This document shows positions 1-64,000 of a stretch of 64,000 bases of DNA, piece by piece. This stretch comes from Fluviicola sp. (lineage in GTDB: Bacteria > Bacteroidota > Bacteroidia > Flavobacteriales_D > Crocinitomicaceae). The notes beneath the pieces were generated by a model, which worked only from the letters and a program-made list of their open reading frames with translations, was not told where the DNA came from and made no database searches. A program made the translations under genes and the position numbers. Location of the stretch: positions 5,291 to 69,290 of the forward strand of contig NVXV01000009.1 in NCBI GenBank assembly GCA_002734085.1, given 5' to 3'. Each line of letters starts with the position of its first letter. The stretch's first letter is position 1.

Positions 1-102
1 GGAATCAATTTCCTCAATTTCTTTTTGAGAAAAAACGGCTGTACTTATTAAAAGACTTAGTAGAAATGTAAGTTTTAAAGTCATTAAATTTTTCATCTTC
101 AT
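1..102 (-). CDS. N-terminus of a secreted protein (cut by window edge)
   Basis: Reading leftward from an ATG at 102 gives an open frame of 34 codons to the window edge. It begins with Lys residues and then a hydrophobic Leu-rich stretch ending in a VFSQ-type cleavage site, which is a typical Bacteroidota Sec signal peptide. A second ATG at 96 is in the same frame. The rest of the protein is outside the window, so no function can be given. Confidence 0.5.
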   Translation of the reverse strand, partial: MKMKNLMTLKLTFLLSLLISTAVFSQKEIEEIDS

Positions 103-183
103 TACACTTCCTTCCTATATATTCATAAGTTACTTTCCTCTACAGTGAAATCTATTGATTAATTACAGGTAATAGGAATCATT

Positions 184-666
184 TTAGTTTTTAATTTCCC
201 AGTGTTTTATTAATTCACTATGTCTTTCTCTTCTTATTAATTTACCTTCTTCGTAATAGTATTTTTTTCCAACAAGAAAATGAATACCATCGAAATGATA
301 TTCAATGGAGTATCCATCACGAACTCCGTTTTTGTAACTGTCTATGTATAGAGACCTTGTTTCTGGATCATACTTAACGTAATCGCCTTCATATTTTTTA
401 TCAATAACACTTACCTGAATAATAATATCGAAATACTCTTCATCCCTCCTTAAAAAACGTTTATAGGTTTTTTTTTGATAAACAACATAATGACCATCAG
501 GTAAATCAGTTTTTAGCTGTTTCTTTTTTAAAAAAGCTGAGAAAAAAGATGAAGAGTCAACTTCAAAATATTCTGTTGAGTCGATATTAATCATAAATGT
601 ATCAATTTCTTGTGAAGAAACATTTATAAAATAAAAAATGGACACTATTAAAAACACTATTTTCAT
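184..666 (-). CDS. Secreted protein with MORN-like segment
   Basis: This 160-residue protein begins with a signal peptide (residues 1-19, ending NVSSQ). The C-terminal half, around residues 85-140, contains patterns such as YEGDYVKYDP and NGVRDGYSIEYHFDG that resemble MORN-2 repeats, often found in small exported Bacteroidota proteins of toxin-immunity neighbourhoods. It lies 16 bp downstream of the RHS-core gene in the same direction, so the two are probably cotranscribed. If the RHS-core gene encodes a toxin, this would be in the right position for its immunity partner, but that is only positional inference. Confidence 0.6.
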   Translation of the reverse strand: MKIVFLIVSIFYFINVSSQEIDTFMINIDSTEYFEVDSSSFFSAFLKKKQLKTDLPDGHYVVYQKKTYKRFLRRDEEYFDIIIQVSVIDKKYEGDYVKYDPETRSLYIDSYKNGVRDGYSIEYHFDGIHFLVGKKYYYEEGKLIRRERHSELIKHWEIKN

Positions 667-682
667 AATAACAAATTTAGTT

Positions 683-1789
683 TTACCTCATTCTAAGGTC
701 TCCTTTTCCCTCTCTTTTTTGACCATCTTCAACTTGATGATCTTCAGGTGTTGAAGCAGGGTTTAAACCTTCCATTCCATCAAAAAACAAGTCTATAAAT
801 ATTTGAGTACTCTGCTGATTATTGTCATTGAAATCATATGTGTTTTCACCTTCTACTGTAGGTACGTTAATCAATAATAATCCGTAATAATTACCTATAG
901 AATTACTTCTTGAAATAAAACCGTCAGTGGACGTATCTACACCTTCATCTTGAAAGAAACCGAAAGAGGAGCCGTCTTGATAAAGTTTTCCGTTACTTTC
1001 TTTGAGTTCATTTGTCAATTCAGTTTGATTAATTTTTCCTAAAGAATTATTTACTAATAAGCTTCTAGCTTCACTATTTTCTGTACCAACTTCAACATCA
1101 GAATCTGTACTTCCACCTCCTTGACCATCCATATTCGCTTCAGTATGAACCGAAACTGAGCCTATCTCAATTATTTCTGGCGAACTTAATACTTTATACA
1201 TAACTTTCGCTCTATTCTTTTGCTCTTTGTCCCAATTATTTCTCCTAGCAGTTCGACGCAATCTTCTTTTAAATGATTTTTCACCTAAGTAGGTTCTAAT
1301 AACCTCTCCTTTCCCATCTCTATTAGTAGTTTCGAAATTTCCAAAAAGTGATTGAGGATCATTAAGACCAAATGAATTAAAGGCAGCAGCCATTAAACTA
1401 TACCCTCCACTAGATGCAGGCTTTATAGCTCTCCCATCAGGATCAATAAACATAATTGGATTGTTACCTGCAAAAACGTAAGGAGAAGAGCCAGGATATC
1501 TACTTTCTAAAGGATCTGGTGAATACCACCGACTAATCACCGTAGGATCTAAAGTTGCTTCGCTATATAACGTATCAGTATTCAATAGTTCATATATTGT
1601 TCCAGTATTCATATTTATAATTACTGAACCAATACGTTGTAAACTGTCGTTGATATGTACTTCGGTATATTTACCCTTTGACAACGTAAGTATTTTACCC
1701 TCTTTGCCAATACTTTCAAAAGGGTTAATTTCCTGTGCATTTATTGAAAATGCTACAGAGGTCAATAGTATTAAAATTATATTTTTCAT
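683..1789 (-). CDS. Secreted RHS-core-tip protein without YD repeats
   Basis: The 368-residue protein has a signal peptide (residues 1-18, ending SINAQ). Residues about 88-120 then match the RHS repeat-associated core (WYSPDPLESRYPG, then NNPIMFIDPDGR). In normal RHS proteins this core follows hundreds of YD-repeat residues and precedes a variable toxin. Here there are only about 70 residues before it and no YD repeats. The remaining 250 residues are unrecognised and Asp/Asn/Gly/Ser-rich. It could be a displaced RHS tip carrying a C-terminal toxin, or a remnant that gained its own signal peptide. It ends 2 bp before the start of the neighbouring transglutaminase-like gene's coding end, consistent with one operon. 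Confidence 0.6.
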   Translation of the reverse strand: MKNIILILLTSVAFSINAQEINPFESIGKEGKILTLSKGKYTEVHINDSLQRIGSVIINMNTGTIYELLNTDTLYSEATLDPTVISRWYSPDPLESRYPGSSPYVFAGNNPIMFIDPDGRAIKPASSGGYSLMAAAFNSFGLNDPQSLFGNFETTNRDGKGEVIRTYLGEKSFKRRLRRTARRNNWDKEQKNRAKVMYKVLSSPEIIEIGSVSVHTEANMDGQGGGSTDSDVEVGTENSEARSLLVNNSLGKINQTELTNELKESNGKLYQDGSSFGFFQDEGVDTSTDGFISRSNSIGNYYGLLLINVPTVEGENTYDFNDNNQQSTQIFIDLFFDGMEGLNPASTPEDHQVEDGQKREGKGDLRMR

Positions 1790-1790
1790 C

Positions 1791-2996
1791 TTATCTATTA
1801 TTAAATGTACGATTTAATTCTGAATTTACATATTTATCTTTTTGTAAATTGATGGAAGATAACCACTCTAGGTACATTGTTAAAGGCATTTCTCGATACC
1901 CCATTTCCAATCCTTTTACATAAAGCTGTTGCATTTGAGTATACGTCTGTTGTGCTTTGCTTATCTCGTTATTACTTTTAAATACGTTATATTGCCTTTT
2001 CAACGTTTCGGCTTTTAGAATAATAGCGTTAATGTTCTGTGGATCGTAGTTCAGCACCAAATCACAACATTTTAGAACAAAACTATCTTGGTAATTTTTA
2101 GTTTGTGTCAAATAACCTTTTGCCAAATCATACACACATAAAGCTACGCTTTCTTTTTGCCCTAAAGTGTCCATATAAATACCGTTTCGAATAGCATCTA
2201 ATGTAATATAACCTGATGCTTTGACCCACGCATCTGTCGGAAATTCACCACTGGTTAATTCCGTATTATACCATCCCCATTTTATAGATCGGTGTTTAAT
2301 GTAAATATGATTGGGAGCTAAAGAAAGATATGCTTCTGTTTGTAATTCATCTGCCAGTATTTTATATAAATAAGGCAGTGAGTGGCAATTCCCTGAGCCA
2401 CTCAAGAGAAGTTTTGTTACAAATTGACTCGACCATTCTTTTTCTCCCAGAAAATCTTCAAAATCGTATTGAAACGGGGTATGGAATATACCTTCTTTCC
2501 AATAAATAGTGTCCTTCATCAAAGTGAAAATAGCACCATTCCTCTTTACTGAAATACTATCAGGAAAGCTGTATTCTTTCAATTTGTTTGAATTCATCCA
2601 CAAATTAGTTATTCTGACCAATGAATCAATGGATTTATTAAACTTTTTATAACTTAAACTATCTCCAAAATAAGCGTTCTCTGTAATAAAAACAGCTCTT
2701 TTAAAATCAAGGGGTTGATTGTCTTTTAACATGTTTTCTAATTCATTAAAAGCAATGTTGTAGTAATCTAAGTAGTTTAGCTGTTTTGATTGGGATTGGA
2801 TAGGTGTATTTCTATGTATAAGTGTTTTTCTATGAAGAGTATCTACGGTAGCTTTTTTGGAAACAGCTGTTGTGTCCTTTGTTGTTATTTGCTCATTAGT
2901 ATCTGCCATTTTGGTGGTGTGACATGCACTTATAGTTATAAGTAATATAATCTCAACTCCTATTATTAATGATATGTTAATTACTTGCTTTTGCAT
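1791..2996 (-). CDS. Transglutaminase-like lipoprotein (second copy)
   Basis: This 401-residue protein starts with a hydrophobic segment followed by a lipobox-like TISAC, so it is probably a lipoprotein. The middle contains a transglutaminase-like core with Cys in GSGNCHSLPYLY (about residue 203) and His in LAPNHIYIKH (about residue 232). In this fold these two form a papain-like catalytic pair with a downstream Asp or Glu. The C-terminal region looks helical. It is clearly related to the upstream 495-residue protein, with which its 5' end overlaps by 20 bp, so this is a tandem duplication that has diverged. The substrate is unknown. Confidence 0.7.
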   Translation of the reverse strand: MQKQVINISLIIGVEIILLITISACHTTKMADTNEQITTKDTTAVSKKATVDTLHRKTLIHRNTPIQSQSKQLNYLDYYNIAFNELENMLKDNQPLDFKRAVFITENAYFGDSLSYKKFNKSIDSLVRITNLWMNSNKLKEYSFPDSISVKRNGAIFTLMKDTIYWKEGIFHTPFQYDFEDFLGEKEWSSQFVTKLLLSGSGNCHSLPYLYKILADELQTEAYLSLAPNHIYIKHRSIKWGWYNTELTSGEFPTDAWVKASGYITLDAIRNGIYMDTLGQKESVALCVYDLAKGYLTQTKNYQDSFVLKCCDLVLNYDPQNINAIILKAETLKRQYNVFKSNNEISKAQQTYTQMQQLYVKGLEMGYREMPLTMYLEWLSSINLQKDKYVNSELNRTFNNR

Positions 2997-4464
2997 TTCT
3001 TATGATTGCAGTTTTTAGTTTCTTTTTTTCCTGTTGATGTTTTTCATCATCCAGTGAGGCTAACCATGAAGCATACACTTCTTTTGGCATGTACTTATAG
3101 CCTAACATATCAATAAAATTATACTGTTCCAGTAATGCGTTATAAGCTTGATTCGCCTCGGGGTATTTATTAATTTCTTCAATTGGTGGGTCTCCCGCTT
3201 TTTGCAAGCGTCTTTTCGTTTCAATAGCCAACAAATCAGCTTTTAAAATTTGTCCTTGAATACTTTTAGGATACATTTGTAGTAACTGGTCAGTCATTGT
3301 AACCACAAAATCATCGTAACCAAATTTATCAATATATCCCATTGCTAAATCTGCTAAAAGGGTTGAAATTAAAGCATTCTGTCCTAAAGTATCTAAATAA
3401 ATTTTATTCTTGATGGCCATACTATTGATATACCCTGATTCCATCATCCAATTTTCAGTTACAGGATATCCATTTGTTGTTTCAAAATTTAAAAAGGTTC
3501 TCCCATCACTAAAAATCACAAAAGAATGTTCAGGTGCAAGAGAAAGCCATGCTTTTGCATTAATTTCTTCCGCAAGGATTAAATAGAGCAAGGGCATTGA
3601 ATGACATTGTCCTTTGCCGGTATGAAGTAATTTGGTAACAAACATATTCGACCAATCCTCTTCTCCTAAAAAATCATCAAACGCATATTGATAAGGTTGA
3701 TGCACTCGCCAAACGACGGTATCCTTAAATTCCACAATTCGCTCTGAAAAAAGCTTTTGAATCACATAGTTCTTACCTAAATTATTAGTTGTAGTAATAC
3801 CTTCTTTTTTCATCAGCATATTCAACACATTTACCTTAATCGCTATTTGTTTGTTATAACGTTCGTAATCTAATGTATTATTGGCGTATGCATTCTCAAC
3901 AATAAACACACTTTCCTTTAACGAAAAAGAAGTTTTATCCTCTTTCATTTTCATTAGTTTATCAAATGCCTGCCGATAATGTTTTGTTATTTTAAACAAA
4001 TAATCATCTTGGGTACGTATGGAAGGAAGATCCTCATTTAATAATGCTTTAATTGCTGCTATTTGCTGTTGTTGTTTGTTTTGTTTTTGAAGTTGTGCCT
4101 GTTGAACAATAAATTGATGCCTTAAAGCAGGGTCAGATGGTGGCACTGGTGGAGGCTTATAACCCATCCTTTGCTTAGTTTGTTTTTGCATTTGACGTCT
4201 TAAATCAGTGGCATTTCCTCCCATTGATCCATTGGGTTGTCGATTATAATTCTGACTGCCATTATGCTGTGGTGAATGTTGATTACTTTTTTGAGTATCT
4301 ATATTTATTAGAGAGTGTTTAGTAAATGATACTGAATTGGGGTTGGAAACCTGCGTATACGAAAAATGTGAGAATGAGGTTAGAAAAAATATAGTAATTG
4401 CAGTAGCGTATACATAAAATGTAAGGCAGTTTTGGTTTTCTTTATGTGGTAGATTTCGTTCCAT
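2977..4464 (-). CDS. Transglutaminase-like exported protein (first copy)
   Basis: The 495-residue protein has an N-terminal membrane or signal segment (about residues 15-37), a Gln/Asn/Pro-rich linker to about residue 140, and then the same domain as its downstream neighbour. The putative catalytic Cys is in GKGQCHSMPLLY (about residue 287), and the His is in SLAPEHSFVIF (about 318). A FLGEEDWSNMFVTKLL segment before the Cys is shared with the paralogue. It is the first gene of the minus-strand operon and is divergent from the SIR2 gene, with a 514-bp spacer between them. Its enzymatic role (peptidase, amidase or transglutaminase) is not determined by what can be seen. Confidence 0.7.
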   Translation of the reverse strand: MERNLPHKENQNCLTFYVYATAITIFFLTSFSHFSYTQVSNPNSVSFTKHSLINIDTQKSNQHSPQHNGSQNYNRQPNGSMGGNATDLRRQMQKQTKQRMGYKPPPVPPSDPALRHQFIVQQAQLQKQNKQQQQIAAIKALLNEDLPSIRTQDDYLFKITKHYRQAFDKLMKMKEDKTSFSLKESVFIVENAYANNTLDYERYNKQIAIKVNVLNMLMKKEGITTTNNLGKNYVIQKLFSERIVEFKDTVVWRVHQPYQYAFDDFLGEEDWSNMFVTKLLHTGKGQCHSMPLLYLILAEEINAKAWLSLAPEHSFVIFSDGRTFLNFETTNGYPVTENWMMESGYINSMAIKNKIYLDTLGQNALISTLLADLAMGYIDKFGYDDFVVTMTDQLLQMYPKSIQGQILKADLLAIETKRRLQKAGDPPIEEINKYPEANQAYNALLEQYNFIDMLGYKYMPKEVYASWLASLDDEKHQQEKKKLKTAIIRNAKASN

Positions 4465-4978
4465 TTATCTGGAATAAAATAATTTAGGGTATAAATATAT
4501 AAAAAAATATAACTACTATATGGTTAGTAAATATATTTTTCTTATCTGGGACATCTTTTACTACATAAAATTCATTCATTTGTACAAATGAATATTCAAA
4601 AATAATATCTAGTTAGAAACTTTTGGGGCAAGTATTGGAGCGCATAAATTCTTTCAAATAACGTAAATAGATTATGTTTTATTACACCATTAATTTATAC
4701 TGATTTCTTGTAAGTATGTGATTAATTGTATGTATTGTAGTAGTTATTACTACATTTACACTTATTCTTAAAAAAATAGATGTGAACTAAATCAACGAAA
4801 TACCATTTGAAAAAAGCTTTCTTACTGACGAGTAATAGTGAAACAAACTAGTTTAAAATTTGAGAATATTGCTAAAAATAGAGTAAAAGGGGAGAATGAG
4901 CATTCAAATAATTTTATATAAATACCTTTTAGTCGAGAATTTGACAACGCACCATAACAAACAGAAAAGTAAAACACT
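4465..4978. promoter_or_regulatory. Divergent intergenic region with two palindromes
   Basis: This 514-bp AT-rich spacer separates the transglutaminase-like operon (left) from the SIR2-HerA operon (right). It has no convincing gene. It contains a perfect 20-bp palindrome at 4574-4593 (ATTCATTTGT and its complement) and a 7-5-7 inverted repeat at 4736-4754 (TGTAGTA, GTTAT, TACTACA). The half-site TACTACA occurs again at 4559-4565. These are plausible operators for one or both divergent operons. No regulator gene lies beside them, so the binding protein would be encoded elsewhere. No canonical TAnnTTTG promoter was found. Confidence 0.4.
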
Positions 4979-6229
4979 ATGAGTATGGACTTAGATATAC
5001 ATTTTTTTAAAGGGGGTGAGAATGTTTTAAAAAGTGAGACAAAAGAAGATAAAGAGCCTTTAGAAAAAATAAGAGATTCATTTGGGAAAGTTCTTGATGG
5101 TAAAAATCTTTCCTTTTTGCTGGGATGTGGTTGTTCCTCCCACATTGTGGATAATAATGAGGTAGGAATTCCTACAATGATGCAATTAGCAAAGGAGTTT
5201 TATAGTGAAGTTCTAAAGGAGAAAGGGTCTAATGAATTAAAAGAGAAATTAAACTTAGATGTAAGTGCAGATAAATTTAAAAATAATCTTGAATTTTTCT
5301 TAGGAACATTACATAGTGCTGAATTCTTTTATGAAAATACAGAAAGCTCTAAAAAAGAAGAATTTGAATTGGTGAAAAATACCATCCAACAAGTAAAAGA
5401 ATTTTTAATTGAAAAAGTCCTAAACGAGAAAAAAAGGAAAGAAAAAAAAGATCAGCCAATTAACGAACTTTATGAAAAATTTTACAGGAAACTTCTCTAC
5501 CGAAATACCAACTTACCGAAAGCCAATATTTTCACAACTAACTACGATCTGTACTCTGAATATGCGTTGGACAGGTTAGGAATTCATTATGTTAATGGAT
5601 TTACGGGAGGTATAAAAAAATACTTTAATCCAACAATTTTTAACTATGCCTTAGCAGAACGAATGGATTTGTCGCAGACCAAATGGAGTGTCATTGACAA
5701 CTTTTTTTACCTATATAAGATTCATGGATCAATAAATTGGATTGAAGACAGAGAAGACTCAAAACTTTTTCAGGTTAGGGAAATTCAGGACGCTACCTTT
5801 GAAAAGCTAAAGGATGAAGAAACAATTATGATTCATCCGACACCGTTAAAGCAAAATGCAAGTTTAGGTAGTCCCTACTCTGATTTGTTTAGGGAGTTCC
5901 AAAAGAAACTGATGCAAAACAACAATGTTTTAGTAACTATTGGATATAGTTTTAGTGATGAGCATATAAACAATCTTATCTACCAAGCATTTACTATACC
6001 TTCTTTTAGGTTGATTGTATTGGGTGCGCCTACTAAAAACAGTGAAATTGAGAAGCTTAAACAATTGAATGACCCTAGAATATGGATAATTGGAGGAGCT
6101 TTAGAGGATGGTATAAAGTTACATTACTTTAATGGGTTCGTTGAAAGTGTTCTGCCCGATTTAAGCAATGACGACATTGATGATAAAATAGAAAATGCGA
6201 TAAAAACCTTGCTAAAGAAAAATGAATAA
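4979..6229 (+). CDS. SIR2-family NAD+-hydrolysing defence protein of a SIR2-HerA pair
   Basis: The 416-residue protein carries the SIR2 signatures in order: a nucleotide-binding GCGCSS (about residues 50-55), TTNYD (186-190), the catalytic HGSINW (His 249) and GYSFSDEH (from 322). This arrangement is typical of bacterial SIR2_2 defence proteins, which degrade NAD+ when phage infection is sensed. In SIR2-HerA systems the SIR2 subunits assemble with a HerA ATPase hexamer. The next gene is such a HerA and overlaps by 8 bp, so translational coupling is likely. The ATG at 4979 is the first start after an open upstream spacer, and a second in-frame ATG lies two codons later. Confidence 0.88.
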   Translation: MSMDLDIHFFKGGENVLKSETKEDKEPLEKIRDSFGKVLDGKNLSFLLGCGCSSHIVDNNEVGIPTMMQLAKEFYSEVLKEKGSNELKEKLNLDVSADKFKNNLEFFLGTLHSAEFFYENTESSKKEEFELVKNTIQQVKEFLIEKVLNEKKRKEKKDQPINELYEKFYRKLLYRNTNLPKANIFTTNYDLYSEYALDRLGIHYVNGFTGGIKKYFNPTIFNYALAERMDLSQTKWSVIDNFFYLYKIHGSINWIEDREDSKLFQVREIQDATFEKLKDEETIMIHPTPLKQNASLGSPYSDLFREFQKKLMQNNNVLVTIGYSFSDEHINNLIYQAFTIPSFRLIVLGAPTKNSEIEKLKQLNDPRIWIIGGALEDGIKLHYFNGFVESVLPDLSNDDIDDKIENAIKTLLKKNE

Positions 6230-8291
6230 AGAAGATAAACAAAGAGTCATTGGAAAAGTCGTTGCTATTAACTCAGACCGATTTACCGTTGAGTTACTCA
6301 GTGGAATTGATAATTTTAATATTAGCGGATTTGACGATATTCATTATTTTGCTCAACTGAACAGTTATGTAATTATCTCTTATCAGAATTATTACATTGT
6401 GGCAGAGGTGTCAGGTGTTCGAGAAAAAGATTTGAATGTTCCCTTTTCTAATCCTAAAGAGCAAATTTTAAATAAAGTAAAATCAGGTAAGTTTTTAGAA
6501 GTGCTTCCAATTGGTACACTAAAGCCAGATTCTGAAAATAAGAGAGAATACGGTTTTGAATTTGGGGTGAGTGTTTATCCAGCACTATACACCGATACAC
6601 TATATATTAAAGAAGCAGAATTAGATGCTATTTTTAATGTTAGAAATTCGGGTGAAAAGATTTGTGATAAATGGGAGGGAGATGAAAACTGTCCACATGA
6701 TGATAATCAACGATACAACACTTTGGCAATAGGAAAGTCAACCATTTTTCCAGATTATGATGTTAAAATAGACATTAACAAATTTTTTGGTAGTCATAGT
6801 GCGATATTGGGTAATACGGGTAGTGGGAAGTCTTGTACTATTAGTTCAATAATTCAAGGGATTTTCTATAGATTAAAAAACTATAGTGCAACAGGTAGTT
6901 CCTTTGTCTTATTCGACGTTAATGGAGAGTATAAGAAAGCCTTTTCTGAGATCAATAAACGAAATGGAGACGTAGCCGTTCGGTATCTAACCTTAGATGA
7001 GAAGAAAGCCTCTGGTGAACATGAAATATTTACTTTACCAAATTGGTTCTTAAACATAGATGAGTGGGCTTTGCTTTTAAAAGCAACTGAACGAACGCAA
7101 TTACCAATTTTAAGAAACGCTCTTGGTCTTGCTTCCTTGTTTTCAAAACAGGGTGAAGAAGATAAGAAAAAGATTGAAGAAACAAAAAATCATATTCTCG
7201 CAACTTGCATTACTCAAATATTAAGAGATGAATCAAGTAGTCCGTCTAAAAAAGATCGAATTACATCTATCTTACAAAAATTTAATACTACCGATATTAA
7301 CCTAAGTCAAGAATTTGAATATACACAGGATAATAACTCAGAATCAGAGTGGAATTTGAGAAGTTGTTTACAAATTAGTTACGGTGAACTCGTTGGTTTA
7401 TCACCTCTTATTGAATTTTTAGAACAAAAGGAAGAAGACATTCCAAAATTTTTGTCCCCCGAATTTCATATGCCAATTTATGAGGAAGGAATAAAGTTTG
7501 ATTTCAATAGAATCGAAGACGCTATTGATTTGGCTATTCTCTTTGAAGAAGCTCATGGAAATAGACAAATAAGGGATTATTGTTCGTCATTGATAACTAG
7601 AATAAAAAGTTTAAAGGATCGTGAGGATTTCAAGTTTCTTAGAAAGACTGAAGGAGACATTAAGGCATACAAGAAACACTTACTTGGGATTGCACAGGGC
7701 AGTGTCGTTAAAAAGGATGTTCAGATTACTATTCTTGATTTAAGTACGGTAGAGGATGAAGTAGTTGAAGTAATCTCTTGTGTGATTTCAAGGTTGTTAT
7801 ATGAGACAATAAAGAACTTTGAGCCAAGGAATACCTTTCCTGTGAACCTTATACTAGAAGAGGCACATCGTTATATTGGTCATAATCCCCAAAGAGAATT
7901 TCTTAAAGCAAATACTATTTTCGATAGTATAGCTAAAGAGGGACGAAAGTTTGGAATGTTTTTAACCGTTTCATCTCAACGACCAAGTGAATTGTCCAAA
8001 ACTGTGCTTTCCCAATGCAGTAATTTTATTGTTCATAGAATTCAGAATCCCGAAGACCTTTCTCATATCAGACAAATTACACCTCATATTTCAGATACTG
8101 TTCTAAAAAGAATGCCGTCTATTCCAACACAACATGCTTTAATCTTTGGACATTCAGTGAATTTACCGACCACATTCAAAGTAAATGAAGCAGACCCTCT
8201 TCCTTTAAGTGATAATAATAAAATCAGTGAAAATTGGTTTAAACCAAAAGATACTGATCTTTCCATAAGTACAAACCTGAATGATGAATAA
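6222..8291 (+). CDS. HerA-like (DUF87) hexameric ATPase of a SIR2-HerA pair
   Basis: This 689-residue protein has an N-terminal HAS-barrel-like beta domain (about residues 8-70), a Walker A motif GNTGSGKS (197-204, Lys 203) and a Walker B motif LILEEAH (Glu 546-547). A C-terminal RecA-like region follows with SSQRPSEL and an Arg-rich segment. This is the HerA/FtsK architecture. In the known SIR2-HerA antiphage system the HerA hexamer binds DNA or nucleotides and controls SIR2 NADase or nuclease activity. The start codon lies inside the end of the SIR2 gene (ATGAATAA overlap), showing a tight two-gene unit. The length is normal for the family. Confidence 0.87.
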   Translation: MNKEDKQRVIGKVVAINSDRFTVELLSGIDNFNISGFDDIHYFAQLNSYVIISYQNYYIVAEVSGVREKDLNVPFSNPKEQILNKVKSGKFLEVLPIGTLKPDSENKREYGFEFGVSVYPALYTDTLYIKEAELDAIFNVRNSGEKICDKWEGDENCPHDDNQRYNTLAIGKSTIFPDYDVKIDINKFFGSHSAILGNTGSGKSCTISSIIQGIFYRLKNYSATGSSFVLFDVNGEYKKAFSEINKRNGDVAVRYLTLDEKKASGEHEIFTLPNWFLNIDEWALLLKATERTQLPILRNALGLASLFSKQGEEDKKKIEETKNHILATCITQILRDESSSPSKKDRITSILQKFNTTDINLSQEFEYTQDNNSESEWNLRSCLQISYGELVGLSPLIEFLEQKEEDIPKFLSPEFHMPIYEEGIKFDFNRIEDAIDLAILFEEAHGNRQIRDYCSSLITRIKSLKDREDFKFLRKTEGDIKAYKKHLLGIAQGSVVKKDVQITILDLSTVEDEVVEVISCVISRLLYETIKNFEPRNTFPVNLILEEAHRYIGHNPQREFLKANTIFDSIAKEGRKFGMFLTVSSQRPSELSKTVLSQCSNFIVHRIQNPEDLSHIRQITPHISDTVLKRMPSIPTQHALIFGHSVNLPTTFKVNEADPLPLSDNNKISENWFKPKDTDLSISTNLNDE

Positions 8292-8362
8292 TTTGAATCA
8301 AAATCAAATGGGTATTAAAATATATTTTCACTAAATTTATACCACACTTAATCTATTGTGCC

Positions 8363-9310
8363 ATGTATAAAGCTAGAATCAGAAAAACGCAAAAAATTGT
8401 TGAAGCTGAGGATTTGAAAGTTATCCCAGAGGTGAATGAACTCGATTTTGCCTGTGTAGATAAAGACTGTGATATAGACCTTATTCCGTGCTCATATGGT
8501 AAATTTAATAAAGTAAGACCTTACTTTAAAAAAAATAAGGGAGTTGAGCATAGCTCAAATTGTGAATATAGTAAGTTACTGAAGTATTTAAATATTGGTA
8601 AGAATAGACAGATTACAGATGATGAATTTTCTAGGTTTGATTATCCTTCAAAACTGATAGAAAAACAGAAGAAAATACTATCTACCGACACTTCTACTAG
8701 TGATGATTTGTCTCCAAATACAGGTAGAGCAATGAAGACTATTATGTCAGGTGAGTTTGATTCTGTAATGCCATCAAATAAACATGTCACTTCTATAAAT
8801 TTGATCATTGACTTTTTTATAAGTTGTCCGTATAATAGAGATGTTTATTTGAAATTATTAAGTAAGGAGGGTACGTATAGGCATCTTTTTAAGAGTATTT
8901 TTGGTGAAAGTAAGGGACAATATGAAAGTGGGAAAATCTTCCATGGAGTTCTTTATCCAAACTCGAAAAAATCAATTCGACATGAAGATCAGTTTGTTTT
9001 TTTTCAACTCTTGTCTTGTGAAAGATGGGAAGTTGATTTTAGCGGGAAAAACCAAGTAAATCCTTACTGGGTTAAACTTAATAAAAATCACCTATCTAAA
9101 ACTAAATTGAATCGAATATTAGAGGATCGACAGACAGTTAATAACCAGTCCAATTTGGACTACAAGGAAAAGAAAAAGAATAAAGAAACAAATGCGTATG
9201 TATTTTTCCTTGGAAATGCACCAACATACAAAGAACCGTATATATTTGAAGTTGTTGATGATTACATTAGTTTTAGGTATACTCAAGTAAATCACCCTGA
9301 TGACGAGTGA
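8363..9310 (+). CDS. CoiA-like zinc-site protein downstream of SIR2-HerA
   Basis: The 315-residue protein has an N-terminal Cys31-Cys36...His63...Cys67 pattern (CVDKDCDIDLIP, then VRPYFKKNKGVEHSSNCEY). This resembles the zinc-binding N-terminal module of competence CoiA-like and related nuclease proteins (C-x(n)-C, RPHFAH, H-x3-C). The following 240 residues contain no motif I recognise; a Lys-rich segment lies near residue 270. It is 71 bp downstream of HerA on the same strand and could be a third component of the defence system or an independent gene. The PD-(D/E)XK nuclease core usual in CoiA is not evident. Confidence 0.55.
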   Translation: MYKARIRKTQKIVEAEDLKVIPEVNELDFACVDKDCDIDLIPCSYGKFNKVRPYFKKNKGVEHSSNCEYSKLLKYLNIGKNRQITDDEFSRFDYPSKLIEKQKKILSTDTSTSDDLSPNTGRAMKTIMSGEFDSVMPSNKHVTSINLIIDFFISCPYNRDVYLKLLSKEGTYRHLFKSIFGESKGQYESGKIFHGVLYPNSKKSIRHEDQFVFFQLLSCERWEVDFSGKNQVNPYWVKLNKNHLSKTKLNRILEDRQTVNNQSNLDYKEKKKNKETNAYVFFLGNAPTYKEPYIFEVVDDYISFRYTQVNHPDDE

Positions 9311-9367
9311 TATATAACCACCTTAACGATGTTACTTCTTTTATATAATTTCATGTAATTTATAATT

Positions 9368-10657
9368 TTAACTAACAATACTATCATTTGCATCGTCCAA
9401 AATATCATCATCAAACGAATCCAAATAAATCTGTGTAGTCTTTAAATCAGAATGTCCTAAACCTTCAGCAATTACAGAAACGGGTATCATTTTTCTCTTT
9501 GCAATGGTCGCCCATGAATGACGTGCGTAGTAGGAGGTAATCCCCTCTTTAATTCCAGCCTTTTCTCCGATCTGTCGAATTCTTTTGTTGATTCTTTGCC
9601 TTTTTTTGGAATATCGTTTAAACCCAGAAGAAGAAGCTTCATAGCCAATTGGGAATAATAATTCATTATCTTTCTTTTCAGCGATATTATATTTGTTCAG
9701 TATAGCTATTGATTCTGAAGTTAGTTTAATAGAGTATTGTCTACCGTTTTTACTTCTTGTGTAGACCATTCTTCCAGAGATTAATTCTCCGTTTTTATAT
9801 TTTGATTCAATGATTTGTTTTTTCTTGAGTTGAGCAATATCTACTAAATTAATACCCATGTTATTGAACATGAACATGAAGTAATTTCGAGCATCCCAAT
9901 GAGCGGATCGTTCTTTCAATTGAAGCGCTCTTATTTTTGCAATATCCTCCATACGTAAAGCCCGTTTCTTGGTGTTTTTAGCTTTTGGAATCTTATATTT
10001 TGGAAAAGGGTTTAACTCCGCAGGAATTACACCTTCTTGAATGGCTTCTCTGAATAGCGTTTTAATAGGGCGTAAATAAGCGCTGATGGTATTTGGTTTA
10101 TTACCTCTTCCAACACAGTATGCAGTAAAATTTTTAAGGAAGACTAGATCTATTTCAACAAAAAGAATGTCTTCTGTACCTGTAAAACGTTTTAGTGTAT
10201 TGAGACTTGTATTTATTGCAAAAGCATATCCATTCTTATTTGATTCCCTCAATCTTTCAAGTTTGCCTTTTGAATAGTCGACAATAGAGGCAGAGTTTAA
10301 TTTTTTCGAAATAAAACGTTCTCTCTTTCTTTGACTTGTATTATTATTAGAGAGTATTTCAGCTTGAATTCGCTGCTTTAATTCACTAACATCCATCGAA
10401 TCAACTTCAATTTTGTTATTAATGAGGTACATTTCTGCTTTTGAAAGTTGTGATCGTATTTTTGCAGTTATACGCTTGTGATTCGTTATTGATTTGACTT
10501 CTATTGTTGAATCTTTCCAACTGTCATCTTTCACTGAGTAATTCAATGAGATAGTACGGGTTTTAGAGTTGTGATTGATAACCAACACAATTGGAAATGA
10601 TCCATCTTTCTTTTGACTTGCTTTTCTTCTATCTAATTTAACTTTTACTTTTGCCAT
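9368..10657 (-). CDS. Tyrosine recombinase (island integrase)
   Basis: This 429-residue protein has an N-terminal arm-type DNA-binding region (VKVKLDRRKASQKKDG, residues 3-18), a SAM-like core-binding domain (about 110-210) and a C-terminal catalytic domain. The latter ends with YYARHSWAT (the His-x-x-Arg-like box II, near residue 380) and LGHSDLKTTQIYL (the final His and the nucleophilic Tyr near 409). This is the common integrase type of Bacteroidota conjugative and genomic islands. The gene faces away from the tRNA-Arg fragment 140 bp upstream, as expected for an integrase next to its attachment site. It lacks the extra helix of integron integrases as far as can be judged, so it is unlikely to be IntI. 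Confidence 0.92.
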   Translation of the reverse strand: MAKVKVKLDRRKASQKKDGSFPIVLVINHNSKTRTISLNYSVKDDSWKDSTIEVKSITNHKRITAKIRSQLSKAEMYLINNKIEVDSMDVSELKQRIQAEILSNNNTSQRKRERFISKKLNSASIVDYSKGKLERLRESNKNGYAFAINTSLNTLKRFTGTEDILFVEIDLVFLKNFTAYCVGRGNKPNTISAYLRPIKTLFREAIQEGVIPAELNPFPKYKIPKAKNTKKRALRMEDIAKIRALQLKERSAHWDARNYFMFMFNNMGINLVDIAQLKKKQIIESKYKNGELISGRMVYTRSKNGRQYSIKLTSESIAILNKYNIAEKKDNELLFPIGYEASSSGFKRYSKKRQRINKRIRQIGEKAGIKEGITSYYARHSWATIAKRKMIPVSVIAEGLGHSDLKTTQIYLDSFDDDILDDANDSIVS

Positions 10658-10670
10658 AATTTTTAAAATT

Positions 10671-10689
10671 TGCGTGCTTTTTTGCGTGC
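10671..10689 (+). repeat. Two TTGCGTGC repeats 11 bp apart upstream of integrase
   Basis: TTGCGTGC occurs at 10671-10678 and again at 10682-10689, each followed by TTT, so the repeat period is 11 bp, about one helical turn. The site lies between the integrase start and the tRNA attachment site. This placement and helical phasing suit an arm-type integrase or excisionase binding site, although two short copies can also arise by chance. Confidence 0.35.
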
Positions 10690-10799
10690 TTTTTGATCTA
10701 AAATAGGCTCAAAAAGTTCAAAATGAAAATTAAGTTATTCACAAAACCCTTTATATATAACGATTTTAGGTGTTTTTTATTACATATTGATTTTTATAA

Positions 10800-10848
10800 C
10801 ACCTGCCTTCTAAGCAGACGGTCACAGGTTCGAATCCTGTCGCGATCA
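10800..10848 (+). other. 3' half of tRNA-Arg(TCT), attachment site of the island
   Basis: The sequence contains the anticodon stem-loop (CTGC, loop CTTCTAA with anticodon TCT, GCAG), a short variable loop, a perfect T arm (ACAGG, TTCGAAT, CCTGT), the 3' acceptor strand CGCGATC and discriminator A. The D arm and the 5' acceptor strand (expected GATCGCG) are absent: the upstream bases are AT-rich integrase-leader sequence. It is therefore not a functional tRNA but the duplicated 3' end left at one junction of an integrated element. The intact tRNA-Arg should lie at the other junction, to the left of this window. Confidence 0.85.
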
Positions 10849-10850
10849 CG

Positions 10851-10885
10851 AAAAACCCTGTAAACTATTGATTTACAGGGTTTTT
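10851..10885 (+). terminator. Intrinsic terminator after tRNA-Arg fragment
   Basis: A 14-bp perfect stem (AAAAACCCTGTAAA and its complement) with loop CTATTGA is followed by a T run. It starts 2-3 bases after the tRNA end, so it is probably the original tRNA-Arg terminator. This places the uninterrupted chromosome to the right of the attachment site. Confidence 0.85.
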
Positions 10886-11070
10886 TAATTTTACTACCCA
10901 ACATATTCCCAACATCAAAGTTACCTCCTTTTTTTCCGAAGCCCTCGAATAAACCCGAATAGACTTACAAGCCTTTGACGTTCATAGTTTTTTTGCTCTC
11001 TCTGCTTTCTATAAAATTACATATTAAGTTTGACAGCGTGAATATATGAACGCTAATTATTAAGCTGTAT

Positions 11071-11445
11071 TCAATATAGAATATCTGTTTGATCTAAAGA
11101 TTTAATTTCTTTTGAATCGCATTTAAGATTAGGCCTATAGCCGTTTTCAATATACTCGGTTCTACAAATAGTGTCTTTAATCGAATAGACACAAACGCTA
11201 TATGTTCCTTCAGCTCCACTATTAAATCTATATTGGATTTTATTATGTCTTTTTAAGTCATTACTTGTGACTACCTCAATATTTAACTCTGTCTGAAATT
11301 CAATCTTTTCAATTCCTTTTTTATCTATAACATCCATTGTTACAATAACATCATTTCCATTGCCTATTATAATTTTTTTATCAGAATTACAGGCTGAAAT
11401 GAATGCAATAAGAAGTAATACAAAGAGTAAATTAATTTTATTCAT
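11071..11445 (-). CDS. Small lipoprotein, function unknown
   Basis: The 124-residue protein has a signal peptide with lipobox ISAC (Cys 19). The mature part is about 105 residues, probably beta-rich, with two Cys late in the chain (CVYSIKDTICR). I recognise no family. It is the first gene to the right of the tRNA terminator and is followed, in its own direction, by a near-palindrome at 11035-11054 (AGCGT ... ACGCT). Confidence 0.6.
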   Translation of the reverse strand: MNKINLLFVLLLIAFISACNSDKKIIIGNGNDVIVTMDVIDKKGIEKIEFQTELNIEVVTSNDLKRHNKIQYRFNSGAEGTYSVCVYSIKDTICRTEYIENGYRPNLKCDSKEIKSLDQTDILY

Positions 11446-11533
11446 TATCGATTTGTGTTAATCAAGAAAGGCTCTAAATTATATTGTCACCACTATGAAT
11501 ATACATAAAATACCTAAAGATTTAATAAAGCAA

Positions 11534-12745
11534 TTAGCTTGTTTTAAGCTTCTTGAACAAAAGAACAATACTTAATACTAACAAAGCACCTAGACCTATG
11601 TAAAACATGTTTTCAATTAACAGTTTTAGACCTTTCTCCATATAGGAAAAAGCATACCCAATCCCTATTGAAAAAAGAGCAACTGATCCGTAGGCAATAC
11701 CTAAGAACTTTTGATTAATTGATCTGGCAATGGAAGAATCAACTAATGGTGCAATAAGTAAATCGGCAAAAGTGTATGCAAATAATGCTATAATGGTAAT
11801 AACACTAGTTGAAATTGAATCCTCACTATAAAGGAAATAAGAAAGACCAAAAGAAATCAAGGTCATAACAACTGAAATAGTCAGTTTAGTGATATTATCA
11901 TAATGTTTTTTTGACCAAATAATCACTAGATAAATTCCAATAATCATGTAAAAAATAACACTTAATTGTTCAACCCAATAGTGAGGTATGGTATATGTAC
12001 CAAAGTCAATTTCCCAATAAAGTGAGTCGATTTCATAATATGTAATCCTCCACGTAAAACAAAAGATTGCGAAAAGAGAAAAAACTAAAGCATAACGCTT
12101 AAGGTTGATAGCATTAAGAATCGATTTTCTTTCTGGGATTGATTCTTCTGAAATATGCACTGGTTTTTTAGTAAGTAGAAGTATTAAACTTGATAATACC
12201 ATAGAAAGACCAACTGTAAGAAAACCGTACTCAATACCATAATAATATGCAATTAGCCCTACTGCGTATGCTCCAAAGAAAGATCCAATGTTGATGAATA
12301 GATATAACAATAAGAAACTAGAGTCAAGAAGTCTAGGATCATGGAGATACAGTTTTGCATAAATAGCCTTTAAATTGGATTTGAACAAACCGCAACCAAT
12401 AATGAATAAAACTATCGGAATATATGGATAGATTGTTGAATCAAAGAAAAAAAGAATTGAACCAAGGAACATAAATATACCTCCAGTGATTACCGTTCTT
12501 TTGTTACCAAGTAGTAAATCACCAAGTACTCCTCCTAAAAGATAAGCTATAGCTAACCCTAATGCTATCCAGAAAAATAGACTATCCAGATCATACGAAC
12601 TAGAATCGTCTAATTGATCGGTAAACAAAAGAAAAAGTATTGATCTCCAACCGTAATAAGCTAATTTTTGAAAAGTCATGGAACTAGCATAACTAAACGT
12701 TTGTAGCATATGTTTTGGTCTTGTTGTTATTTCAGTTGTCGGCAT
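11534..12745 (-). CDS. POT/MFS-like membrane transporter
   Basis: This 403-residue protein consists almost entirely of membrane helices, about 11-12 of them. The segment GGVLGDLLLGNKRTVITGG (about residues 68-86) matches the loop 2-3 signature of major facilitator and proton-dependent oligopeptide (POT) transporters, and CGLFKSNLKAIYAKLY resembles the POT helix-4 region. It is shorter than typical bacterial POT proteins of around 450-500 residues. Its substrate cannot be read from the sequence. It stands alone with spacers of about 90 bp on both sides, unlike the small secreted proteins around it. Confidence 0.65.
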   Translation of the reverse strand: MPTTEITTRPKHMLQTFSYASSMTFQKLAYYGWRSILFLLFTDQLDDSSSYDLDSLFFWIALGLAIAYLLGGVLGDLLLGNKRTVITGGIFMFLGSILFFFDSTIYPYIPIVLFIIGCGLFKSNLKAIYAKLYLHDPRLLDSSFLLLYLFINIGSFFGAYAVGLIAYYYGIEYGFLTVGLSMVLSSLILLLTKKPVHISEESIPERKSILNAINLKRYALVFSLFAIFCFTWRITYYEIDSLYWEIDFGTYTIPHYWVEQLSVIFYMIIGIYLVIIWSKKHYDNITKLTISVVMTLISFGLSYFLYSEDSISTSVITIIALFAYTFADLLIAPLVDSSIARSINQKFLGIAYGSVALFSIGIGYAFSYMEKGLKLLIENMFYIGLGALLVLSIVLLFKKLKTS

Positions 12746-12841
12746 TTATTCGGAATTACATAAACTTAATAGTCTTTGTTGGTTTAGGGTTGTTATACAA
12801 TGTTTTTTTCATTTTTAGTAAGCTAACTATAAAGTTACACA

Positions 12842-13495
12842 TCAGATGAAAAAAAAGAGTCTCGATAAAAATATTATTCCCACAACTGCTAATACAAAAT
12901 AGAGAAATTTAGAGATGTCCTTCATTTCCATTCCTTCTTTTAGGACAAGCTCTTGGAAAGATGAAGAAACCAACATTAAAATTGAAGCTAGCAGAATTGT
13001 TCCTGTAGATAACAATACTCCTTTTCCAAATCCAAAGATAAGTTGTCCACTTTGAAGAAGCTCCTTAATGTCTATTATGAATAAGATATTCCAAAGAAGG
13101 ATTATTGCAATTACAAATGGAGTTTTTAAAGGAAAGCCCCCTTTTTTTTGAGTTGCCTCTATTTCTTGAGAATTTAGACTCTCAGCATTAGGATTTATAT
13201 TGAGAAATCCAGTTTGTTTAATCTCTTCAATCAGATCTATTGGGTTTCTGAAGGTCCAAAACACAACATGTTCTTTATATGAATCGACTTTATGATTTAT
13301 CTTAATTCCCTGACCAATTACAGGTAGGGATTTGTAGACTTCAATAGATTTAATGTCTGAGGGTTGAAAAATAAATTTGCCAATAATTATCACATTTAAT
13401 GTTAACTTGGACTGGGTCACATTTAAGGAGGCAAAAGGCCAGGTTGCATTAGCTCTTCCAATTCTTGCTCCTCCTGTTTCATCTACTGTATTCAT
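12842..13495 (-). CDS. Membrane protein with PH-like N-terminal domain
   Basis: The 217-residue protein begins with a beta-rich soluble region (residues 1-100) with the pattern GGARIGRANATWPFASL, LNVIIIGKFIFQPSDIKSIE and GQGIKINH, like a pleckstrin-homology-type fold. It ends with three hydrophobic helices (about 124-142, 158-176, 196-215). I have no function for it. Its start is 40 bp from an attC-like repeat (13535-13645), in the position expected of a cassette gene. Confidence 0.6.
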   Translation of the reverse strand: MNTVDETGGARIGRANATWPFASLNVTQSKLTLNVIIIGKFIFQPSDIKSIEVYKSLPVIGQGIKINHKVDSYKEHVVFWTFRNPIDLIEEIKQTGFLNINPNAESLNSQEIEATQKKGGFPLKTPFVIAIILLWNILFIIDIKELLQSGQLIFGFGKGVLLSTGTILLASILMLVSSSFQELVLKEGMEMKDISKFLYFVLAVVGIIFLSRLFFFI

Positions 13496-13534
13496 AGTAA
13501 TTAGGAATTATAGGTCTTCGGAGCAAACAGCAGT

Positions 13535-13645
13535 GCTAAACTAATTCAGCTCTAATGTTTGCACGTCTAAGCCGCCTAAATTTACAATTAAATTTTGAAA
13601 TCGTGATTCATTGTGGCTTTATTTCTAGACTGATTTAGTTACTAA
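13535..13645 (-). repeat. attC-like inverted repeat, copy 1 (diverged)
   Basis: Read on the minus strand, this begins TTAGTAAC and ends GTTTAGC. Its ends can pair imperfectly (AACTAAATCAGTCT with the complement of AGCTGAATTAGTTT). Its middle contains ATTTAATTGTAAATTT, also found in the copies at 17354-17448 and 18276-18410, plus a shared block around GTCTAG and AAGCC. It follows the 100-residue gene and precedes the 217-residue gene. The 100-residue gene has GTTATTAA upstream (14035-14028), one base different from the complement of the repeat's first core. Confidence 0.45.
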
Positions 13646-13706
13646 TTCAATTAAGACGAATATAAAAAGTAAGTTGAGTTTTTTCATTTTTATGTGCTTT
13701 TAATGA

Positions 13707-14009
13707 TTACCGTGGTCCTTTATCATGGTAAGTGCCTGCTTTACCACTTGCAATAGATTCGACTTCAAGAATTGCTGAGCTCCTAAAATGGCCTTTTCCA
13801 CAGTACGTGATAACCGCTACAGGCTTATTGTTTTCATAGATGATATCACCTTTCAAATTATTCTCATCAAAACGGAGTGCATCTTTAATATGATAACCTG
13901 AACCGTAAAGCCACCATGATTTTTTAATTTCATTATTACTGATTCTTTGAGCACAACTAAATAACACAACTAACAAAGACAAAGTCAAATACCTTAAAGA
14001 TAGTTTCAT
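13707..14009 (-). CDS. Small lipoprotein, function unknown
   Basis: The 100-residue protein has a signal peptide with lipobox LFSC (Cys 19). The mature part has about 80 residues and no recognised motif. It is followed by attC-like copy 1 and is preceded by a GTTATTAA core-like site 19 bp upstream of the start. It can be read as the single gene of an integron-type cassette, with the reservations given for the repeat. Confidence 0.55.
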   Translation of the reverse strand: MKLSLRYLTLSLLVVLFSCAQRISNNEIKKSWWLYGSGYHIKDALRFDENNLKGDIIYENNKPVAVITYCGKGHFRSSAILEVESIASGKAGTYHDKGPR

Positions 14010-14046
14010 AATATTTTAGTTCATTAGTTAATAACTATTCGTTTGT

Positions 14047-14856
14047 CTAATTATCACTCTCTAAATCTTTTGCGTAAGCGTTATCTTCTTCATGATTACT
14101 TAACTTTAGAGCTTTTAAAACTACATGTCCAATGACTGGATTGTTTCGGTACTTGATTAGATAGGGCTTTAGTACCATCTTTTGAAAAAGCATTGCTTGA
14201 ATCAAATATTTTTTGTGTTCGTCATCCCAAGTACTGAACTTTGTTGTCATTTTTCCTTGAAATTTTTTATCAGGATTATATTGAGCCAGACATCTAATAG
14301 CTATGATCTGTCGATCTATATTGTCTGAATCGATATTCTCCCAGCAGATCGATTTAAAAGCAGTGTGATCTTCTTGTGATAAGTTGGATATATACATGTT
14401 TTTAATAGGACCATCCTTCAAAGAGACTAAGAAATCGAAAATAGAGGAAAAATATTTTCTATCATTAGTCTGCATTAAGATGTTTGCTATGAACGATTTG
14501 TTTAATATTGGATTTACTGAATTAAGTCTCTCGTTAAGTTGTTCATTATAACTGGTGTCTCCCGCAACATAAATCAGTTGATAAGCGAATAGCCTTTCCA
14601 GTGTGTCATTTGAATAGAATAGCTTTGAATCTACATAATTATAAACTTTACATTTGGATAGGTTCAGTTCTTCATTTTTATAGCCGTATAAAAAAAGATC
14701 TCCAGAAACTTTAAAGTAAGCTTCAGGTTCGATAGAGTCCAAAGAACAAAACGTTTCTATTCGGTTTTCTAAGCGTTCCGGTAAATTACAAGACTGTGCA
14801 TCGCATATGCTAGAAGATGTAATCAAAAAGATAAGTGTTATGAGCGTTGATTTCAT
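14047..14856 (-). CDS. Secreted protein, possibly HEAT-like, function unknown
   Basis: I place the start at 14856 because the protein from there begins with a clear signal peptide (MKSTLITLIFLITSSSICDAQ); an in-frame ATG at 14889 would add 11 residues and overlap the upstream gene. The mature protein is about 250 residues, with helical segments (for example residues 150-230 with IAIRCLAQYNP) that resemble HEAT-type repeats. No enzyme motif is visible. It forms a tight group with the next two upstream genes. Confidence 0.6.
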   Translation of the reverse strand: MKSTLITLIFLITSSSICDAQSCNLPERLENRIETFCSLDSIEPEAYFKVSGDLFLYGYKNEELNLSKCKVYNYVDSKLFYSNDTLERLFAYQLIYVAGDTSYNEQLNERLNSVNPILNKSFIANILMQTNDRKYFSSIFDFLVSLKDGPIKNMYISNLSQEDHTAFKSICWENIDSDNIDRQIIAIRCLAQYNPDKKFQGKMTTKFSTWDDEHKKYLIQAMLFQKMVLKPYLIKYRNNPVIGHVVLKALKLSNHEEDNAYAKDLESDN

Positions 14857-14878
14857 GGGAAAAAGAAGAATGAAAAGT

Positions 14879-15070
14879 TTAGTTCTCATGTGCTTTATTA
14901 TTAATGCTAATTATTAAGAAAACAATTCCAGCAATAAAGAGTCCAATTCCCAAAGATAAACAAATCGTGCTTACTGGATGTCCAAGTTTAGTGGTCCATG
15001 CAAAAGCATTTAATATCCATCCTAAAATAATTGTTAAAATAGAGAGTACTATTTTTACTCCTCTTTTCAT
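14879..15070 (-). CDS. Small two-helix membrane protein
   Basis: The 63-residue protein has two hydrophobic helices (about residues 6-25 and 33-55) and short charged ends. Its start overlaps the end of the DUF2071 gene by 4 bp, so the two are probably translationally coupled. No function is recognised. Confidence 0.5.
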   Translation of the reverse strand: MKRGVKIVLSILTIILGWILNAFAWTTKLGHPVSTICLSLGIGLFIAGIVFLIISINNKAHEN

Positions 15071-15822
15071 ATTCTGCTACTATTTGTAATACATATCATT
15101 CTATTTTTCTTTTTTGCCCAAGCTATAACCTGAACGCCTGTTGAATAGTGTTTTTCATCTGGACTATTATTTAATAGCTTTTCAAATCTTGGATAACTTA
15201 TTTCAAGTTCATTTAGTTGCACTTTATATAACGGCCATTCAATGTGATGAATTTGAAATTCATTAATATATTTCCCTGAGTCCTGAAATAAAGCAAATCT
15301 TTCAACTAGCCAATGATCCAAATCACGTTTTTCTTCAATTTTATCTCCCACAAAGTAAGACATTTTAAAGGAGTCTATCATTTTTCTATTCACGGAATTG
15401 AAACCATTAATTTTTCTTGACATCGTTGAAAACCTATAAGGTAAATCAGATACGCTTTTTGCGATATTACAGGATAGTCTTTTAGCTCCTTCAATGCTTA
15501 AAAAATAGACACCTGATTTGCCATTGTATTTCACATATGTACGAATATTTATTTCTGGAAAGTTTGAAATCAAAGATGCTGATGGCAGAGATTTTGGTCT
15601 TATTTTTTCCATATCAAATGCAACTAAAGAAACCCAAGGCTTACCTTCAAATAAGTCTATTTCAAGATCTGGATGAACTAAATTTGATAATTCATCAAAA
15701 TCAACTTGCCAATGAAGAAAAATTGAATTATTCCATTCCTGATAATACTTCCACTTATCTTGTGATAATGGCCAAGGACGATGATGGGTAATGTTTAATA
15801 TTTCTTTAGTAGTTAACTTCAT
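15067..15822 (-). CDS. DUF2071 (YqjF-like) protein
   Basis: The 251-residue protein matches the DUF2071 pattern: HRPWPLSQDKWKYYQEW near the N-terminus, HWQVDFDELSNLVHPDLEIDLFEGKPWVSLVAF in the first 70 residues (shown here as landmark only in part: HPDLEIDLFEGKPWVSL), then FPEINIRTYV and GVYFLSIEGAKRLS. The family is distantly related to acetoacetate decarboxylase, but its activity is uncharacterised. There is no signal peptide, so it is probably cytoplasmic. It overlaps the following 63-residue membrane protein gene by 4 bp. Confidence 0.75.
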   Translation of the reverse strand: MKLTTKEILNITHHRPWPLSQDKWKYYQEWNNSIFLHWQVDFDELSNLVHPDLEIDLFEGKPWVSLVAFDMEKIRPKSLPSASLISNFPEINIRTYVKYNGKSGVYFLSIEGAKRLSCNIAKSVSDLPYRFSTMSRKINGFNSVNRKMIDSFKMSYFVGDKIEEKRDLDHWLVERFALFQDSGKYINEFQIHHIEWPLYKVQLNELEISYPRFEKLLNNSPDEKHYSTGVQVIAWAKKKNRMICITNSSRI

Positions 15823-15884
15823 TTATTTATTCTATTGTTCAATGTGTTTGTCATAGCTATACCGTGTTGAGCAAGTTGTTTTTC

Positions 15885-16766
15885 TTATATATTATACTCT
15901 TCGGGATTAATTTCAATCTTTTCAAATTGGCCTGAGTCAATTAGAATTTGGTTAATTCTATTAATATCTTCTTGATTCTTTTCTCCAAGGATAAATATCA
16001 TGTCCCAAATATCTTTCGTAATTGTTATTTTTCCGCTAGAGGACTTCAAATGAATCCATATTTCGTCATTCATCCAAACATCAGATATGTCATCAAGTGA
16101 AAATCCATTTTTTCCTAACACGCTAATTAGTTTCTTCATGAAACTATCTGCATTTCCAATTTTTACAAACTCGATCAATTGTTCTTTTGAATTGTATGCG
16201 GGTCTTAGTTTATAACTATAGTTAAGATTTTTTTGAAGACCATTTTTATCAAAAAACTCTAGTTTATAATTGGTAGCTAAACATTCAAAAGTTTCGTCCT
16301 TGAAGAAGAAAATATAATGTCTATTAACATTCTGTTTGTTATTTAATTGAACTACTGGGTCAGGAAGACTTTTATCTAACCCACTTCTTATTTCATAGAA
16401 CTCTCCCCAAGGTAATTCGTTCGGATTTATTCTATATTGTCCAAAGAAATAACCTTTATCATTACATGTATTCAACGAATAAATAGAGCAATTTTTAAAA
16501 GTGATTTTGACTTTATCTCCTTCTATAAATTCATCAAACTGGAAATGATTAACAAGCATTTCTACTACTAAATCATCAACAACAACTTTTAATTGAATCT
16601 CAGGAGATACTGGGTCCGCGTTCCAATCAGTTGTAATTTTTATATAATCAATTTTACTTTCTGGTTTATGGAAGTCGAACCTTTTCTTACGGTTGAATAT
16701 GTTAGTTAACCATTTCAATATTTGGTTTATTTTATGAATTAAAGCGTTCTGATGCTCTTTTATCAC
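15885..16766 (-). CDS. Hypothetical protein, 293 residues
   Basis: No family is recognised. The N-terminal 30 residues are amphipathic and basic (IFNRKKRF), followed by a beta-rich middle with two Cys (NCSIYSLNTC). There is no signal peptide or membrane helix. It stands between spacers of 60-90 bp and has no clear partner. A cytoplasmic immunity-type role is possible from the neighbourhood but is not shown. Confidence 0.55.
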   Translation of the reverse strand: MIKEHQNALIHKINQILKWLTNIFNRKKRFDFHKPESKIDYIKITTDWNADPVSPEIQLKVVVDDLVVEMLVNHFQFDEFIEGDKVKITFKNCSIYSLNTCNDKGYFFGQYRINPNELPWGEFYEIRSGLDKSLPDPVVQLNNKQNVNRHYIFFFKDETFECLATNYKLEFFDKNGLQKNLNYSYKLRPAYNSKEQLIEFVKIGNADSFMKKLISVLGKNGFSLDDISDVWMNDEIWIHLKSSSGKITITKDIWDMIFILGEKNQEDINRINQILIDSGQFEKIEINPEEYNI

Positions 16767-16859
16767 TGCTACTCATAAATTTAGTGAATAATTTCACATA
16801 GTGATTGTCTATGTCTGGTTATTTTGTCATTAGAAATTCTATACTTTTAATTGATACTA

Positions 16860-17351
16860 CTAGTCTTTAGTTAACCAATCCCGAACCTTACGTTCAACCT
16901 GTCGGTTGAGCGGAATAAAAATCGATAGTGAAGAAATAATTATCCCAAAAATTAATACAAGCAATGACGCTGTAATTGAATTATTGATCAGAAACACAAT
17001 AATACTAGGTACTAAGCCTATCAGTACTGTTAAGATCAAAGGTTTGGTAATGTCTGCAGATACCTCAAGATATGAATGTCTATTATTTCCTTTTAATTTG
17101 AGTTGACACTTGATTTTCATCTCTACGTCTTGACCTCTACCTCTCAGGTAAACTGGTATTATCACGCTATATATATTAGAATCAAAATCATCTAAAAGTT
17201 CAGTACCGGGAGATTCAACATGTTTTCTCAGTCTTTCAAACTTATGTTGAAAGTTACGTTTTCCTAGTGATAATTGTGCTATGAGAATTTTCAAGGTAGT
17301 ATTTTGAATGAGTAAAAATGTTCTTTGGACCAGAATTCGAGAGGTATTCAA
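16860..17351 (-). pseudogene. Probable 5'-truncated membrane protein gene
   Basis: The open frame (up to 163 residues) runs from a TTG at 17351, directly after an in-frame TGA, and has no ATG before residue 80. Residues about 100-150 contain two membrane helices (LILTVLIGLVPSIIVFLI and SLLVLIFGIIISSLSIFI). The upstream DNA is an attC-like repeat that has lost its second arm (17354-17448). A deletion or recombination seems to have joined the repeat to the middle of this gene, removing its natural start. It may still be expressed from TTG. Confidence 0.45.
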
Positions 17352-17353
17352 TC

Positions 17354-17448
17354 AGCCAATTTACTTAAACACCTGAATAGTTCAAATTTACAATTAAATT
17401 TCTAAAACGCCGTTCATTGAGGCTTGATTGCTAGACCTGTGTTAGGGG
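17354..17448 (-). repeat. attC-like repeat, copy 2 (one arm lost)
   Basis: On the minus strand it starts CCCCTAAC followed by ACAGGTCTAGCAATCAAGCC, matching copy 3 almost base for base, and continues through the shared ATTTAATTGTAAATTT and CTATTCAGGTGTTTAAG. It lacks the closing GTTAGGG-type core. Its first core (CCCTAAC) is the exact complement of GTTAGGG at 18282-18276, located just upstream of the gene it follows. The last 11 codons of that gene are inside the repeat, which is common for integron cassettes. Confidence 0.6.
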
Positions 17449-18259
17449 CTGTTATTGTTTGATATTTAAAAGACTTGTTTGTTAAGTCAAAACTATCCTC
17501 ATTTCTTTTTCTTGAGAAGTAAGTAAATGTTATAAATCTATCCGAATATTTCCAATTCAAATAAGATATAATACTATCATTGTTGTATAGATAAATCACA
17601 TCTTTATTTCTGAATGGGTGAGAAGTTCCAAAATAAATATTGGGTTTAAAACTTATATACTTTCTAGAGCCAGTAATAGAACCATCTGAGTGAAAAACTA
17701 TTGTATCATTATTTAAAATATCAATGTATTTTCCTGTAAAAATATTTTGAGTGAAGTAGTTAGTTAATCCGTTTCGTATTTGAAAGTGATCAGTAGTATC
17801 AATTTTTATTATTTTATTTTCATCATCAGTCATTCGGCGAAAAGTATATTTTTCATTAAGACTATCTAAGTTCACAGCTTCAAGCCGTGAGTTATCTCTA
17901 TTATAAGAAAGTTGCCATTTTGTTCCCCAATGATTCAGAATACCTAAAGTATCACTTTTTAAATTTCGAATCGTGTCAATCGGTTTCATAATTGAACCAT
18001 AAGATTTTATTAGACTGTCAGATATATCAAGTACTATAGCTGTCCATGATAATTCTTTCATTCTATGTTTTGAAATACTTTTATCAATTATAATACTATC
18101 AATATATTCTGTTAGAATCCATTTCCCTTCAAATTCATAGTTGTTAGAATCATTGACAGGAGTAATTTCTGTATTTCGGGGTGATACAGACTGTTCTGAA
18201 TCAGATGAACAACTCAAGAAAAATGAAATAAAAAATATATGTATTAAGAAATGTTTCAT
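17414..18259 (-). CDS. Lipoprotein, candidate integron-type cassette gene
   Basis: The 281-residue protein has a signal peptide with lipobox FLSC (Cys 17). The mature part contains FEGKWILTEYIDSI near residue 44, like a lipocalin-type domain, and then a second beta-rich segment. Its C-terminus (QTITAPNTGLAIKPQ) is encoded by the attC-like repeat. The gene starts 17 bp after a GTTAGGG core and ends at a CCCTAAC core, so both ends of a cassette can be seen. No exact function is assigned. Confidence 0.6.
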   Translation of the reverse strand: MKHFLIHIFFISFFLSCSSDSEQSVSPRNTEITPVNDSNNYEFEGKWILTEYIDSIIIDKSISKHRMKELSWTAIVLDISDSLIKSYGSIMKPIDTIRNLKSDTLGILNHWGTKWQLSYNRDNSRLEAVNLDSLNEKYTFRRMTDDENKIIKIDTTDHFQIRNGLTNYFTQNIFTGKYIDILNNDTIVFHSDGSITGSRKYISFKPNIYFGTSHPFRNKDVIYLYNNDSIISYLNWKYSDRFITFTYFSRKRNEDSFDLTNKSFKYQTITAPNTGLAIKPQ

Positions 18260-18275
18260 ACTGTTCTATAATTGA

Positions 18276-18410
18276 CCCTAACGTTCTCAGGGCTGGCAAT
18301 CGAGCCGATCTCGCACAACTCACTTCTTAAACACCTGAATAGTTTAAATTTACAATTAAATTTCCAAACCGCCGTTCACTAAGGCTTGATTGCTAGACCT
18401 GTGTTAGCGG
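18276..18410 (-). repeat. attC-like inverted repeat, copy 3 (most complete)
   Basis: Read on the minus strand it begins CCGCTAAC-ACAGGTCTAGCAATCAAGCC and ends GGCTCGATTGCCAGCCCTGAGAAC-GTTAGGG. The two ends pair with interruptions (AGGTCTAGCAATCAAGCC against AGGGCTGGCAATCGAGCC), leaving extra unpaired bases. A core RYYYAAC-like start, imperfect arms and a GTTRRR-like end over 135 bp fit integron attC sites. The first core is the exact 8-base complement of GTTAGCGG at 18990-18983, upstream of the gene that precedes it, as expected for a cassette excised and inserted as a circle. Confidence 0.65.
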
Positions 18411-18491
18411 TAGTTTTTCCTAATCTAGTTAATTATATCCTACTAGCTCTTTAGCATAATAATAAGTTAACTGAATAATATACGAACAGAC

Positions 18492-18977
18492 TTACAGTCT
18501 CTGAAGAATATAGTAATTCTCAAACTTAACAACGGATCGTTTCTCATTCCTTGTTTTCTTTTCAACTAATCTTTCGATAACCATATATTTTTTGTCGAAA
18601 TACATAATTACGAATACCTCTTTTAATTCACCTTCTATTTCTAACTGTACAATTTTGTACTCTTTTGCCTCTTCGTTGTAATTTTTATATAATGCATAAG
18701 GTCTTTCAAATGAACTTGTATCTGTCCTGTAGAACACCTCTTTTTTAGAAAATCCCATAGTGAAAGGAGACTCGAGCTCAGAAGCTTTCTTCATTTTTCT
18801 ATATAAACCAATTACCAGCCATTCTCCAAGAATATCTTCTTTTGGGTTTTCAAATTCTAAAGGTCCTTCAAAAGAATTAGATCTTAAAAACTCACGTATT
18901 GAATCAACTTCGCTGTTCTGGGCAAAACAGAAATGAGTGATTATTAAAATCGAAAAGTAAAGTATAGTTTTCATCAT
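18492..18977 (-). CDS. Small secreted protein, candidate cassette gene
   Basis: The frame stays open upstream to 19019, but the protein from the ATG at 18977 (MMKTILYFSILIITHFCFAQ) begins with a clean signal peptide, and the longer version would run through an inverted repeat. The mature part is about 140 residues, Glu/Lys-rich, with no known motif. The start is 6 bp after GTTAGCGG (18990-18983), and attC-like copy 3 begins 81 bp after the stop. Together they delimit a roughly 700-bp cassette. Confidence 0.6.
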   Translation of the reverse strand: MMKTILYFSILIITHFCFAQNSEVDSIREFLRSNSFEGPLEFENPKEDILGEWLVIGLYRKMKKASELESPFTMGFSKKEVFYRTDTSSFERPYALYKNYNEEAKEYKIVQLEIEGELKEVFVIMYFDKKYMVIERLVEKKTRNEKRSVVKFENYYILQRL

Positions 18978-18982
18978 AATTA

Positions 18983-19060
18983 CCGCTAACTCGTTTATAA
19001 GAAGACAAAAGGTGCACATATCCGAATACAGGTTGCGGATATGTACACCTTTTGTTCGCT
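18983..19060 (-). repeat. attC-like hairpin upstream of 175-residue gene
   Basis: On the minus strand AGCGAAC (19060-19054) is followed by AAAAGGTGTACATATCCG, a spacer CAACCTGTATT, and CGGATATGTGCACCTTTT. The sequence then reaches GTTAGCGG. The two arms form an 18-bp stem with one mismatch. The sequence differs from copies 1-3, but position and ends fit a second attC family. An operator or terminator is the alternative reading. Confidence 0.5.
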
Positions 19061-19248
19061 TTTATATAATCAAATATAACTAATTATTATAAAAGCTTTT
19101 TGAGTAAATGAATTACAACGTTTTTGTTTTTTCATGACCATCATGTTCCCAACATTATAAAGCCTCCTACTTTTTTATATCATTCTGCCGTATTTTTTTT
19201 TAATAAGTCTTAAAAGGCCTATATTTAGTTTTTATAAAATCAATCTCT

Positions 19249-20217
19249 ATGAAAACTAATGAACTTACATACGAAAACTGGATTGAGGGTAAATTTGAAC
19301 TTAATTCAGTTTATCGAAAACCAGATGAGTCTCAGAAAGACCTACCATATAAAGCAAGCCCTAAAAGTATTCTTGAGGACGAATTAAAAAAAATAAATCT
19401 AGAGCAATCGAAGTTATTCGATACTCTTGTAAATGTAAAGGAGACATCCTCAAAACTCATAGATGATTTTAATAAAAGGTTTACAGAGAGCAAATTTCCA
19501 GAATCAACCTTGAAAATCGAGTCAAATCGCATTATAGCCTACTTAAGAGGTAAAAGATATAATTATTCAAAGGAGGAGGTACTGATAGAAAAAATTGGTG
19601 AATCTCTTCCAAAGTCGTATGACTTGAATCATCATAATTATATTAATCGCAGGATGAAGGGTTTTCCTAAAGTGTTTAGCTTTGTTCCTAGTCCAAATTC
19701 GAAATATTTTAATCATAAACATTATATTCTACCAGAGGTATACGGTGAGAGTCTGATAAACTTATATGAACATATTTCAAAGTTTGATAATTCTATCGAT
19801 CCTTTAAGATTATTCACTGACCCATACAGAAGCTTGTTTAAAGATGAGCCACATAATGATTTCCCAGATGTTTTTTCATCAGGCTATGCGTATTCACTTT
19901 TCATCGATTTAGAAGAAGCGTTAATTATACCTTCTGAAACTCCCAAACCTGGAGACTATGGTTTAATCTATAAAATGCTTGTACACGATACAGCTGGAGC
20001 AATAAAGAATGACATAAGTTTGGAGAAATTCTACAAATTCCTAAATAGAGTTAGAGACTATAAGCTAAACCCAACTTCTAGAAAGCCTTCATTTTTAGAG
20101 TTAAAATTGAATATAGTTAGTTTTTTTTTAAGAGAATATTTCCGACAGACCCGAACAATCAACAAGGATGAAATTGACCAATTAGTGAAACATGTGATTG
20201 AGCAAAAAGCTACTTAG
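19249..20217 (+). CDS. Hypothetical protein of a mobile-element remnant
   Basis: The 322-residue protein has no recognised domain. A heptad-like stretch lies near residues 42-75, and a C-terminal segment near 255-320 is helical (FYKFLNRVRDYKLNP, DEIDQLVKHVIEQK). It is the first plus-strand gene of a small cluster ending in a helix-turn-helix gene and a broken ATPase gene. Homologous positions in Bacteroidota plasmids and islands often hold uncharacterised genes. A strong terminator overlaps its last codons, so it is transcribed separately from the next gene. Confidence 0.6.
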   Translation: MKTNELTYENWIEGKFELNSVYRKPDESQKDLPYKASPKSILEDELKKINLEQSKLFDTLVNVKETSSKLIDDFNKRFTESKFPESTLKIESNRIIAYLRGKRYNYSKEEVLIEKIGESLPKSYDLNHHNYINRRMKGFPKVFSFVPSPNSKYFNHKHYILPEVYGESLINLYEHISKFDNSIDPLRLFTDPYRSLFKDEPHNDFPDVFSSGYAYSLFIDLEEALIIPSETPKPGDYGLIYKMLVHDTAGAIKNDISLEKFYKFLNRVRDYKLNPTSRKPSFLELKLNIVSFFLREYFRQTRTINKDEIDQLVKHVIEQKAT

Positions 20218-20234
20218 AAACTAAGTAGCTTTTT
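20204..20234 (+). terminator. Intrinsic terminator overlapping a stop codon
   Basis: A 14-bp perfect stem AAAAAGCTACTTAG / CTAAGTAGCTTTTT with loop AAA runs into a T tract. The upstream arm includes the stop TAG of the 322-residue gene. Confidence 0.85.
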
Positions 20235-20275
20235 TATTTAGAAGCCTTTGAATATCCCTTTTCTTTGTATTAGCA

Positions 20276-20581
20276 ATGATTAAGCACTTCGAAATAGCGG
20301 CATGTGAACTAGATCTTCAGGAATTGGTCAGTTGTTTAAATAGAATTGAACAACGGCTAGTTAAACTTGAAGAGCAGTCCTCAAAAGAGTCTTCCTCGAC
20401 AAAGAGTTTGGAGGAGTTACTTTCACGTAAAGAAGTTGCTAATTATTTCAAAGTAAACATCTCAACAGTTCGGAACTGGACGAAACAAGGTATCCTTAAG
20501 AAATACGGTGTTGGTGACCGAGTATATTATAAACGTACCGAGATTGAGGAAGTGCTTACTGAAATCAAAGAATCAGAATAA
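20276..20581 (+). CDS. Helix-turn-helix (excisionase/MerR-type) DNA-binding protein
   Basis: The 101-residue protein has an N-terminal heptad segment (LVSCLNRIEQRLVKLEEQ) and a C-terminal HTH of the helix-turn-helix_17/MerR kind: LLSRKEVANYFKVNISTVRNW, then GVGDRVYYKRTEIEEVL. Such proteins are common in Bacteroidota mobile elements, where they act as excisionase-like factors or regulators of a downstream ATPase and mobilisation genes. It precedes two small genes and an ATPase remnant on the same strand, which supports a mobile-element origin. Confidence 0.75.
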   Translation: MIKHFEIAACELDLQELVSCLNRIEQRLVKLEEQSSKESSSTKSLEELLSRKEVANYFKVNISTVRNWTKQGILKKYGVGDRVYYKRTEIEEVLTEIKESE

Positions 20582-20604
20582 TTAAATTAGTAAAACAAAA
20601 GAAA

Positions 20605-21000
20605 ATGAATAAATCAATATCCCCTTTAAAAAAGAGAATTTGTAAATGTGGTTGTGAGATAGAGTTTCAACCGAGAAGAAAAGATCAAATCTATTTTGAT
20701 ACTATACATGCAAATCACGGGTATAACCATGGTAAGCGCAAAGAACGAGACCCAAACTCAAGCACAGTAATTAAACACATTCGTAAGAATGATTCAATTT
20801 TAAGATTTTTCTATGAGCAAAAGGTTGGGGGAGAGGCAAAACCTCGACTTTCTTCCTTGAAAGATGCAGGATTTAATAGTGCAATATCTGTAGGTAATAT
20901 GGAAAAAGATGGTCGTAGATATTACTTTATGTACAATTACAAATATTGTTTTTTAAGTACTGAAAATAAAGAATATGTGAAAATTGAAAAAGTGAAATAA
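20605..21000 (+). CDS. Small protein with CxCGC N-terminus
   Basis: The 131-residue protein starts with a basic, Cys-rich segment (CKCGCEIEFQPRRKDQIYF) followed by HANHGYNHGKRKERD, which resembles a small zinc-binding ribbon with Cys and His ligands. The remainder suggests an alpha/beta DNA-binding region, but no family is certain. It lies 23 bp after the HTH gene and 2 bp before the next small gene, so it is part of the same operon. Confidence 0.55.
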   Translation: MNKSISPLKKRICKCGCEIEFQPRRKDQIYFDTIHANHGYNHGKRKERDPNSSTVIKHIRKNDSILRFFYEQKVGGEAKPRLSSLKDAGFNSAISVGNMEKDGRRYYFMYNYKYCFLSTENKEYVKIEKVK

Positions 21001-21002
21001 AT

Positions 21003-21215
21003 ATGAACGAATTTAATGAACTCATACCTGTAGAAAAACTTGAAATTAAGAAGTTAACAACATCGATTGTCACAGACAATTCGAGCATTAAATACCTGGC
21101 TATAGTCGGATTGTTAATTGGTGCCGCTATTTTGACTGTATATTTGGTGAAACGAGAAAGAGAACGGAAATACCTTTTGGATAAACGTCATCCAAATCCT
21201 CAGCTTGGAAGATAA
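21003..21215 (+). CDS. Small single-pass membrane protein
   Basis: The 70-residue protein has one hydrophobic helix (about residues 29-48, KYLAIVGLLIGAAILTVYLV) followed by a basic tail (KRERERK). It is 2 bp downstream of the CxCGC protein and 2 bp upstream of the ATPase remnant. Its role is unknown. Confidence 0.5.
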   Translation: MNEFNELIPVEKLEIKKLTTSIVTDNSSIKYLAIVGLLIGAAILTVYLVKRERERKYLLDKRHPNPQLGR

Positions 21216-21217
21216 AC

Positions 21218-21378
21218 ACCTATGGAAAAGCGCACCGCACGTTTTGCCTTGATGATCTAGGCGTAGAACAAAGCATTAAATTGTTTGCTAGTGATTGTAA
21301 TTCTATTGCTGAAGTGTTATTGCATTCATATAATTTGATGAAAAATTATGGAGTCATTTCGTATTCTACTGCTAATCA
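21218..21378 (+). pseudogene. DnaC-like mobile-element ATPase, 3' part only
   Basis: Without a start codon, the frame beginning at 21218 reads TYGKAHRTFCLDDLG, then EVLLHSYNLMKNYGVISYSTANQ. This matches the Walker B and sensor region of the DnaC-like P-loop ATPases of Bacteroidota mobile elements (TYCFDDLG, AEILLSRYDLF, THVTTN). The Walker A half and the C-terminus are missing. The next minus-strand gene ends in its last bases, so later DNA replaced the end of this element. Confidence 0.65.
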
Positions 21379-21819
21379 ATCACATTTATTTACAGGTAGT
21401 TTAGAAAATCCATCAGCCGGTTGTTTGTATACCTTTAAACAAGGAATAAGGTCTATATAATTTTGGTCTTCAATAACCACAAGCTGCTCAAGAGTATCAG
21501 AAATTATGGCTTTGATTAAAATAGTATCATCAACCTCTAGAGACAACCAGTACGGCTTATTTATTAAAGTAAACGTTTTTTTTGTTTTACCCTTATTCAA
21601 AAAGTAGTAGTGTACATGATTTCCACCTGCATTTCCAACAGGACTCAGTTTCGTAACCCGCCCAAAATAGTAGTTACCATATTTCATAACAATATCTACT
21701 CTCTTTTCTTGTCTAATATACCCCCAAAACCAAAAACCAAATATGCATGTTAAAAGTAAAGCAAGAAATAATAAATCTTTTTTTGATGTCTTTATGTTTT
21801 CCATTTTTATTACAATCAA
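21376..21819 (-). CDS. Single-pass membrane protein of small-protein array
   Basis: The 147-residue protein has one membrane helix (about residues 16-34) and a C-terminal beta-rich region with VKYGNYYFGRVTKLSPVG-like texture. An in-frame ATG at 21804 (residue 6) may be the real start. It is the last gene of the 23-gene minus-strand array. The end of its frame runs into the ATPase remnant, so its last residues may be recent. No family is recognised. Confidence 0.55.
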   Translation of the reverse strand: MIVIKMENIKTSKKDLLFLALLLTCIFGFWFWGYIRQEKRVDIVMKYGNYYFGRVTKLSPVGNAGGNHVHYYFLNKGKTKKTFTLINKPYWLSLEVDDTILIKAIISDTLEQLVVIEDQNYIDLIPCLKVYKQPADGFSKLPVNKCD

Positions 21820-21867
21820 ATTCTTAAATCAATCTATTTAGTCGAATACACACCATATTGCATTTAT

Positions 21868-22335
21868 TCATTCTTCCGGAATCCATCCCCTTTCAAATCG
21901 GTCAATTATCCCTTTCAATTCAACACTTCTATCTTTACCATTTAAGTCCATACAGACTATTGAAATATCATCTAAATTAGCTCTTATTGGCAGTGTTGTC
22001 GCAAAAAAGCACTGCCAAAATGCATCGGCATAGGATTCGTCGTTATGACAAGTAGTTGCAATGTCTATATAATTTAAGTTTTTAGAAAGCTCTATATCAA
22101 TCATTACTTGGTCAAAGAGATCATGAAGCACTTCTCCATATTTACCATGCCCTTTAAATTCTAATATATGTTTTTGAATACCGTATTTTACAAACTGTTT
22201 GAATGTATTAGTGTCTGGCTTTATATCAGAAGTAGCAAAACAAAGCCAGTTATCCTTTGGCAGTTGGTCTAGGTTAAATTGATCGTAATCAAACCAATAA
22301 ACTTTGCGCGAAAAATATGTGCCAATTAGCCTCAT
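21868..22335 (-). CDS. DUF7684-like protein
   Basis: The 155-residue cytoplasmic protein shows DWLCFATSDIK-like, KQFVKYGIQKHILEFKGHG, LHDLFDQVMIDIE and TTCHNDESYADAFWQCFFAT segments. This layout fits the small uncharacterised family DUF7684, whose members occur beside polymorphic toxins in Bacteroidota. The start lies 2 bp after the previous gene's stop. I infer only that it is a likely accessory or immunity-type gene. Confidence 0.55.
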   Translation of the reverse strand: MRLIGTYFSRKVYWFDYDQFNLDQLPKDNWLCFATSDIKPDTNTFKQFVKYGIQKHILEFKGHGKYGEVLHDLFDQVMIDIELSKNLNYIDIATTCHNDESYADAFWQCFFATTLPIRANLDDISIVCMDLNGKDRSVELKGIIDRFERGWIPEE

Positions 22336-22337
22336 TT

Positions 22338-22625
22338 CTACTTTCCTTTAATTGCTAAAATTAAAACATAAACTAACTGTACAACTATCTTAATTAAGTA
22401 GTAAAAAACTAGAAAACTTAAAATTTGAGCAATGATAACTGCTGATATATGTGCTCCTCCCAACCAAACTGAAAACCCTATATAAGTTGCCGGAAGTGAT
22501 AAAGCCTCAACAATAAAATGTAGATGATTTTCAAATTGATAGATTACTGAAAACAATGAATAAGAAGAAACAGCCCAATAAAAAAGGGTGATAAAAAATG
22601 CTGTTTTATTTTGTTGACGCTTCAC
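22338..22625 (-). CDS. Small membrane protein
   Basis: The 95-residue protein has two or three hydrophobic helices (about residues 10-28, 35-52, 62-90). It starts 10 bp after the preceding gene's stop and ends 2 bp before the DUF7684-like gene. Function unknown. Confidence 0.5.
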   Translation of the reverse strand: MKRQQNKTAFFITLFYWAVSSYSLFSVIYQFENHLHFIVEALSLPATYIGFSVWLGGAHISAVIIAQILSFLVFYYLIKIVVQLVYVLILAIKGK

Positions 22626-22635
22626 TCAAATAAAT

Positions 22636-22827
22636 TTAAAAATGTAAAACATCTTTATACTTCGCTTTCTTAATCTGCTTAATTATTTCTTCTCCCTCAT
22701 CAATAGTTGCGCAAGGAATAATGATTTTATTTGGCGCATTTTTTATATCATTCATAACAGCCCAATTTCCCGCCATCATTTTCTGAACTTTAAGAGTTCC
22801 TATTATTTTCGGTCTAATTAATCTCAT
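22636..22827 (-). CDS. Small cytoplasmic protein at the parent copy of a duplication
   Basis: The ATG at 22827 is preferred over one at 22851 because a 108-bp duplicated unit begins exactly at this codon and because it removes an overlap with the upstream gene. The 63-residue product begins MRLIRPKIIGTLKVQKM and continues with a helical Lys-rich tail. It looks like an alpha/beta cytoplasmic protein. Its first 36 codons are repeated at the start of the 513-residue gene at 27763. Confidence 0.55.
   Translation of the reverse strand: MRLIRPKIIGTLKVQKMMAGNWAVMNDIKNAPNKIIIPCATIDEGEEIIKQIKKAKYKDVLHF
22720..22827 (-). repeat. 108-bp duplicated segment, copy A
   Basis: This matches 27656-27763 at 105 of 108 positions by my count and weakly further into GCAAGGA at both places. 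It covers the start codon and first 36 codons of a small gene. The identity shows a recent copying event within the array. Confidence 0.9.
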
Positions 22828-22838
22828 ATAGTCAAAAT

Positions 22839-23042
22839 TCATTTTGAACACTGCCCAAAAGCTATTATGATCAATATAATTAAAGCAATATAAAACCTAA
22901 AATCAGTCATGAAATCCCAAAAGGTGTAAGGTGTTTTACTTTTATTGCCATCCTTTTTATCTCTGAAGTCATACATCATTAATTCACTTTTTAAACTCTT
23001 CCTGATCGCAATAGTCATTAAACATCGGACCTTTAATTTCAT
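22839..23042 (-). CDS. Small C-terminally anchored membrane protein
   Basis: The 67-residue protein has a basic and polar N-terminal half and one C-terminal membrane helix (residues 46-63, FYIALIILIIIAFG). Its ATG at 23042 overlaps the stop of the upstream gene (ATGA), so coupling is likely. An internal ATG at residue 9 is also possible. No family is recognised. Confidence 0.5.
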   Translation of the reverse strand: MKLKVRCLMTIAIRKSLKSELMMYDFRDKKDGNKSKTPYTFWDFMTDFRFYIALIILIIIAFGQCSK

Positions 23043-23575
23043 TCAACAAATTTTAAAATTCCAATTGTTAATCCAGACTCATGGAAATAATCATAATACT
23101 TTATGTAAATATCTTTTCCAACATTTCCTTTGGTTACTTTATCAACCTCCTCTTTTGACAAATAAAATGGTGAGCGGCTTAATGATTTATCCTCGAAAGT
23201 AGTAAGAACTGTATCATTGTAAACTAACTCTAACTTCCGTTGTATTACTTCATTACTAAAGTCATGAAACATTTTTAAAACTAAAGATTCATAATCCTTT
23301 GAAACATCAACATTTGCAGTATACCTTCGAGACTCAACAATATTACTTTTAAATAACAATTCCGAATCCATGTAAAATTGCCAATTCAATATGGTGTCTT
23401 TGACAACACGATTATTTTCAATTGTGTCTCCATAATAATTCTTCACACTACCATCTCCACCGAAACCTTTTCCAAATCCATCCATAAAAAATAAGAAAGC
23501 TATCAAATAGAATATTCCAACCAATGGAAAGATTATGAGTATTCCTCTAAGTAAAATTTTTAGTGTCTTCTTCAT
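23039..23575 (-). CDS. Membrane-anchored protein, function unknown
   Basis: The 178-residue protein has one N-terminal membrane helix (about residues 9-31) and an extracytoplasmic domain of about 140 residues. It starts 15 bp after the previous gene. The domain is beta-rich, without Cys or enzyme motifs that I recognise. Confidence 0.5.
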   Translation of the reverse strand: MKKTLKILLRGILIIFPLVGIFYLIAFLFFMDGFGKGFGGDGSVKNYYGDTIENNRVVKDTILNWQFYMDSELLFKSNIVESRRYTANVDVSKDYESLVLKMFHDFSNEVIQRKLELVYNDTVLTTFEDKSLSRSPFYLSKEEVDKVTKGNVGKDIYIKYYDYFHESGLTIGILKFVE

Positions 23576-23590
23576 CGAATCATTCTATAG

Positions 23591-23956
23591 TCATCCAAGG
23601 TAATAAATAAAGTACCGAACCACTCCAATTGCATGAACAAATACGATCATAACAATCCCACCTTTGAAGAATTTACTCTCAAACTCATAAATGTTTAATT
23701 TTTTATCCCAAAGTTTCAAGTAAATGATCTCGAATAAGCTGCCAATGATATAAACGAGATTTGTCAACAGGAAAGCTGTCACAAATAATTCAAAAGGAAA
23801 ACGAACAACAAATACATCAGTCTGCTCAATAAAGTTCCGTATCAAAGAGAGAGTGACACTTAGAGCTAGAATAGCCGCATTTAAAATGACTAATCGTAAA
23901 ATTACCCACAATATGATTTGAAATGTGGTTCTAGGCATTCTTCTCTGCTCAGTCAT
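23591..23956 (-). CDS. Integral membrane protein, three helices
   Basis: The 121-residue protein has hydrophobic helices near residues 11-35, 50-72 and 98-118. It lies between two array genes with spacers of 15 and 10 bp. No function is recognised. Confidence 0.5.
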   Translation of the reverse strand: MTEQRRMPRTTFQIILWVILRLVILNAAILALSVTLSLIRNFIEQTDVFVVRFPFELFVTAFLLTNLVYIIGSLFEIIYLKLWDKKLNIYEFESKFFKGGIVMIVFVHAIGVVRYFIYYLG

Positions 23957-23966
23957 TCTATCGAAA

Positions 23967-24821
23967 TTACCACTTATTATCTTTTAAATATCTATTCCAA
24001 CCTCTCCTATCAATCGAAGCTTCCCTCTCCTCAAATTGACCCAAATTAACGCTACCGTCAAATTCCTTAGATAGAATTATATTATGATTTGTATAAAGTC
24101 TAACCCTTAGCTTTGTCTTAAAGTCTCCAGAATACTTATTTATCCCAAACATGAGGAAGCTATTTGTATCTATAACAGATATCGCGTAACTGTTTCCACA
24201 TCCACTAAACTGAAAAAACTCTATTGGCTTCCATTCACCCTTTTTTGTAAGGGCCTCTTGAACCACAATTAATGCTCCATCATGGTTTTCTATTCCTTGA
24301 AGACTGTCGGTAGGGTTAAATATAAAAACAGGAGTCTTTTCCACGTTTTCATATGAAGGCTTTGAAGGTTTGTTTGGAATTTCATTCCCATCTTCATCTA
24401 ATTCGACTATGAATGATTCAATAGAACCAGGCTCCCAAAATTTCCAAGCAAATGATTGGCTGTCATCGACAAATAATTTCAATTCATTGGTTTTCGAAAT
24501 ATCTCCAGGAGTAAATTCCATACTGGACTGATAGAAAGGGTTTTTTATATGATACCTTAAGGTATCGTTATAGTAAATAGTATCTGCCGGTGATGAATTA
24601 ACGTAAAAAGGAAAGGTCACTGACTCAATCTGAGCATTAGTATCAATTGCATGACCATTTTCTGGAAAGTTCATTAATACAGGTATTTCAAGCTTGGACT
24701 TAGTTTGTACTTCTTCTACTATTTTCTCCGAAGACGATTCGTTTATGTTTTTATCGGCATCAGTGCAACCCAAAAGGAGTGCTATAAGACAAACATTGAT
24801 GATTTGATTAGTTTTACTCAT
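23967..24821 (-). CDS. Lipoprotein, function unknown
   Basis: The 284-residue protein has a signal peptide with lipobox LLGC (Cys 19). A low-complexity linker (residues 20-45) is followed by a beta-rich region. No catalytic motif is visible. It ends 10 bp before the three-helix membrane protein. Confidence 0.55.
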   Translation of the reverse strand: MSKTNQIINVCLIALLLGCTDADKNINESSSEKIVEEVQTKSKLEIPVLMNFPENGHAIDTNAQIESVTFPFYVNSSPADTIYYNDTLRYHIKNPFYQSSMEFTPGDISKTNELKLFVDDSQSFAWKFWEPGSIESFIVELDEDGNEIPNKPSKPSYENVEKTPVFIFNPTDSLQGIENHDGALIVVQEALTKKGEWKPIEFFQFSGCGNSYAISVIDTNSFLMFGINKYSGDFKTKLRVRLYTNHNIILSKEFDGSVNLGQFEEREASIDRRGWNRYLKDNKW

Positions 24822-24868
24822 GATTCAAAATCTCTCATTCAAACTTACATTTAAATTCTTAATACACT

Positions 24869-25237
24869 CTATTCAGTGCTGTACAAGTTAACCGATTCAA
24901 CCAACCCCTTGTCATTGTATTGAACCTTTAAATAAATTAATTCTTTCGGATCTATATCAGCCCAGCCATATATTTCCTGAACTGCATAGTATTTAGTTGT
25001 TCTATTATCCATATTATGCGGATTACTAGAATGTCCGATTATTTCTTCAACTTCAGATTCACTTTTCTGCAACAAAATTTCTTTGTCCATTAAGTCATCG
25101 ACCATATTCATTCTCTTCTCAAGAGTGATTCGAATACCTCCATTCCTCTTCCATTCTTCACTGTCAAACTCGGTGTTCTGGTTACAAGAACTTAAGAAGA
25201 CCCCTAAACAAAAGCAAAATATTATTTTAATTTTCAT
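24869..25237 (-). CDS. Small lipoprotein with SmpA/BamE-like segment
   Basis: The 122-residue protein has lipobox LSSC (Cys 18). The mature part contains LMDKEILLQKSESEVEEIIG followed by a beta pair (YYAVQEIYGW, LIYLKVQYNDKGLVESVNLY). This layout is seen in the small SmpA/BamE-like lipoprotein fold, with weak support. It lies 21 bp after the preceding gene's stop. Confidence 0.5.
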   Translation of the reverse strand: MKIKIIFCFCLGVFLSSCNQNTEFDSEEWKRNGGIRITLEKRMNMVDDLMDKEILLQKSESEVEEIIGHSSNPHNMDNRTTKYYAVQEIYGWADIDPKELIYLKVQYNDKGLVESVNLYSTE

Positions 25238-25258
25238 GTTAGTTTATTTTAAGACTCA

Positions 25259-25735
25259 CTAATTATTAAGTACTCCTTTCCACTTCCCCGACTCAGAAAA
25301 ATCCTTAATAACAGAATTACGCTTCTCCAACAACCGAGTCATGTATTTCTCAAGAAATAATCGATCAGCTAACCGACCTAAAATCCCTAATGGAGAAACA
25401 TAATCAAAATAGTCAGTCATAATAGTTACTCCATTCTCTTCACTAAAATGATGCTCATGTTTAAAGCGCTTAAAAGCTCCTTTCACCATTTCATCTGAGA
25501 AATACTTAGGTCTGTCATACTCTGTAACTTTTGAAGTAAGTTTTTGACGAATCCCAAAATGTTTCGCCCGCCAAGTAACAGATTCATTCAACCCAATTAA
25601 TCCACTTGTTTTTCCTGCTATAGCTTCTTCATTAGTGTGTTCCGTTGAAATCTTATGTAAATCAATACTTCTGGATAGATCAAACACTACTTGTATGTCA
25701 GCTTTGATTTTAGTATTTAATTCTATTCTCGGCAT
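25259..25735 (-). CDS. SRPBCC (START-like) ligand-binding protein
   Basis: The 158-residue protein begins PRIELNTKIKADIQVVFDLSRSI, typical of the first strand and helix of the SRPBCC fold. The pattern continues with VTWRAKHFGIRQKLTSKVTE and ends with a long C-terminal helix (residues 125-150). It has no signal peptide. Family members bind hydrophobic ligands in a deep pocket. The ligand here is unknown. Confidence 0.7.
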   Translation of the reverse strand: MPRIELNTKIKADIQVVFDLSRSIDLHKISTEHTNEEAIAGKTSGLIGLNESVTWRAKHFGIRQKLTSKVTEYDRPKYFSDEMVKGAFKRFKHEHHFSEENGVTIMTDYFDYVSPLGILGRLADRLFLEKYMTRLLEKRNSVIKDFSESGKWKGVLNN

Positions 25736-25762
25736 TTTTGTTGAAGTGTTTAATCTCAGCTT

Positions 25763-26134
25763 TTATTTGTCGATTTCAGTAGCGTCTTCTGGTGGAGGCA
25801 CTAATTTAAGGCTTCTATTAATACAATCAGTTAGTATTTTTCTAGATTTTTCATCTTCGAACATTTCAGACATATGTCCTTGAGTAAAATAATAATTGAT
25901 TTGCGCTTTAGTGAAAGTAGGTAGTAATTCATCTGCCATGCAATTACATAAATCTAGAGAACTATAATCTTCCATGGAATTTAAAAAGTCACTGCTGTTC
26001 ATATTCGTTAAACAAACATCCATAAAGATTGATTTTGGTCCCATCGATATACTATCCGCAGTAATAATATCTTGTGCATACGAGGAAAGTGCAAAAATTA
26101 TCGTAAAAACTGAAATGCTTAAAGTCTTGATCAT
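25763..26134 (-). CDS. Small secreted protein
   Basis: The 123-residue protein has a signal peptide (residues 1-20, ending SSYAQ). The mature region has four Cys (VCLTNM, LDLCNCMADE, LTDCI), suggesting disulfide bonds in the periplasm. It lies 27 bp upstream of the SRPBCC gene. No function is recognised. Confidence 0.5.
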   Translation of the reverse strand: MIKTLSISVFTIIFALSSYAQDIITADSISMGPKSIFMDVCLTNMNSSDFLNSMEDYSSLDLCNCMADELLPTFTKAQINYYFTQGHMSEMFEDEKSRKILTDCINRSLKLVPPPEDATEIDK

Positions 26135-26221
26135 AGGTTTTAATTTATTCTTTAGTTATGTAAAATCTTTAAAATATCCCTAGAAAAGTTTGTATGAATA
26201 ATATAGAAGAAATGCTGTTTT

Positions 26222-27763
26222 TTAATTAGTGAAACGAATCCTGTAGTTAAGTGAATTTGAAATGTACTCAAATGACTTATTATTAATCAAACTACTTTTT
26301 CCAGATTGCATATTAATAAATTCCTCTTTCGTTGGATAAATATAGTTTTTCCAATTCGTATTTTCTGATGATTTACTTATTGGAAATTTCCAATGATAAA
26401 AAGCTAAAGCCTGATTATAGTTTAGGAGCTCCATAAATCGTTCAGTCGAATCAATTTCTTGGATAGGAAATATTTCTGCGTAATTCGTATCAATCTCAAA
26501 CCAAGGATAGTTTCGCCAATTTTTCTCTTCAAACGACTTTGAGTTTGATAGTGATTCCTCAATATCAATAGTGAGATAACAAAACTTTAGCGATTCCTTA
26601 TTTTCTGACCTTGTTTTTGATACGATCTCTTCAACTTCTTTTTTTCTATTTCGTATTTTAGACTTATAATTCAAACTAAATAATTTTCTATTTTCAACCT
26701 TCGTCGTAGGATCGAATTCAACAAACTCAAGGTGTTCTTCACAGAAGTATTCATCTTGATAATTCAGAAATCTCTCAGCTTTCCTAAATTCAGATAATTC
26801 ATAATACAACGTCTCCCTTACAACAGAGTCGCATGTTGACTTTAGAAATTGTTCATACTCCTCCCTTTCAATACCCCATTGATCAACAAGCTCTGGTCCT
26901 TGAATTAAATATTGAAAAGTATCAACTTGAAAAATTGGAACTAAATCTATATCTGCGTCAAATTTGTTTTCTTTCAAACTGGATTGAATGTTTTTACGTT
27001 TCCAATGCAAAAATGCATTGTATTGATCCATCGTAAGATCATAAGGTGCTTGATTCTGAAAGAATATTGGTAGTGTTTGAGCTAAAACATAAGGAATATC
27101 ATGTTTCCTGTTCGAAAACTCCAATAGCCTCCAGTGATTATGAAATATAGAATATGCCGAACTAGATAAGGAAGTATCTGAATAACTATAAGATTTATTA
27201 GGGTCTGACTCATAATAAAGAGTTCTATCGTCATATGAATATTCGTTGCTTATAACTGAATAATACCGTTGAGGAATTTTCATGAACTGTAATTGAGCCA
27301 CATGTATGTATTTAGTATATAGATCTTTTACCTTCTCTCTTAAATTAAACATAGATCGATTTAGTTCTCTTTCGCTTGGATGAACCATCGTTTTTTTATC
27401 AACATTTAAATAATCAAGAGACATTTCATCTTCTTCAATACCGAAGTAGATTGTTTCTTTGGCTGTAGAATCTCTAACATATTGCTGAAACTTATTGTAA
27501 TCTTTAACACTAACAGGAGATAACGTTTCAAGGGTCAACAAACCATTATATTCAGAAGCGATCATCTTCTTATCAATAATTTCTAATAGATCCTCAGCAT
27601 TCATGTTTTGACTGGTTGAATCAATTCTAAATAAAAAAGTAAATACGGCAAGGACAATGATTTTATTTGGCGCATTTTTTATATCATTCATAACAGGCCA
27701 ATTTCCCGCCATCATTTTCTGAACTTTAAGAGTTCCTATTATTTTCGGTCTAACAAATCTCAT
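26222..27763 (-). CDS. Chimeric protein: duplicated start fused to an exported protein
   Basis: The 513-residue frame begins with 36 residues copied from the small gene at 22827 (MRFVRPKIIGTLKVQKM...). It then changes to NKIIVLAVFTFLFRIDSTSQ, a hydrophobic stretch ending like a signal-peptide cleavage site. This is followed by about 450 residues rich in Tyr, Ser, Asn and Glu with no known domain. Recombination probably replaced the original start, leaving the old signal peptide internal. Whether the product is still exported is unknown. The gene overlaps the upstream one by 4 bp (ATGA). Confidence 0.65.
   Translation of the reverse strand: MRFVRPKIIGTLKVQKMMAGNWPVMNDIKNAPNKIIVLAVFTFLFRIDSTSQNMNAEDLLEIIDKKMIASEYNGLLTLETLSPVSVKDYNKFQQYVRDSTAKETIYFGIEEDEMSLDYLNVDKKTMVHPSERELNRSMFNLREKVKDLYTKYIHVAQLQFMKIPQRYYSVISNEYSYDDRTLYYESDPNKSYSYSDTSLSSSAYSIFHNHWRLLEFSNRKHDIPYVLAQTLPIFFQNQAPYDLTMDQYNAFLHWKRKNIQSSLKENKFDADIDLVPIFQVDTFQYLIQGPELVDQWGIEREEYEQFLKSTCDSVVRETLYYELSEFRKAERFLNYQDEYFCEEHLEFVEFDPTTKVENRKLFSLNYKSKIRNRKKEVEEIVSKTRSENKESLKFCYLTIDIEESLSNSKSFEEKNWRNYPWFEIDTNYAEIFPIQEIDSTERFMELLNYNQALAFYHWKFPISKSSENTNWKNYIYPTKEEFINMQSGKSSLINNKSFEYISNSLNYRIRFTN
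27656..27763 (-). repeat. 108-bp duplicated segment, copy B
   Basis: Nearly identical to 22720-22827, with three differences. It forms the start of the chimeric 513-residue gene. The break to unique sequence falls inside the codons for NKII. Confidence 0.9.
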
Positions 27764-28317
27764 TTTTTGATTGTCTTAACTTTATCTTCTTTGGAGTGTG
27801 TTGTATATGATAATTCAATCTGGTCTTCAGTTTCTTTGATTTTCATAGTTTCAAAATTAATAGTGCCTTCCTCTTCAAAAATACCATAATCTTTTTCAAA
27901 GATTAAAAGCTCACGCTTTTTAAGTTGAAATGTGCAGCATCTAGAAAGAAACCCTTGAAAGGGCTCCGAAATAATAACACCATTTTGCTCATATTTCTTT
28001 TCATCGGGGTATATGGGTGATATAAGAATGGATAAAATAATGAACCATATAATGCTACGGAAAACAAAACCAATTATCACTATAGTCGCAAGTAATGCAT
28101 AAAGGGAGAAATAAAAACTTAAATTATTGAACGGCCTTTTCATCGAAAAACAAAAGAAAAGTACTACTCCACTCAAAAGAGCTGAAATAGTTATCCAAAA
28201 TGCTATATTGCCTTCAAGACTATAGGCAGTTAAGTTTTTAACGATAATATCTACTATCGCGATCACTAAAGTGACAAAGTGAAACCTAATAAAAAACTTT
28301 TTAAGTCTGTTATTCAT
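27760..28317 (-). CDS. Integral membrane protein
   Basis: The 185-residue protein has about four hydrophobic helices in its first 105 residues (for example FHFVTLVIAIVDIIV, AFWITISALLSGVVLF, FIILSILISPIY) and a charged C-terminal soluble domain (residues 110-185) of beta character. Spacing to the preceding gene is 14 bp. No function is recognised. Confidence 0.55.
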   Translation of the reverse strand: MNNRLKKFFIRFHFVTLVIAIVDIIVKNLTAYSLEGNIAFWITISALLSGVVLFFCFSMKRPFNNLSFYFSLYALLATIVIIGFVFRSIIWFIILSILISPIYPDEKKYEQNGVIISEPFQGFLSRCCTFQLKKRELLIFEKDYGIFEEEGTINFETMKIKETEDQIELSYTTHSKEDKVKTIKK

Positions 28318-28331
28318 TTTAGTCTAATTAA

Positions 28332-28742
28332 TTACAAACAAATCCTCACAGAAACCACCCTTAAAGAAGAAACTGTGGCACCATTACAAATACCTGGTAC
28401 CCATTCTATATTGTCTATTAGTTTGAAAATCTGTTCAGCATAATCAGTCTCTTCAAGATCTCTTAAGACTCTTTTTCCTTTAACATTACCTTCTGCATCA
28501 ACAATAAAAGCGATAAAAAGTCTACCATGAATAGACATGCATGTTGGAACCTTTATTTTACGAAACTCATTAAATAAGGCTTTCTCACCTTCCTTAGGTG
28601 TAGGTTCACTATCAACATATTTATAAAATTCTAAACCAGTTAGTGTATCAATTTGTGAATCACAGTCTGTTGTGTCAGATTGACCTGCAGCAGTCAACGA
28701 AAACATTAAGAAAACTAATAATATGTTAAATATACTCTTCAT
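28332..28742 (-). CDS. Secreted TonB-C-terminal-like protein
   Basis: The 136-residue protein has a signal peptide (residues 1-20, ending TAAGQ). Residues about 55-120 contain GRLFIAFIVDAEGNVKGKRVL and a late basic/beta element, the pattern of the TonB C-terminal fold. No N-terminal membrane anchor of a classical TonB remains. The same fold is repeated in the gene at 29634. It may bind a partner in the periplasm rather than energise a transporter. Confidence 0.6.
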   Translation of the reverse strand: MKSIFNILLVFLMFSLTAAGQSDTTDCDSQIDTLTGLEFYKYVDSEPTPKEGEKALFNEFRKIKVPTCMSIHGRLFIAFIVDAEGNVKGKRVLRDLEETDYAEQIFKLIDNIEWVPGICNGATVSSLRVVSVRICL

Positions 28743-28762
28743 ATCTATTTCAAAAACACTTT

Positions 28763-29230
28763 TTAATTACAACTGGGATGATTTAAAATTCCTATAATAG
28801 CTTCATTATTTTTCAACCTATCTTCTAGTCCCATCTCTAATGACTTCCTAATATCAGGACAACCTTCAGAAATATCATAGTCTGGTGAATATGCGCCCCA
28901 ATCATATTTAATGATTCCTCTTACTGCATAAAACTTGGCTTGTGTAGAGTCTATTTCAATAGCTTTATCTAATAAAAGAATAGCATCTGTTAAGTCAATA
29001 GACATAACATTGCTTTTTGCAATTGCTAGTTTATAGAGGAGCATCGGATCATTTGGTGATTCTTCACTCTCTTGTGAAAGAACTTCCGACTTTTCTTTCC
29101 AAAAGTCTTGGTCATATAGTTTCCCTTCAGGAATCGAGTCAGGATAAAAGTCTTGTTTAACACCATATCCTTGTGCTAAAGTGAATTGACCAAGCAGAAT
29201 AATTATCATTGTCACTAATACTATTTTCAT
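28763..29230 (-). CDS. Secreted TPR-like protein
   Basis: The 155-residue protein has a signal peptide (residues 1-19, ending LAQG). The following region has tetratricopeptide-like pairs of helices (NDPMLLYKLAIAKS, AILLLDKAIEIDSTQAKFYAVRG). Two Cys residues near the end (CPDIRK, HPSC) may form a disulfide bond. It lies between the two TonB-like genes with 8-20 bp spacers. Confidence 0.6.
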   Translation of the reverse strand: MKIVLVTMIIILLGQFTLAQGYGVKQDFYPDSIPEGKLYDQDFWKEKSEVLSQESEESPNDPMLLYKLAIAKSNVMSIDLTDAILLLDKAIEIDSTQAKFYAVRGIIKYDWGAYSPDYDISEGCPDIRKSLEMGLEDRLKNNEAIIGILNHPSCN

Positions 29231-29238
29231 TTTTTAAC

Positions 29239-29634
29239 TTACTTTTTTACAACATTCAAAGGAATCCGAACCAACTCTCTCAAAGGATCACCATTTTCAT
29301 CACAGGCAGCTTTCCATTTTGGCATATTAGGAAAAGGTACTTCGTCCTTTAATAATACACTTTCACGGTCTTTATTTACAATATTCTGATCAGTCACACT
29401 TCCGTCCTTTTCAACATAAAATGTAATGTATGCTTTGTCATGTTTCAATTTTTCGTAATCAATAATTGAATTATCAAGATTAGAGGAAATATATTCAATC
29501 ATTGCTTTATAACCACCAATAAACTCAGCAGGACACTGATAAAATACTGCTACCGAATCCTCGTTGTTTTCTTCATTTTGAGAAAACAAGGAGATCGAAA
29601 ACAAAAGAAAAAATGTAATAATAGAGTATTTCAT
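29239..29634 (-). CDS. Secreted TonB-C-terminal-like protein (second)
   Basis: The 131-residue protein has a signal peptide (residues 1-18, ending SLFSQ). FIGGYKAMIEYISSNL and KAYITFYVEKDGSVTDQNIV fit the TonB C-terminal fold, as in many single-domain proteins of Bacteroidota. It is 75 bp downstream of the MORN lipoprotein gene. Partner and function are unknown. Confidence 0.6.
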   Translation of the reverse strand: MKYSIITFFLLFSISLFSQNEENNEDSVAVFYQCPAEFIGGYKAMIEYISSNLDNSIIDYEKLKHDKAYITFYVEKDGSVTDQNIVNKDRESVLLKDEVPFPNMPKWKAACDENGDPLRELVRIPLNVVKK

Positions 29635-29708
29635 ATTCTAATTCTTCTCAAAAATTGATCCGCTCTATATATTAACCCTCTCTCTAACGCTCGATTTCGT
29701 AATCAATT

Positions 29709-30881
29709 TCATTTATAATGCAAGTCCCATCCTCTTGACATCATTTTAGACGTTTCAATAAATTCATCATTTGCTTGATTTGTGAACCTGACCGTACTGT
29801 CTTTATAATTCATCCTTGCAAGCAATTTACCATTTCTATCAAATATACTATGAATGCCTTTCGGCTCATTCTCAATGAAAAGTCCTTTATACCATAACTC
29901 CCCATTCACATGAGGTGCTTTAACTAAAACTGAATCTTTATAGACTTTAAATCCTTTCACAGGAAAAGCTGATTCAGAATCTGCTGCTGGAGCTCCTGAC
30001 CATATTATTGAATCATTCGCGATGTATTTTAGCTGCATTACCACTAGCTCTGATCTATCACCATAATACACTCTGAAATATCCATCTTTTTTACCTTTTG
30101 AATAATTACCATCTTCTTGCATACCATCCCAATTAAACCAGTAACCGTTTAATGTGTCATTTTTGAAGGTTTCTATTTTGACAACTTTATTTTTATACCC
30201 TTTAGTAATCCATTTACCTTGTTTGAGATTATTTGAATCTATGTAGTTAATGCGATTTTCCTTGTCACACAATCTCGTCACTATCATCTCTACTAAACGA
30301 TCTTTTTCAAACTTATTCTCCACAGAGTAGTTTTCAAACTCACAGAAATACATCTCACTTTCTCTCCTGCAGGTAGCACCATGCTCTTTATAAAAGCGTT
30401 CAATATACTCTCTTGTATTTCCAACATGAACCGAGTCCCAAACAGAAACAACATCTGACAAAAGATGGATTTTCCAAATGGTCTGAGTTGTGTCGTCTGC
30501 TCTCCAACCAATATTCTCTTCCTTCACATGAACAGTAATCGTACCACCAACACCTTCACCTGTTTTCTCAGAGAAGTCTTCATCAATCAAATAGTACTTT
30601 CCAAAGATTCCAGTTTCCAGACTATCACAAAATTCATTTCCTTCTGCTTTCGATACGCCTCCCGAGGTAAAGTATAAGCTTTCAATATCTTTAGACTTAA
30701 AAGGCTCCGAAATAATAGTTCTCTCTTTAATCAAAGATGATTGAGTTTTAACTATTGTATCGTGAACATTTACTTTTTGCTCAAGAGTACTGTTGTTGTC
30801 CTCTCCAGAATTGCTGCATGAGAATAGAACGCATAAAATAAATATGGATACTATGGTTTGCTCATCTCTTTTTAAATCCAA
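29709..30881 (-). CDS. Lipoprotein with MORN-2-type repeats
   Basis: The 390-residue protein has a signal peptide with lipobox LFSC (Cys 22). Its C-terminal half contains MORN-2-like repeats (QGKWITKGYKNKVVKIETF, LNGYWFNWDGMQEDGNYSKG, GYFRVYY, WYKGLF, KGIHSIFDRNGKLLARM). These repeats are common in surface or periplasmic proteins and in predicted immunity proteins. The gene overlaps the next upstream gene by 20 bp. Confidence 0.65.
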   Translation of the reverse strand: MDLKRDEQTIVSIFILCVLFSCSNSGEDNNSTLEQKVNVHDTIVKTQSSLIKERTIISEPFKSKDIESLYFTSGGVSKAEGNEFCDSLETGIFGKYYLIDEDFSEKTGEGVGGTITVHVKEENIGWRADDTTQTIWKIHLLSDVVSVWDSVHVGNTREYIERFYKEHGATCRRESEMYFCEFENYSVENKFEKDRLVEMIVTRLCDKENRINYIDSNNLKQGKWITKGYKNKVVKIETFKNDTLNGYWFNWDGMQEDGNYSKGKKDGYFRVYYGDRSELVVMQLKYIANDSIIWSGAPAADSESAFPVKGFKVYKDSVLVKAPHVNGELWYKGLFIENEPKGIHSIFDRNGKLLARMNYKDSTVRFTNQANDEFIETSKMMSRGWDLHYK

Positions 30882-31470
30882 TTACGTCTTTCCTAATTTC
30901 CTTTCTCCACTCCCTGCCGTATGTTTCGTCTAAATATTTGAATATTTCATAATTGTATTCAGCCTGATTCTCTCCAGGAGAACGAACACACCCTTGACTA
31001 ATGAAAACCACGTTATATTTTTCTTCAAAAATAGAGTCGTTAGGTAGTTCAGCAGCACTAACAATTCCACCTGGCAAAAGAAGATTTAGTCTTCCCTTTT
31101 CAATATCTTTCAATGCGCCTTTCCTATTGTATGGAGAAATGAATACAGAATATTCAGCAGTACTATCTGAAATAAGGTCAATAGAAAACACAATTGAATC
31201 CTCATGTAGGAAAAGTGTCGAATCAAAATCTAAATACTCAGAAGAACGAACACTCAACCTTAAACTATCTGATTTTACATTACTAAAATAGAACTTACCT
31301 TCAAAATCCGTTTCTGCATCAAGAATTGTATCATTATAATTTAAATGTACAGAAGCAAAAGGAATCACTTCAGAGCTCCCCTGATCAGTAACCGTCCCAT
31401 AAATATTCGTTTGAGAGTAGATACCTAAAGTTATCAAGAAGAAAATGATATTTAGAGTTAGCTTAATCAT
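30862..31470 (-). CDS. Exported carboxypeptidase-regulatory-like protein
   Basis: The 202-residue protein has a signal peptide (about residues 1-19) and a CarboxypepD_reg-like beta sandwich at residues 22-105 (IYGTVTDQGSSEVIPFASVHL, then TDFEGKFYFSNV). A C-terminal segment (EKYNVVFISQGCVRSPGENQAEYN and KYLDETYGREWRKEIRKDVIG) recalls a short tail found in Bacteroidota exported proteins. It overlaps the downstream MORN lipoprotein by 20 bp, suggesting coupled synthesis. Confidence 0.6.
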   Translation of the reverse strand: MIKLTLNIIFFLITLGIYSQTNIYGTVTDQGSSEVIPFASVHLNYNDTILDAETDFEGKFYFSNVKSDSLRLSVRSSEYLDFDSTLFLHEDSIVFSIDLISDSTAEYSVFISPYNRKGALKDIEKGRLNLLLPGGIVSAAELPNDSIFEEKYNVVFISQGCVRSPGENQAEYNYEIFKYLDETYGREWRKEIRKDVIGFKKR

Positions 31471-31492
31471 TACATAAATATAGCATTTGTAA

Positions 31493-32128
31493 TTATTCTA
31501 TTATTCTGAGTTTCTTCTCCTTTTTCTCAATAGTTAATAATAAACTGTCAAGTATTTTCTTAATCGAAGTTGAATTGTTAAAAGCATACCTTTTTTCATT
31601 TCTATCAAACTCATCTTTATTTCCAACAAAAAACTGCTCATCACTTTTTGTTTCTTGAAACGCATAATCTCTTATTAATTTATCTTCTATGTCATAACTC
31701 GGGAAAGATAGTTCATAATAGTTATAATGATTTATACCAGTTTCATACCACGTCGAGTCTTCGAGATTCAAGGATAAAGGGTATTTTAACTGTGTTGTGT
31801 CAATTACTGATTCATTTGAATTTATGATGTAAAAAGGATCATCTTTCCATTTTCTGATAGATACAATTTCGGAACTTCCGCAATTATTAAACTTTTTGAT
31901 GTAAGAACCATTAGCGTTGTTCCAAATAACATACAAATTCCAAGGGTTTCCATTTTCAACATAAATTTCACATGGTTTATCAGTCACTATGCAGCCTGTA
32001 CAATTAGTCTTGAAAACGATAACTTTATTTTCATTATTGGAACGAAGTGAATCAATGAGATTTTGACTTTGTGAGAAAATAGGGCTGTAGCTTAAAGCTA
32101 GAAATATGAAGAAGAATAGTTTGTACAT
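31493..32128 (-). CDS. Secreted protein, function unknown
   Basis: The 211-residue protein has a signal peptide (residues 1-19, ending SPIFSQ). Two Cys near residues 43-46 (NCTGC) give a CxxC-like arrangement that may be redox active or bind metal, but the thioredoxin fold is not evident. A third Cys follows at KPCEIY. Its neighbours are 22 and 30 bp away. Confidence 0.5.
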   Translation of the reverse strand: MYKLFFFIFLALSYSPIFSQSQNLIDSLRSNNENKVIVFKTNCTGCIVTDKPCEIYVENGNPWNLYVIWNNANGSYIKKFNNCGSSEIVSIRKWKDDPFYIINSNESVIDTTQLKYPLSLNLEDSTWYETGINHYNYYELSFPSYDIEDKLIRDYAFQETKSDEQFFVGNKDEFDRNEKRYAFNNSTSIKKILDSLLLTIEKKEKKLRIIE

Positions 32129-32158
32129 TTTAATTTACTTTTTTAGTTGCCGATTAAT

Positions 32159-32692
32159 TTAACCTCCTATGATTAGATTTTGGTTAGATTTAATAATCCA
32201 ATCTTCTTTCTCAAGTTGTTTTAAATCCTTTCTAAAATAATCTATTGACCAACTCAAATATGATGTGATTTTTATTTCGCGTACAATTCGCTTATCATAA
32301 CCAAGGGCTCCAGAATCTATTCTTTGTTTTAAAATCTTATCTCCTTCTGATTTATAGGCTATAACTTCCAAGTCTTCCCAAACAGATCGAGAATGCCAAA
32401 AAACACTAACAATTCCAAAACCAGGCAACGCTTCATGTATTAAAAATGGAGATATAATAATACAAATAGACGATATGAATTTAACTAGATTCTTTAAATT
32501 TCGATTCAACCATATCCTAATTGCAAATATTATGGTAAAAGGGAAAACACCAAAAAATACAGTTTCGTAAATTATTTGTTTTAGGAGTTTATTTGTGATT
32601 TCTAAAGGAGTAAAATACAAAAAGCTCCAGATTACCAGCAAAGCTAAATAGCTATAAATAGTAATTGATAGTATTTTTTTTGCTGTTTTCAT
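32159..32692 (-). CDS. Integral membrane protein
   Basis: The 177-residue protein has three or four hydrophobic helices in its first 100 residues (for example SYLALLVIWSFLYF, GVFPFTIIFAIRIWL, FISSICIIISPFLI) and a charged C-terminal domain of about 75 residues. No function is recognised. Confidence 0.5.
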   Translation of the reverse strand: MKTAKKILSITIYSYLALLVIWSFLYFTPLEITNKLLKQIIYETVFFGVFPFTIIFAIRIWLNRNLKNLVKFISSICIIISPFLIHEALPGFGIVSVFWHSRSVWEDLEVIAYKSEGDKILKQRIDSGALGYDKRIVREIKITSYLSWSIDYFRKDLKQLEKEDWIIKSNQNLIIGG

Positions 32693-32716
32693 TATTCAAA
32701 CCCCATTATAAATAAC

Positions 32717-33160
32717 TCATTTTTCATCTACTCTTCTACAATACATAGTCAACCAAGCACTTTCAAATGGTGTGAAATCAACAATCTCAATTTCACTGCA
32801 ACTATTAACAGCAAACCCATAATTGCGTTCTCCAATTATTATTTCATCAGATCCTTTCTTAAAGCTATAAGTAGTCTCTCCGTCTCCTCCGAGCTCTTCT
32901 GGGTTTTTAACGAACAGTACTCCTTCCTCTTTAAAAAGATACTCAACCTCTTCAAATATTTTCACACCTTTAGAATAAGCCTCAAAATCCTGATTTTCTG
33001 ACTCAAAAAAGTCTTTTAATTTATTATCAGCGTCAACCAATTCAACCTTGTAAACCTCCCAAGAACCAATCAAATCGATATCTTGAGTGGAGCAATTTTG
33101 ACTGCATCCAAAAAAAGCCAAAAACATTAAACTAATTAACGACAATACAACATGTTTCAT
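32717..33160 (-). CDS. Lipocalin-like lipoprotein
   Basis: I place the start at 33160 because the protein from there begins MKHVVLSLISLMFLAFFGC, a lipoprotein signal; the frame extends to 33202 but that end overlaps the next gene. The mature part begins with a lipocalin-type segment (DLIGSWEVYKVELVD) followed by beta strands. Such lipoproteins are common and bind small hydrophobic ligands or act as inhibitors. Confidence 0.6.
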   Translation of the reverse strand: MKHVVLSLISLMFLAFFGCSQNCSTQDIDLIGSWEVYKVELVDADNKLKDFFESENQDFEAYSKGVKIFEEVEYLFKEEGVLFVKNPEELGGDGETTYSFKKGSDEIIIGERNYGFAVNSCSEIEIVDFTPFESAWLTMYCRRVDEK

Positions 33161-33198
33161 ATTTCTAAAATTACATTGTAATAATACTTCAACTAAGG

Positions 33199-33615
33199 TC
33201 AAACCTTAGTTTGCATCTCCCAAATTCCAACCGCAACTTCTACTTCGTCATTATCATCATCAAGAGATTCAACGGATATTTCAATTTCCCATTCACCCTT
33301 CCAAACCCCAGTATCTGAATCGAAATTCCCTTGGTAGATTACATCTGATCCAGGAGTACTTTTATCTACAATTACTTTATCATCCTCGTCTCTCCAATAG
33401 CCGTAAGGGTAGGTTTTAACAAAGCTGATAAAATCACCATCAATAAACCCTTTAACAGCAACCAAATCTCCAGTCGCTCCCGAAAACTCTTCCTCGAAAA
33501 CAGTTCCTTCAAAACTTCCCTTCTCTAAAGTAGCATTTATTTCAAAAGAATAGAAGTCACTTTCAGCATCATCATACAGATAACCATATTTTCCTATCCA
33601 AGTTCTTTTCGTCAC
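33199..33615 (-). CDS. Small cytoplasmic beta-rich protein
   Basis: The 138-residue protein has no signal peptide or membrane helix and is strongly acidic near its C-terminus (SLDDDNDEVEV). Repeating beta hairpins (GSFEGTVFEEEF, GFIDGDFISFVK, GVWKGEWEIEI) resemble lipocalin/avidin-like small-barrel proteins. Its cytoplasmic location among exported neighbours would fit an immunity-type protein. No stronger evidence is available. Confidence 0.5.
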   Translation of the reverse strand: MTKRTWIGKYGYLYDDAESDFYSFEINATLEKGSFEGTVFEEEFSGATGDLVAVKGFIDGDFISFVKTYPYGYWRDEDDKVIVDKSTPGSDVIYQGNFDSDTGVWKGEWEIEISVESLDDDNDEVEVAVGIWEMQTKV

Positions 33616-33648
33616 TTTGAATATTTTATGATTCTTATATAAGAAATA

Positions 33649-34170
33649 TCAATCTTCATTCATCAAATAACTCTCCATCCCATATAAAACAATCTCACCC
33701 TCTTCCAAAATAGCATAAACCACATCACGCTCGTCAGATGAGGAAGCAATAAAAGACAGCAAAGATGATTCATCAAATTCAAGATTATCAGAGCTAATCG
33801 GAACAGCTAATGAGTGATTGCCATTTGAACAGTATATTTTAAATCGTTCAACCAAAAAATCTTCAGATTTCCGAAACTTGTACTTAATCTCAAACTCTGT
33901 ACTATCAATGTGTTTTATAATAGCCCTAATACTCTTACTACCTAAATCTACTTCGGAAGTATCAAATTCAGAAATAAACCCTTTACAATTATAAGGTCCT
34001 CCGAAACAAATTCTAAGTCCTCCAAAATTCTCCAAGACCAAAGTATCGAGCAGTTGTATATTTCTAATTGAGTCTTTATAAACCATCCTTCCATTTTCCT
34101 GTCCAACAGAAAAAAGGGAAATCAACAAACTAAAAGTAAGAGTTATAGCAAAATGGTTAAAAGCCTTCAT
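33649..34170 (-). CDS. Secreted protein, first gene of the array
   Basis: The ATG at 34170 gives MKAFNHFAITLTFSLLISL, a good signal peptide; the frame continues upstream to 34194 but only adds aromatic residues. The mature part is about 150 residues with two Cys (LRICFGGPYNC). It is the first gene of the 23-gene minus-strand array and lies just beyond a perfect hairpin at 34197. No family is recognised. Confidence 0.55.
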   Translation of the reverse strand: MKAFNHFAITLTFSLLISLFSVGQENGRMVYKDSIRNIQLLDTLVLENFGGLRICFGGPYNCKGFISEFDTSEVDLGSKSIRAIIKHIDSTEFEIKYKFRKSEDFLVERFKIYCSNGNHSLAVPISSDNLEFDESSLLSFIASSSDERDVVYAILEEGEIVLYGMESYLMNED

Positions 34171-34196
34171 ACCATAAAAATACCAAAAAAACATAA

Positions 34197-34225
34197 GAGG
34201 GAATGAACGAGCGTTCTATTCCCTC
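34197..34225. terminator. Hairpin GAGGGAAT..ATTCCCTC before the array
   Basis: GAGGGAATGAACG, AG, CGTTC, T, ATTCCCTC forms a 13-bp stem with one bulged T. No T-run follows on either strand, so it is not a standard terminator. It lies in the 5' leader of the minus-strand array and could be an mRNA-stabilising or regulatory structure, or a remnant recombination site. Confidence 0.4.
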
Positions 34226-34602
34226 ATACTAATCAACCTAACCTAACCACCTAAATCAGGACTAAGTTAAAACAAATATTCTAAATATCAAGCTTCATAT
34301 AAAGGTGAATTGTTTACTTCCAATTGAATTAATATCATACTAAGTGCTAATGTTAGTTTGCGTCTTGTTGATCTAATTTCATTTCTAAGGTTCAACATAA
34401 AACCCAATAGAATATATACTCAAGCTTTTTAGGCTTAATTCTCAATATTTTTAATTTTTTTTCAAAAAAAATATAAGCGCTGAAGCCTATGTTGGTACTG
34501 AGTTTTGTTAATACTGAATGATGCAAGTATTTGTTTACTGCAATAAAATCTATTGATTATCTATAAATATTTCGTATATTTGTAATCTGAAACACAGAAT
34601 GA
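34226..34602 (+). promoter_or_regulatory. Leader and promoter of the restriction operon
   Basis: The spacer between the divergent array and the restriction operon has no gene. At 34553-34555 TTG, and at 34575-34582 TATATTTG, separated by 19 bp, match the Bacteroidota sigma-A promoter (TTG, 19-21 bp, TAnnTTTG). The predicted start of transcription is only about 15 bp before the ATG at 34603, so the 5' leader is very short. Confidence 0.7.
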
Positions 34603-35163
34603 ATGAAAAAACGACTTGCTGACATAGTTGAAATTAAATCGGGAAAATCCTTTCGAGAGAAACCTGAGTTCATCAATAGTGATGGGTGTGGATTGATCCA
34701 AATGAGGGATGTTTCTAGAGATGGCATTTCTTCTGATTTGCAGTATATAGAAAGAAACGAAGTGAATGAAAATCAGTTGCTTTATTTCGGGGATTTAATT
34801 TTTGTAGCTAAAGGCAGGACTAATTATGCAGTAGTGTATGAGTATGAAGAGCCTGCTGTTGCAGCTTCTTTTTTCTTTGTGATTAGACCTGACAAGGAGT
34901 TGGTGCAGCCATGGTATTTAGCTTGGTATATAAATTCAAGTGAGGCACAAGCTTATTTTGATCGAAATCGCGCTGGGAGCTCAGTAGGGAATATTAAAAA
35001 GTCTCAGCTTGAGAGATTGGAAATCGCTTTACCTGATTTATCTACACAAAGTAAAATAGGGGAGTTGAGCGTCCTGTTAGTGCGTGAAAAAGAATTAGTT
35101 GCTAAGTATATGGCTAAAAAGGAACGGTTTATTGATGGATCTATTAAATGTAAAATATTATGA
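34603..35163 (+). CDS. HsdS-like protein with a single target-recognition domain
   Basis: The 186-residue protein looks like one half of a type I specificity subunit: KKRLADIVEIKSGKSF at the start, NSSEAQAYFDRNRAGSSVGNI and LERLEIALPDLSTQSKIGEL, then a C-terminal helix. Full HsdS subunits have two such units; the two-domain HsdS is present downstream. This small protein may be an accessory specificity factor or a self-dimerising subunit. It is the first gene after the promoter and overlaps the next by 4 bp. Confidence 0.7.
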   Translation: MKKRLADIVEIKSGKSFREKPEFINSDGCGLIQMRDVSRDGISSDLQYIERNEVNENQLLYFGDLIFVAKGRTNYAVVYEYEEPAVAASFFFVIRPDKELVQPWYLAWYINSSEAQAYFDRNRAGSSVGNIKKSQLERLEIALPDLSTQSKIGELSVLLVREKELVAKYMAKKERFIDGSIKCKIL

Positions 35164-35537
35164 GAGAGTTGAAGATTTTAAAAGAACAAAAGGATAAGAT
35201 TTATAATTATTGGTTAGATTTGGAAAAACTGACTAATTATCATCAATCTACGGTGACCTTAAAAGATCCATTGAATATAAACGGTATTGAATATTCTTCT
35301 TTAACTGGAAGTTTAGGAGTATTACAGCCTTCATACGGTAAATTGACGCGGGGAGGTGCCGCACTTACTGTTTTTGGAGTTGCAGGCTGGGATATTAATT
35401 TGAATACAGCTATTCGGGCGGGACAGACGAACTCAGAGTTTAAAGAGGGGGTGGTTTTTATTCCTTTTGACAAGGTTAGTAGAATTGAGGTGATCAATAT
35501 TCATACAAGTGAGGTCAAAATGGTAAGGTCTAAATAG
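35160..35537 (+). CDS. Hypothetical protein in the restriction operon
   Basis: The 125-residue protein starts with a helical segment (EQKDKIYNYWLDLEKL) and then has a compact Gly-rich beta region (LTGSLGVLQPSYGKLTRGG, LTVFGVAGWDINLNT). I do not recognise the family. Its ATG overlaps the previous stop (ATGA), so it is coupled to the HsdS-like gene. Confidence 0.55.
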   Translation: MRELKILKEQKDKIYNYWLDLEKLTNYHQSTVTLKDPLNINGIEYSSLTGSLGVLQPSYGKLTRGGAALTVFGVAGWDINLNTAIRAGQTNSEFKEGVVFIPFDKVSRIEVINIHTSEVKMVRSK

Positions 35538-35580
35538 TGATGATTGACGTAAATAATAAATAAAGGTAAAATTTAATTTA

Positions 35581-35892
35581 ATGGTAGATTATAAAAAATA
35601 CTTCGAAAGAATATATATAGAAGAGATAGACAAGTTAGAAGAAGCGAACGAATATTTTGAGAAAAGAAATTTGTCTCTTAGGGCGATGATTGATTTGGTG
35701 AAGTCTCACAAAGCTCAGAATCTTTCGCTGATTAATCAGGCAATAGAGGAACGTAATGAGGAGGAAGTTTATAATATATTAAATAGGTCAAAAGACTATG
35801 TTGCGGAAATGAGGAGGGTGCTTTACTCATCAATCAAGGACTTTTTCGGAGAGGACTCTATAAATGATTTAAAAAGAAAATATGGCAACTAA
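35581..35892 (+). CDS. Small helical protein in the restriction operon
   Basis: The 103-residue protein appears almost wholly helical and charged (DKLEEANEYFEKRNLSLRA and AEMRRVLYSSIKDFFG). It ends inside the start of hsdM (overlap of 11 bp), so its synthesis is linked to the methyltransferase. It could be an assembly partner of the R-M complex. Confidence 0.55.
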   Translation: MVDYKKYFERIYIEEIDKLEEANEYFEKRNLSLRAMIDLVKSHKAQNLSLINQAIEERNEEEVYNILNRSKDYVAEMRRVLYSSIKDFFGEDSINDLKRKYGN

Positions 35893-37426
35893 AACAAAAC
35901 CAACCCAAGAAGAAATCAACGCAGCCCTATGGTCGGCGTGTGATAGCTTTCGTGGATCGATAGATTCGCAAGGGTATAAAGATTACATACTTGCTTTCTT
36001 GTTCTTTAAGTACTTGAGCGATAAGTACAAGGATAAGTACGAAGAGTTTAAAGAAGAGTATGGTGATGACCATCAGCTAATCAAGCGTAAGATGGCGCGT
36101 GAGCCTTTTGTGCTCAGTGATGACTGTACCTTTGAATATGTGGTAGAGAATAAGAATGATCCGCAGCTTGGACAATTATTGAATACGGTATTCGAGAAAA
36201 TTGAGGATGACAACAAAAAGAAACTCGAAGGAGTTTTTGGAGACCTGGATTTTAACTCGAGCACAAAGTTAGGTGATGCGAAGAAACGGAACCAGATTCT
36301 AAAAGACCTTATTGAAGACTTCGACAAGAAAAAGTTAGATTTTAGACCATCTGTAATTGGGACAGAGGACGTGATCGGAAACGCATATATGTATTTGATA
36401 GAGCGTTTTGCTGAAGGATCAGGAAAGAAAGGTGGTGAATTTTTTACACCGAATGAAGTTTCTACTCTTTTGGCTAAACTAGTGGCTCCAGAAGCAGGGG
36501 CTCGAATTTATGACCCTACTTGTGGGTCGGGTTCATTGTTGATTACTGTTGCTGAGGAAGTCCCTTTCAAGAAAGGAACGAAAATCAGAAACTGTTCGCT
36601 ATTCGGACAAGAGAGTAATGGTGGAACTTGGGCATTGGCTAAAATGAACATGTTCTTACATGAAATGGATGCGGCTCAAATTGAATGGGGGGACACTATC
36701 AATAACCCTAAGCTTATTGAAGGTGATAACTTGATGAAGTTTGATGTAGTTGTTGCAAATCCTCCATTTTCTCTTGCGAAATGGGGCGCTCAACATGCTG
36801 CTGATGACATGTACAAAAGATTCGTGCGGGGTGTGCCTCCAAAAACAAAAGGGGATTATGCCTTCATTTTACACATGATCGACTCTGCTGTTGAAGGTTC
36901 TGGAAAAGTGGGAGTGGTAGTTCCTCACGGTGTATTATTTAGAGGGAGCGTTGAAAAGACAATTCGTGAAGCATTGCTACGTGAAAATCTATTAGAAGCA
37001 GTTGTAGGTTTACCATCTAACTTATTCTTTGGTACTGGAATACCTGCGGCCATTCTCATCTTTAATAAAGGAAAGAAAAGCGATGATGTTCTTTTTATTG
37101 ACGCAAGTAAAGAATACGAGAATGGTAAAAAACAGAACAAGCTACGTGAAACGGACATCAATAAAATTGTAGATACTTATACAGAGTTCCAAAAAACGAT
37201 TGGAAAAGACTGGGATGGAGTTGAAAAGTTCGCGCACCGTGCAACCATGGAAGAAATTGAAGAGAATAAATTCAACCTGAATATTCCTCGTTACGTAGAC
37301 ACTTTTGAAGCAGAAGAGCAAGTGGATTTGGAGAAAGTAAAAAAAGAAATTGAATCTCTAGAATCTAGTATAAAAGAGGTTAGGACCGATATCGATAAGT
37401 ATTTAAAAGAATTAGGAATTAGCTGA
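35882..37426 (+). CDS. hsdM: Type I restriction-modification DNA methyltransferase subunit
   Basis: The 514-residue protein has the HsdM N-terminal helical region (residues 5-150), then the AdoMet-binding motif DPTCGSGSLL (from residue 211) and the adenine-methylase motif NPPF (293-296). This is the gamma-class N6-adenine methyltransferase of type I systems. It pairs with HsdS for sequence recognition. It overlaps the small upstream gene by 11 bp and touches hsdS with TGATGA, a compact operon. The length is normal. Confidence 0.95.
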   Translation: MATKTKPTQEEINAALWSACDSFRGSIDSQGYKDYILAFLFFKYLSDKYKDKYEEFKEEYGDDHQLIKRKMAREPFVLSDDCTFEYVVENKNDPQLGQLLNTVFEKIEDDNKKKLEGVFGDLDFNSSTKLGDAKKRNQILKDLIEDFDKKKLDFRPSVIGTEDVIGNAYMYLIERFAEGSGKKGGEFFTPNEVSTLLAKLVAPEAGARIYDPTCGSGSLLITVAEEVPFKKGTKIRNCSLFGQESNGGTWALAKMNMFLHEMDAAQIEWGDTINNPKLIEGDNLMKFDVVVANPPFSLAKWGAQHAADDMYKRFVRGVPPKTKGDYAFILHMIDSAVEGSGKVGVVVPHGVLFRGSVEKTIREALLRENLLEAVVGLPSNLFFGTGIPAAILIFNKGKKSDDVLFIDASKEYENGKKQNKLRETDINKIVDTYTEFQKTIGKDWDGVEKFAHRATMEEIEENKFNLNIPRYVDTFEAEEQVDLEKVKKEIESLESSIKEVRTDIDKYLKELGIS

Positions 37427-38637
37427 TGAGTAGGATCGAAAAAAATATACCAAACCAATGGCAGTCTGAAAAATTCGGAGATATCTTTGATTTTCTTTCA
37501 ACTGCGACTTTCTCTAGAAACAGTCTATCTCTAGAGGATGAAGGTGTTGGAGTATTTAATATACATTATGGAGATATTCACTCTACTTTTAGCACTTCAA
37601 TTCTTGATTGCAACAAAGAGAAACTTCCTGCAATTATTGATGAAAAAGTTGATATAAATAAACTTACTTTCTTGCAAGATGGAGATTTGATAATTGCCGA
37701 TGCTAGCGAGGATTATGAAGGTGTAGGTAAATCTGCGGAAATAATTAATGTGAAGGATAAACTTGTTACAGCTGGACTTCACACTTTTGCTGTTCGTGAT
37801 AAATCTGGATTAACCACTAATCACTTTAGGAGTTACCTCTTAAAGCATCCATGGGTAGAGAATGAACTAAAAAAACTTGCTACAGGCTCGAAGGTTTATG
37901 GAGTATCAAAAACAAACATAACTGATTTAGAGTTGGTGTTACCACCTATCAAAGAACAAAAGAAAATAGCCCAAATACTATCCACATGGGATGAATTAAT
38001 CGAAAAGCAAACTAAGCTGATCGAAGCCAAAGAAAAGCAGAAAAAAGGCTTGATGCAGAGGTTGTTGACTGGTGAATTGAGGTTTCCGGGGTTTGATGAG
38101 GAGTGGGAGGAGAAGAAGTTAGGGGATATTTTTATCATTAATGCAGGAAAAGACCTTAATGTGAAATATTTCAGTAAAATTCAATCTGATGAATTTAATT
38201 TCCCTGTTTATTCTAATAAACTTACTAGTGATGGTCTTTATGGTTTTTACAGGACTTCTGACTATTCTGGGGGTAAAATAACTGTAACAGCCCGTGGGAT
38301 GTTGGGCTATTCAAATCCTAGGTTTGAAGATTTCATGGCAATTGGAAGGTTGTTAGTCCTTACGCCAAAAGTGAAATTAGATATAACTTATGTATCAGAA
38401 TTTATAAATAATATGATTGAAGTATTTATTGAAAGTACGGGTGTTCCTCAACTAACAGCACCTCAGTTTTCCATATATAAAATAAGGCTCCCTAAATTCA
38501 AAGAACAACGAAAAATAGCATCCTTGCTTTCTGAAGCGGATAAAGAAATAGAATTATTAAAAAAGGAGCTAACAAGATTTAAGGAGCAGAAGAAAGGGTT
38601 GATGCAGCAATTGTTAACTGGAAAAATTAGAGTATAA
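37426..38637 (+). CDS. hsdS: Type I restriction-modification specificity subunit
   Basis: The 403-residue protein has two target-recognition domains, each followed by a conserved helix repeat: LPPIKEQKKIAQILSTWDEL with KGLMQRLLTGELRF (about residues 166-218), and KEQRKIASLLSEADKEIEL with KKGLMQQLLTGKIRV (about 350-403). The two repeats are also similar at DNA level, which allows exchange of TRDs by recombination. It starts at the last base of hsdM (TGATGA). The short separate HsdS-like gene upstream could exchange TRDs with it. Confidence 0.92.
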   Translation: MSRIEKNIPNQWQSEKFGDIFDFLSTATFSRNSLSLEDEGVGVFNIHYGDIHSTFSTSILDCNKEKLPAIIDEKVDINKLTFLQDGDLIIADASEDYEGVGKSAEIINVKDKLVTAGLHTFAVRDKSGLTTNHFRSYLLKHPWVENELKKLATGSKVYGVSKTNITDLELVLPPIKEQKKIAQILSTWDELIEKQTKLIEAKEKQKKGLMQRLLTGELRFPGFDEEWEEKKLGDIFIINAGKDLNVKYFSKIQSDEFNFPVYSNKLTSDGLYGFYRTSDYSGGKITVTARGMLGYSNPRFEDFMAIGRLLVLTPKVKLDITYVSEFINNMIEVFIESTGVPQLTAPQFSIYKIRLPKFKEQRKIASLLSEADKEIELLKKELTRFKEQKKGLMQQLLTGKIRV

Positions 38638-38658
38638 ATATATTAATCTAACACTACT

Positions 38659-40056
38659 ATGAATTTAACACAAAGACAGGATTTACTAGACTTAATAGAA
38701 AAGCTTGAAAGCTTTGACTTTATTGGATTTCTCAAATCTCAAGGGATTGAGAATCTAGATGAGTATCAATATAATGATCGACCATTTTCTGAATTCACAA
38801 GTCAGTACGAAAGAATGCTGGAACAATTGCAAGAAGAGATAAATAGCGATAGATTTCGATTTTTGCCTTTGACCTTGAATTCAAATACTGAGTTTGGTAA
38901 TATTAATCTAGTCCAGGATTCTAATAGCTTATTGTCAGCTATAAAAGTACACGACAATGAGCCCTTAGTAACTAAAATTCTTGACAAATTGATATTTTAT
39001 CAAGTGAATTTCGGTTTTTGGGATAGATCTTCTGTAAATCTTCATGATCCAAGATCTATAGATATTAAAAGAAGATTAAACGAATTAGACGCACTAGATG
39101 CGAAGTTTAAAAGTCAACGAGAGAAAATAGAAAAAGATCTACAGTCAGTCTCATCTTTGTTGTCGAGTTTAAATGGTGGATTGGAGAAGATCACCTCTAA
39201 TTCTAGTCTTATAGCTGAATATAAACAAGAGGGAGAAACAACTTTAACCTTGTTAAAAAGAAATCTAGAGGACTCTGGTACAGTGAAGACTCAAATAAAT
39301 GAGCTTCAAACCAAGATTACAGAATCTTTAAACAAAGTCTCTACAGACATTAATGAAAACTCTAAAAAGTTTAATGAAATTGTAAATGAGCAAAAAAATC
39401 TAGAAACTGAACTTAAAAAAACAATTGAAAGTTCAAGCAAAACTAATGAAAAGGTTAATAAAACCAATGAGTACATAGATTCACAAAAATCACAAATTGA
39501 AAAAATGGTTGGTTTAGCAACTGATGGAGCAATTGGTTACAAGTTTGATGAGAGACAGAAAAATATATTCAAAAATATTTGGTTTTGGAAAATAGCTGTG
39601 CCTCTTTCTTACGTAGTAGCTGCAGTTTGGGTGATAATCGTGTTTACCTCATTAAGTACTGATGTGGGAAACGTGTGGTTAAACCTGTTAATAAGCCTTG
39701 TTAAAACAACGCCTGCTTGGTTTCTTGTTGCGTTTACAACAAATCAGTATAAAAAAGAGCGTGAATACGAAGAGGAGTATGCGTTCAAGTCAGCAGTTGC
39801 TATGACAATAACTTCTTACACTTCTTTATTAAGTAACGATGATGTGAATCAAATGAAAACTAAGGATCAAGTACTTTCTAAAGTTCTTGATAAATTATAT
39901 TCATCTCCACTAAGGCGAGAGGAAGACAAGCAAAGTCTATTACTTAAAAGAAGTTCTGGCTCAAGTAAAACCGCTAATAAGGCAAAAGAATTAGAAGAGG
40001 TAATTAAACCGATTGTGGATTTGTTAAAAGAGGTAAATAAAAGTAAAAATCCTTAG
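38659..40056 (+). CDS. Coiled-coil membrane protein between hsdS and hsdR
   Basis: The 465-residue protein has a helical N-terminal region, a long coiled coil (about residues 150-285, with many Glu, Lys, Ser and Asn), and two membrane helices at about 307-330 and 340-360 (KIAVPLSYVVAAVWVIIVF and WLNLLISLVKTTPAWFLV). A basic helical C-terminal tail follows. I do not recognise the family. It is 21 bp after hsdS, so it is probably cotranscribed. A membrane-located sensor or effector in the defence block is possible. Confidence 0.6.
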   Translation: MNLTQRQDLLDLIEKLESFDFIGFLKSQGIENLDEYQYNDRPFSEFTSQYERMLEQLQEEINSDRFRFLPLTLNSNTEFGNINLVQDSNSLLSAIKVHDNEPLVTKILDKLIFYQVNFGFWDRSSVNLHDPRSIDIKRRLNELDALDAKFKSQREKIEKDLQSVSSLLSSLNGGLEKITSNSSLIAEYKQEGETTLTLLKRNLEDSGTVKTQINELQTKITESLNKVSTDINENSKKFNEIVNEQKNLETELKKTIESSSKTNEKVNKTNEYIDSQKSQIEKMVGLATDGAIGYKFDERQKNIFKNIWFWKIAVPLSYVVAAVWVIIVFTSLSTDVGNVWLNLLISLVKTTPAWFLVAFTTNQYKKEREYEEEYAFKSAVAMTITSYTSLLSNDDVNQMKTKDQVLSKVLDKLYSSPLRREEDKQSLLLKRSSGSSKTANKAKELEEVIKPIVDLLKEVNKSKNP

Positions 40057-40061
40057 GTCGA

Positions 40062-40160
40062 ATGAAGTATTACCTCTATATAGACGAAATTGGCGATCAC
40101 GGGTTAACAAAGATTAATCTTAACTTCCCTGTATTCCTTTAATGTGGAGTGTTGTTCAAA
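40062..40160 (+). pseudogene. Truncated 5' copy of the DUF3800 gene
   Basis: The first 99 bp are about 90% identical to the start of the intact DUF3800 gene at 41403-41501. The copy reads MKYYLYIDEIGDHGLTKIN and stops after 26 codons at TAA (40140-40142), where the intact gene has TTA. The DESGDHG motif of the intact gene is changed to DEIGDHG. Unrelated sequence follows, including the start of the 404-residue gene 32 bp later. Confidence 0.85.
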
Positions 40161-40191
40161 AATGATTGGCAATCATTTTAAACTATGAATT

Positions 40192-41406
40192 GTGAAAGAA
40201 CTGAACTGGAACATATTTGAATTAAAATTCAACGGCAAACAACAAGCTGCATTCGAACGGATGGCTTATGGCTTATTTTGTTCACGATTCAATAAAGAAA
40301 ATGGCATTTTCGCCTATAAAAATCAAGTAGGAATAGAAACAGAACCAATTGATGTGAATGGCAGGTGGGTTGGATTTCAAGCAAAATATTTGGAGCCATC
40401 AGTTTCTTTTTCATCTCGTAAGCAGAAATTTATAAATTCTTTGGAAAAAACTGTAGGAAAAAACCCTAATCTCCATGAAATATATTTTTATGTTAACAAA
40501 CCTTTTTCGGAATCAAAAATCAAAGGTCAGAAAAAACCTAAATACCAAATAGAAATTGAAGAAAAAGCCAAGGATTTAGAGGTTAAAATAAATTGGCAAG
40601 TGCCAAGTCAAATTGAAATGCAATTATCTAATTCAAAAAACATAGAGATTACGAGAGAATTTTTCCCTGAATTAATTGAAAAGGAAGTTAAGTCCAGTTA
40701 TCAAAGAAAAGTACAATCAATTAAAGAAAATACCAAGGACTTTAATCAATGTAAATTTGATTATTCTAAACAATTAGAAATTGCGCGCACAGCTCAAATT
40801 CAACTCGAAATCGAAAAACTCAAATTTGAATTCTCAAATGATTGGAAGAAAAGCATTAAGTTATTGGATAAGCTTTTTGTTTATAGCGAATACCGAAATG
40901 AAACGATTGCTTGGTCCATACTCGATTTTTTACATCAAACCGTTTCTAATCATGCAAGAACAAACTTTCCAACGGATGTAGCATTGAATATTCATTCATT
41001 GATTATTACATACTATCCTTCTTCTCATGGTGAAAAGGAGGTAGAACTGAGAAAAGAAAATGGAGAGCAATGTATTCATACTGGCTTTAACTTAGCCTAC
41101 GATGCATTTATTTACACCAATAACTATAGAATAGCTCAGTTTGGTTTAAATATTTGGAAGTATATCTACCGTGAGAGTAAACGCAGTATGAGTACTGAAC
41201 TGCAAGAACTCTCAGATTTAGTCATGGATCAATACAAAGAATTAGAAGAAACCCTCTTAAGACCTGAAAGAGATGATTTAGAATATGCTAGGGAACTAGT
41301 ACGGATTTTTAAAGAAGACTTGGAAAGTTATAGTTTGAGTTTCCCTGTTATGTCAGAGAAATTATTTGGTGTAGCAAAAAAATATAATTTAGATAGCTGG
41401 CAATGA
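40192..41406 (+). CDS. Candidate PD-(D/E)XK-type defence protein
   Basis: The 404-residue protein starts at a GTG and reads WNIFELKFNGKQQAAFERMA early. It then has VGIETEPIDVNGRWVGFQAKYLEP (here only GIETEPI and GFQAKY used as landmarks), which fits the E...(Q/E)xK metal-binding pattern of PD-(D/E)XK nucleases. The rest is helical (residues 190-400). It overlaps the DUF3800 gene by 4 bp and lies between a broken and an intact copy of that gene. It is probably an effector or sensor of a two-gene defence unit, although no named system is assigned. Confidence 0.5.
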   Translation: MKELNWNIFELKFNGKQQAAFERMAYGLFCSRFNKENGIFAYKNQVGIETEPIDVNGRWVGFQAKYLEPSVSFSSRKQKFINSLEKTVGKNPNLHEIYFYVNKPFSESKIKGQKKPKYQIEIEEKAKDLEVKINWQVPSQIEMQLSNSKNIEITREFFPELIEKEVKSSYQRKVQSIKENTKDFNQCKFDYSKQLEIARTAQIQLEIEKLKFEFSNDWKKSIKLLDKLFVYSEYRNETIAWSILDFLHQTVSNHARTNFPTDVALNIHSLIITYYPSSHGEKEVELRKENGEQCIHTGFNLAYDAFIYTNNYRIAQFGLNIWKYIYRESKRSMSTELQELSDLVMDQYKELEETLLRPERDDLEYARELVRIFKEDLESYSLSFPVMSEKLFGVAKKYNLDSWQ

Positions 41407-42137
41407 AGTACTACCTATATATAGACGAAAGTGGCGATCATGGGTTGACTAAAATTAATCCTAACTTCCCTGTATTCCTTTTATGTGGAGTGTTGTTCAA
41501 TCGCTCTACGTACGAAAATTTGCGCCAACGATTCAATGAACTGAAATCATCTGTATGGGATGATAAAAAAGTGATTTTTCACTCTAGGGATATTCGAAAA
41601 TGTGAGAAAGAGTTTCAGGTACTCTTCAATATGGAGCTAAAGGAAAAGTTTTACGAAGGTTTAAATCAAATCATATCAGAATCTGAGTATAGAATTATTG
41701 CTTCGGCAATACAAAAGAATAAATATATCAAACAGTATGGTCGTTTGGGAAATGATGTTTATGAATTGTCGTTGTCTTTCATTATAGAACGTGCTGTATT
41801 CTTTTTGGACAGTTTGAATAAAGAAGACATTGAATTGAATATTGTTATTGAGAAGCGGGGAAAGAAAGAGGATCGACAATTACACCAGCACTTTCAGCGA
41901 TTGTTAGCCAGAGGAACTGGATATGTTTCAGCGGAACGTTTGAAAAGCTACAATATTGATATTGAATTTAAAGACAAAAAGGATAATATTAATGGATTGC
42001 AATTGGCTGACTTAATCGCTTATCCTTTAGCTAGATATGTTATTGATCCTAAACGAGCAAACCCTGCATTTGATGTTTTTCAAAATAAATTTTACAGTAG
42101 ATATGGTAAACGATATGGTCTCAAAATCTTTCCTTAA
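41403..42137 (+). CDS. DUF3800 protein
   Basis: The 244-residue protein begins MKYYLYIDESGDHG, the signature of DUF3800, and has VIEKRGKKEDRQLHQHF and GLQLADLIAYPLARYV, the conserved late Asp motif. The fold is related to RNase H-like nucleases, and genes of this family often sit in defence islands. It overlaps the previous gene by 4 bp (ATGA) and is followed by a terminator, so the pair can form its own unit. Confidence 0.85.
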   Translation: MKYYLYIDESGDHGLTKINPNFPVFLLCGVLFNRSTYENLRQRFNELKSSVWDDKKVIFHSRDIRKCEKEFQVLFNMELKEKFYEGLNQIISESEYRIIASAIQKNKYIKQYGRLGNDVYELSLSFIIERAVFFLDSLNKEDIELNIVIEKRGKKEDRQLHQHFQRLLARGTGYVSAERLKSYNIDIEFKDKKDNINGLQLADLIAYPLARYVIDPKRANPAFDVFQNKFYSRYGKRYGLKIFP

Positions 42138-42140
42138 AAT

Positions 42141-42169
42141 AAAAAGCCACACTCGAAGTATGGCTTTTT
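42141..42169 (+). terminator. Intrinsic terminator after DUF3800
   Basis: AAAAAGCCA and TGGCTTTTT form a 9-bp stem around an 11-base loop, ending in T residues. It begins 3 bp after the DUF3800 stop and isolates hsdR transcription from the upstream genes. It could also act in the opposite direction, because its left arm is A-rich. Confidence 0.8.
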
Positions 42170-42313
42170 ACCGATTGGGGACACCCCGATCCAAATATTT
42201 TAAAATATCAATGATTGATACTTTCTTCAACAAATATATAAATTTTTTATATAAACTAGACTTTTTTAAGGTGTTTTTAACATTTGATAAAGTAATAACT
42301 AAATGATAATCAA

Positions 42314-45300
42314 ATGAGTTCATATACAGAAATGAAAGATTCTCAAGGTCCCGCATTGCAACTGTTGCAGAAGCTAGGATGGCAATATATTTCTCCAGAG
42401 GAAACGGAAAATCAACGTGGATGCATCTTGAGTAATGTTATTCTAGAAGGAATCCTGGAAAAGCAACTCAACGAAATAAACTCATTCGATTATAAGGGAA
42501 GTACGTATAACTTCTCTCAGGGAAGTGTACATGATGCGATCTACGCGATTAAAAATGTTCCGGATGAAGGATTGGTTAAAACTTCTGAGAAGATTTTTGA
42601 CCTCATTAATCTAGGAAAGAGTTTTGAAGAACATGTTCAGGGGGATAAAAAGAGTTTTACAATTAAATATGTAGATTGGGAAAACCCTGAAAACAACGTG
42701 TTTCACGTTACAGATGAATTCGAAGTTGTTGGAGTGAATGGTTCTCGACGACCAGATTTAGTATTGTTCATAAACGGAATTCCGTTTGGAGTGTTGGAAA
42801 ATAAACGTCGTGATAAAAATGCTTCTATTGAAGAAAGTATTTCTCAATTCATTCGTAATCAAAAAAAGGAGATTGGAATTCCGAAGCTGTTTCATTATAC
42901 GCAGTTATTGGTTGCTGTTCAGCCGAACGAAGTCAAGTATGGTACTACAGATACTCCTGCTAAATTTTGGAGTTACTGGAAAGAACAAGCTGATGTGGAG
43001 CCAGAGGTACAAAAGATTGTAAATTCTGAAATCAACAACCAAACAGCAGAAGATCGATTACCAACAGAACAGGATAAATTGCTTTACTGCTTGGCACGAC
43101 CTGATCGTATTCTCGAACTTTCGTATAAATTCACTGTGTTTGATGCCGGATTAAAAAAGGTAGCTCGCTACCAACAGTACTTTGCCGTTAAGAACTCTAT
43201 AAAACGTGTTCAGGATAAAGATGAAGAAGGAAAAAGAAAAGGAGGGGTGATTTGGCATACACAAGGGAGTGGGAAGTCGCTTACTATGGTAATGTTAGCC
43301 AAGGCCATTGTACTCAATGACAACATTCCAAATCCACGTATAATCGTAGTTACCGATAGAGTAGAGCTGGATAAACAAATATTCAGAACATTCAGTCATT
43401 GCGGTAAAAACCCTGTAAGAGCAAAAAGTGGAAATCATTTGATAGATGTTGTACAAGGAAGCAATATTGAGATTGTCACAACAATCATTGATAAATTTGA
43501 ATCAGCTTTGAAGCGCAAGGATTTTAGAAATAAATCAGAGAATATTTTTGTGCTCGTGGATGAGAGTCATCGAAGTCAGTATGGAAAGAACCATGCGCTC
43601 ATGAAAAAGGCATTGCCTCGTGCCTGTTACATTGGGTTTACAGGAACACCATTAATGAGCGCAGAAAAAAATACGGCTAATAAGTTCGGAGGTTATATTG
43701 ATAAGTATACAATTGATCAAGCTGTGGATGATGGCGCAGTACTTCCGCTGCTCTATGAAGGCAGGTCTGCCAAATTAAGCGTGAATCAAGATAAATTAGA
43801 TAAGGGCTTTGATCGATTAGCAGAACCTCTTTCTGAATACCAAGCGAAAGACTTAAAAAAGAAGTTCTCTTCAATTACAGAAATTTATAAATCACAGCAG
43901 GTTATAGAAGAGATAGCATACGATATATCCGAGCATTATTGTAAAAACTGGAAGGGAACAAAGTTTAAAGCGATTCTTGCTGTTCCGCTCAAAGACACCG
44001 CTCTGAAATATCATAAGTATTTCGAAAATCAAACGAATCCCAGGCTTAGAATTGATACGGCTGTTGTGATTTCATCATCAGATACCCGGGTTGATCACGA
44101 AGATGTTGAAGAAGAGACAACGAGTGAAGTCCAACAGTACTTCAAGAAGATTAATTCACGTTATGGCTCGGTTGAGTCATTCGAAGAGATCATTACGAAT
44201 AAATTTAAAGAATCCGATGACGAAATAGAATTGCTAATTGTTGTTGGTAAGCTGCTTACAGGCTTTGATGCACCCAGATGTAACACCTTGTATGTTGCCA
44301 AACCACTTAGAGAGCATGGATTGCTTCAAGCGATAGCAAGAGCCAATCGACTCTATGAAGGGAAGGACTTCGGTTATATAGTAGACTATGTGGGTATCCT
44401 AGGAGACCTTGATAAAGCGTTAACGACCTACAGTGCATTGCAGGAGTTTGACGAAAGTGATCTAGAAGGTGCCATCAAAAAAGTGGATGAAGAGATAGAA
44501 AAAATCCCACAATATCATTCGGATGTATGGGATGTCTTCAAAGGAGTGAAAAATCCAAAAGACATCGAGGAGATGGAGCGGTTTCTCGCACCCAAAGATA
44601 TTCGGGATAATTTCAGAGAGCAACTTATTTCTTATGCGAAAGCTTTGCAGTCGGGTATGGCATCTGATGTATACTACAAAATGTATAATGAAGGGCGTCA
44701 GAAAATGTTCATCACCGATTTAAAATTCTTCCAAAGTCTAAGATCATCTGTACAGTTAAGGTATTCTGAAAAAATAGACTATAAAGAATACGAAGGTCGT
44801 GTAAAGAAGCTATTAGATATGCAGGTTGGTGTTGAAGGTGTAGAGCAAACCACAGAACCGATCAACATTTTTAATGAGGAGATCTTTAAAGAAGAGGTGG
44901 AGCGCATGACAGGATCACAAGCCTCAAAAGCGGATACTATTGCATACCGTATGAAAAAAGTGATAACCGAAAAGCTCGATGAAGACCCTGTCTTCTACAA
45001 GAAATTTGGAGCTCTCATTGATGAAGCAATTCGTGCTTTTATAGAGAAAAGAATTTCCGAAGCAGAATATTTAAAGCAAATGCTCGAAGCACGCAAGGAT
45101 CTTGTTGAAGGCAGTTATGGAGATTTACCAGAAGAACTTCAAGGGAATCCAGAAGCCAGAGCATTTTATGGAATCGTCAAAGATGTACTTTCCAAAGAAA
45201 CCGAGGGTAATGACCTGTCAAAAGTTGATAATTCAATTGTAATGACTGGTATAGAGCTTACAGCTATTATTGAGCGTTTGATTATTCGAGACTGGAAACG

Positions 45301-45445
45301 AAACGATGACATTCAAAAACAAATGAAAAATGATATAGAGGATTATCTCTTGGATCATCGCAAGGATTATGGAGTAGAGTTAAGCTTTACACAGTTAGAC
45401 ATCATATTGGATGAAGTAATGAAAGTGGCTAAAAACGTTTTTTAA
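42314..45445 (+). CDS. hsdR: Type I restriction-modification endonuclease/translocase subunit
   Basis: The 1043-residue protein has a PD-(D/E)XK nuclease region near residues 135-165 (RRPDLVLFINGIPFGVLENK), Walker A QGSGKS with Lys 321, Walker B-like DESH at 416-419, and a second RecA-like half ending in VGKLLTGFDAPRCNTLYV and QAIARANRLYEG. The length and order are typical of HsdR. It is separated from hsdMS by about 3.7 kb of accessory genes and preceded by a terminator, so it may have its own promoter in 42170-42313; none was clearly seen. Confidence 0.94.
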   Translation: MSSYTEMKDSQGPALQLLQKLGWQYISPEETENQRGCILSNVILEGILEKQLNEINSFDYKGSTYNFSQGSVHDAIYAIKNVPDEGLVKTSEKIFDLINLGKSFEEHVQGDKKSFTIKYVDWENPENNVFHVTDEFEVVGVNGSRRPDLVLFINGIPFGVLENKRRDKNASIEESISQFIRNQKKEIGIPKLFHYTQLLVAVQPNEVKYGTTDTPAKFWSYWKEQADVEPEVQKIVNSEINNQTAEDRLPTEQDKLLYCLARPDRILELSYKFTVFDAGLKKVARYQQYFAVKNSIKRVQDKDEEGKRKGGVIWHTQGSGKSLTMVMLAKAIVLNDNIPNPRIIVVTDRVELDKQIFRTFSHCGKNPVRAKSGNHLIDVVQGSNIEIVTTIIDKFESALKRKDFRNKSENIFVLVDESHRSQYGKNHALMKKALPRACYIGFTGTPLMSAEKNTANKFGGYIDKYTIDQAVDDGAVLPLLYEGRSAKLSVNQDKLDKGFDRLAEPLSEYQAKDLKKKFSSITEIYKSQQVIEEIAYDISEHYCKNWKGTKFKAILAVPLKDTALKYHKYFENQTNPRLRIDTAVVISSSDTRVDHEDVEEETTSEVQQYFKKINSRYGSVESFEEIITNKFKESDDEIELLIVVGKLLTGFDAPRCNTLYVAKPLREHGLLQAIARANRLYEGKDFGYIVDYVGILGDLDKALTTYSALQEFDESDLEGAIKKVDEEIEKIPQYHSDVWDVFKGVKNPKDIEEMERFLAPKDIRDNFREQLISYAKALQSGMASDVYYKMYNEGRQKMFITDLKFFQSLRSSVQLRYSEKIDYKEYEGRVKKLLDMQVGVEGVEQTTEPINIFNEEIFKEEVERMTGSQASKADTIAYRMKKVITEKLDEDPVFYKKFGALIDEAIRAFIEKRISEAEYLKQMLEARKDLVEGSYGDLPEELQGNPEARAFYGIVKDVLSKETEGNDLSKVDNSIVMTGIELTAIIERLIIRDWKRNDDIQKQMKNDIEDYLLDHRKDYGVELSFTQLDIILDEVMKVAKNVF

Positions 45446-46147
45446 ATGAGTAGCTCTATATCATACGGAACAACGAACATAGCATACGATGTTGAATTTA
45501 GAGAACGTAAAACGTTAGCCATCGAGGTTCATCCCGATCGTTCTGTTCATGTAGTAGCTCCTTTAAAAGCTACCCCTGAAGAAATTCAATCCAAAGTCGA
45601 AAAAAGAGCTCCATGGATAGCGAAACAGCAGCGATACTTTAATGGCGCCAAACGTATAGGAACTGAAAAGGAATGGATCAGTGGAGAGAATGTTTTCTAC
45701 CTGGGTCGCCAATATCGTCTGAAGGTAGATATAGGAATTGCCGACGTAAAAATGGCTGGAAAATATTTAAAAGTAACTGTTCCAGATAAATCGAATAAAT
45801 CGCAAATAGAAGCGCTAGTTAATTCATGGTATCTGAGAAGAGCCCGTATTAAGCTGGAAGAAAGAATTCTATTGTTCCATCCAATGCTAGAGCGAGAAGG
45901 GTTAGATTTCAATTCTTTAATCATACGAAAACTAGAAAAACGATGGGGAAGCTGCACAACAAAAGGGAATATTGTTATTAATGCAGAATTGATTAAAACA
46001 CCTATACATTGCATTGACTATGTAATTATTCATGAGCTTTGCCATTTAAAATATCATAACCACGGAACGTCTTTTTGGAAGCTTTTGAATAAGTACTGCC
46101 CGGATTGGGTGAAATTGAAGGATAAGTTAGAGAGTTTTCCTATTTAG
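45446..46147 (+). CDS. YgjP-like (M48/DUF45) metallopeptidase-like protein
   Basis: The 233-residue protein carries HELCHLKYHNHGTSFWKLL near its C-terminus. This is the HExxH zinc-binding motif followed by a downstream His, as in YgjP/WLM metallohydrolases. The N-terminal part is beta-rich (FRERKTLAIEVHPDRSVHVV), also typical. The gene starts directly after the hsdR stop. Such genes are often found next to type I R-M operons; their role in the system is not known. Confidence 0.85.
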   Translation: MSSSISYGTTNIAYDVEFRERKTLAIEVHPDRSVHVVAPLKATPEEIQSKVEKRAPWIAKQQRYFNGAKRIGTEKEWISGENVFYLGRQYRLKVDIGIADVKMAGKYLKVTVPDKSNKSQIEALVNSWYLRRARIKLEERILLFHPMLEREGLDFNSLIIRKLEKRWGSCTTKGNIVINAELIKTPIHCIDYVIIHELCHLKYHNHGTSFWKLLNKYCPDWVKLKDKLESFPI

Positions 46148-46175
46148 TCAATAGAAAAAAATTAACTTTAAATCT

Positions 46176-49100
46176 ATGAAAGAAATACGAGTCCAAATAG
46201 ACGATGATGGTGTATACAATAGTGCCATAGATATTTCTGTTGAAGAATGGAAAAGTATTTTAAGTGAAGAGGAATACAGCCAATACCTTGAAACCTTACG
46301 TAAATTTTATTTCGAACCAAGACATGAGTCATCTTGTAAATATTTGGGTGAAAAGTACAATGTTCACTTTTCTTCACTTAATCGCTCAATTACTAGTTTT
46401 GCTAATTCTATTCAAAAAAGATTAAATCGCTTCAAGGTTATAGGAACGGATGGAAAGCCTACTTATTGGCCAATTATTATGACTGGTAAATACGAGGGTA
46501 GTTTGTTTGTATGGAGACTACGACCAGAGTTAGTAGAGGCTATTGAACAGGAAAATCTCTTTCGAGATGAAAGAAGTATAAGTAATAAGTTTCCAGATCT
46601 AATTCCTAAATACGTAGAAATAGTTAATCAGGATGATGAAGGTAGGGAAATTTATAAGTGGGAGGCAATAGAGCATTTTCAAGAACATTGGGATTTAAGT
46701 GCAGACGATTTTTATACAATGTTTTCCGATTCATTTAAGAAGAAAGAGAATCTTATTTATCAAAACTCGTTTGGCTTTTTAAATAAACTAGCGCTCCACT
46801 TACCCAATGAAGCAAAATCCTTATTTAGTCAATTATATGATGAGACAATATCGATTTCTGATAGAATAAAGAATCATCAAGATAAATCAGATGAACTACT
46901 TGAAAAACTAAAGGTTAAACTAGATAAGCCTAATTTTAGCCATCAACAAGACGAACGCACAATTTCATTTCTTTTGGTTTTGAGATTTCCTAATAAACAC
47001 TATCTGTATAAGTATAATGTATATGAGGCTTATTGTCAGTTTCTCAATATAGAACAGAAACCGGTTGGAGAAAAATTTCTTCACTTCGAAAAGCTTGGGG
47101 AAAGTGTTAAACAGGATATTAATTCTAGCGAACAAATTCATAACTTAGATTTTTATAATCAAGTTAAAGAAGGCTTCAGTTTTGACCATTCAAATTTGAT
47201 TTTTCAAGATATAGTTTATAGGGTTTTAGTAGTAGATAAAGAAATGGAAGTAAAAGAAGAATTACTGAGTGAAATTTTTGATGATATTCAAAACTTAATT
47301 GTAGAAAGAAATCACCCTTTACAAAATCATTATTGGGCACAAAAGGACACAACAAACTATAGACAGGTTTCGGCACTTCCAAATAGGGATAATACAGCTT
47401 TAATGCATTATGAGCTAAGACTACTCAAGCGTATCGCTTGGGAGTTTCACCCTGAAGGTAATACTGAGTTTAAAACCTTAATGGAGCCCTTTGTTCAGTC
47501 CTATACACCAAAGTACAAACCAGAAAGTTGGCTATGTGGTGCTATCGGAGATTTTAAACCAGGAACCTTTAATAGAATTGTTCACCCCAATAAACTAAAG
47601 ATAGTCACTAAAAAAGGTGAGAAATATGACGAAATGATTGAAACTCTCACTGATCAAGTCATTGAACTTTATAACGACACAAATGACCGATTGATCAATC
47701 ATCTAAAAACAAACAGAACACTAGTTGAAAAACAAGGAATAAAATTAGAAATTATGACGAAAGATCCTTTAAACCAAATATTGTATGGTCCTCCTGGGAC
47801 GGGTAAGACTTTTTCCACTATTGATAAAGTAGTTCAAATATGTGAACCAAATCAGTTTGAATCTAAAGACAGAGATTCAAACAAAAATCTATATGATCAA
47901 TTGGTTAATGAGGGTAGAGCATTCTTTACCACTTTTCATCAAAGCATGAGTTACGAGGATTTTATTGAAGGAATAAAGCCTGTACCTCCCAAAAAGGATT
48001 CTGACTCCTTAAAATATAGAGTTGAAGATGGTATTTTTAAATCTATCTGTGAACAATGTTTAGATGAGATTAAGGAAATAGTAAATCAAAAGAATCAAAA
48101 ACCTAAGGAAGAAGTTACATATAAAGAAAAGTATGCAGAGTTCGTGCGTCAAATCCAAGCAGGGTTAATAGAAGTAAAAACAAGAAGTGGTTTAGAAGCC
48201 AAAATCACAAAAGTTTCTCCCGCTGGAAATATGCGGTTAATGACTGGAGAAGATACCAGAGATTATATAATTTCTGCCAATAGGTTAAAAAGATTGGTCG
48301 ATGAAATTTCGAATCCTGAATCTATTACAAATGTACATGATGAAATACGTAATGTGATTGGTGGAAGTAACTCTAGCCTTTATTATGCTGCACTTACTGC
48401 CTTTAAAAACTTTGAAGAGAAATACGAACAATCGATAAAGGAAGAAGGTAAGCAGTTGGAATTAGAAGATATTAAGCTTTCTGAATCCGAAATAGAAGAA
48501 CTTCCGAAATATGTTTTAGTTATTGATGAAATAAACAGAGGTAATGTATCAGCCATTTTTGGTGAGCTTATTACCTTGCTTGAAGAGGATAAAAGATTTA
48601 GTAATGACAATCAGTTATTTGTTAGGTTGCCGTATTCAAAAACTAATTTCATTGTTCCACCAAACCTTTATATCATAGGTACCATGAATACCGCCGATCG
48701 TTCTGTAGAAGCATTGGATACAGCTTTAAGAAGAAGATTTAGCTTCACAGAAATGCCTCCACTTTACTATATAAATGAAGAGAATGCTACACTAAACTAC
48801 GAGTTTGCCAATACTACAGGGAGTGAGATTTTAGAAACCATTAATAGACGTATAGAAAAACTATTGGATAGAGATCATTTAATCGGTCACTCTTATTTTT
48901 TAATTGATAAGAAGAAAGATTCCGAATCAATTCTCATCGATGCTTTTTATCGTAATATCATTCCTCTACTTCAAGAATATTTCTTTGGAGACTATGCTAA
49001 GATTGGAGCTGTTCTGGGTAAAGGATTTATCCGTAAAAGTGAAGAAACAGAATCTGTTTCGTTCGCAGATGGTTTTGATGAAGATGATTATGCTGAAAAA

Positions 49101-49211
49101 GAAATGTTTCAGATTATAGATTATAGAAAAGGTACACCTGGTTACCAATATGTCATGAAAGACATGAACTTTGAAAAAGCAGTAATTCAATTAATTAACT
49201 CAAAAAATTAA
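46176..49211 (+). CDS. mcrB: McrB-like AAA+ GTPase of a McrBC restriction system
   Basis: The 1011-residue protein has a long N-terminal region (1-520) that should recognise modified DNA, a Walker A motif GPPGTGKT (538-545), Walker B VIDEINRG (Asp 784, Glu 785), and NTADRS with ALRRRF (from residue 838). These are McrB-family features. The insert between Walker A and B is longer than usual (about 240 residues, including a segment VKTRSGLEAKITKVSP). It is followed by mcrC with a 10-bp spacer. It is predicted to translocate DNA and activate McrC cleavage. Confidence 0.9.
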   Translation: MKEIRVQIDDDGVYNSAIDISVEEWKSILSEEEYSQYLETLRKFYFEPRHESSCKYLGEKYNVHFSSLNRSITSFANSIQKRLNRFKVIGTDGKPTYWPIIMTGKYEGSLFVWRLRPELVEAIEQENLFRDERSISNKFPDLIPKYVEIVNQDDEGREIYKWEAIEHFQEHWDLSADDFYTMFSDSFKKKENLIYQNSFGFLNKLALHLPNEAKSLFSQLYDETISISDRIKNHQDKSDELLEKLKVKLDKPNFSHQQDERTISFLLVLRFPNKHYLYKYNVYEAYCQFLNIEQKPVGEKFLHFEKLGESVKQDINSSEQIHNLDFYNQVKEGFSFDHSNLIFQDIVYRVLVVDKEMEVKEELLSEIFDDIQNLIVERNHPLQNHYWAQKDTTNYRQVSALPNRDNTALMHYELRLLKRIAWEFHPEGNTEFKTLMEPFVQSYTPKYKPESWLCGAIGDFKPGTFNRIVHPNKLKIVTKKGEKYDEMIETLTDQVIELYNDTNDRLINHLKTNRTLVEKQGIKLEIMTKDPLNQILYGPPGTGKTFSTIDKVVQICEPNQFESKDRDSNKNLYDQLVNEGRAFFTTFHQSMSYEDFIEGIKPVPPKKDSDSLKYRVEDGIFKSICEQCLDEIKEIVNQKNQKPKEEVTYKEKYAEFVRQIQAGLIEVKTRSGLEAKITKVSPAGNMRLMTGEDTRDYIISANRLKRLVDEISNPESITNVHDEIRNVIGGSNSSLYYAALTAFKNFEEKYEQSIKEEGKQLELEDIKLSESEIEELPKYVLVIDEINRGNVSAIFGELITLLEEDKRFSNDNQLFVRLPYSKTNFIVPPNLYIIGTMNTADRSVEALDTALRRRFSFTEMPPLYYINEENATLNYEFANTTGSEILETINRRIEKLLDRDHLIGHSYFLIDKKKDSESILIDAFYRNIIPLLQEYFFGDYAKIGAVLGKGFIRKSEETESVSFADGFDEDDYAEKEMFQIIDYRKGTPGYQYVMKDMNFEKAVIQLINSKN

Positions 49212-49220
49212 AAAGCCATC

Positions 49221-50474
49221 ATGATTAGGCGTAATCATTTTATAGTCTACGAGCATACTTCTCTGAAAGTAGATAGAACTTATGATGGCACAACTTTTAC
49301 ACAAGAGCTCTATGAAAAGTTCGCTCAATTTTTTGGTGATGGAGTTCCTTATTTCAAACTACTGCGAGACGGAGTTAGATTCAATGAATATGTCGGCGCT
49401 ATTCAAATTGGAGATACATTAGTAGAGGTATTACCGAAAGCCGATAAAGACAATGATTCTAGTGATAAAGCCAAATGGCAATCTGCCTTAGTTGATATGA
49501 TGCGTGCAGTAAATGGCTTTGATGTTAAAGCGCCTAGTGAAAGCAGCTTAAACCTAAAAAATAACTCAGTTCTGGATTTGTATTTTGAGATGTTTATTGA
49601 TGAAGTGGAAAAATTACTTCATAAGGGATTAGCAAAGAAATATCGAAAAACAGAAGGAAATCTCACAGCACTTAAAGGAAGCTTAGTTTTTAGCAAACAA
49701 ATTAGTATGAATCTTGTACACAAAGAACGATTTTATACTAAATACACTACTTATGATAAGGAACATCTTTTACATATTATTTTATATAAAACTATCATTT
49801 TATTAGCTCAAATTAATACAAATTCCCGGCTCATAAGTCGCGTAAATTCTTTGCTGCTGAACTTTCCTGAAATGCCAAACCAGAAAATAACAGAAGCAAC
49901 ATTTGAGAAGCTGAGTTATAATCGTAAAACACAAGAGTATAAACGAGCAATTGATATTGCTCGTTTGCTATTGATGCAATATCATCCAAATTTAAGTGGT
50001 GGAAACAAAGATGTTCTAGCACTGATGTTTGATATGAATAACTTATGGGAGCAATTTGTTTTAATCAGTTTAAAAAAGTCCAAAAGATTTAAGGTTCGCG
50101 GTCAAAATTCAACTGGGTTCTGGAAACGCACAAATGGTAAAACAAGATCTATTCGTCCTGATATCAAAATTGAAATGGAAGGAAAAAACTTTATTCTAGA
50201 TACCAAATGGAAAAATGTTAAGAAGAAACCATCCATTGAAGATATTAGACAAATGTACGCATACCATCATTATTTCGAAGCAGAAAAAGTAGCTTTAGTC
50301 TACCCAGGAGATAGTAGTTTAATTAACGGAACATTCTCCAAGATAAAAGGCAAGTCAGAAGGAAGTACTCTTCAATGTGGACTGATGTTTATAAGCAGTA
50401 ATACAAATGTAAAGACCTGGCAAGAGCAAATTGAAACGGATGTGTTGAGTTGGATTAATAATGGCGAAGTATAA
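49221..50474 (+). CDS. mcrC: McrC-like nuclease of a McrBC restriction system
   Basis: The 417-residue protein has the McrC layout: an N-terminal beta region, a helical middle (FEMFIDEVEKLLHKGLAKKY), and a C-terminal PD-(D/E)XK nuclease site with Pro313-Asp314 (RPDIKIEM) and Asp327-Thr-Lys329 (ILDTKWKN). McrC nuclease is brought to DNA by McrB. Length and order match the usual McrC. Confidence 0.9.
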   Translation: MIRRNHFIVYEHTSLKVDRTYDGTTFTQELYEKFAQFFGDGVPYFKLLRDGVRFNEYVGAIQIGDTLVEVLPKADKDNDSSDKAKWQSALVDMMRAVNGFDVKAPSESSLNLKNNSVLDLYFEMFIDEVEKLLHKGLAKKYRKTEGNLTALKGSLVFSKQISMNLVHKERFYTKYTTYDKEHLLHIILYKTIILLAQINTNSRLISRVNSLLLNFPEMPNQKITEATFEKLSYNRKTQEYKRAIDIARLLLMQYHPNLSGGNKDVLALMFDMNNLWEQFVLISLKKSKRFKVRGQNSTGFWKRTNGKTRSIRPDIKIEMEGKNFILDTKWKNVKKKPSIEDIRQMYAYHHYFEAEKVALVYPGDSSLINGTFSKIKGKSEGSTLQCGLMFISSNTNVKTWQEQIETDVLSWINNGEV

Positions 50475-50519
50475 CCTAAAAATATTTATATTTACTTCCA
50501 CTTAAAAATCTAACATAAA

Positions 50520-51374
50520 ATGAATGAATTCCTTACTAGTAATGGTCTGAATGCAGCCATTGAAAACCTGTTTGAGGATGCTAATGAAAAACTAGTATTA
50601 ATTTCTCCTTATATTAAACTACATGAGAGATATATTTCAATCCTAAAAACGAAATTAGCATTTCCTAGATTGGAAATAATTATTGTCTTTGGGAAAAATG
50701 AAGAGGATTATTCTAAAAGTATGATTGAGGAAGACTTTAACTTCTTTAAGGAGTTCCCAAACATCGAGATTAGATATGAGAAAAGACTACACGCAAAATA
50801 CTATTCAAATGAACATGTTGGGATTTTGACCTCAATGAATTTGCATAAGTATTCTCAAGATAATAATATCGAGGCTGGCATAAAGACAGAACCTTCTTCT
50901 GCGATAAATAGCATAGTTAATTCAGTTTCTGGTGATAAATCACTAGACGCTCAAACTTCAGAATATTTTGACCGTGTGATTGAACAATCTGACGTTTTGT
51001 ACAGACGTGTGCCAACATATAAAAAACAGTATTTAGGGTTAAAGGAGAAATTTGTTTCCTCCACAGTTGAAGTTGATCTTTTATCTGAATTCTTTAACTC
51101 AAAAACTGATTCAAAGTCTTCATCACCTAAGAAAAGTAAAGTAATATCAAAGGATATAAAACCTAAAATGGGTTATTGTATAAGAACAAAGGCTGAAATT
51201 CCTTTTAATGTAAAACAACCATTTTCAGATAGTGCATTTCGCAGTTGGAGCAAGTTTTCTAATGAAGAGTATCCAGAAAAGTATTGTCATTTTAGTGGGG
51301 AAGAATCGAAAGGACAAACTACTTTTGCGAAGCCAATTTTAAGAAAGAATTGGAAAAAGGCAATGCAAGGTTAA
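50520..51374 (+). CDS. Phospholipase D-like protein
   Basis: The 284-residue protein has an N-terminal PLD-like domain (residues 1-150): AAIENLFEDANEKLVLISPY is the typical start, and His91-Ala-Lys93 with TSMNLHKYSQDNN is an HxK(x)4D-type motif. PLD-like proteins of this size are common nucleases near R-M genes. A single HKD motif suggests activity as a dimer. The C-terminal region has Cys and Lys-rich segments. The gene follows mcrC by 46 bp. Confidence 0.7.
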   Translation: MNEFLTSNGLNAAIENLFEDANEKLVLISPYIKLHERYISILKTKLAFPRLEIIIVFGKNEEDYSKSMIEEDFNFFKEFPNIEIRYEKRLHAKYYSNEHVGILTSMNLHKYSQDNNIEAGIKTEPSSAINSIVNSVSGDKSLDAQTSEYFDRVIEQSDVLYRRVPTYKKQYLGLKEKFVSSTVEVDLLSEFFNSKTDSKSSSPKKSKVISKDIKPKMGYCIRTKAEIPFNVKQPFSDSAFRSWSKFSNEEYPEKYCHFSGEESKGQTTFAKPILRKNWKKAMQG

Positions 51375-51504
51375 AAAGCCGACAATAGACGAATAGGTAC
51401 TTTGGTTAATGATATTACTGTTACAGCTCGATAGTATAGCTTTGCTCCAAACCAAATTCTAAAAAAATAAATTCTATCTTTATCTCCAAGATAAACAGAT
51501 ACTT

Positions 51505-52464
51505 ATGAATATCCATGACATCCCACCAAACATTCAACTTGAGCTAAATCAATTAAATCAAGATCTCGATCAAAAAATCCCATCGAGAAAAATAGACAAA
51601 AACCTCCTTATAGCAACCTGGAACATCCGGGCATTTGGAGACCTCACGAGAAAGTGGAAATCAGCAGACAATGATACGCCAAAAAGAGATTTACACTCCA
51701 TTCAATGCATAGCACAAATCCTCAAAAGATTTGATATCGTCGCTATACAAGAAGTAAAAGCGAACCTAAGAGCATTAAGAGATACCCTTAAAATCTTAGG
51801 AAGCCATTGGTCTCTAATACTAACAGACGTAAATAGGGGAGATGCTGGAAACGGAGAACGAATGGCTTATATCTTCGACACCCGACGGGTAAAAATGTCC
51901 GGACTAGCAGCAGAACTTGTAATCCCACAAGAATGGCTCAACGAAATTTCAGACAAAGCCCTAACAGAACAATTCGTCCGTAACCCCTATGCAGTTAGCT
52001 TCAAGATCAACAACGAAACATTCATCCTCGTAACCCTTCACATCAAATACGGCAAAACCTCATCCGACAGAATCAAAGAAATCAAAAGCATCGCCAAATG
52101 GATGTCCGACTGGGCAAAAGACATCCACGCCTACCATCAGAACTTCATCCTCCTCGGAGACTTCAACATCGACAAGCGCGGCGACCTCCTCAATCAAACC
52201 TTCATAGCCGAAGGCCTTCATATCCCCGAACAACTCCAAAACAAAACCGTCCTTCGATCGATCTTCAACCAAACCAAATACTACGACCAAATCGCCTGGT
52301 TCCAAAAACCCAATTCAAACATCCCTCAACTCTCAATGAAATTCCTAAACGGCGGCCACTACGATTTCCTTCCTACAACCTTAATCAATAGAAACACATC
52401 CAAACTCCGAAAATCATGGATGATCTCCGATCATTATCCATTGTGGGTTGAGTTTGAATTATAG
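51505..52464 (+). CDS. Endonuclease/exonuclease/phosphatase-family protein
   Basis: The 319-residue protein contains the family's catalytic landmarks in order: TWNIRAFG (Asn), IVAIQEVKA (Glu), LVTLHIKYG (His), ILLGDFNID (Asp, Asn), ISDHYPLWVEF (Asp, His). These proteins hydrolyse phosphodiester bonds in nucleic acids or phospholipids. There is no signal peptide, so a DNA or RNA substrate is likely. Its codon choice is unusual: the second half (51900-52440) is visibly C-rich on the coding strand, quite unlike the AT-rich neighbours, which suggests recent gain. Confidence 0.88.
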   Translation: MNIHDIPPNIQLELNQLNQDLDQKIPSRKIDKNLLIATWNIRAFGDLTRKWKSADNDTPKRDLHSIQCIAQILKRFDIVAIQEVKANLRALRDTLKILGSHWSLILTDVNRGDAGNGERMAYIFDTRRVKMSGLAAELVIPQEWLNEISDKALTEQFVRNPYAVSFKINNETFILVTLHIKYGKTSSDRIKEIKSIAKWMSDWAKDIHAYHQNFILLGDFNIDKRGDLLNQTFIAEGLHIPEQLQNKTVLRSIFNQTKYYDQIAWFQKPNSNIPQLSMKFLNGGHYDFLPTTLINRNTSKLRKSWMISDHYPLWVEFEL

Positions 52465-52747
52465 CCTTCTTTTGTTGATCTAATATAATTTGTTTTCTTT
52501 TTGAAACTCAATTCTTCATCGTAAAATGTATCCATTGTGAAACTATGCAGAGTGTCAAACTAGTTATCTTTAAGCTAGTGCGTGACCCCACCGTATTTTT
52601 ATCTATATTCTGAACCAATAAGTAACCGTTCACACTTAACTACAATAATCGTAGTCAATTGTAAATCAAATCTTGCTACAAATCCCTTAAATCAAACTAC
52701 AAAGAAATGGCATTTTTCAAATAATACTACCAAATCATAGAAAAACG

Positions 52748-53105
52748 ATACATACAGATTCACTTAAGTTAGAATGGATAAATGAAACTGCCAAGAAGCA
52801 CAAGTCAGATCCAATATTAGTATTTAGTAGAAAAAGTAGTGCGTGCACCATATCTTTTAGAACAACTTCAAAAAAACAATCTTGAATTTATATTCAAAGG
52901 AGGAACGGCACTTATATTACTATTTCCAGAACCAAAAAGGTTTTCTATTGAGATAGATATAATCATTTCAGAAAAACCGAAAAATATTGAAAGCATTTTC
53001 GATAACATCATTCAAAACTCAGATTTCCTATAATACAAAGAAGATGAAAGAGAAGTGAAGTCAGATATAAAGAAATTACTTCGCATTTACTTGGTTAGCT
53101 TTTGA
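52748..53105 (+). pseudogene. AbiEii/AbiGii-type nucleotidyltransferase toxin, broken
   Basis: A first frame gives DSLKLEWINETAKKHKSDPILV, then shifts, and the next frame reads LLEQLQKNNLEFIFKGGTALILLF with RFSIEIDI, the nucleotidyltransferase motif of AbiEii toxins. A stop at 53031-53033 is followed by YKEDEREVKSDIKK in the same frame until TGA at 53103. The gene has at least one frameshift near 52830 and an internal stop, and its C-terminal half is missing. No AbiEi antitoxin gene is present. Confidence 0.7.
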
Positions 53106-53398
53106 GGCAAATAGCGAGATTTATGAGTGATTTTACACAAGAATCAAAAGAATTTTAAGCTAGCTGTATTTGCACATTTCAATATTCAGTTATCACTTAA
53201 TTGTAATTTATTAGACCTTTAATATCAATACTGGTCATGATTAGATTATTGATATGTAGGTTTTTACAAATAAAATTTAGGAATATCACTTACTGATATT
53301 GAATTATTTTAAAGCAAGCCTTTTGTGTAAAACTTTATTTTTACTGTGGATAAACATCCTAATGAACTGTTTATTAGAACTTTTAGAAAGTAGTAAGC

Positions 53399-53499
53399 AA
53401 ATTGTTTTTTTTGTGTTGAAAAAACAATTTAAATTAAATAAATACATTTAATCGAAAAATATTTTAGTTTTATCACAGAATCATTTCGATTTATCGAAA
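53399..53499. promoter_or_regulatory. Inverted repeats upstream of the eCIS cluster
   Basis: A perfect 12-bp inverted repeat AAATTGTTTTTT (53399-53410) and AAAAAACAATTT (53419-53430) has an 8-base loop. Further along, ATCGAAA occurs at 53451-53457 and 53493-53499 and its complement TTTCGAT at 53484-53490, the latter two forming a 7-2-7 palindrome. They lie 50-150 bp before the first eCIS gene. They may be an upstream terminator and an operator for cluster expression. No exact promoter motif was found. Confidence 0.4.
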
Positions 53500-53548
53500 A
53501 CAGCTAATTAACTAATGTAAAATTAAATCACTTTCTAAGCACACTAAA

Positions 53549-55303
53549 TTGAAACAAGCCTTTCTTCTTATATCCTTATTGGGAAACTTGACGATGTTCG
53601 GCCACCCTCAACATTCTGACTTCCATTCTCTAGCTAGTGTTAACAATACGGGTTCTTCATTTACGGAATTTGCATTACCACTTGAAAAAAAGGAAAGTCC
53701 GACAAAAGAAGTTGATTTAAATTTCTATGCAGTTAATAATTCTGCTAATTATGAAGATACGGGTAAATTAGTAGAACATTTCATTCATGAACATCACAAA
53801 CTGACCATAGGAAAAAAAGACTATCCTTATAATTTAGACCATGAGAAATTAAAGCTTAAAAATCATGAGTACAAGGCCTCTACTAAATTTAATTTAGATT
53901 ATGAGGTATTTGGATGGTACCCACATTGGGAGGAAGATTTACATAAAAATTTAAACTATTCTTTATTAACCACAATTGCTTATTTTTCATATAAAGTAGA
54001 CCCTTTATCTGGAAAGCCTAAAACAGTTTATGATTGGGAAACAACCCCCTTAATCGACTCTGCAAAAGCGAATAATGTAAAAGTATTACTGACGATTACC
54101 AATTTTGGACAATTAAATAATAAGATGTTTCTAACAAATGATAAGGCTATAAAAAACCTAATTACAGAAGTTAAAAAATTACTGAGTAAAAGAGGGGCTC
54201 ACGGTGTTTGTTTGGATTTTGAAGGAGTGGATGGAAAGCGTAAAACTGCTTATGCAAAATTTATTTCATTGCTCAGTCAGGAGTTAAAAAAAGAAAATTC
54301 TAGTTATCTGGTTTATATGACTGTTCCCAGTGTAGATTGGGCGGAAAGTTTAGAGTTTAAAACGTTGATTACAGCGGTGGATGAATTCGTGATTATGGGA
54401 TATGGTTATTATGGCTCTACGAGTAGTGTTGCCGGACCTGTTGCTCCTTCAGAAAGTGGTAAGATTTGGAAGCCTTACAACTTAACAAAATCCATTGATT
54501 ATTATTTATCGAATTCAATACCAGCCTCTAAACTGATAATGGCTTTACCCTATTATGGCGCAATGTGGGATACTAAAACGAGCGATAAAGGTGCTAAAGT
54601 CAAAAAATTTATTGGTTATAGAACATATGATTATATCAAAAACAAGGTTGAAGGAAAGGTAGGGGTTGTTCAATATGACTCAGTAAGCCAAACAGCCTGG
54701 TGTAGTTATGTATTAGATTCTAAAGGTAAGCATCATAGGCAATGTTGGTTTGATAATGATTCGACCTTAACCGCTAAATTAGATTTAATCAAAAAGAATA
54801 AGTTAAAAGGGATGGGAATCTGGGCATTAGGTTATGATAAAGGGTACTCCAATTTTTGGAAGGTAATTGCTGGTAATTTAACGAGCACAACCATGAATGA
54901 TAGCGCAACAATAGCCAATCAATCTGATACATTAATTAGTGATACAACGAGTAATACTTCTGCAAGCTTTTGGAATGAACTTACAGACATTGAAGGAATG
55001 CTTGAAGAAGTGACTGACTATAAGACAGTATTATTATTTATCATGGCATTGGTAGTTCTTTTTGGTGGAGCAGGGTTTGTAATTGCCATGTTCAAGCCTG
55101 AAACCAGAAAATATTTCTTTAGCAAAACGACTTATAAGGTGTATTATAGTGGATTTACCTTACTGCTTCTACTTGTTATTTTACGATGGATAAACATAAT
55201 AGATGATCTATTAATAGCTCTGATTTTAGGCTTTATTGCTGGTGCAGTAGCTATTTATTTTATTAATAAGTACGTGGAAAAGATAAATAAAGAACTCCCA
55301 TGA
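53549..55303 (+). CDS. Membrane-anchored GH18-family protein at the head of an eCIS cluster
   Basis: The TTG start at 53549 is chosen because it gives a signal peptide (MKQAFLLISLLGNLTMF); the next Met is inside it. The 584-residue protein then has a glycoside hydrolase 18 domain of the spore-cortex (YaaH) kind: GWYPHWEEDLHK, then HGVCLDFEG with Asp223 and catalytic Glu225, and FVIMGYGYYGS. The last 95 residues hold three membrane helices (about 493-514, 533-549, 553-575), so the domain is tethered to the membrane. It may cut glycans to allow assembly or release of the injection particle. It overlaps the following small membrane protein by 4 bp. Confidence 0.75.
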   Translation: MKQAFLLISLLGNLTMFGHPQHSDFHSLASVNNTGSSFTEFALPLEKKESPTKEVDLNFYAVNNSANYEDTGKLVEHFIHEHHKLTIGKKDYPYNLDHEKLKLKNHEYKASTKFNLDYEVFGWYPHWEEDLHKNLNYSLLTTIAYFSYKVDPLSGKPKTVYDWETTPLIDSAKANNVKVLLTITNFGQLNNKMFLTNDKAIKNLITEVKKLLSKRGAHGVCLDFEGVDGKRKTAYAKFISLLSQELKKENSSYLVYMTVPSVDWAESLEFKTLITAVDEFVIMGYGYYGSTSSVAGPVAPSESGKIWKPYNLTKSIDYYLSNSIPASKLIMALPYYGAMWDTKTSDKGAKVKKFIGYRTYDYIKNKVEGKVGVVQYDSVSQTAWCSYVLDSKGKHHRQCWFDNDSTLTAKLDLIKKNKLKGMGIWALGYDKGYSNFWKVIAGNLTSTTMNDSATIANQSDTLISDTTSNTSASFWNELTDIEGMLEEVTDYKTVLLFIMALVVLFGGAGFVIAMFKPETRKYFFSKTTYKVYYSGFTLLLLLVILRWINIIDDLLIALILGFIAGAVAIYFINKYVEKINKELP

Positions 55304-55626
55304 ATAGTAGAACACTTACAAGTCAGAAAGCATTATTAGCAAAAGAAGAAGGGAAACTTAAGAAGTTGTTGGTAGCTATAAAAAAGCTTTTTGCAAAAGA
55401 ATTTTTGTGGGTACTTCTAGTTTTATTATTAGGCTTGCCATTAGCACTAATAATAACTTATATACTAGAAACATACGCTTCTGAACAAATCTTGGAAATG
55501 ACTACTAAGATACTAAAAGACAAATCATTGTTTATGGGAGCTTACCTACTAAGTTTAGTAGGAATTTATTTTACCAGAACAGTAGTAGGAGCAATACATT
55601 TATTGACTAATAAACCAAAAAGCTAA
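55300..55626 (+). CDS. Small two-helix membrane protein linked to the GH18 gene
   Basis: The 108-residue protein has a basic start, a membrane helix at about residues 38-55 (LWVLLVLLLGLPLALIITYI), and a second at about 80-97. Its ATG overlaps the GH18 stop (ATGA). The overlap suggests that it acts with the GH18 protein, for example as an anchor or export aid. The family is unknown. Confidence 0.6.
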   Translation: MNSRTLTSQKALLAKEEGKLKKLLVAIKKLFAKEFLWVLLVLLLGLPLALIITYILETYASEQILEMTTKILKDKSLFMGAYLLSLVGIYFTRTVVGAIHLLTNKPKS

Positions 55627-55632
55627 ATTATT

Positions 55633-56217
55633 ATGATAGCTAAAGCACTAACATTTGTATCTGATTTTCTTAACCATCAAATTAAGATGTCTTATGGTAT
55701 AGATGAAAATCGTGTTGTAGTAAGTAGTTTAATTAATCCAGACGGAACTATTGCAGAAAATATAGAGAATAAAATTGTTATTTCAGTTATTAATCTGGAA
55801 CATGAAACCACTGTAAAATCTTTAAATAATTATGTTCCCGGGGATAGCAATAATTACGGAAAAGTGTCACCCCCTGTTTACCTTAATTTGTACTTGCTCG
55901 TTTCGGCTAATTATGATTCAGGAAACTATGTGGAGGCACTTAAAATGATTTCCAGAGTGATTAGCATATTTCAGGAAAACACTTATTTCAATCAACAAAA
56001 GAATCCTGAAATGCAAAGCCCCTTAGAGAAATTAACATTTGAAATATTTAATTTACCCATTAACGAACTTAGTCATATATGGAGTGGAATAGGTGCAAAA
56101 TATGTTCCATCGATCATTTATAAAGTGCGAATGATTACGATTAACCAGGGTGGTGTCAGCAAAGAAGTTCCAGGATTATCAGGAACACATAATACCTCTA
56201 AATCAAAAAATAATTAA
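55633..56217 (+). CDS. DUF4255 cap/terminator protein of the injection system
   Basis: The 194-residue protein matches DUF4255 (Pvc16-like): it starts IAKALTFVSDFLNHQIKMSY and has ENKIVISVINLEHETTVKS and PVYLNLYLLVSANY, then YFNQQKNPEM and LSHIWSGIGAKYVPSIIYKVR. In known eCIS particles the homologue caps or terminates the inner tube and sheath. It sits near the front of the cluster, as in many Bacteroidota eCIS loci. Confidence 0.85.
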   Translation: MIAKALTFVSDFLNHQIKMSYGIDENRVVVSSLINPDGTIAENIENKIVISVINLEHETTVKSLNNYVPGDSNNYGKVSPPVYLNLYLLVSANYDSGNYVEALKMISRVISIFQENTYFNQQKNPEMQSPLEKLTFEIFNLPINELSHIWSGIGAKYVPSIIYKVRMITINQGGVSKEVPGLSGTHNTSKSKNN

Positions 56218-56220
56218 GCC

Positions 56221-57255
56221 ATGAATCTAAACTATCATAAATGGATGGAACTTAAGATAATTAATAATTACTTTGAGAATGGAGTGTGTTCAGCTTTTGA
56301 TTTAATTCCATTCAATAGTACATCTCATCAGATGAATAATTATAGGATTCTGAAAAAAAGAGAAAAGAATACTTTTTCGTTTTATGCAGGTATAAATAGT
56401 ACGGAATCATTTGAAGTAGATACCCATTTTAACGGTTTAGAAGATATTTATTTTCAGTTGATTAATAACGATTCATTGTTCTTTAATTACACAGATATTC
56501 CTTCCATTAGTGATAATGAACTTTATTATTTTCAAAACGGCATTAATGCTAACAAACCTGAATTTTTTCAGAAAACCCAATTTGTTGCTCAACAAGACTT
56601 AATAGGCTTAAGGTCAAAACGATTTAATGTAAACCTAACTAATGAAGACAAAGAAGTAATACTTGAAATAAAAAGCAATAGCGAGACTGTTATAACTAAA
56701 ACAATTAGTGGAATTAAAATTTATTCCTTAAACCTTAGTCAATTTGATAATGGTGTTTATCAGTTATGGGTAAATGATCAGCTCCAAGAAACATTTTTTA
56801 TGTCTGATCAAGAAGTAGATCAAAACTGTATAGGAGTAGTAAGACTTAATGTGAAAGAGGTTATTGATCAGTATTCAAATAACCTAGATTACACCATCAA
56901 CTTCAATGCCCGCAATGTTTTCTGGCAATATCAAGTTGTCGTTTCAAAATCAAGAAAAATTCAGGTGCACGATATGAATATATCAGGTATAAAGGATGAA
57001 AAATATCAGGGTCCTGTAGATCAGGAAATAATAGGAGGACAAACAGCACAGGTATTTATTACTTCTAGTCCCTTACAATTACAAAATAAATTAGAGCAAA
57101 ATCCACAATTGCAGGTCACGTATTCCAATGATTTCTCTAACAGAAAAAATCAAGTGGAAATTAAACTACCGAATCCTGATGTAGAGCAAATAAAAAAGTA
57201 TAATCAAGGAGAGAATGAAGGTTCATTTTTTTCATCAACTATAGTATATGTTTAA
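56221..57255 (+). CDS. eCIS-associated hypothetical protein
   Basis: The 344-residue protein has no recognised domain. It appears beta-rich, with an immunoglobulin-like middle (YQLWVNDQLQETFFM) and a last part ending in IVYV. There is no signal peptide. Its position between the cap and sheath genes (3 bp and 19 bp spacers) suggests a structural or assembly role in the particle. Confidence 0.6.
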   Translation: MNLNYHKWMELKIINNYFENGVCSAFDLIPFNSTSHQMNNYRILKKREKNTFSFYAGINSTESFEVDTHFNGLEDIYFQLINNDSLFFNYTDIPSISDNELYYFQNGINANKPEFFQKTQFVAQQDLIGLRSKRFNVNLTNEDKEVILEIKSNSETVITKTISGIKIYSLNLSQFDNGVYQLWVNDQLQETFFMSDQEVDQNCIGVVRLNVKEVIDQYSNNLDYTINFNARNVFWQYQVVVSKSRKIQVHDMNISGIKDEKYQGPVDQEIIGGQTAQVFITSSPLQLQNKLEQNPQLQVTYSNDFSNRKNQVEIKLPNPDVEQIKKYNQGENEGSFFSSTIVYV

Positions 57256-57274
57256 CCCTTAATAAATTAAAATT

Positions 57275-59167
57275 ATGAGTACAACTATGAAAACCCCAGG
57301 GGTTTATATCCAGGAGCTGGATGCCTTTGGGAATGCTGTCGTACCTGTTCCAACTGCCGTACCGGCATTTATTGGATACACAGCACAAACATCTTTCAAC
57401 GGAAAAAGTCTGTTGAACAAAGCAGTAAAGGTTACTTCGTTAGCCGAGTTTTTAATGATTTTTGGACCAACTGCTCCAGAAGTCCAATATGAGGTTAGTT
57501 CAGCTATTTTGCCTGAACGACTAGATACTTTGCAAAAAGTTGTAGATGCAACAGCAAAAACATTGAAGTCGGCTAATGATGCTGTAACCAAAGCTGGAGA
57601 TAAAGTAACCCCTGCACAAACTAAGGCAGCAGCGGATGCAAAAACAGCTAATGATAATGCTACAGAGGCTCTAACCAAGGCACAGGCAGACGAAAACATT
57701 GCAGCTCTTATAGCTGCAAAGTCAAAACTTGAAAAAGCGGAGTCAGCAGCAACAGCTGATAAACCAGCTGATCCAGATGGTAAATTAGCTGCAGCGGTCA
57801 AGTCGGCTCAGACTACCTTAGATAAAGTGGTCTTAGAGGCAGATTTTTCTACAGGAGGTTATGCTTATAATTTAACCACAACTACGGTTAATTATAGAAT
57901 GTACAGTAGCATTAAATTCTTTTATGAAAATGGAGGAGGAGACTGTTATATAATGAGTATTGGTGCTTATGATTATTCGAAAAAAGCGATTACTGATACC
58001 ACGGATTTTATGAATGCCATTACGCTATTGAAAAAGGAAACAGAACCTACTATGTTAGTGATTCCTGATTTAGTGGAAATTATGGACCCAACAGCAGATC
58101 CTGAATCAGATACGTATTTGCAAGATAAATATGCGAATGCTTATTCATTGCAAAATGAGATGATTAATCACTGTGGAGAAATGATGAATAGAGTAGCAGT
58201 GCTAGACATTCCAGGTGGTTATAGTGAGCCCTTAGTTGGTACAACAAGTGTAGAACAATTCAGAAATAGTGTAGAGCCACTAGATCCTAAATTTAACAGT
58301 TATGCAGCTGTTTATTACCCATGGTTACACACAACTGTTTATCAAACGTCCGAGGTTTCCTATAAAAACATTGATAGAGCCTCTTACGAAGTAGTAACTA
58401 ATATGTTAAATGTTGAGTTTACAGATGCGAAAGGTGTCTTGAGTACTAACATGGAGAAGATTATTTCAGCTTTTACATCTGATCCTGCTAATACCCCTCA
58501 GGAAACTACTTTAGATAAAGCGAATTTGATATTATCTAACTTAAGTAAATCTTACCAATTACTAACGGGAGCAATCATGTCAAATATGAACCTGATAGCT
58601 CCGAGTGCAGGAATGGCTGGAATCTATACTTCTGTAGACAATAACGAAGGAGTATGGGTTGCACCTGCAAATGTAGGAATACAAAGTACTATTATGCCTG
58701 CTATTAAAATAGATCATGCAGCGCAAGAAGACTTAAATATGCCAATTGACGGAAAGTCTGTGTGTGCTATTAGAGCTTTTACAGGAAGAGGAAACTTAGT
58801 CTGGGGTGCAAGAACTTTGGATGGTAATTCTAATGATTGGCGTTATGTAAACGTAAGAAGAACGCTAATTTACATAGAACAATCAGTACAAGATGCTGCA
58901 AAAGCGTATGTGTTTGCTCCTAACGATGCAGGAACATGGGTGAATGTAAAAAGTATGATTAGCAGTTTCTTGACAGGTTTGTGGAAACAAGGTGGATTAG
59001 TAGGACCTAAGCCAGCTGATGCATTTTCAGTAAGTGTAGGATTAGGAAGTACAATGACAGGTGAAGACATTTTAAATGGAATCATGAGAGTAGCTGTTAA
59101 AGTAGCTGTTTCTCACCCTGCGGAATTCATTGAAATTACATTCCAACAAGAAATGCAAAAAGGATAA
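57275..59167 (+). CDS. Contractile sheath protein with coiled-coil insertion
   Basis: The 630-residue protein starts KTPGVYIQELDAFGN and AVPAFIGYTAQ, the standard N-terminal sheath signature. It ends VAVSHPAEFIEITFQQEMQKG, the sheath C-terminal arm. Residues about 80-188 are an insertion rich in Ala, Lys, Thr and Asp, with heptad character (LQKVVDATAKTLKSA, KAAADAKTANDNATEAL, ALIAAKSKLEKAES). This may form a helical hairpin on the outside of the sheath. Typical eCIS sheaths lack it at this point. The gene follows 19 bp after the hypothetical protein. Confidence 0.88.
   Translation: MSTTMKTPGVYIQELDAFGNAVVPVPTAVPAFIGYTAQTSFNGKSLLNKAVKVTSLAEFLMIFGPTAPEVQYEVSSAILPERLDTLQKVVDATAKTLKSANDAVTKAGDKVTPAQTKAAADAKTANDNATEALTKAQADENIAALIAAKSKLEKAESAATADKPADPDGKLAAAVKSAQTTLDKVVLEADFSTGGYAYNLTTTTVNYRMYSSIKFFYENGGGDCYIMSIGAYDYSKKAITDTTDFMNAITLLKKETEPTMLVIPDLVEIMDPTADPESDTYLQDKYANAYSLQNEMINHCGEMMNRVAVLDIPGGYSEPLVGTTSVEQFRNSVEPLDPKFNSYAAVYYPWLHTTVYQTSEVSYKNIDRASYEVVTNMLNVEFTDAKGVLSTNMEKIISAFTSDPANTPQETTLDKANLILSNLSKSYQLLTGAIMSNMNLIAPSAGMAGIYTSVDNNEGVWVAPANVGIQSTIMPAIKIDHAAQEDLNMPIDGKSVCAIRAFTGRGNLVWGARTLDGNSNDWRYVNVRRTLIYIEQSVQDAAKAYVFAPNDAGTWVNVKSMISSFLTGLWKQGGLVGPKPADAFSVSVGLGSTMTGEDILNGIMRVAVKVAVSHPAEFIEITFQQEMQKG
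57512..57840 (+). other. Low-complexity, Ala-rich insertion in the sheath gene
   Basis: The DNA has a higher GC content than its surroundings because of repeated GCA/GCT alanine codons and ACA/ACT threonine codons. The encoded segment (residues about 80-188) has no aromatic residues and looks like a long coiled coil. It is flanked by conserved sheath sequence on both sides. Confidence 0.75.
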
Positions 59168-59201
59168 ATAATCAATTTTTTAAATTTTAAAATATAATAT
59201 T

Positions 59202-59663
59202 ATGGCAGATGATGGATCAGCTCAAGGTAGTAATTGGCCACTACCAAAGTTTTACTTTACAGTAAAATTAGGCTCACAAGATAACACAGTTTCATTTCAG
59301 GAAATTTCCGGACTTGAAACAGAAACCCAGCCTATAGAATACAGACATGGAGATAGCAAACAATTCTCTACTATTAAAATGCCTGGAATAGCTAAAACTG
59401 GGAATGTAACACTTAAGAAGGGAGTGTTTGTAAAAGATAACAACTTCTTTAAATGGTATGATGCTATTAAGATGAATACCATTAAAAGAGAAACGGTTAC
59501 TATCCAGTTATTGGATGAAAAAGGAAGTCCTACGATGACGTGGACTTTAACTAATGCTTGGCCTACTAAGATTTCTAGCCCTGATTTAAAATCAGATGCA
59601 AATGAAGTGGCAGTAGAAACATTAGAGTTAGCCCATGAAGGAGTAACCATTGCAAACGCTTAA
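59202..59663 (+). CDS. Inner tube protein 1
   Basis: The 153-residue protein shows the eCIS/phage tube pattern: WPLPKFYFTVKLGSQDNTVSFQEI, GLETETQPIEYRHGDSKQFSTIKMPG and VTLKKGVFVKDNNFFKWYDAI, ending in NEVAVETLELAHEGV. The protein forms the hollow tube inside the sheath. It lies 34 bp after the sheath gene and 3 bp before the second tube gene. Confidence 0.9.
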   Translation: MADDGSAQGSNWPLPKFYFTVKLGSQDNTVSFQEISGLETETQPIEYRHGDSKQFSTIKMPGIAKTGNVTLKKGVFVKDNNFFKWYDAIKMNTIKRETVTIQLLDEKGSPTMTWTLTNAWPTKISSPDLKSDANEVAVETLELAHEGVTIANA

Positions 59664-59666
59664 CAA

Positions 59667-60131
59667 ATGAGTGAAATATATCCTCCAGTAGCATTTTACT
59701 TCCAGCTGTCTTTTTCAGGTGTTACTGGGAAAGCTGATGCTTCTTTTAAAGAAGTGTCAGGAATATCGCTGGAGCGAGGTATAGAAGAAATTACAGAAGG
59801 TGGGAACCCGTTTATTCATCGAGTTCCCACTGCTGTAAAATATTCTAATTTGGTCTTAAAAAGAGGATTGGTTGCTAAAAATTCTGCAGTAGCTAAATGG
59901 TGTTTAGATCCCGTAGGTGGAATCTCATTAGGCCCCGTTTCATTAACAGAAACGATTACGACAAAAAATATTGTTGTGAAACTCCTAAATGAACAAGGCA
60001 CACCTTTAAAATCATGGAGCTTTGTGAATGCATGGCCTGTGAAATGGTCTATTTCCGACTTTAATTCCATGAACAACGAAATAGCTATTGAGTCATTAGA
60101 ATTTGCTTATAGTTATTTTAAAGTACTTTAA
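59667..60131 (+). CDS. Inner tube protein 2 (Afp5-like)
   Basis: The 154-residue protein is related to tube protein 1 (FYFQLSFSGVTGKADASFKEVSG, LVLKRGLVAKNSAVAKW, NEIAIESLEFAYSYF) but diverged. eCIS particles usually have a second tube protein that links the tube to the spike. It begins 3 bp after tube protein 1. Confidence 0.88.
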   Translation: MSEIYPPVAFYFQLSFSGVTGKADASFKEVSGISLERGIEEITEGGNPFIHRVPTAVKYSNLVLKRGLVAKNSAVAKWCLDPVGGISLGPVSLTETITTKNIVVKLLNEQGTPLKSWSFVNAWPVKWSISDFNSMNNEIAIESLEFAYSYFKVL

Positions 60132-60140
60132 ATAGTAGTA

Positions 60141-60299
60141 ATGGCAATAGAAATCAGAGAATTAGTCATCAAGGTAAAAATAGAAGAATCAGTCCAAAAA
60201 ACACCTTCCGAATTGGATATAAATAAAATAAAGCAATCTATTTTGAAGGAGTGTAAAAAAGAAATTAAAAGAGAATTGAACAGGAAAAAAGAAAGGTGA
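60141..60299 (+). CDS. DUF5908 small eCIS protein
   Basis: This 52-residue frame starts MAIEIRELVIKVKIEES and ends in a Lys/Arg-rich helix (LKECKKEIKRELNRKKER). The start MPIEIRELVIK is the signature of DUF5908, found in eCIS clusters between tube and LysM genes (Afp6-like position). It begins 9 bp after tube protein 2, and its stop is one base from the next ATG. Confidence 0.85.
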   Translation: MAIEIRELVIKVKIEESVQKTPSELDINKIKQSILKECKKEIKRELNRKKER

Positions 60300-60300
60300 G

Positions 60301-60972
60301 ATGCATGATCGATTAAAAATAGCTGCATTTAAGGATAATAAATATTCTCTACCCCCGAAATTAGCAACGGTGGTAGTCATTAATCCTGCATCATATACTC
60401 ACGAACATAAAGTGAATTATAATGAAGATGTTCCAATTGGAGCGCCTGGGACGCCTTTAATGTTTAAAGGTATTCCACCCGAAACTATTTCTTTTGATAT
60501 TTATTTTGATGCAACAGGTGCAATAGAAGCACCTACAATGATGCCTGTTAATAAATTACCCATAGGTATACAGATCACTGCATTTAAAAAAGTATGTTTT
60601 GCTTATAATGGTGATATTCATGAGCCAAATTACCTTATTCTCAATTGGGGATCTTTGGTATTTAAGTGTAAGTTATCATCCTTAAAAATAGAGTATACCC
60701 TTTTTCAAAAGAATGGAATACCATTAAGGGCAAAAGCTTCATGTTCATTTATTAAAGCCATTGATGCAGATTCATTAGCCAAAGAGGCGAACAATAAGTC
60801 ACCAGATTTAACCCATTTAATAGAAATAAAGGAAGGCGATACTTTACCTGTTATATGTAATAGAATTTATGGGGATCCTAGTTATTATATAGAAGTAGCG
60901 AAGTACAACAATATTGTCAATTTTAGAAACCTGGTGCCGGGTACCAAATTATACCTACCACCTATAAAGTAA
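60301..60972 (+). CDS. LysM baseplate/hub protein (Afp7-like)
   Basis: The 223-residue protein ends in a LysM domain (residues 172-223, HLIEIKEGDTLPVICNRIYG and NNIVNFRNLVPGTKLYLPP). Its first part (YSLPPKLATVVVINPASY, FKGIPPETISFDIYFDATG) resembles the tube-end or gp53-like baseplate protein of eCIS. In Afp and PVC the corresponding protein connects the spike and tube. It starts one base after DUF5908's stop. Confidence 0.87.
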   Translation: MHDRLKIAAFKDNKYSLPPKLATVVVINPASYTHEHKVNYNEDVPIGAPGTPLMFKGIPPETISFDIYFDATGAIEAPTMMPVNKLPIGIQITAFKKVCFAYNGDIHEPNYLILNWGSLVFKCKLSSLKIEYTLFQKNGIPLRAKASCSFIKAIDADSLAKEANNKSPDLTHLIEIKEGDTLPVICNRIYGDPSYYIEVAKYNNIVNFRNLVPGTKLYLPPIK

Positions 60973-60976
60973 TGTT

Positions 60977-62770
60977 ATGCCTAGTTCTCCTTTAGTCGAA
61001 GAAACCAATGTATTTTCATACTCCATTCTTTCAGGTGGAAGTGAAATACCAGGAACCTATGAAATAATGTCAATAAATGTTTCATTGGAAATCAATATGA
61101 TTAGTAGTGCAGAAATCACAGTTCGTGATGGAAGTGCAGCGAATCAGATGTTTGAGGTTACGGATTCAGATACTTTTAAACCAGGAACTGAAATAGAGAT
61201 AAAGTTAGGATATCAGTCTAAGAATGATAGCGTTTTTAAAGGAACGGTTCTATCTGAAAATATTTCAGTTGGCGATGGTGGAACAACATTAAAAGTTTAT
61301 TGCAAGGATAAATCAGATGTTTTAACCAAAAATAATGAGACTGCTAATTTTTTAAAGAAAAAAGACAGTGATATCATAGAATCAATTATAAGTGATGCGG
61401 GATTAACGGCTGACGTTACAGCTACAACATTGACCCGAGAAGAAGTAAATAAACCTCAACAATCCGATTGGGATTTTATAAGTGAACTTGCAGAAAAAAA
61501 TGGAATGATTATCATTACAGATGCTGGTAAGGTAACAGTTACTAAGCCTGATTTATCAACCACTCCAGAGTTACAGGTTCAATTTGGATATGATATGTTG
61601 GAATTCGACACAGAAATTAATTCAGCGGATCAGTATTCTGGTGTTAAATGTAGCGCTTGGGATATAAATACATTAAAAAGAATAGAAGCAACAGCTTCAG
61701 AACCGACTGTAAACAAGGAAGGAGATATAGAGGGCTCAGCACTTTCAGACGCATTATCGGCTAATGTTTTAGAATTAAAGTCAGCAGCGACTTATCAACA
61801 AGATGAGTTACAAGCATGGGCAGATGCTACATTGCTAAGAATACGTTTATCACGATTTCGAGGTTCCGTTGCTTTTCATGGAACAGCAAAAGCGAAAGTA
61901 AATACCTTGATTAAGTTGTTAGGACTGAGTGATCGTTTCAATGGTGACTCTTACATATCAGCCATTAAACATTCTATCAGCGGTGGGAATTGGCAAACAA
62001 CAGCAACTATTGGAATGTCACAAGAATCATTCAGAGAAAAAAATAGTTTGTCAACACCTGGAAATATAAGTAGTACTAAAGGTGCTTTAATCCATGGGCT
62101 ACAAACCGGAATTGTAAAAAAAATCAATGAAGATCCCGACAATCTTTTTAGGGTACAAGTACAAATCCCTATTTTAGGAGATGATAGCGAACCTGTTTGG
62201 GCAAGATTAACTACGTTTTATGCTGGTAATGAGATTGGAGCTTACTTTATGCCTGAAGTCAATGATGAGGTGATACTTGGCTTTATGGATGATGTCCCAT
62301 CAGACCCAATTATTTTAGGAAGTGTATTCAGTAAAAATATTGCCGCACCCGAAACGCCAGACGAGAAAAATACCATTAAAACGTTGATAACATCAAGTAA
62401 ACTTCAACTGAAGTTTGATGATGAAAATAAAGTGTTCACTGTGTTGACTCCGGGTGGTAATACAATGGTTTTTAGTGATAAAGACAAGGGGGTAACCGTT
62501 ACCGATCAAAATAATAACAAAATAGAAATGAACGATGACGGAATAACGCTTACTGATAAAAGTAGTAATAAAATAGAAATGACCAGTAGTGGGATAACAG
62601 TAGATAGTCAGTCGAATCTTACCTTAAAAGCAGCGCAAGATGTTACTGTTCAGGGGATGTCAGTGACTGTAAGTGGAGATGAATCTGTGACTGTAAAAGG
62701 AAGCTCGGAGTGTGAAGTGTCTAGTAGCGGGCAGACAAGTGTAAAAGGATCAATGGTAATGATTAATTAA
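60977..62770 (+). CDS. VgrG-like central spike protein (Afp8-like)
   Basis: The 597-residue protein has a gp27/VgrG-type hub (residues 20-350, with KPGTEIEIKLGYQS and DKSDVLTKNNETANFLKK), an OB-fold gp5-like domain (about 375-460, GIVKKINEDPDNLFRVQVQI and EVNDEVILGFMDDVPSDPII), and a repetitive C-terminal beta helix (KDKGVTVTDQNNNKIEM, SGDESVTVKGSSECEVSS). It forms the tip that pierces the target membrane. It starts 4 bp after the LysM gene. Confidence 0.9.
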   Translation: MPSSPLVEETNVFSYSILSGGSEIPGTYEIMSINVSLEINMISSAEITVRDGSAANQMFEVTDSDTFKPGTEIEIKLGYQSKNDSVFKGTVLSENISVGDGGTTLKVYCKDKSDVLTKNNETANFLKKKDSDIIESIISDAGLTADVTATTLTREEVNKPQQSDWDFISELAEKNGMIIITDAGKVTVTKPDLSTTPELQVQFGYDMLEFDTEINSADQYSGVKCSAWDINTLKRIEATASEPTVNKEGDIEGSALSDALSANVLELKSAATYQQDELQAWADATLLRIRLSRFRGSVAFHGTAKAKVNTLIKLLGLSDRFNGDSYISAIKHSISGGNWQTTATIGMSQESFREKNSLSTPGNISSTKGALIHGLQTGIVKKINEDPDNLFRVQVQIPILGDDSEPVWARLTTFYAGNEIGAYFMPEVNDEVILGFMDDVPSDPIILGSVFSKNIAAPETPDEKNTIKTLITSSKLQLKFDDENKVFTVLTPGGNTMVFSDKDKGVTVTDQNNNKIEMNDDGITLTDKSSNKIEMTSSGITVDSQSNLTLKAAQDVTVQGMSVTVSGDESVTVKGSSECEVSSSGQTSVKGSMVMIN

Positions 62771-62772
62771 TT

Positions 62773-63243
62773 ATGGCGAATAAAAATTCATTTTTAGGAA
62801 AGGGCTGGAGTTTTCCTCCAACATTTCACAACGAATCAACCGTAGGAGTTGAATTGGTAGAGAGTGAGGTGGATATTCAACAGTCACTAGAAATATTACT
62901 GAATACAAGTAAAGGAGAGCGCATAATGCTACCTGATTATGGTTGTGATTTACAAACATTCTTATTTGAATCGATTAATGATTCAAAAATGCACCTTTTA
63001 AAAGAAATTATCCGATCAGCCGTTGTGACTTACGAGCCTCGGGTAGAATTAAATGACGTTATTGTTGATTATTCTGATTACCAAGAGGGCATTATTCGAG
63101 TTAAGTTGGATTATAGCATAGCTTCAACTAATACAAGATTTAACCTTGTATTTCCATATTATAAAGTAGAGGGAACCAATATACCACAACTATTTCATAA
63201 ACAGGTTACACAAAGCGTAGTATCAGAAGCAGAGGAGTTATGA
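62773..63243 (+). CDS. gp25-like baseplate wedge protein (Afp9-like)
   Basis: The 156-residue protein shows the gp25 fold: VDIQQSLEILLNTSKGERIMLPDYG, then LQTFLFE, and EPRVELNDVIVDYSDYQEGIIRVKLDYS. This wedge protein starts sheath assembly at the baseplate. It begins 2 bp after the spike gene and overlaps the next gene by 4 bp. Confidence 0.9.
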   Translation: MANKNSFLGKGWSFPPTFHNESTVGVELVESEVDIQQSLEILLNTSKGERIMLPDYGCDLQTFLFESINDSKMHLLKEIIRSAVVTYEPRVELNDVIVDYSDYQEGIIRVKLDYSIASTNTRFNLVFPYYKVEGTNIPQLFHKQVTQSVVSEAEEL

Positions 63244-64000
63244 TTGAAAGAAGGAATGGTACTATAAAAGATAAAAGACCTAATAAGGATCTTTTAGAAA
63301 TGGCTTTCAAAATCGATCAGCGATCGTTTTGGGATATCATGGGATACATTGCTTCTTACCTTGAAAAAGTAAATTATTATGATCTGCAAAATAAATTTAA
63401 TGCTGACGCTAATTGGAAGTCTTTGGTAGAAGGAGATTCTATTATTTATATGGTTTTGATCATTAATGAGCCTTTATCAGATCTTGATAATATTACAAAC
63501 TCTATTAGTGAAGCCAAAACAGTTGATCCAGATAATCAACAAACAGCAGAAACGTTAATTAACTGGTACAATAAAATTACTCAGTGGCACGATACATTAG
63601 TTGATCAAGGAGAGTTCAGATTAGCTAACAAAATAAAAAATGTATTAACAGATGTACTGGAGGGTCCAAAAAACAACCTGCTACTTTATCAGCAAAAAAC
63701 ACAACAAACAAACCAAAAATCACATCCTTCACATGGTGGGCTAATCCAATCTCCACCAACACCTCCAGCACCAACTGGTGATCTCAATTTTAGTAAAACA
63801 ACGCACACTTTTGAGAAGGTGATTATGCATATTCAGCAATTCACAAAGGATTATCTGGAGCAAAACATTTGTACAGATAACACGCATATGCCGAATAATG
63901 CATTGTATATAGCATTTGCTTTACTGTACAAAAACATTCAAAAAAACTTAAACGCACTTTCTAAAAGACATTTAGACTTTTATTACAAAGAAGTACTACA
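63240..64000 (+). CDS. Large baseplate protein, N-terminal part (cut by window end)
   Basis: The frame starts at an ATG overlapping the gp25 stop (ATGA) and remains open to the window end (253 codons). The N-terminus (LLEMAFKIDQRSFWDIMGYIA, LEKVNYYD) matches the N-terminal region of long baseplate-J or Afp11-like wedge proteins of Bacteroidota eCIS, which commonly follow gp25. A Pro-rich linker (HPSHGGLIQSPPTPPAPTG) lies near residues 160-178. The spike tip (PAAR), further wedges and the AAA+ ATPase should lie further right. Confidence 0.7.
   Translation, partial: MIERRNGTIKDKRPNKDLLEMAFKIDQRSFWDIMGYIASYLEKVNYYDLQNKFNADANWKSLVEGDSIIYMVLIINEPLSDLDNITNSISEAKTVDPDNQQTAETLINWYNKITQWHDTLVDQGEFRLANKIKNVLTDVLEGPKNNLLLYQQKTQQTNQKSHPSHGGLIQSPPTPPAPTGDLNFSKTTHTFEKVIMHIQQFTKDYLEQNICTDNTHMPNNALYIAFALLYKNIQKNLNALSKRHLDFYYKEVL

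Follow-up and report, generated by a model that had tools for sequence, protein, structure and literature searches.

In the 64-kb window, by which we mean the whole stretch of DNA analysed here, a short and decayed cassette array occupies part of the minus strand; it consists of an attI-like start and two core-matched cassettes (Table 1). We consider it probable that this array is a fragment, now without integrase, of an integron-like system of cassettes that extends across the Bacteroidota and is seen intact in relatives. The array would derive from a platform with a simple tyrosine recombinase, its integrase since lost.

A decayed cassette array in the window

An earlier sequence-only reading had proposed integron-type cassettes with a cluster of attC sites lacking an integrase, and this is supported by core matching, by a folded bottom strand, by sites elsewhere in the genome and by the integrase and attI found in relatives. 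It had also placed a hairpin (18983-19060) 3' of a gene. The hairpin lies instead 5' of the gene at 18492-18977, fits an attI and is best read as one. The GTT of TATAAACGAGTT is the start of the first cassette, whose first core is GTTAGCGGTA. The 12-mer is identical to the attI of three loci in relatives (L116, L147 and L150), as is the hairpin layout, and the window hairpin folds with a z of -8.1.

Table 1. Features of the cassette array, in positions of the window.
Feature	Position	Strand	Description
attI-like site	18988..19055	-	hairpin 19005-19055, then TATAAACGAGTT (18999-18988)
Cassette 1 gene	18492..18977	-	161 aa from ATG at 18977, hydrophobic start
Complete attC-like site	18276..18410	-	R'' CCGCTAAC (18410-18403), hairpin, R' GTTAGGG (18282-18276)
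Cassette 2 gene	17414..18259	-	281 aa, lipoprotein-like start
Second attC-like site	17310..17449	-	R'' CCCTAAC (17447-17441) retained, R' end gone
Next gene after second site	16860..17351	-	163 aa, TTG start
Degenerate attC-like copy	13503..13642	-	match to covariance model R1

The core matching claimed for both cassettes was found again, and the cores do differ from one cassette to the other. In cassette 1, GTTAGCGGTA (from 18990 downwards) agrees with the sequence after the gene at 10/10 positions; in cassette 2, the GTTAGGG before the gene agrees with the retained R'' after it in an exact run of 7 (8/10). Neither cassette gene product has a Pfam match. The next gene may belong to a cassette that fused with its neighbour through loss of the R' end. 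Upstream of the 13.5-kb copy no convincing core was found, the best of 34 GTT tested reaching 8/10.

Three related repeats had been described in this region, and they are found again near the positions given; the covariance model R1, built from six training sites, matches all three. It scores 152.5 bits at 18273-18411, a training site whose match is by construction, 106.1 bits at 17310-17449 and 39.3 bits at 13503-13642. In folding, the plus strand of the 18.3-kb copy beats its shuffles (z -2.80, reached by none of 200; other strand -0.30). The 17.3-kb copy shows no advantage over shuffled sequence (z of -0.06 on one strand and -0.24 on the other), and for the degenerate 13.5-kb copy the two values are -2.32 and -1.45. 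A sequence-blind detector gave the 18.3-kb copy 37.6, whereas the highest score from four shuffled versions of the 11.5-kb region was 28.6; it also gave 30.2 to a coding stretch (15703-15814). Within the window there are two attC-like sites about 0.8 kb apart, one of them damaged, with no cognate integrase in the window, which is what defines a CALIN (at least two neighbouring attC and no integrase) when sites are judged with the covariance model built in this analysis. As had been stated, the window holds no such integrase: tblastn with the integrases of three relatives returned only an arm-type recombinase (9368-10657) and weak noise, and no integrase remnant was found in the window.

The search for further sites in the same genome returned seven related ones outside the window. 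Two more platforms are present; in each, attI and then a first cassette come after a truncated integrase, and the core matches are 9 and 10 nt long. Core matches in the array C25 of this genome are imperfect (8/10 and 9/10), and among the sites outside arrays (three dispersed ones and the 13.5-kb copy) none of the four tested has a convincing upstream core.

Integrase, attI and array in relatives

The relatives were studied in the 80 best loci of at least 589 matches; they are of Bacteroidota type, and 30 are from Flavobacterium (L194 duplicates the DNA of L104, so the genome sets overlap). In these loci the integrase gene, an attI about 107 nt past its end and the array follow one another on one strand. 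Downstream of the integrase, 155 sites lie on the same strand and 27 on the opposite one in 331,262 nt; upstream, the numbers are 4 and 7 in 695,789 nt, the stretch searched downstream being the shorter because many contigs stop shortly past attI.

The attI pattern, derived by eye from the loci of the family and then applied to the 80, is present in 69, at a spacing of 96-111 nt in 60 of these, compared with only 71 of 2640 control stretches. Among these 69 calls, at least three (L134, L151 and L165) seem misplaced and are retained in the counts. The attI sequences fold with a mean z of -3.1 (n=66) versus -0.3 in controls (n=53). Among 107 cassette units, 97 have an ORF of at least 80 aa, and in 96 the longest ORF is on the array strand. 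The loci show both an attI beside the integrase and tandem single-gene cassettes with matched cores, as integrons do.

Core matching and the crossover point

If cassettes are inserted as circles, the core before a gene should match the one after it. Exact runs were compared with permuted pairings in three sets, and the observed mean was reached in none of 20,000 permutations in any of them. For neighbouring sites (107 pairs collapsed to 89 unique ones) the mean run is 8.55 nt versus 4.18 +/- 0.12; for attI and the first site (n=38, those of the 80 best loci that show the attI pattern and have their first site no more than 4.5 kb away) it is 8.66 versus 4.29 +/- 0.20; and for another 21 pairs it is 7.90 versus 4.28 +/- 0.30. 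The last set comes from 15 loci, includes one pair from the own genome, and takes sites scoring at least 34 and less than 6 kb apart, with identical pairs collapsed. Poorly matched pairs occur in all three: 6/21 in the smaller set, 14/89 (runs of 6 or less) in the larger one and 5/38 first cassettes (runs of 5 or less). Decay may account for these, as may sites that were missed or attI calls in the wrong place.

Homology breaks at the GTT, with 0.81 before and 0.37 after it in 65 pairs, a set chosen for similarity before the GTT, whose invariant columns are partly by construction and in which one pair (L173/L064) is identical on both sides. The classical integron R-box consensus is RYYYAAC / GTTRRRY. 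The sites seldom conform to it (GTTRRRY in 7/153, RYYYAAC in 6/155); their core is GTTRNNNGNNA in 110/153.

As seen in relatives, an intact platform consists of a simple tyrosine recombinase gene, followed about 107 nt on and on the same strand by an attI made of a hairpin and TATA..AGTT. Next comes the array, whose cassettes mostly have a single gene and are each closed by a hairpin site of about 120 nt with a bottom strand that folds better. Both attI and attC would recombine at their GTT, and each circular cassette would carry in its own 6-7 nt after the GTT, so that the sequence before the gene matches that after it. What can be read from the DNA is the anatomy, co-location and co-orientation of these parts, the core matching, the strand asymmetry, the loss of homology at GTT and the fact that the adjacent recombinase has no I2. 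The recombinase probably catalyses insertion and excision of the cassettes, and it would use the folded bottom strand.

The recombinase and alternative explanations

The array-adjacent integrase has the Phage_int_SAM_4 and Phage_integrase domains and the tyrosine-recombinase motifs, with HxLRH and the C-terminal motifs invariant and an IntI-like SPFDDL end in 11/11 rows, and it lacks the additional (I2) region of about 41 residues found in IntI. The distance from KGxxxR to HxLRH is 58-59 aa in the 78 of the 80 best loci that have both motifs, compared with 100 aa in the canonical L184. In an alignment to IntI4 a gap spans chain residues 182-246, and in the predicted structure 17 residues separate the flanking helices at the I2 position. 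Two intact relatives score 208.3 and 215 bits, below the TIGR02249 (IntI) cut-off of 265 bits. Since it lacks I2 and scores under this cut-off, the likely cognate enzyme is not an IntI in the strict sense, and this amends the sequence-only reading; "integron" therefore describes a mode of working here, not family membership.

It could be argued that a normal IntI encoded elsewhere moves the cassettes and that the I2-less recombinase is a bystander, as canonical IntI is frequent across the wider phylum (over the cut-off in 84/296 genomes). However, an IntI over the cut-off was found in none of 150 genomes of the family, in one of 198 of the class and nowhere in the own genome. The I2-less enzyme occurs in 30 of the 198 class genomes, and the one with canonical IntI is not among them. 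As the sites also cluster straight behind the I2-less gene and their cores are seldom GTTRRRY, we regard a canonical integron as highly improbable. A reading of the hairpins as terminators or as a dispersed repeat family, without part in cassette movement, would suit their intergenic position and the fact that some copies in the own genome are single and have unmatched upstream cores, but we find it hardly credible, given that cores vary between cassettes and agree within them better than in any of 20,000 permutations, and that a single recombinase gene has the sites to one side of it.

A different question is whether the same system and enzyme work by Xer-like recombination of double-stranded DNA, with the sites serving as palindromes and no folding of single strands. 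In its similarities the enzyme is as close to archaeal XerA as to IntI, attI is likewise palindromic, and the missing I2 is the region tied to single-strand use in the available text of PMC7790495. Against this stands the asymmetry of the sites. The bottom strand is the stabler in 125/165 and the top in 37; the cassette strand has 310 A.C against 114 G.T, and a bottom-strand T.G is conserved at position 14 of the stem. It is present in 109 of 133 sites, those that share the commonest register and for which stem positions were counted. In the register used, the conserved non-Watson-Crick positions 5 and 14 are 1x1 mismatches or wobbles and not one-sided bulges, whereas an integron attC has two extrahelical bases on one side; the complete site of the window has such positions at 5, 8 and 15. 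Double-strand recombination appears unlikely to us, and we lean, by a little, towards a phylum-wide system in which an I2-less tyrosine recombinase recombines folded single-stranded attC hairpins and attI is a hairpin too.

Implications and comparison with known systems

According to the accessible text of PMC7790495, the I2 helix is the innovation that enabled integrases to use single-stranded attC hairpins, and intermediates are lacking; PMC8138268, in the part available, regards the insertion (the missing domain) as essential for integron function, a view that speaks against cassette movement by an I2-less enzyme. For the Bacteroidetes, the survey PMC9024848 reports, in its accessible part, that earlier finds were of In0 only, and adds a single complete integron from Salinibacter ruber. 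A description of an I2-less Bacteroidota cassette system was not found in the literature covered, as far as its text was available and with subscription papers and preprints outside its scope. If the system works as proposed, I2 would be dispensable for single-strand cassette recombination, and the lineage would either have solved the problem independently or be left over from the state before I2, whose intermediates are reported as lacking. A common I2-less system with the cassette logic of integrons would overturn or refine the view of I2, and the question is directly testable. Flavobacterium and its relatives would then have a large stock of mobile cassettes that has been overlooked, and this would also alter the picture of integrons in Bacteroidetes.

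The system shares with IntI chromosomal integrons and CALINs the platform, with attI by the integrase, the small co-oriented cassettes closed by hairpin sites near 120 nt, a bottom strand that folds the better of the two, the GTT crossover, cores that match within a cassette and integrase-free remnants. It differs in that its integrase lacks I2, its cores are GTTRNNNGNNA and not GTTRRRY, its matching runs are 9-10 nt, its attI is a hairpin, and integrase and array lie on one strand in the 80 best loci. Xer enzymes act in chromosome dimer resolution. The recombinase is like archaeal XerA and bacterial XerC/XerD in fold and overall similarity but, unlike them, its gene adjoins attI and cassette arrays and its product has the IntI-like end. 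An "Integron-like" subgroup of simple tyrosine recombinases is described in PMC8138268; for its insert-less members the available text of that paper describes no cassette arrays, whereas such arrays adjoin the enzyme here.

Core matching and anatomy of the cassette sites

The repeats in the window and the corresponding sites of its relatives are, with very high confidence, mobile-cassette sites. Each cassette ends in an attC-like site, a hairpin repeat running from AAC to GTT, and neighbouring sites were compared by their cores, the sequence from GTT on. The exact run from GTT averaged 8.55 nt in 89 unique neighbouring pairs, against 4.18 ± 0.12 after permutation, and runs of 9 or 10 nt occurred in 68 of the 89. 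For 38 pairs of attI (the insertion site behind the integrase) with the first site, the mean was 8.66 against 4.29 ± 0.20. Twenty-one additional pairs (20 from other, congeneric genomes, the last from the Fluviicola genome itself) gave 7.90 against 4.28 ± 0.30, with runs of at least 7 in 15. None of the three means was reached in 20,000 permutations (0/20,000). Such matching is the trace that would be expected from circular cassettes joined at GTT.

The AAC-to-GTT distance in 193 unique sites had a median of 121 nt (10th-90th percentile 113-124). Stem positions were counted in the 133 sites of the commonest register; position 14 was A.C in 109 of them (T.G on the bottom strand) and position 5 was T.G in 71. 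By symmetric detection, 125 of 165 sites folded more stably from the bottom strand and 37 from the top strand. Among 153 cores, 150 read GTTR, 110 GTTRNNNGNNA and 7 GTTRRRY. Cassettes had a median length of 815 nt (107 units), and the longest ORF lay on the array strand in 96 of these units.

The loop of the sites in the Fluviicola genome and in genome G067 retains TAAATTTG, which resembles a Bacteroidota -7 promoter element. TAnnTTTG was present in 37 of 193 sites (14.5 ± 3.1 in shuffles), and some cassettes may carry a promoter for the following gene.

Integrase platforms of relatives

The arrays of the relatives lie beside a gene for a tyrosine recombinase. This enzyme has 345-377 aa (279 aa when the N-terminal extra domain is missing), ends in SPFDDL in 11/11 aligned rows and is devoid of the ~41-residue additional region of IntI (hence I2-less). 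At least 589 matches were obtained in the genome contig collection, and the best 80 were taken together with both flanks, each up to 10 kb long. Going by their titles, 30 of these best 80 were from Flavobacterium, and the others from Pedobacter, Pelobium, Kaistella, Lutibacter, Chitinophaga-labelled and other Bacteroidetes MAGs, together with one Ignavibacteria MAG and one Azoarcus MAG.

Our site detector uses only AAC, a stem, a 3-7-nt spacer and GTT; on 342,544 nt of shuffled DNA it gave 0 sites at score 34, 1 at 32 and 3 at 30. In the 331,262 nt downstream of these best 80 integrases it found 155 sites in the orientation of the integrase and 27 in the opposite one; in the 695,789 nt upstream the counts were 4 and 7. 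It was also positive beside 3 of 10 canonical IntI genes (L185, L187, L188; 1.5-kb flanks, threshold 32).

The pattern TATA(A/T)..AGTT, taken as attI, occurred within 260 nt behind the integrase in 69 of the best 80 loci, or in 67 of 75 when loci with less than 120 nt of sequence are set aside. In 60 of the 69 it stood 96-111 nt past the point where the integrase match ends; the same loose pattern was carried by 71 of 2640 upstream control stretches of 260 nt. Sixty-five pairs were selected for at least 75% identity over the 60 nt before GTT. On average they were identical at 0.81 of positions there and at 0.37 in the 60 nt after it, as predicted for insertion at GTT. The 80 nt before the attI GTT had a mean fold z of -3.1 (below -2 in 42/66), against -0.3 in control stretches (4/53).

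At four loci (L057, L058, L119, L171) the contigs stop at the attI GTT or a few bases past it, as if assemblies break at the array start; draft genomes probably understate how long the arrays are. Short I2-less recombinases of 272-274 aa, with CGTTAnnn ~50 nt past the stop, were seen at L065 and L070 (genomes G052, G071); they cluster with canonical IntI in the tree (97/95) and are a possible second I2-less type.

In G067, a repeated unit (L093:15298-17772) encodes a 283-aa tyrosine recombinase and a transposase that is presumably IS91-like. The same unit occurs at L094, L095, L097 and L103, with related units at L100 and L101, and its recombinase at about a dozen places in the genome. Since it starts with GTTGAAC and ends with GTTCAAC and a 133-nt hairpin site, it is placed in arrays like a cassette; its core run in L093 is 7. 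It is possibly a self-mobile cassette.

The array in the window and the remains of platforms

Features of the array and of the rest of the Fluviicola genome (C numbers are its contigs; all other positions refer to the window)
Feature	Location	Strand	Remarks
HTH_17 gene	20276-20581
attI-like hairpin	19005-19055	-	start of array, reading down from 19055
TATAAACGA-GTT	18999-18988	-	after hairpin, before first gene
First cassette gene	18492-18977	-	no match in Pfam search of protein
Complete attC-like site	18410-18276	-	behind first cassette gene
Second cassette gene	18259-17414	-	no match in Pfam search of protein
Second attC-like site	17449-17310	-	far end lost; further minus-strand genes follow
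Minus-strand gene	16860-17351	-	no match in Pfam search of protein
Degenerate third attC-like site	13642-13503	-	among further minus-strand genes
Arm-type tyrosine recombinase	9368-10657		Arm-DNA-bind_5, Phage_int_SAM_5
attC-like sites	window		three; BLAST + covariance model
attC-like sites	C25:563-565 kb		three in a row; BLAST + covariance model
attC-like sites	C25:694 kb, C28:25.7 kb, C3:6.5 kb, C27:24.4 kb		single; BLAST + covariance model
Integrase piece	C28:20020-20328		~102 aa; 58-64% identity to three relatives
Integrase piece	C25:441 kb		65-74 aa; 58-70% identity

The core matching that the sequence-only reading had claimed within the window's cassettes is real, with 10/10 nt for cassette 1 and a run of 7 (8/10 nt) for cassette 2. 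Bottom-strand folding, proposed there as a check, held for the complete copy (z -2.80 on the plus strand, opposite to the genes, with 0/200 shuffles as good; -0.30 on the other strand) and failed for the damaged 17.3-kb copy (-0.06 and -0.24 on the two strands); the degenerate 13.5-kb copy gave -2.32 and -1.45. The complete site has non-pairs at stem positions 5, 8 and 15, whereas 5 and 14 are the conserved ones. The window's hairpin has the attI layout of the relatives (z -8.1), and its attI-like site shares the 12-mer TATAAACGAGTT with L116, L147 and L150.

A search of the whole genome (listed as 99.89% complete, 36 contigs) with the complete copy by BLAST, and with a covariance model trained on six complete Fluviicola sites, brought the related sites to ten, including the six training sites; seven lie outside the window. 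Stem cells were paired to 92.9% in the six training sites, against 20.6-42.9% with the arms slid. Pairs changed on both sides numbered 4 in these six, against 2.1 in column shuffles (4 was reached in 32/500), and their covariation score was reached in 0/500.

In the genome, where the sequence-only reading had proposed a search for intI, canonical IntI did not appear above the cut-off, nor did an intact I2-less enzyme at E 1e-80; two integrase pieces are present. Behind each piece and on its strand, a GTT leads into a single gene that is followed by an attC-like site, with cores matching 9/9 and 10/10, which argues that this genome once had at least two platforms, now apparently broken. At L002:1840-1780 (minus strand), the C25 remnant lies directly behind an apparent tRNA-Cys gene, identified by eye.

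The array in the window appears to be a third platform of this genome, one whose integrase has been wholly lost. It is unlikely to be still mobile, because the genome search recovered no intact cognate integrase. The arm-type recombinase lies near the end of the same minus-strand gene run; together with the HTH_17 gene it may be a sign that the array is surrounded by a further mobile element.

Comparison with integrons and IntI

With high confidence, the adjacent I2-less enzyme would be the recombinase of these sites, because of its position and because this class offers no other candidate; on balance it would seem to act on single strands. According to PMC7790495, PMC9668308 and PMC8138268, integron recombination requires the additional domain, and PMC4792948 attributes the avoidance of the second cleavage to the contact of this domain with attC. 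Bacteroidota are counted among the phyla bearing integrons in PMC8618304 and PMC9668308, and Bacteroidetes are not among the eleven taxon models named in PMC8352920; the intI reported from the Bacteroidetes/Chlorobi group had been picked for presence of the additional domain (PMC2426708). A literature search covering open-access journal papers turned up none that describes cassette arrays beside I2-less integrases.

By two tested definitions the Bacteroidota enzyme falls outside the IntI family. The sites depart from the R-box consensus of classical integron sites, whose extrahelical bases are described in PMC3053210. Platform, attI, cassettes, attC-like sites and integrase-free debris are all shared with integrons, and, judged by its sequences, the Bacteroidota cassette system would work like an integron.
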